This document shows positions 1 to 11,735 of a stretch of 11,735 nt of DNA, one piece after another. Position numbers and translations under genes: made by a program. Positions within the stretch are counted from its first letter, which is position 1. Every line of letters starts with the position of its first letter. The notes under the pieces are model-generated. The model saw only the letters and a list, made by a program, of their open reading frames with translations. It was not told the origin of the DNA and ran no database searches. The stretch is from Methanoculleus sp. UBA374 (GTDB taxonomy: Archaea; Halobacteriota; Methanomicrobia; Methanomicrobiales; Methanoculleaceae). The stretch covers positions 1 to 11,735 of the forward strand of contig DAYL01000006.1 in NCBI GenBank assembly GCA_002508705.1. The letters are read 5' to 3'.

Positions 1-157
1 CACCTCGTTCATGCGCACCCGGGAAGGCCACGGAACCGCAACGGCTATCCCTGACAGCAACCAACAGCCCTATTGCCCTCCGGGCACGCTGTTGGGGGCC
101 GGGACACGATGCCGATCGGGGTTCCCGGCCCCCGCGGGATACCGCAGGCGGTATCAC
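1..157 (-). promoter_or_regulatory. Structured 5' leader, copy L1 (gene lies beyond window edge)
   Basis: First of four related leaders, read right to left. The predicted transcript begins near 157 and contains an inverted repeat GATACCGC-CT-GCGGTATC (138-155), a long hairpin (5' arm 123-133, 3' arm 94-104, GGGGGCCGGGA against TCCCGGCCCCC, 18-nt loop), and the conserved 56-nt core at 32-87. After the core come a pyrimidine-rich stretch (CCTTCCC on the minus strand) and GAGGTG at 1-6. Aligned with copy L2, GAGGTG falls exactly where L2 has its Shine-Dalgarno, so the start codon is probably just left of position 1. The ATG at 12-10 is less likely. The structure is seen; the regulatory role is inferred. 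Confidence 0.7.
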
Positions 158-179
158 CGATCGAGACGTCGACGTTCCT

Positions 180-195
180 CTTTATACCTTTTCTG
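180..195 (-). promoter_or_regulatory. Archaeal BRE/TATA promoter of leader L1
   Basis: On the minus strand AGAAAA is followed directly by GGTATAAAG (180-188), a good match to an archaeal BRE plus TATA box. The same block, GGTATATGG, occurs at the matching place in L2 and L4. A start about 25 nt downstream falls at 155-160, at the edge of the dyad. Between the TATA box and that start lies the palindrome ACGTCGACGT (166-175), also present in L4 but not in L2. Confidence 0.65.
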
Positions 196-346
196 TGACA
201 ATCAGCTACTCATTCAGGCATTCGAAAGCCTCCGGATCGGAAAAAAGACGGATCTTCCGGCAGCGAAGCCCGGTGCTCCGGTCTCTCCCCCGGATGCCGA
301 CCACAGGCGGAGTGCGCGTATTCCGGGTGGGGCCGACCCCTTGTCA
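196..346 (-). other. Inter-cassette spacer between permease stop and promoter L1
   Basis: Non-coding stretch between the permease stop codon and the L1 promoter. It is the counterpart of the spacers at 3291-3440 and 8193-8346 but is the most diverged: it lacks their CCGGCGG-TT-CCGCCGG hairpin. It contains a run of six T on the minus strand (246-241), about 100 nt after the permease stop, which could act as an archaeal U-tract terminator. I see no gene here. Confidence 0.4.
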
Positions 347-1390
347 TCACCGGAGGTCCATCCGCATGAACCTCGTATACGCGACGGCGAAGAAGACGAC
401 GGGATAGAGGGTCAGTGCTACAACGCTCGACCAGATCCTGCCGAGCGTATCCTCAAGGGTAGTTCCCTGGTAACTGTGAATCCTCTGGATGAGAGTGTTG
501 ATCGCCATCTGCGGTGAGAGGAGGTTGACGGCGCTCTCGACCATCCTCGTCTGTTCGAGGTGCGCCGTAATCTCAGCCTGGTATCCTTCCGATCGGGTAT
601 CCCCTCCGTATGCGGCGGGGTCGGGCTTCTCCATCATGAGCGCCGTGCCGATATTTGTGGTGACGAAGGGGATCAGGAACGTGATGAGGATGAAGACGGC
701 CAGCGAGAGGAGCAGAGCACTGCCGCTCTCCCGGCAGAGGGTGGAGAACGCAAGCGCGATGGAGAAGAACGTCACGAGGAAGAGGAGGGTGACGCCGGCA
801 TAGGTCAGGATCATCCAGAGGTCGTCCGGGGAGGGTACGATAGAGCAGACGAGGAGATAGGCGGTGGAGAGAGCGAGCACGCTCCCGACGATGAGGACCA
901 GCAGCGCGATGCCGCCCAGCGCTTTCCCGTTGATGATCTCGTCCCGGAAGACCGGACGGGCGAGGAGAGTTTTGAGCGACCGGGACTCCTTCTCCTTTGA
1001 GACCAGGTCAAACCCAATGGCGAGAGCAAGGATGCCGCCGTAGGAGACCAGCGTGAGAAACATCGAGGAATAAATGCCCTCGACCGGCGGTGCGACGGGA
1101 GGCATCATTCGTTCCGGTCCGTCATCTGCCGTCTCCATTGCGATCAGATCTTCGGTATACCTCGTCAGGTCTCCCTGGTACCTCTCGATCCCGCCGTACG
1201 TCCCCACCAAGGTAAGGCCCAGAAACAGGGCGAGAACGACCAGGTAGTGCCAGCCCGTGATGTGGTCGGCGAACTCCTTTTGTGCCACGATGAAAACGCG
1301 CTCTGTCGTCATGTGATCCCCCTGAGAGTCCGGTCCGTCCCGAACGGGCCTGCGTTCCGATCCGATGTATGCGGTGGCGTCATTGCTCAT
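347..1390 (-). CDS. ABC-2 type transporter permease (NosY-like)
   Basis: A 347-residue integral membrane protein, probably the membrane subunit of an ABC exporter; it needs an ATPase that is not in the window. Hydrophobic segments lie near residues 48-67, 108-126, 157-183, 190-213, 225-247 and 322-341, the usual six-helix ABC-2 layout. The cytoplasmic motif after helix 2, FDLVSKEKESRSL then RPVFRDEIINGKALGG (about 127-160), is shared with the other three permeases here. The C-terminus RFMRMDLR is the family tail. The ATG at 1390 lies one base after the stop of the upstream frame and gives an MSND start matching MKND, MSGD and MNGD in the paralogues. An internal ATG at 1312 with GGGGATC before it is the alternative. 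Substrate unknown. Confidence 0.9.
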   Translation of the reverse strand: MSNDATAYIGSERRPVRDGPDSQGDHMTTERVFIVAQKEFADHITGWHYLVVLALFLGLTLVGTYGGIERYQGDLTRYTEDLIAMETADDGPERMMPPVAPPVEGIYSSMFLTLVSYGGILALAIGFDLVSKEKESRSLKTLLARPVFRDEIINGKALGGIALLVLIVGSVLALSTAYLLVCSIVPSPDDLWMILTYAGVTLLFLVTFFSIALAFSTLCRESGSALLLSLAVFILITFLIPFVTTNIGTALMMEKPDPAAYGGDTRSEGYQAEITAHLEQTRMVESAVNLLSPQMAINTLIQRIHSYQGTTLEDTLGRIWSSVVALTLYPVVFFAVAYTRFMRMDLR

Positions 1391-1391
1391 C

Positions 1392-1637
1392 CTACCGAAT
1401 GTTTGCCGCAGCGATCTGAAATTCACCCTTCCCCGCCTCTTCTGCGGCGAAAGAGACAGACAGGGTCTTTGTACCACCCCGGTCCAGGGTGACGGATTCG
1501 CTGTACGGCCTGCCTGCGGCGTCGCGGACGGTCAGGGTGAACGAGGCTCGGGCGGGATCGAAGAGACCGTAGTTCCGGTTGGTGCAGGTCACCGTAAACG
1601 TGTTCCAGCCGAGCCCGGTCACGACATCCGCACCCAA
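1392..1637 (-). CDS. CARDB/NEW3-like beta-sandwich domain, possibly 3' half of a split gene
   Basis: An 81-codon frame that opens with TTG, two codons after an in-frame TGA, and has no signal peptide of its own. The sequence GWNTFTVTCTNRNYG followed by alternating beta-type segments and RGGTKTLSVSFAAEEAG resembles extracellular CARDB or NEW3 adhesion-like domains. It overlaps the preceding secreted frame (1619-1888) by 19 bp in a different frame. That frame carries a near copy of the same motif, GWNTFTVNCQNEN. Read with a one-base shift near 1638-1640, both frames would form a single secreted protein of about 165 residues. It may therefore be a broken gene, a sequencing indel, a programmed -1 frameshift, or a separate coupled gene. 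The permease starts one base after its stop. Confidence 0.6.
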   Translation of the reverse strand: MGADVVTGLGWNTFTVTCTNRNYGLFDPARASFTLTVRDAAGRPYSESVTLDRGGTKTLSVSFAAEEAGKGEFQIAAANIR

Positions 1638-1888
1638 CCGTCACCTAGATCGTCATTCTCATTCTGACAGTTCACCGTGAACGTGTTCCACCCTGCTGGG
1701 ACCTGAACTGAGCCCGCACCACTTATCCACACGGAGTCTGCCTCGCCGTCGGCGTGTATATGCCCAAGGTTCTCTGTTGCAAGGGGCGTCACGATTGATT
1801 CCGCACTCACCGCCAGCACATAGACCGCGCTGACGACCAGCAGCGCCACAAAGAGGGCGCCAATTCCGGAAGAGAGTCTTGCATTCAT
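1619..1888 (-). CDS. Small secreted protein, possibly 5' half of a split gene
   Basis: An 89-residue protein with a clear signal peptide (about residues 1-29, hydrophobic core ALFVALLVVSAVYVLAV, cleavage after SA), so it is probably exported. The mature part ends with GAGSVQVPAGWNTFTVNC and then stops abruptly after WVRMS. The ATG overlaps the stop of the upstream gene as ATGA (1888-1885), typical of translational coupling. The signal peptide is homologous to that of the gene at 2225-3088, with about 80% identity over roughly 70 bp by hand, although the mature regions are unrelated. The abrupt end and the repeated GWNTFTV motif in the next frame suggest a frameshifted single gene. Confidence 0.65.
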   Translation of the reverse strand: MNARLSSGIGALFVALLVVSAVYVLAVSAESIVTPLATENLGHIHADGEADSVWISGAGSVQVPAGWNTFTVNCQNENDDLGDGWVRMS

Positions 1889-2154
1889 GGTTCGCCCCTG
1901 AAGCACGCCCGGACGAGATAGAGCGAGGCGGCGATAAAGACAATACCAAGACCGATGCTGACATAGTCGAGCGGGTGCGCCCGGAGGAGAGGTATCCACC
2001 AGTAGTCGGACGGGATGGCCATCCCCCGCGCACCCAAGCTCACGAACAGCATCCCAACCGCTACGGAGAGCAGCGCCGAGATGAAGGCGCGGACCCTCGG
2101 GTAAGGTATGCCAAAGAGACCGTTTCCCCAGAACTTTTCAGAAAATGTGCGCAT
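1885..2154 (-). CDS. Small two-helix membrane protein, unknown function
   Basis: An 89-residue protein with two hydrophobic segments, about residues 22-43 (AFISALLSVAVGMLFVSLGA) and 62-80 (DYVSIGLGIVFIAASLYLV), probably a small integral membrane protein. I do not recognise the family. I chose the ATG at 2154 because GAGATGAT, one mismatch from the archaeal GAGGTGAT Shine-Dalgarno, lies 4 nt before it. Longer forms from ATG 2163 or TTG 2187 are possible. It overlaps the next gene by 4 bp (ATGA) and sits in the operon leading to the permease, so it may be an accessory subunit; that is inference. Confidence 0.75.
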   Translation of the reverse strand: MRTFSEKFWGNGLFGIPYPRVRAFISALLSVAVGMLFVSLGARGMAIPSDYWWIPLLRAHPLDYVSIGLGIVFIAASLYLVRACFRGEP

Positions 2155-2224
2155 TGTCATCATCTCATCTGAAATTTTAGTTCTCAAAAAGGGTTTGTTT
2201 TTAGGTTAGCTGGGCATGTTGTAT

Positions 2225-3088
2225 CTAGACCAGATTTGCTGTCAGGTTGTAGGTCCACTGGACAGTCGCGCTCGCACCAGGCGGCCGCCTCTCTTCGCAG
2301 GCTCCATAGATTGACTGCGTCCCTTCATAATCTCCAACCCAGTCGACCGCATACTTCCCGGCGCTTCCCACCTGGCATTCACCTGGCTTCGGCCTGATCT
2401 TGTCCTGATGGAGCACGAAGTCCTTGCTAATGCTGCACCCTACACCCTTATACTCGGCTCCGAGACCTACCGTCACAGTATCTTCGTTCCCGATGAGATC
2501 TGAGTCAGGGGAATAAATTAACAGGTTAGATGTCGAATCTTCGAATTTTATCCGGTTCCAGAAGTTTTTGAGGTTCGAATCATCGCCCATCCAGACATCT
2601 TCGCGATTCTGTGCTGCGCTCCACTGCCACCAGTAATAATGATCTCTGCCCTGTTCATCGGTCACATCTAACTTATAGAGACTCAGCACGTTGTCAGAAC
2701 TTGCCATAACAACCCCGTCATCATTTTTAGCTTCCAAATGCTCATTCCAAGCCGTCACATACTGGAGATTCCGTGTTATATCCGGCAAGCCAGAAGAACT
2801 CTGAACAAATCTGTCAATATGCGATTTTAGTGCAGTAACATTTTCCGATCCGTATTTTTGCTCCATTTTCTTGGAATAAGCTACAAATTCCTCTTTTGAC
2901 ATTCCTGGGGTTTCAGGGGTTATTCGCAACGTTTTTTGAGCAGAAGCGATCTGATCATAATTCGTATCTCCCTCACCCACAAGAGAATCATTCTCCTGTG
3001 TTGCGCTCACCGCCGGCACGAAGATTGCGCCGACGACCAGCAGTGCCGCGAACAGGGCACTGATTCCGGAAAGATCTTTTGTTTTCAT
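2225..3088 (-). CDS. Secreted protein of unknown function with low GC
   Basis: A 287-residue protein, first gene behind leader L2. GGAGGT lies 8 nt before the ATG at 3088. A signal peptide (about residues 1-29, core ALFAALLVVGAIFVPAV, cleavage after VSA) indicates export. The mature protein is polar and rich in Trp and Tyr near the middle (HYYWWQWS, DVWMGDD), with beta-type segments, three Cys and sequons NVT and NLT toward the ends. No family recognised. GC is strikingly low in the mature N-terminal half: by hand 22 of 60 bases in 2821-2880, against 40 of 60 in a permease stretch (11101-11160). The signal-peptide part is not low. The open frame continues upstream to 3553, but that part is leader and spacer. 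Confidence 0.8.
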   Translation of the reverse strand: MKTKDLSGISALFAALLVVGAIFVPAVSATQENDSLVGEGDTNYDQIASAQKTLRITPETPGMSKEEFVAYSKKMEQKYGSENVTALKSHIDRFVQSSSGLPDITRNLQYVTAWNEHLEAKNDDGVVMASSDNVLSLYKLDVTDEQGRDHYYWWQWSAAQNREDVWMGDDSNLKNFWNRIKFEDSTSNLLIYSPDSDLIGNEDTVTVGLGAEYKGVGCSISKDFVLHQDKIRPKPGECQVGSAGKYAVDWVGDYEGTQSIYGACEERRPPGASATVQWTYNLTANLV

Positions 3089-3252
3089 GGTTCCATACCT
3101 CCTTTCATATGTGCCCCGGGAGACCACGGAACCGTAACGGCTATCCCTTCTGGGGGCCAACAGCCCTATTGCCCTCCGGGCACACTGTGGGGGCCGGGAC
3201 ACGACGCCAATCGAGCTTCCCGGCCCCCGCGGGATACCGCACGCGGTATCGC
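3089..3252 (-). promoter_or_regulatory. Structured 5' leader, copy L2
   Basis: Second leader copy, directly before the secreted-protein gene. In transcript order it has the dyad GATACCGC-GT-GCGGTATC (3250-3233), the long hairpin (5' arm 3218-3228, 3' arm 3189-3199, 11 bp as in L1), the 56-nt core at 3128-3183, a TCTCCC stretch and the Shine-Dalgarno GGAGGT. TCTCC can pair with GGAGG of the Shine-Dalgarno (one G-U pair), and the core segment TGCCCGGAGG can pair with the same stretch if two bulges are allowed. The core differs from L1 at about 8 of 56 positions, seven of them in one short variable segment. Confidence 0.72.
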
Positions 3253-3274
3253 CGATGGAGACTTCGTTGTTCTC

Positions 3275-3289
3275 CCATATACCTTTTCT
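3275..3289 (-). promoter_or_regulatory. Archaeal BRE/TATA promoter of leader L2
   Basis: AGAAAA followed by GGTATATGG (3275-3283) on the minus strand. A start 25 nt downstream falls near 3252, next to the dyad at 3250-3233. The block TGTGACAGAAAAGG upstream is shared with L1 and nearly so with L4. Confidence 0.65.
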
Positions 3290-3290
3290 G

Positions 3291-3440
3291 TGACAAAACC
3301 CTAATCGTCGGAGCGCTCGAAGGCTCCGGAACGGAGGAGACCGGCGGAACCGCCGGCATTGCAGCCCGGGACCGCGCACCTCCCCGGATAACCGGCGGCA
3401 GGAAAAGTGCGCGCGTTTCGGGCCGACCGACCGCATGCTG
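3291..3440 (-). repeat. Inter-cassette spacer repeat with hairpin
   Basis: Non-coding spacer between the permease relic and promoter L2. It is a close copy of 8193-8346: both contain the minus-strand inverted repeat CCGGCGG-TT-CCGCCGG (here 3341-3356) and the block AATCGTC-GAGCG-CTCCGGAACGG. The hairpin is about 55-60 bp upstream of the TATA box and about 85 bp after the stop codon of the relic. It may be a terminator stem or a regulator site. I see no gene. Confidence 0.6.
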
Positions 3441-3533
3441 TCACCGGATATCCGTCCACATGAGCCGCGTGTATGCGATGGAAGAGAAAAAGTGGGATAG
3501 AGGAGCAGCGCCGAAATGCTCGACCAGATCCTG
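3441..3533 (-). pseudogene. Relic of an ABC-2 permease C-terminus, frameshifted
   Basis: About 93 bp matching the last 30 codons of the permease at 347-1390. In one frame it reads RIWSSISALLLYPTF, against RIWSSVVALTLYPVVFF in the intact gene. In the next frame it reads HFFSSIAYTRLMWTDIR then TGA, against FFAVAYTRFMRMDLR. The shift lies at the T-run around 3485-3492. The DNA match includes CTCGACCAGATCCT on the plus strand (3519-3532; the same word occurs in the intact permease gene near 427-440). Nothing upstream of 3533 resembles a permease; the next gene ends at 3584. The rest of the permease gene has been deleted, leaving its 3' end attached to the conserved spacer. Confidence 0.8.
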
Positions 3534-3583
3534 ACTCTTTTTCCACGCCTCAACCTGTCCCGGTTCCCCCAACGTTTGCTCTC

Positions 3584-4861
3584 TCACATCCATCCTGCCT
3601 CCTCTCTCGCCACCCTGAGTGCGTAATCGATAATGTTCCAGTCGATCAGAACCGTCCTGTTGTGCATTGTGGTGCCGTTCAGCGCCTCGGTTTCGGGTGT
3701 GAGATTGCGCACCCATACCCAGATCTCCGTGGGCGATACCGCGAAACTCGATATCTGCAATTCAGGATGGTCCTTCTGGAATTGGAGCAATTCAGCCACA
3801 ACTCGCTCTCTTTCTTTCTCATACTCGAGATCATGGATGACCGTAAAGGTCCAGCCGGCGACCTGCTTGCCCTGAACGGCATCCACGTCGTTCTTCTCCG
3901 GTATGGAGTACGCATAGATGGTGGCCTGTTTGTTCAGGGGATCAAGCTCCCACTTTCGTATACCCCCGATCTCCACAAATCGCGCGATGTTTTCCATTTC
4001 CTCTTTCACTTCATCCGGTAACTCGTCTGGCGTCATATTCGCCTCTTTCAGCGCTCGCCTCACGGCTGCAGGCACATACTGTTCCTGAACGACGTTAAAG
4101 GTCCAGCCGGCGACCTCTCTGCCCTGAACGGCCTGCACCTCTTGTTCATGCTCGGCATCCCGGGAAAAGTACGTATAGACGATGACCCGGTTGTTCTGGG
4201 GATCAAGCTCCCACTTCCGTACGCCTCCAATCTGCACGGTTTTTCCCATTTCCTCTTTCACTTCGTCCGGCAACTCATCCAGCGTCATATTCGCCGCATC
4301 CAGCGCCCGCCTCACGAATGAGGGCACATAGGGTTCCCAGATAATGGTAAAGGTCCAATCGCCGACCCGCCTGCCCTGAACAACACTCAACTCTTTTTCA
4401 TGCTCTTCATTCAGGGCGGGGGACGCATAGATGACGACCTGCTTGTTCTGGGAATCAAACTCCCACGTTCGGATAATATCTTCAAACTGCACGGTGTTTT
4501 TCAGTTCTTCGGTTACGTCGCCGGGCAACTCCTCCGGCGTCATATTCGCCTCTTTCAGCACTCGCTCCACGGTGCTCGACCGATACCAGGATGCCTGGAT
4601 CTCCTGGGCACGCTCCAAGATCTCTTTCGATGTCATGTTCCTAACCTCCGGTACTTCTTCAGATCCCTCGTTCGGCGTTTCATTCCGGCTTATATTCCCG
4701 GGCAGGTTCGACTCTGTCGGCGACCCTTCCGGCGTCACGTTCCCGATCTCTGGACGGGTGTCCCCGTCCGGAAGGTGCACGGCTACGATCAGCGCTCCTG
4801 CGCAACAGACGACTCCGATTGCGACAACAGCGGCGATGATTCGTGCAACGGACCTTGCCAT
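3584..4861 (-). CDS. Secreted or membrane-anchored protein with three 84-residue repeats
   Basis: A 425-residue protein. The N-terminal hydrophobic segment (about residues 8-30, IIAAVVAIGVVCCAGALIVAV) is a signal peptide or anchor, with CC and CAG near its end. A Pro/Asn/Glu-rich linker with sequons (NVT, NIS, NET) follows. Residues 98 to about 343 are three tandem repeats. Each has ANMT, an ELP-x(3)-EE helix, KWELD-x(2)-N (or TWEFD), a beta segment, VQG, and WTF at residues 169, 253 and 337. A C-terminal domain (about 350-425) has EIWVWVRNLT and ends EEAGWM. No family recognised. The start at ATG 4861 has AGAGG just before it, after the stop of the upstream gene; a GTG at 4873 is the alternative. 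The permease expected next is reduced to the relic at 3441-3533. Confidence 0.82.
   Translation of the reverse strand: MARSVARIIAAVVAIGVVCCAGALIVAVHLPDGDTRPEIGNVTPEGSPTESNLPGNISRNETPNEGSEEVPEVRNMTSKEILERAQEIQASWYRSSTVERVLKEANMTPEELPGDVTEELKNTVQFEDIIRTWEFDSQNKQVVIYASPALNEEHEKELSVVQGRRVGDWTFTIIWEPYVPSFVRRALDAANMTLDELPDEVKEEMGKTVQIGGVRKWELDPQNNRVIVYTYFSRDAEHEQEVQAVQGREVAGWTFNVVQEQYVPAAVRRALKEANMTPDELPDEVKEEMENIARFVEIGGIRKWELDPLNKQATIYAYSIPEKNDVDAVQGKQVAGWTFTVIHDLEYEKERERVVAELLQFQKDHPELQISSFAVSPTEIWVWVRNLTPETEALNGTTMHNRTVLIDWNIIDYALRVAREEAGWM
3833..4570 (-). repeat. Three tandem 252-bp coding repeats
   Basis: Internal repeat array of the gene at 3584-4861. On the plus strand the word AAAGGTCCA recurs at 3846, 4098 and 4350, a period of exactly 252 bp. 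An extra codon in the first unit makes other landmarks 85 codons apart. Units 2 and 3 are closest in protein (VRRAL, ANMT, ELPDEVKEEM), and unit 1 is more diverged, which suggests stepwise duplication. Confidence 0.85.
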
Positions 4862-4869
4862 TCTTCCTC

Positions 4870-5481
4870 TCACTCCGAGGTGATGGCGCCGTTTTCACCA
4901 ATCAGAAATACCGCTATAGGTGACTCTGGCTTATAGTCGGGGAGAGCACAGGTCATCACTCCGGTTATCTCGTAGATCGTCACCTTCGTATCCTCGGTTT
5001 TTGTCCCGTAGGGCATCTGCCAGTTCCCGGGCCTGATATCCAGGTTGCCAAACTGGTAGAACTTCCAGCTGGAGAACTCCTTCATCTTGCCTCCCAAAAA
5101 CTCGGCGCAGACCGCATGGCTGAGTCCTTGTTCGCTATTCTTGACAAACGTCAGGTAGAAGTCCAGGTCGAAGGTCCCCTCGATGTAGCAGTGCTCGGGG
5201 CAACCTTCCCTCTCCATCCAGTAGCAGCCCGCCAGTGTCTGGAGATGTGCGAGGCATTTCCGGGTCCGGGCATACCGCATCATCATGTTCTCCTGGCATT
5301 CGGCGCTGTACCAGGACCCCGAACCGCCCCCGCAGTCGGGAAGCCCGTGGCGGGAATAACCGATCATGAAGGGCAGGTACACGCCTGCCGACAAGTGGCA
5401 GTCCCCATCCTGGGGGACGTGCCGGTGAGCGGCAGAGGTTTGAGTGTCAGCCTGATATGTGGGCTTTTCTTTCTGTTTCAT
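4870..5481 (-). CDS. Cys-rich protein without visible signal peptide, unknown function
   Basis: A 203-residue protein behind leader L3. The ATG at 5481 has GGAGGA 8 nt upstream. Nine Cys occur at residues 28, 50, 62, 76, 86, 94, 98, 125 and 178; C94 and C98 form a C-x(3)-C with His (EGCPEHCYIEG). There is also a glycine-rich CGGGSGSW stretch. No hydrophobic N-terminal segment is visible, unlike nearly all neighbours. The Cys could bind metal in the cytoplasm or form disulfides if export uses another route. The first four residues, MKQK, equal those of the gene behind L4, perhaps because the 5' end was copied with the leader. It ends 8 bp before the next start. Family not recognised. Confidence 0.78.
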   Translation of the reverse strand: MKQKEKPTYQADTQTSAAHRHVPQDGDCHLSAGVYLPFMIGYSRHGLPDCGGGSGSWYSAECQENMMMRYARTRKCLAHLQTLAGCYWMEREGCPEHCYIEGTFDLDFYLTFVKNSEQGLSHAVCAEFLGGKMKEFSSWKFYQFGNLDIRPGNWQMPYGTKTEDTKVTIYEITGVMTCALPDYKPESPIAVFLIGENGAITSE

Positions 5482-5635
5482 GTGTGTTCCTCCATTTTTT
5501 TGGAAGGTACCCGGAGGAACACGGAACCGCAACGGCTATCCCCGATGGGAGCCAACAGCCCTAATGCCCTCCGGGCACATTGTGGGAGCCGGGGTACGAT
5601 GGCAATCGAACTTCCCGGCCCCCGCGGGATACTAC
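5482..5635 (-). promoter_or_regulatory. Structured leader, copy L3, inside an operon and without promoter
   Basis: Third leader copy. Similarity to the others starts at TATCCCGCGGG (about 5635) and continues through the long hairpin (5' arm 5614-5623, 3' arm 5584-5593, one G-U pair) and the 56-nt core (5523-5578). The TATA box and complete dyad are missing, so this copy is carried on the transcript of the upstream genes. It has the clearest switching geometry. GTGTTCCTCC and GGAGGAACAC (plus-strand arms 5484-5493 and 5513-5522) form a perfect 10-bp stem that buries the Shine-Dalgarno. The same pyrimidine stretch can instead pair, over ten positions with one G-U, with the core segment TGCCCGGAGG (5568-5577 against 5508-5517). 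Confidence 0.75.
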
Positions 5636-5686
5636 CGTTCAGACATCCACGCTGTTCTATCTGAATGGAACCCGTGCCTCTCATCT

Positions 5687-6220
5687 CTATAACTCCCGCA
5701 CGATCGGTGCGACCAGGTCCCGGAACTCCCTGCGATCACGCGATGTGTCCCAGACACCGGTTTCATTCTCCGCCCGTGTGATGATCATCGTCTCCGGCCG
5801 GTCCTCGAGATCCAGAAAGAATATTGCCTCGTTTACAATGATCTCCTTCGGCGATCCGTCGACGATGTAACTCGTCTCGCATGTTGTTGAAACCGGGAAA
5901 TGCATCGCGACGTAGGTGGCGTTCCGTTTCATGGCGTCCAGTTCCTCCCGGGAGAACCCTGTCTTATACTGGGCAGAGATACACCGGATCTGCTCACGGC
6001 ACTCCGCTTCGAGGGCAGAATATCGCGGGTCTTCCGGATAGAGGAGGGTACTCCCGCCCCCGCGAGCGTGGACTTCAATGAACGAAATCTTCTCCCGGGG
6101 GGCGTCCGTCGGCCGGGCCGTCTGGTTCTCCGGGACCGTTTCCGGCAGCACCGGTGCGGCAACCAGGATCAGTGCAGCTGCGGCGGCACAGGCGATGACA
6201 ATATACAAGATCTTCTTCAT
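5687..6220 (-). CDS. Small membrane-anchored extracytoplasmic protein, unknown function
   Basis: A 177-residue protein with an N-terminal hydrophobic segment (about residues 4-24, ILYIVIACAAAAALILVAAP) that is a signal anchor or signal peptide, then a Pro/Thr-rich linker. The outer domain has three Cys, sequons NQT, NAT and NET, and mixed helix and beta segments such as STLLYPEDPRYSALEAEC and EAIFFLDLEDRPETMIITRAENETG. The second part looks like a four-stranded sheet. No family recognised. GGAG lies about 8 nt before the ATG at 6220; the gap to the upstream stop is 37 bp, so it is in the same operon. Its stop is about 50 bp before L3. Confidence 0.8.
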   Translation of the reverse strand: MKKILYIVIACAAAAALILVAAPVLPETVPENQTARPTDAPREKISFIEVHARGGGSTLLYPEDPRYSALEAECREQIRCISAQYKTGFSREELDAMKRNATYVAMHFPVSTTCETSYIVDGSPKEIIVNEAIFFLDLEDRPETMIITRAENETGVWDTSRDRREFRDLVAPIVREL

Positions 6221-6257
6221 GGACTTGCTCCAAAAAAGGAAAGGAGGCCGGGAGCGG

Positions 6258-7226
6258 TCACTTGACCGCCGGGATCTCCTCCCTGAACTCGGGAGACGCA
6301 GGGACGTAGCGGACGAAAGTGGTCTCCTCCCCGGTCTCGTCCTGCACCTTGCCCGTGAAGATGTAGACCGGGACAAGATGGGAGGGCTCCCTCGTCGCCG
6401 TGGCCTCGTAGTAGCCGAGTTCGATCCCGGCGATATCCGCGCTCCGGCCCTCCGCCACTCCGGCGGCTTTCAACTCTTCAAGTGCCTCCTCCGGCGTTAC
6501 GATCGCCACCTCCTTCTCCGGGGCGTAGTCCCTCCAGAGTCTGTAGACGTTCAGGATATCCCCGCCGCCGCCGATCTCGACCGTCAGTTTCGAACCGACA
6601 ACCGGCCGGCCGTCGATCGTGCGGGAGTAGGAGACCGAAATCTCCTCGTAGGCGGTGCCGATCCTCTCGCCCTTCTCGTTGTATCTCGCGATCTCTTGAT
6701 GATCGACGCCGGACGGCGTTGCATCGGGGGGCAGCAGCCCCGTCTTCTCCAGGTACTCCGTCGCGAGCCGAACCGCTTCATCGTCCGAGGGGAGGGTCTC
6801 CGGCAGATCCTTGTCGTTCGGGTTCATCCAGCGGGGGATATCGATCAGGACGACGCGCCCCGACTTCAGATGAACCTCCAGCGAGTAGGGGTCGTCGGAG
6901 AGCACCAGTTGATCCTGAGATTCGCGTACCGTCCCTTCGAGGCCCATCTTCTCCGCCATCGAGGAGACGAGTTCCGTCGTGACCTCCGGCTTCACCACCC
7001 GATACAGGACAACCGCTTCAGGAGTCGACGGGAACGCAACGGAGACGGTGCAGGTGAGGTTTGCGGCACCCGCCGATTTCATGCCGCCCGGCAGGTCGGA
7101 ATGGTTCCCCGGAAGAGGATCGGCAGGCGTGCGGCCGTCTCCGAGAAGCAGGGGTATGCCGGCGGCGCAGATGACTCCCAGCAGCGCCAGGATACCAATA
7201 CTTACCCAGATCAGTTTTGTGTTCAT
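6258..7226 (-). CDS. Membrane-anchored protein with PepSY/FTP-like domain
   Basis: A 322-residue protein. A hydrophobic segment at residues 5-28 anchors it or acts as a signal peptide. About residues 55-130 form an alpha/beta domain ending EVHLKSGRVVLIDIPRW. Residues 195-232 read SVSYSRTIDGRPVVGSKLT then VEIGGGGDILNVYRLW, the pattern of PepSY and thermolysin-propeptide (FTP) domains and of YycI-like regulators, which inhibit or modulate proteases. PEEALEELKAAG follows, and a final beta region reads HLVPVYIFTGKV. GAGGTGATC lies 2 nt before the ATG and overlaps the upstream stop (gap 9 bp), so it is translationally coupled to the caspase-like protein at 7236-7994. An inhibitor or chaperone role for that protein is conceivable but is only inference. 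Confidence 0.8.
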   Translation of the reverse strand: MNTKLIWVSIGILALLGVICAAGIPLLLGDGRTPADPLPGNHSDLPGGMKSAGAANLTCTVSVAFPSTPEAVVLYRVVKPEVTTELVSSMAEKMGLEGTVRESQDQLVLSDDPYSLEVHLKSGRVVLIDIPRWMNPNDKDLPETLPSDDEAVRLATEYLEKTGLLPPDATPSGVDHQEIARYNEKGERIGTAYEEISVSYSRTIDGRPVVGSKLTVEIGGGGDILNVYRLWRDYAPEKEVAIVTPEEALEELKAAGVAEGRSADIAGIELGYYEATATREPSHLVPVYIFTGKVQDETGEETTFVRYVPASPEFREEIPAVK

Positions 7227-7235
7227 AGGATCACC

Positions 7236-7994
7236 TCAGCACTGATACTTGCTGTAGAGGAACGACGTTCCGGGCGCCCCCTGGCTCCCGTGGCCGTAGA
7301 CATAGTCGGACCAGCATCTGTCGCGGGCAAGGGCCGCCGCATACGTGGTCGAAGGTTCGGTGTCTTTCGCCGCCACGAACCACGCCGTGGTGATCGGCTG
7401 GACGGTCCACGTGCCGACCAGCCGGTGTACGAAGACGGAACCCCTGTCCGTGACATCGTAACAATTCGTATGGAACCCGGTCATCGAGTGCAGGCCATCG
7501 AATGCGCTGTACCAGTTTGTGTGCCGGTCTTCACGCAGAACACGGCAGGCGTCGAGAGTGATCCAGTCCATCTGCGTATTTCCCCACAAAGCGTCGTTGT
7601 AATGCAGTTTGAAATCGTCCTGGCTGGTACCAAACGCAAATCCTGAACCGTCATCGTATCCGTGGCCTGAAAAAAACGCGAAATGCGCCTTATCCGCGTA
7701 AATATAATCTATACCGTTCCCGGACTTGCTTGGATCTTTCCAGTGTCTTTCCAGGGCCTGACCATCGCCATAGATATAGTTGCCCCACCAGGATGAGTCA
7801 CCACCGAGCTGGTAGTAAAACCCCTGCGCGTTTTCATCATTGTGGTCCAGGTCTCTAAAATCCGGGTTACTGCTGTAATTGTTCACCCACTCTGCGTAAC
7901 AGTAATAATACGCGCCCGCAGGCCCCACCACGGCGCTTGCCAGCAGCACGCCTACGAGTAGAGGGAGGAGCCGTATCTTGACTTTTTGTTTCAT
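7236..7994 (-). CDS. Secreted DUF6345-like protein with caspase-like His/Cys pair
   Basis: A 252-residue protein, first gene behind leader L4. It has a signal peptide (residues 1-28, core LLPLLVGVLLASAVVGPAGA). The mature part contains FAFFSGHGYDDGSG (H111, G112) after a strand, then DWITLDACRVL (C150) after another strand. This strand-SGHG and strand-DAC arrangement is the signature of clan CD cysteine peptidases (caspases, gingipains). I recall the same arrangement in DUF6345-family proteins, but the assignment needs a profile search. Activity is unproven. Trp and Tyr are frequent, and a second HG (YVYGHGSQG, about 233-239) lies near the C-terminus. GGAGGT is 7 nt before the ATG at 7994; an ATG at 7998 is out of frame. 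It is followed at 9 bp by the PepSY-like gene. Confidence 0.85.
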   Translation of the reverse strand: MKQKVKIRLLPLLVGVLLASAVVGPAGAYYYCYAEWVNNYSSNPDFRDLDHNDENAQGFYYQLGGDSSWWGNYIYGDGQALERHWKDPSKSGNGIDYIYADKAHFAFFSGHGYDDGSGFAFGTSQDDFKLHYNDALWGNTQMDWITLDACRVLREDRHTNWYSAFDGLHSMTGFHTNCYDVTDRGSVFVHRLVGTWTVQPITTAWFVAAKDTEPSTTYAAALARDRCWSDYVYGHGSQGAPGTSFLYSKYQC

Positions 7995-8155
7995 TCATTC
8001 TACCTCCAAATTCACGTGCCGGAAAAAAGCAGAACCGCAACGGCTATCCCCGATGGGAGCCAACAGCCCTAATGTCCTCCGGGCACAGTATGGGAGTCCG
8101 GGTACAGTCCCCACGACCGGGCCGGACTCCCGTGGGATACCGCGTGCGGCTTCCC
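7995..8155 (-). promoter_or_regulatory. Structured 5' leader, copy L4
   Basis: Fourth leader copy. The dyad is imperfect here (GAAGCCGC-AC-GCGGTATC, 8153-8136). The long hairpin is intact but with different bases: GGGAGTCCGG pairs with CCGGACTCCC (5' arm 8122-8131, 3' arm 8092-8101, 20-nt loop). Compared with L1 and L2, a G-C pair has become A-U and a C-G pair has become U-A, which is compensatory change. The core (8031-8086) differs from L3 at only two positions. A TTTTTTCC stretch upstream of GGAGGT can pair weakly with it. The core segment TGCCCGGAGG can pair with TTTCCGGCA with one bulge. Confidence 0.74.
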
Positions 8156-8177
8156 CGATCGAGACGTCGACGTTCCT

Positions 8178-8192
8178 CCATATACCTTTTCT
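8178..8192 (-). promoter_or_regulatory. Archaeal BRE/TATA promoter of leader L4
   Basis: AGAAAA followed by GGTATATGG (8178-8186) on the minus strand, identical to L2. The palindrome ACGTCGACGT lies between this box and the expected start near 8155, as in L1. Confidence 0.65.
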
Positions 8193-8346
8193 GTGCCAAA
8201 CCCCTAATCGTCAGAGCGCCTGAAGGCTCCGGAACGGTGGAGACCGGCGGAACCGCCGGCATTTCAGCCTGGGGCCGCGGGATTTCCCCCAGGATGCCTG
8301 CGAGAGATGGCGTGCACGCGTTCTTTGCTGGCCGACCGCCTGGTCG
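8193..8346 (-). repeat. Inter-cassette spacer repeat with hairpin
   Basis: Non-coding stretch between the permease stop at 8347 and the promoter, a close copy of 3291-3440. It holds the minus-strand inverted repeat CCGGCGG-TT-CCGCCGG (8244-8259), 85-100 nt after the permease stop and 55-60 bp before the TATA box. The similarity to L2 weakens near 8275-8335 and returns at the permease end. I see no gene. Confidence 0.6.
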
Positions 8347-9489
8347 TCACCGGATATCTATCCGCATGAACTTCACGTATGCAGCGGCGAAGAATACGCA
8401 CGGCAGCGTGACGAGTGCAACGATGTTCGCCCATATTCTATCGAGAATTTCGTCCAGGCCAGGCTGTGTCTCCGGCGGCCCCTCGGTGAACGAGTAGGGA
8501 TTGTTGTCCATAGTCATGGCGATCTTCGGGTTGGTGACGGCCGTTGCGGCCTTCTGGTAGTTGACGTTCGGGGAGAGCAGCGAGATCAGCGACGACGCCG
8601 CGGCCCGCTTCTCCCAGTACGACTGCATCTCCCGCTCGTACTGCTTGAATTCTTCCGGATCGACATTCATCGCGGTGTACGGAGTTTCCTGGGCCCCGGC
8701 TGGCTGTTCGGGAGGCGGACCGGCAATCGTCTCGGCGGCCGTCCATCCGAAGATCGGTATCGCCGACGCGATGAGCAGAAAGACGATCAGCGTAAAGATA
8801 AGGGCCGTTCCGCTGTCCGGCGCGACGGTGGACATCAGGAGAGCCAGCGAGAAGTAGGTCAGAACAAATATCGTAGAGACCACGGCGAAGACCAGGATCG
8901 CACCCAGTTCGTCCATGGTGGGTACGATGCCCATAACGAGGAGGATGGCGACCGATACCGCGACCGTCGCACCGAGAGCGATTGCCAGGGCCAGAGCGCT
9001 GCCGAGTGCTTTTCCGTTCACGACCTCGTCCCGGTAGACCGGGTGAGAGAGGAGAATCTTGAGCGACCGGGTCTCTTTCTCTTTCGAGACGAGGTCGAAC
9101 CCCATGGCGATGCCGAGGAAGACCCCGAACATCACGAAGTAGTCGGCCATCTTCGTGAATACCAGCAGGGGCGACGGTTTCTCGGGCATATACCCCGGGG
9201 CGTCGGAGGAGACGGACTGCATCCGTTGTGCGTATGATGCGAGCATATCGCCGTACTGTTCCGCGCCGTCGTGGACGCCGATCGCGGAAATGATCAGGAA
9301 CAGCGCAAATATGCTGAGGAAGCGCCGGCTGGTCACCTGGTCGACGAACTCTTTCTGCAGCACGACGAAGAGGCCGGACGTCACGGGCCGCCGCCTCCGC
9401 CCGTATGTCTCGTCCCGGATGGCGGGGACCGGGTTTTCGGGGCGGCCCCGCATATCATCGGAGGATACCGGATTGTTGTCATTTTTCAT
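8347..9489 (-). CDS. ABC-2 type transporter permease (NosY-like)
   Basis: A 380-residue permease and the longest of the four. The first 40 residues are a polar, Arg-rich cytoplasmic tail (GRRRRPVTSG), then QKEFVDQVTSRRF and helix 1 (about 57-73). The motif FDLVSKEKETRSL followed by HPVYRDEVVNGKALG (131-163) marks the ABC-2 family. Four central helices follow to about 270. A long extracytoplasmic loop (about 270-345) is rich in Pro, Gln and Ala. The tail KFMRIDIR is the family ending. The ATG at 9489 is 15 bp after the TAATAA of the upstream permease, with only a weak GGA before it. It is last in the permease operon, and the L4 spacer follows. Confidence 0.9.
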   Translation of the reverse strand: MKNDNNPVSSDDMRGRPENPVPAIRDETYGRRRRPVTSGLFVVLQKEFVDQVTSRRFLSIFALFLIISAIGVHDGAEQYGDMLASYAQRMQSVSSDAPGYMPEKPSPLLVFTKMADYFVMFGVFLGIAMGFDLVSKEKETRSLKILLSHPVYRDEVVNGKALGSALALAIALGATVAVSVAILLVMGIVPTMDELGAILVFAVVSTIFVLTYFSLALLMSTVAPDSGTALIFTLIVFLLIASAIPIFGWTAAETIAGPPPEQPAGAQETPYTAMNVDPEEFKQYEREMQSYWEKRAAASSLISLLSPNVNYQKAATAVTNPKIAMTMDNNPYSFTEGPPETQPGLDEILDRIWANIVALVTLPCVFFAAAYVKFMRIDIR

Positions 9490-9504
9490 TCCTGAGTCGG
9501 ATTA

Positions 9505-10551
9505 TTATCGCAGGTCGATCCGCATGAACCGTGCATAGGCGACGGCGAGGAAGATCGCCGGGAACGCAACGAGACCGACGATATTCTGCCAGAACCGGCC
9601 CAGCACATCTTCGAGACCGGGTTTTTCCGCAACGGCTCCCCCGTCCCCGTCCCCGCCGCCGGAATGGAGGGACGTCAGCATCTGCACCATCGTCTCATAG
9701 TTGCCGTTGGGGCTGAGCGCCAGAATGGTGTTCTTGACGCCGTTGTACGCCGCGTAGCGGCTGCTCCGCTCCTCCAGGTACTGCTGCACCTCGTCCGGCG
9801 TGGGGTTGTCGCCGGGCCACGCCGGCGCCGGGTAGGAGCTGGCGGCGGAGTTTGCCGCATCTTCTGCAGCGACGGGCACAATCACCGAGAAGAGGATGAA
9901 GACCGCCATCGTCCAGGCGAGCGCCCGGCCGCCGTCTTCGCTGAACGCAGAGAAGGCAACGGCGACGCCGAAGTATGCGAGCAGGTAGAAGACCAGGGCG
10001 CCCCAGTAGAGCGCCATGATCGCCGCATCGTACGGCGTGACGGTAAGCCCGGCGACGAGCGCCCCGGCCAGCACCAGGAGGTACGGCACGGCGGATGCGA
10101 AGACCAGCACGGCGGTGCCGCCCACGGCCTTGCCGGTGATGACTTCGTCGCGATAGACCGGACGGGAGAGGAGCGTCCGGAGCGACCGGGTCGTACGTTC
10201 TCCCGAGATGAGGTCGAACCCCACGGCAATCGCAAGCAGCGGGCTGAAGAGGAGGAACGAGCGCCCCATGGTCCCGAGGATGATCCGCAGCACCGGCCAC
10301 GGGGGCGGAGAGGACACGAGCGGCGATGTAGTGAGGTGTTCGGAGTGCGCCGTCATCTCCAGAATGGCCAGATACTGCTCCATCTGGTGCGTGTAGCTGG
10401 CAAAGCCTTGCTCCAGGGCAAAGAGAGTCAGGATGCCGAGGAGCGCGAGCACCAGGAGGAACGTCCGGTCGGTGAGGTGGTCGGCAAACTCCTTTCGCGC
10501 GATGATCGCCACACGGGAGAGGTCGATTCTCATCGGCGCATCACCGGACAT
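9505..10551 (-). CDS. ABC-2 type transporter permease (NosY-like)
   Basis: A 348-residue permease. RKEFADHLTDRTF leads into helix 1 (about 30-50). The family motif is FDLISGERTTRSL then RPVYRDEVITGKAVGG (112-145); ISGER replaces the VSKEK or VSRER of the paralogues. Further helices follow to about 225, then an outer loop with PAPAWPGDNPTPDE and a Gly/Asp-rich stretch, and a last helix ending ARFMRIDLR. The start at 10551 overlaps the upstream gene by 11 bp and gives MSGD, matching the paralogues. ATG 10533, with GGTGATG 6 nt upstream, is a credible shorter start. The gene ends in two stop codons (TAATAA). Confidence 0.9.
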   Translation of the reverse strand: MSGDAPMRIDLSRVAIIARKEFADHLTDRTFLLVLALLGILTLFALEQGFASYTHQMEQYLAILEMTAHSEHLTTSPLVSSPPPWPVLRIILGTMGRSFLLFSPLLAIAVGFDLISGERTTRSLRTLLSRPVYRDEVITGKAVGGTAVLVFASAVPYLLVLAGALVAGLTVTPYDAAIMALYWGALVFYLLAYFGVAVAFSAFSEDGGRALAWTMAVFILFSVIVPVAAEDAANSAASSYPAPAWPGDNPTPDEVQQYLEERSSRYAAYNGVKNTILALSPNGNYETMVQMLTSLHSGGGDGDGGAVAEKPGLEDVLGRFWQNIVGLVAFPAIFLAVAYARFMRIDLR

Positions 10552-11560
10552 CCATCCTCTGGAACGCCAGGTAGGCTATCCCGAAGAGCACGAACGGCGC
10601 CGTGAAGAGCACCAGCGCGTTCTGCCAGAACCGCGCGAGGGCGTCCGTCGGGTGTGCGGTCCCGTCGTAGGGGAGGTGCGCTATGCGCCCTTCGAGGAAC
10701 TGGTAGGCGGTGAGCCGCGGTTCAAGGGCGCTCTTTGCAACCAGTTCGTAGTTCCACTGCGGGGAAAAGGCCGTTACGACGCTGTTCAGCAGGTCGAGCC
10801 GGGTCTGGTAGTCTCCCCGCTCGTCGGGGCTCGTGCCCAGAGGGGAACCCCCGACAACGACGTCCTTTGCAACCGCGCCCGCCGTCGGGACAAGGGCGGT
10901 AAAGATGAAGAACGCCACCAGCGCGCACAGGAACGCCTTCCCGGTCCGGGGGACCACCGTCGAGATCGTCAGGGCGAGGCTGAAGTAGAACGCCAGGAAC
11001 GCAACCGTTGCGAGCGCAAAGAGCAGGATCGAGACCAGGGCGTCGGTGTCGGGCACGATCCCGTCGACGAGGAGGATTCCCAGCGAGACGGCAAGCCCGG
11101 CGAAGACGAGCGTCGCCAGGGCGAGAAGTCCCCCCAGCGCCTTGCCGGTGATGATCTCGTCCCGGAAGACCGGCCGGACGAGGAGCAGTTTGAGCGAACC
11201 GCTCTGCCGCTCCCGCGAGACGAGGTCGAACCCCATGGCGATCGCCAGGATCGCCCCGGTGGTCGAGAGCGCACCGGGGAGACGGGAGTAGACGTCCGCG
11301 GCGCTCGGCGGGCTGGAACCGAACTCATCGACGATACCCCCGGGGTGGACGACGGGACCGGCGGCGTATGCCTCGGCCGTCGCGTGGTAGCCGCCGAGAC
11401 CCTCCTGGAACGGGAGGAGGCAGACCACGACGAGCAGGGCCGCAAAGACGAGAAACGTCCGGCTCGTCAGGTGGTCGGTAAGTTCCTTGCGGGCCACCGT
11501 CAGGAGGCCGCTTTCGGCCGACCGGTTGTTCCGGATTGGAGAGGTTTTGTCACCGTTCAT
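10541..11560 (-). CDS. ABC-2 type transporter permease (NosY-like)
   Basis: A 339-residue permease, first of the three-gene permease run. RKELTDHLTSRTF leads into helix 1 (about 34-52). The motif FDLVSRERQSGSL then RPVFRDEIITGKALGG lies at 111-144. Helices follow near 145-170, 175-200 and 205-225, then an outer loop containing SPQWNYELV, a pattern also seen as SPNVNYQKA and SPNGNYETM in the paralogues, and a last helix ending FQRMDVR. The ATG at 11560 has no strong Shine-Dalgarno. The stop overlaps the next start by 11 bp. The 80 bp before it contain a GC-rich hairpin and no visible TATA box, so transcription may come from the gene further right. Confidence 0.9.
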   Translation of the reverse strand: MNGDKTSPIRNNRSAESGLLTVARKELTDHLTSRTFLVFAALLVVVCLLPFQEGLGGYHATAEAYAAGPVVHPGGIVDEFGSSPPSAADVYSRLPGALSTTGAILAIAMGFDLVSRERQSGSLKLLLVRPVFRDEIITGKALGGLLALATLVFAGLAVSLGILLVDGIVPDTDALVSILLFALATVAFLAFYFSLALTISTVVPRTGKAFLCALVAFFIFTALVPTAGAVAKDVVVGGSPLGTSPDERGDYQTRLDLLNSVVTAFSPQWNYELVAKSALEPRLTAYQFLEGRIAHLPYDGTAHPTDALARFWQNALVLFTAPFVLFGIAYLAFQRMDVR

Positions 11561-11585
11561 GGTCTCGCGCTCTGGGGGGGGCGGA

Positions 11586-11616
11586 GGGGCCGCAGGTTAC
11601 GGGAAGCAGCGGCCCC
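11586..11616 (-). other. GC-rich hairpin between the partial gene and the first permease
   Basis: GGGGCCGC and GCGGCCCC form a perfect 8-bp inverted repeat (11586-11593 and 11609-11616) with a 15-nt loop. No T-run follows it on the minus strand (a run of eight C does, 11581-11574), so it is not a typical terminator. It may stabilise or separate mRNA segments. Confidence 0.4.
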
Positions 11617-11640
11617 GCACCAGACCCGCCGGTCGTCACA

Positions 11641-11735
11641 TTATGGCACTATGGTCCAGCCGTCCTGATTAAACCAACTCTTCGATACAACGCCGTTCTC
11701 GACCAATGCACGGTAACTCCGGGCCTGATACTGTC
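11641..11735 (-). CDS. C-terminal end of an unidentified gene (partial)
   Basis: The last 30 codons of a gene that enters from the right edge: QYQARSYRALVENG, then VVSKSWFNQDGWTIVP and TAA at 11643-11641. The codon choice and composition look coding, and no other minus frame stays open as far. The Trp-containing end suggests a folded, perhaps extracytoplasmic, domain. It does not resemble the C-terminus of an ABC ATPase. It ends 80 bp before the first permease. Function not recognisable from 30 residues. Confidence 0.55.
   Translation of the reverse strand, partial: QYQARSYRALVENGVVSKSWFNQDGWTIVP

Follow-up and report, generated by a model that had tools for sequence, protein, structure and literature searches.

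Translational riboswitches are structured 5′ leaders in which one strand has two mutually exclusive partners, one of them being the Shine-Dalgarno (SD) sequence. The ligand of the crcB motif is fluoride. This 5′ UTR motif of bacteria is also found in archaea (PMC2864571). Conserved cis-regulatory RNAs precede ribosomal-protein operons in archaea, one S15 class being present in Methanomicrobia (PMC7247131). Among the long 5′ UTRs of Methanolobus psychrophilus, one is predicted to fold in such a way that the ribosome-binding site is buried; in the text consulted, this case goes with temperature-dependent start-site choice and no common RNA family is described (PMC5378194).

The window analysed here, a stretch of 11,735 nt from Methanoculleus sp. 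UBA374, contains four leaders (L1 to L4) that resemble translational riboswitches in having a structured 5′ region, an SD at its 3′ edge and a strand with two possible, exclusive partners. They differ from them in that they precede many, mostly secreted, protein families, in that their third hairpin (P3) is very stable in a model without ligand, and in that they have no Rfam match. With the archaeal ribosomal-protein leaders they have in common that they are conserved, apparently cis-regulatory leader RNAs of archaea (PMC7247131), but unlike in those leaders no ribosomal-protein family was matched among 31 leader-gene representatives. Like the Methanolobus psychrophilus examples (PMC5378194), they are apparent 5′ UTRs of a methanogen, but the predicted openness of their SD is nearly flat with temperature. 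The crcB model of Rfam gave no match to the window at E-values up to 5.

A leader RNA family of Methanomicrobiales

All four window leaders are members of an RNA family whose copies are about 150 nt long and have three hairpins, P1 to P3. They lie on the minus strand: L1 at 12..161 (its gene lies beyond the window start), L2 at 3108..3256, L3, the whole conserved element P1-P2-P3, at 5504..5653 and L4 at 8011..8159. The covariance model R1 (55 copies) gave them 157.7, 166.2, 127.8 (E 7e-27) and 121.3 bits, respectively, the window copies themselves being in its building set. All four were also recovered, with E-values of 2e-26 to 2e-20, by a second model, R2, built solely from distant copies: L1 scored 93.2 bits, L2 93.4 bits and L4 72.6 bits, and L3, with no window or close copy in the model, 80.3 bits (E 1e-22, 5491-5653). 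The window leaders are similar to each other across about 120-130 nt. The proteins behind three of them (the fourth gene is off the window) have no common Pfam family and align poorly.

A pattern scan with one genome per species found 16 matches, six of them in Methanomicrobiales (four of the six titled Methanoculleus) and ten in bacteria. The bacterial matches were taken as chance, and the same pattern had no match in viral contigs. A DNA search starting from these found copies in 31 of the 232 genomes of the order. A set of 87 matches included 73 long ones, 70 of them distinct, and 63 of these form alignment A2. Alignment A3 holds 55 of the 63, leaving out degenerate copies and those caught by a name filter, among them one sound copy (L086:813). 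R1 matched 36 of the 232 genomes and R2 41, with up to 11 copies per genome; these copy numbers are lower bounds, as the filters of the many-genome searches were stricter and only a few candidates were scored in each genome. The R2 matches in G042 (E 9e-4) and G155 (E 1.2e-4), the two genomes with the weakest ones, may be due to chance. In a sample of 392 genomes from the phylum R1 matched 18 (E ≤0.01), every one of which had already been matched within the order. R2 was built from the 27 copies of alignment A6 alone. These copies of a divergent group (genomes G085-G095) were chosen from 43 and aligned by sequence alone; the others were eight copies of the closer group and eight poor ones. R2 made at least 138 matches in the 100 stretches searched, which gave 134 distinct rows.

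Rfam 15 returned three matches in the window at E-values up to 5, all far below the gathering score. One of them, to SrbA (E 1.4, 16.1 bits against a gathering score of 69), overlaps L4; the other two are off the leaders. Six stretches with distant copies had no Rfam match at E-values up to 1. The sequence-only reading had recognised no known riboswitch consensus in the core, and indeed no Rfam 15 class is matched by the leaders. No described leader RNA of Methanoculleus or Methanomicrobiales was found in the searched literature, whose coverage leaves out most subscription journals. The leaders form a genuine RNA family that, to judge from Rfam 15 and the literature searched, has not been described. 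A likeness to SRP RNA, considered on account of the secreted products, had no support from Rfam.

Five copies (L182, L183, L185, L187 and L200) form a divergent class of leaders in which P2 is larger and branched, and their products begin with MNGKIGMRAF or a similar sequence with a hydrophobic start. In L183, L185, L187 and L200 SD stretches such as CUGGAGG complement the CCUCCGG of P3 over 6-8 bp.

Three-hairpin structure and covariation

Single folds and two alignments agreed on the three hairpins. In the minimum free-energy fold of L3 (minus strand), P1 spans 5624..5652, P2 5584..5623 and P3 5507..5578; all three are family helices, P2 with two-sided changes. The pairing in P1 is GATACCGC/GCGGTATC-like and that in P2 is GGGGCCGGG/CCCGGCCCC-like with variable sequence, while P3 is a long irregular hairpin in which CCCGGAGG pairs with CCUCCGGG at the base. 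The fold of L3 beats 200 of 200 dinucleotide shuffles (z -4.8); for L2 (z -2.9) one of 200 shuffles was equally good, and for L4 (z -2.4) four of 200. A TATCCC/GGGATA pairing enclosing the whole element had been suspected by eye, but the folds place these two words in P1 and P3.

The strongest test of the structure is alignment A6, which was made from sequence only. Folded de novo with RNAalifold and RIBOSUM scoring, it yielded P1-P3 at -56.8 kcal/mol, compared with -19.8 ± 4.0 (best -32.0) for 100 column shuffles. In it, 83.8% of cells are paired, a value reached by none of 500 shuffles, and versions slid along the alignment gave 42-51%. Default RNAalifold scoring found only one small, weak hairpin in A6, and in A2 a partial structure that became all three hairpins after gap-rich columns had been removed. 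In the 134 rows, whose alignment was fitted to the R2 structure and is hence biased toward it, 84.5% of cells are paired (slid versions: 40-55%) and 36 of 41 pairs have two-sided changes that keep the pairing; none of 500 shuffles was as good by any of five measures.

In both A3 and A6, none of 500 shuffles matched the percentage paired, the number of cells with two-sided changes or the covariation score. The number of two-sided pairs and of pair types was at chance level in A6 (reached by 124 and 285 of 500 shuffles), and in A3 they were reached by 37 and 5 of 500. With a tree-aware null no base pair taken singly was significant in A2, A3, A6 or A8. When the structure pairs were taken as a set, A3 gave 2.90 against at most 2.35 in 150 replicates and A8 14.6 against at most 4.9 in 150, while A6 (1.51) fell inside the range of 300 replicates (maximum 2.12). 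Overall, the family structure is well supported: instead of homologues without conserved pairing, which would have spoken against the original suggestion, copies across the order keep the pairing through changes.

The two strands at the base of P3 are conserved to different degrees. The 5′ strand is the most conserved paired part (mean entropy 0.39 bits); its partner has 1.12 bits, possibly inflated by uncertain alignment, and other strands have 0.70-1.14. Common C-to-U changes in the 3′ strand preserve the pairing, and P3 strands fit their own partner much better than a swapped one, none of 2000 permutations being as good (79 of 130 matches).

Position in the transcript

Of 127 distinct upstream stretches, 120 have a TATA-like word 14-36 nt ahead of the leader, compared with 37.8 expected from shuffles. 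In the window it is found on the minus strand at 182..186 for L1, at 3277..3281 for L2 (TATAT, 21-25 nt before the leader start) and at 8180..8184 for L4. Archaeal TATA words have a usual spacing from the transcript start. Given this spacing and the position of the word, the transcript probably starts at or near P1. L3 has no TATA-like word at the usual distance, only a TTATAG about 14 nt further upstream. Its leader starts 33 nt past the stop codon of the preceding gene and therefore probably acts within a longer transcript. On the downstream side, a start codon on the same strand follows P3 by 10-60 nt (median 25 nt) in 116 of the 131 leaders, out of 134 distinct ones, that have enough sequence. 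The element thus lies between the TATA-like word and the SD, and from this position its conserved, structured core appears to be located in the 5′ UTR.

In several close copies a block, TTGTCACAGAAAAGGTATAT, extends past the TATA-like word (e.g. window 3277-3296), and the leader genes may also share a transcription-factor site there. L2 has an upstream ATG before the SD with a short reading frame overlapping the start codon (3085-3108, minus strand); it is absent from some copies and is probably due to chance.

Two competing pairings around the Shine-Dalgarno sequence

In L3, the anti-SD arm GTGTTCCTCC (5513..5522, minus strand) and the SD arm GGAGGAACAC (5484..5493, minus strand, with the SD GGAGG at 5489-5493) are complementary at 10 of 10 positions and enclose the SD of the gene starting at 5481, as the sequence-only reading had claimed. 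The rival pairing that it had named is also there: CCTCCGGGTA (5508..5517, minus strand), the basal 3′ strand of P3, forms 10 pairs, one of them G-U, with TGCCCGGAGG of the core (5568..5577, minus strand), the near-invariant, SD-like basal 5′ strand. The coordinates of all four strands were checked. As the 3′ strand is common to both pairings, these are mutually exclusive. The term "alternative", which had been given to the core pairing, does not hold, since this pairing is the conserved, predicted-dominant base of P3. When the 50-nt stretch was shuffled with CCTCC and GGAGG fixed, a stem of at least 10 bp appeared in 1043 of 200000 shuffles (0.5%). The window contains six perfect 10-nt inverted repeats with loops of 3-35 nt, of which five are in P2 of L1, L2 and L4 and one is the SD stem of L3.

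The predicted cost of burying the SD is +1.3 kcal/mol in L3, and -1.6, -0.7 and +3.7 kcal/mol in its orthologues L058, L066 and L074. In both predicted states of L3 the upper part of P3 is kept, and when freed, the 5′ strand folds into a separate small hairpin. Weaker versions of both pairings had been proposed for the other window leaders, and this agrees with the computation: the predicted minimum-energy folds of L1, L2 and L4 all contain the P3 pairing, and the predicted cost of burying the SD is +4.3 kcal/mol for L2 and +5.9 for L4 (L1 is truncated by the window start, so only L2, L3 and L4 were priced). Over 84 copies (of 130 matches), the strand released by forcing the base of P3 open pairs with the SD instead, at a median cost of 5.6 kcal/mol. 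The SD-burying state is within 3 kcal/mol in 22 of them, favoured in 20 and costs more than 10 in 19; the SD-burying stem is thus predicted to be the minor state in most copies. A freed-strand hairpin of at least 3 bp is possible in 121 of 138 copies, with a mean of 3.80 bp compared with 2.91 for shuffled letters, a modest excess.

Leader strands also match their own SD region better (-10.67) than swapped ones (-9.65, sd 0.37), with p about 0.003 over 47 protein families (100 of 138 matches). In a smaller set (84 of 130 matches) p was 0.05-0.14, and when look-alike cassettes were merged (10 clusters; 83 of the 100 matches) it was 0.04-0.19. Two-way switching is supported for L3 and suggestive elsewhere.

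Proposed mechanism and alternative explanations

The best reading, to which about an even chance is given, is that of a translational leader in which translation would be controlled by two-way pairing, the SD being free when P3 is formed and buried when P3 is opened. The cis-acting RNA would start at or near the first hairpin and end beside the SD, and P1, P2 and the upper part of P3 would make up its stable body. At the base of P3, the CCUCC-like 3′ strand would have the choice of two near-identical partners, the near-invariant CCCGGAGG or the SD. With the base formed, the SD would be free and the gene translated; with the base opened, the same strand would cover the SD, in the best cases up to the start codon, and the released 5′ strand could close a small hairpin, as predicted for L3. 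Both states would occur in the cell and control translation, with their balance set by a small molecule or a protein.

The riboswitch-type layout with a translational expression platform that had been suggested for this locus stands in part. The conserved structured leader, the SD at its 3′ edge, the two exclusive pairings, the absence of an Rfam class and the order-wide copies all agree with it. The minor share of the SD stem in most copies, the weak SD matching in two tests and the diversity of the products do not. P3 would also form first during transcription, so most leaders may never switch unaided.

The same energies and weak matches are what a static structured leader would produce, one in which P1-P3 shield the mRNA at its 5′ end or keep the SD open, the long SD stem of L3 being peculiar to one gene family. 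P3 is favoured in most copies, by the median given above, and the SD matching is weak in two of its tests, yet this explanation, possible but rather doubtful, accounts neither for the near-invariant 5′ strand of P3 with its varying partner nor for the near-equal energies of L3 and two of the three priced orthologues. The asymmetry of the two strands speaks for a switch: a near-invariant strand with a varying partner is expected if the former must copy the SD, which the ribosome keeps fixed, and it would be held in place because the third strand must fit both the SD and its copy. The conservation of CCCGGAGG would also be explained if it bound a protein or the 16S rRNA directly.

Binding of a protein is also the essence of a second explanation, in which a regulatory or secretion-related protein on the GGAGG-bearing P3 represses or activates the gene set. 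The output could still be two-fold, so it overlaps the best reading. A signal-peptide-like start was detected, by a home-made rule, in 95 of 116 leader genes, compared with 67 of 153 other genes of the same stretches. That so many protein families have the same leader is easier to reconcile with a protein regulator than with a pathway metabolite, and the conserved sequence block within the helix fits as well. A metabolite riboswitch would not usually be expected before such diverse and mostly secreted products, and a protein trigger is therefore about as likely as a metabolite. As a complete account, the protein-binding leader is a serious candidate but probably not the right one.

Three other explanations are unlikely. 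An RNA thermometer, with an SD stem that melts on warming, is suggested by the SD being partly paired in many copies and by L058, whose predicted openness rises from 0.07 at 37 °C to 0.65 at 65 °C. Averaged across 100 copies, the predicted openness hardly changes with temperature (15 °C: 0.39; 37 °C: 0.41; 45 °C: 0.44), and that of L3 only goes from 0.16 to 0.18, which makes a thermometer very improbable. Slightly less credible still is a transcription attenuator, in which P3 would terminate or pause transcription: P3 is strong and GC-rich, and in L4 its 3′ strand includes six consecutive T, but in the sequences inspected by eye the leader continues to the SD and the start codon and no regular U run follows P3. 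Least credible of all is a duplicated or mobile repeat without an RNA role, which would fit the many copies and the similar promoter, leader and signal-peptide segments of genes from different families but not the pairing-preserving changes or the fixed orientation and distance to the start codon.

The two-way translational leader may have a wider meaning. It is conceivable, though doubtful, that in Methanoculleus and its relatives among the Methanomicrobiales many exported proteins are under the control of one archaeal RNA class, a common switch that works by means of a built-in copy of the SD and an anti-SD strand that trades between this copy and the real SD. If so, a single signal, be it a small molecule or a protein, would set the translation of many secreted proteins together. 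The leader is multi-copy, has a working covariance model and occupies a fixed site before genes of mostly secreted proteins. L3, with two folds predicted within about 1-2 kcal/mol, is a ready test molecule, which makes post-transcriptional control of archaeal secretion directly testable.

Genes behind the leaders

The gene behind L2 (2225..3088, minus strand) encodes a protein of 287 aa and that behind L4 (7236..7994, minus strand) a protein of 252 aa with a DUF6345 domain (PF19872, E 3.5e-47), both with a signal-peptide-like start. L3 and its orthologues are among the exceptions, as their products have no such start. The L3 product (4870..5481, minus strand, 203 aa) has 13 relatives in the protein collection, and the source-named ones are hypothetical proteins, one of them from Methanoculleus. 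Among the family representatives (set A5, 31 of 33), Pfam matches were few and limited to DUF6345, DUF4901, PepSY, subtilase, PPC and C39 peptidase; two subtilase-like models were matched in NCBIfam. No common pathway was seen among the 31 representatives, most of which have no annotated function.

Some proteins that belong to different families by the word rule begin almost identically over 25-30 residues (MKPKFLSGIGALFAALLIVGAIFVPAVSA and similar sequences), which looks as though promoter, leader and signal peptide moved together as a single cassette.

Around the leader genes of the window there are four similar genes (347-1312, 8347-9489, 9505-10551 and 10541-11560, minus strand) with a common repeated stretch of 144 bp (family D1), and the two of them that were scanned with Pfam are ABC-2 type permeases. 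The gene after that of L3 encodes a 425-aa protein with three repeats at a spacing of about 252 bp (window 3831-4572) and no Pfam domain above the cut-off.
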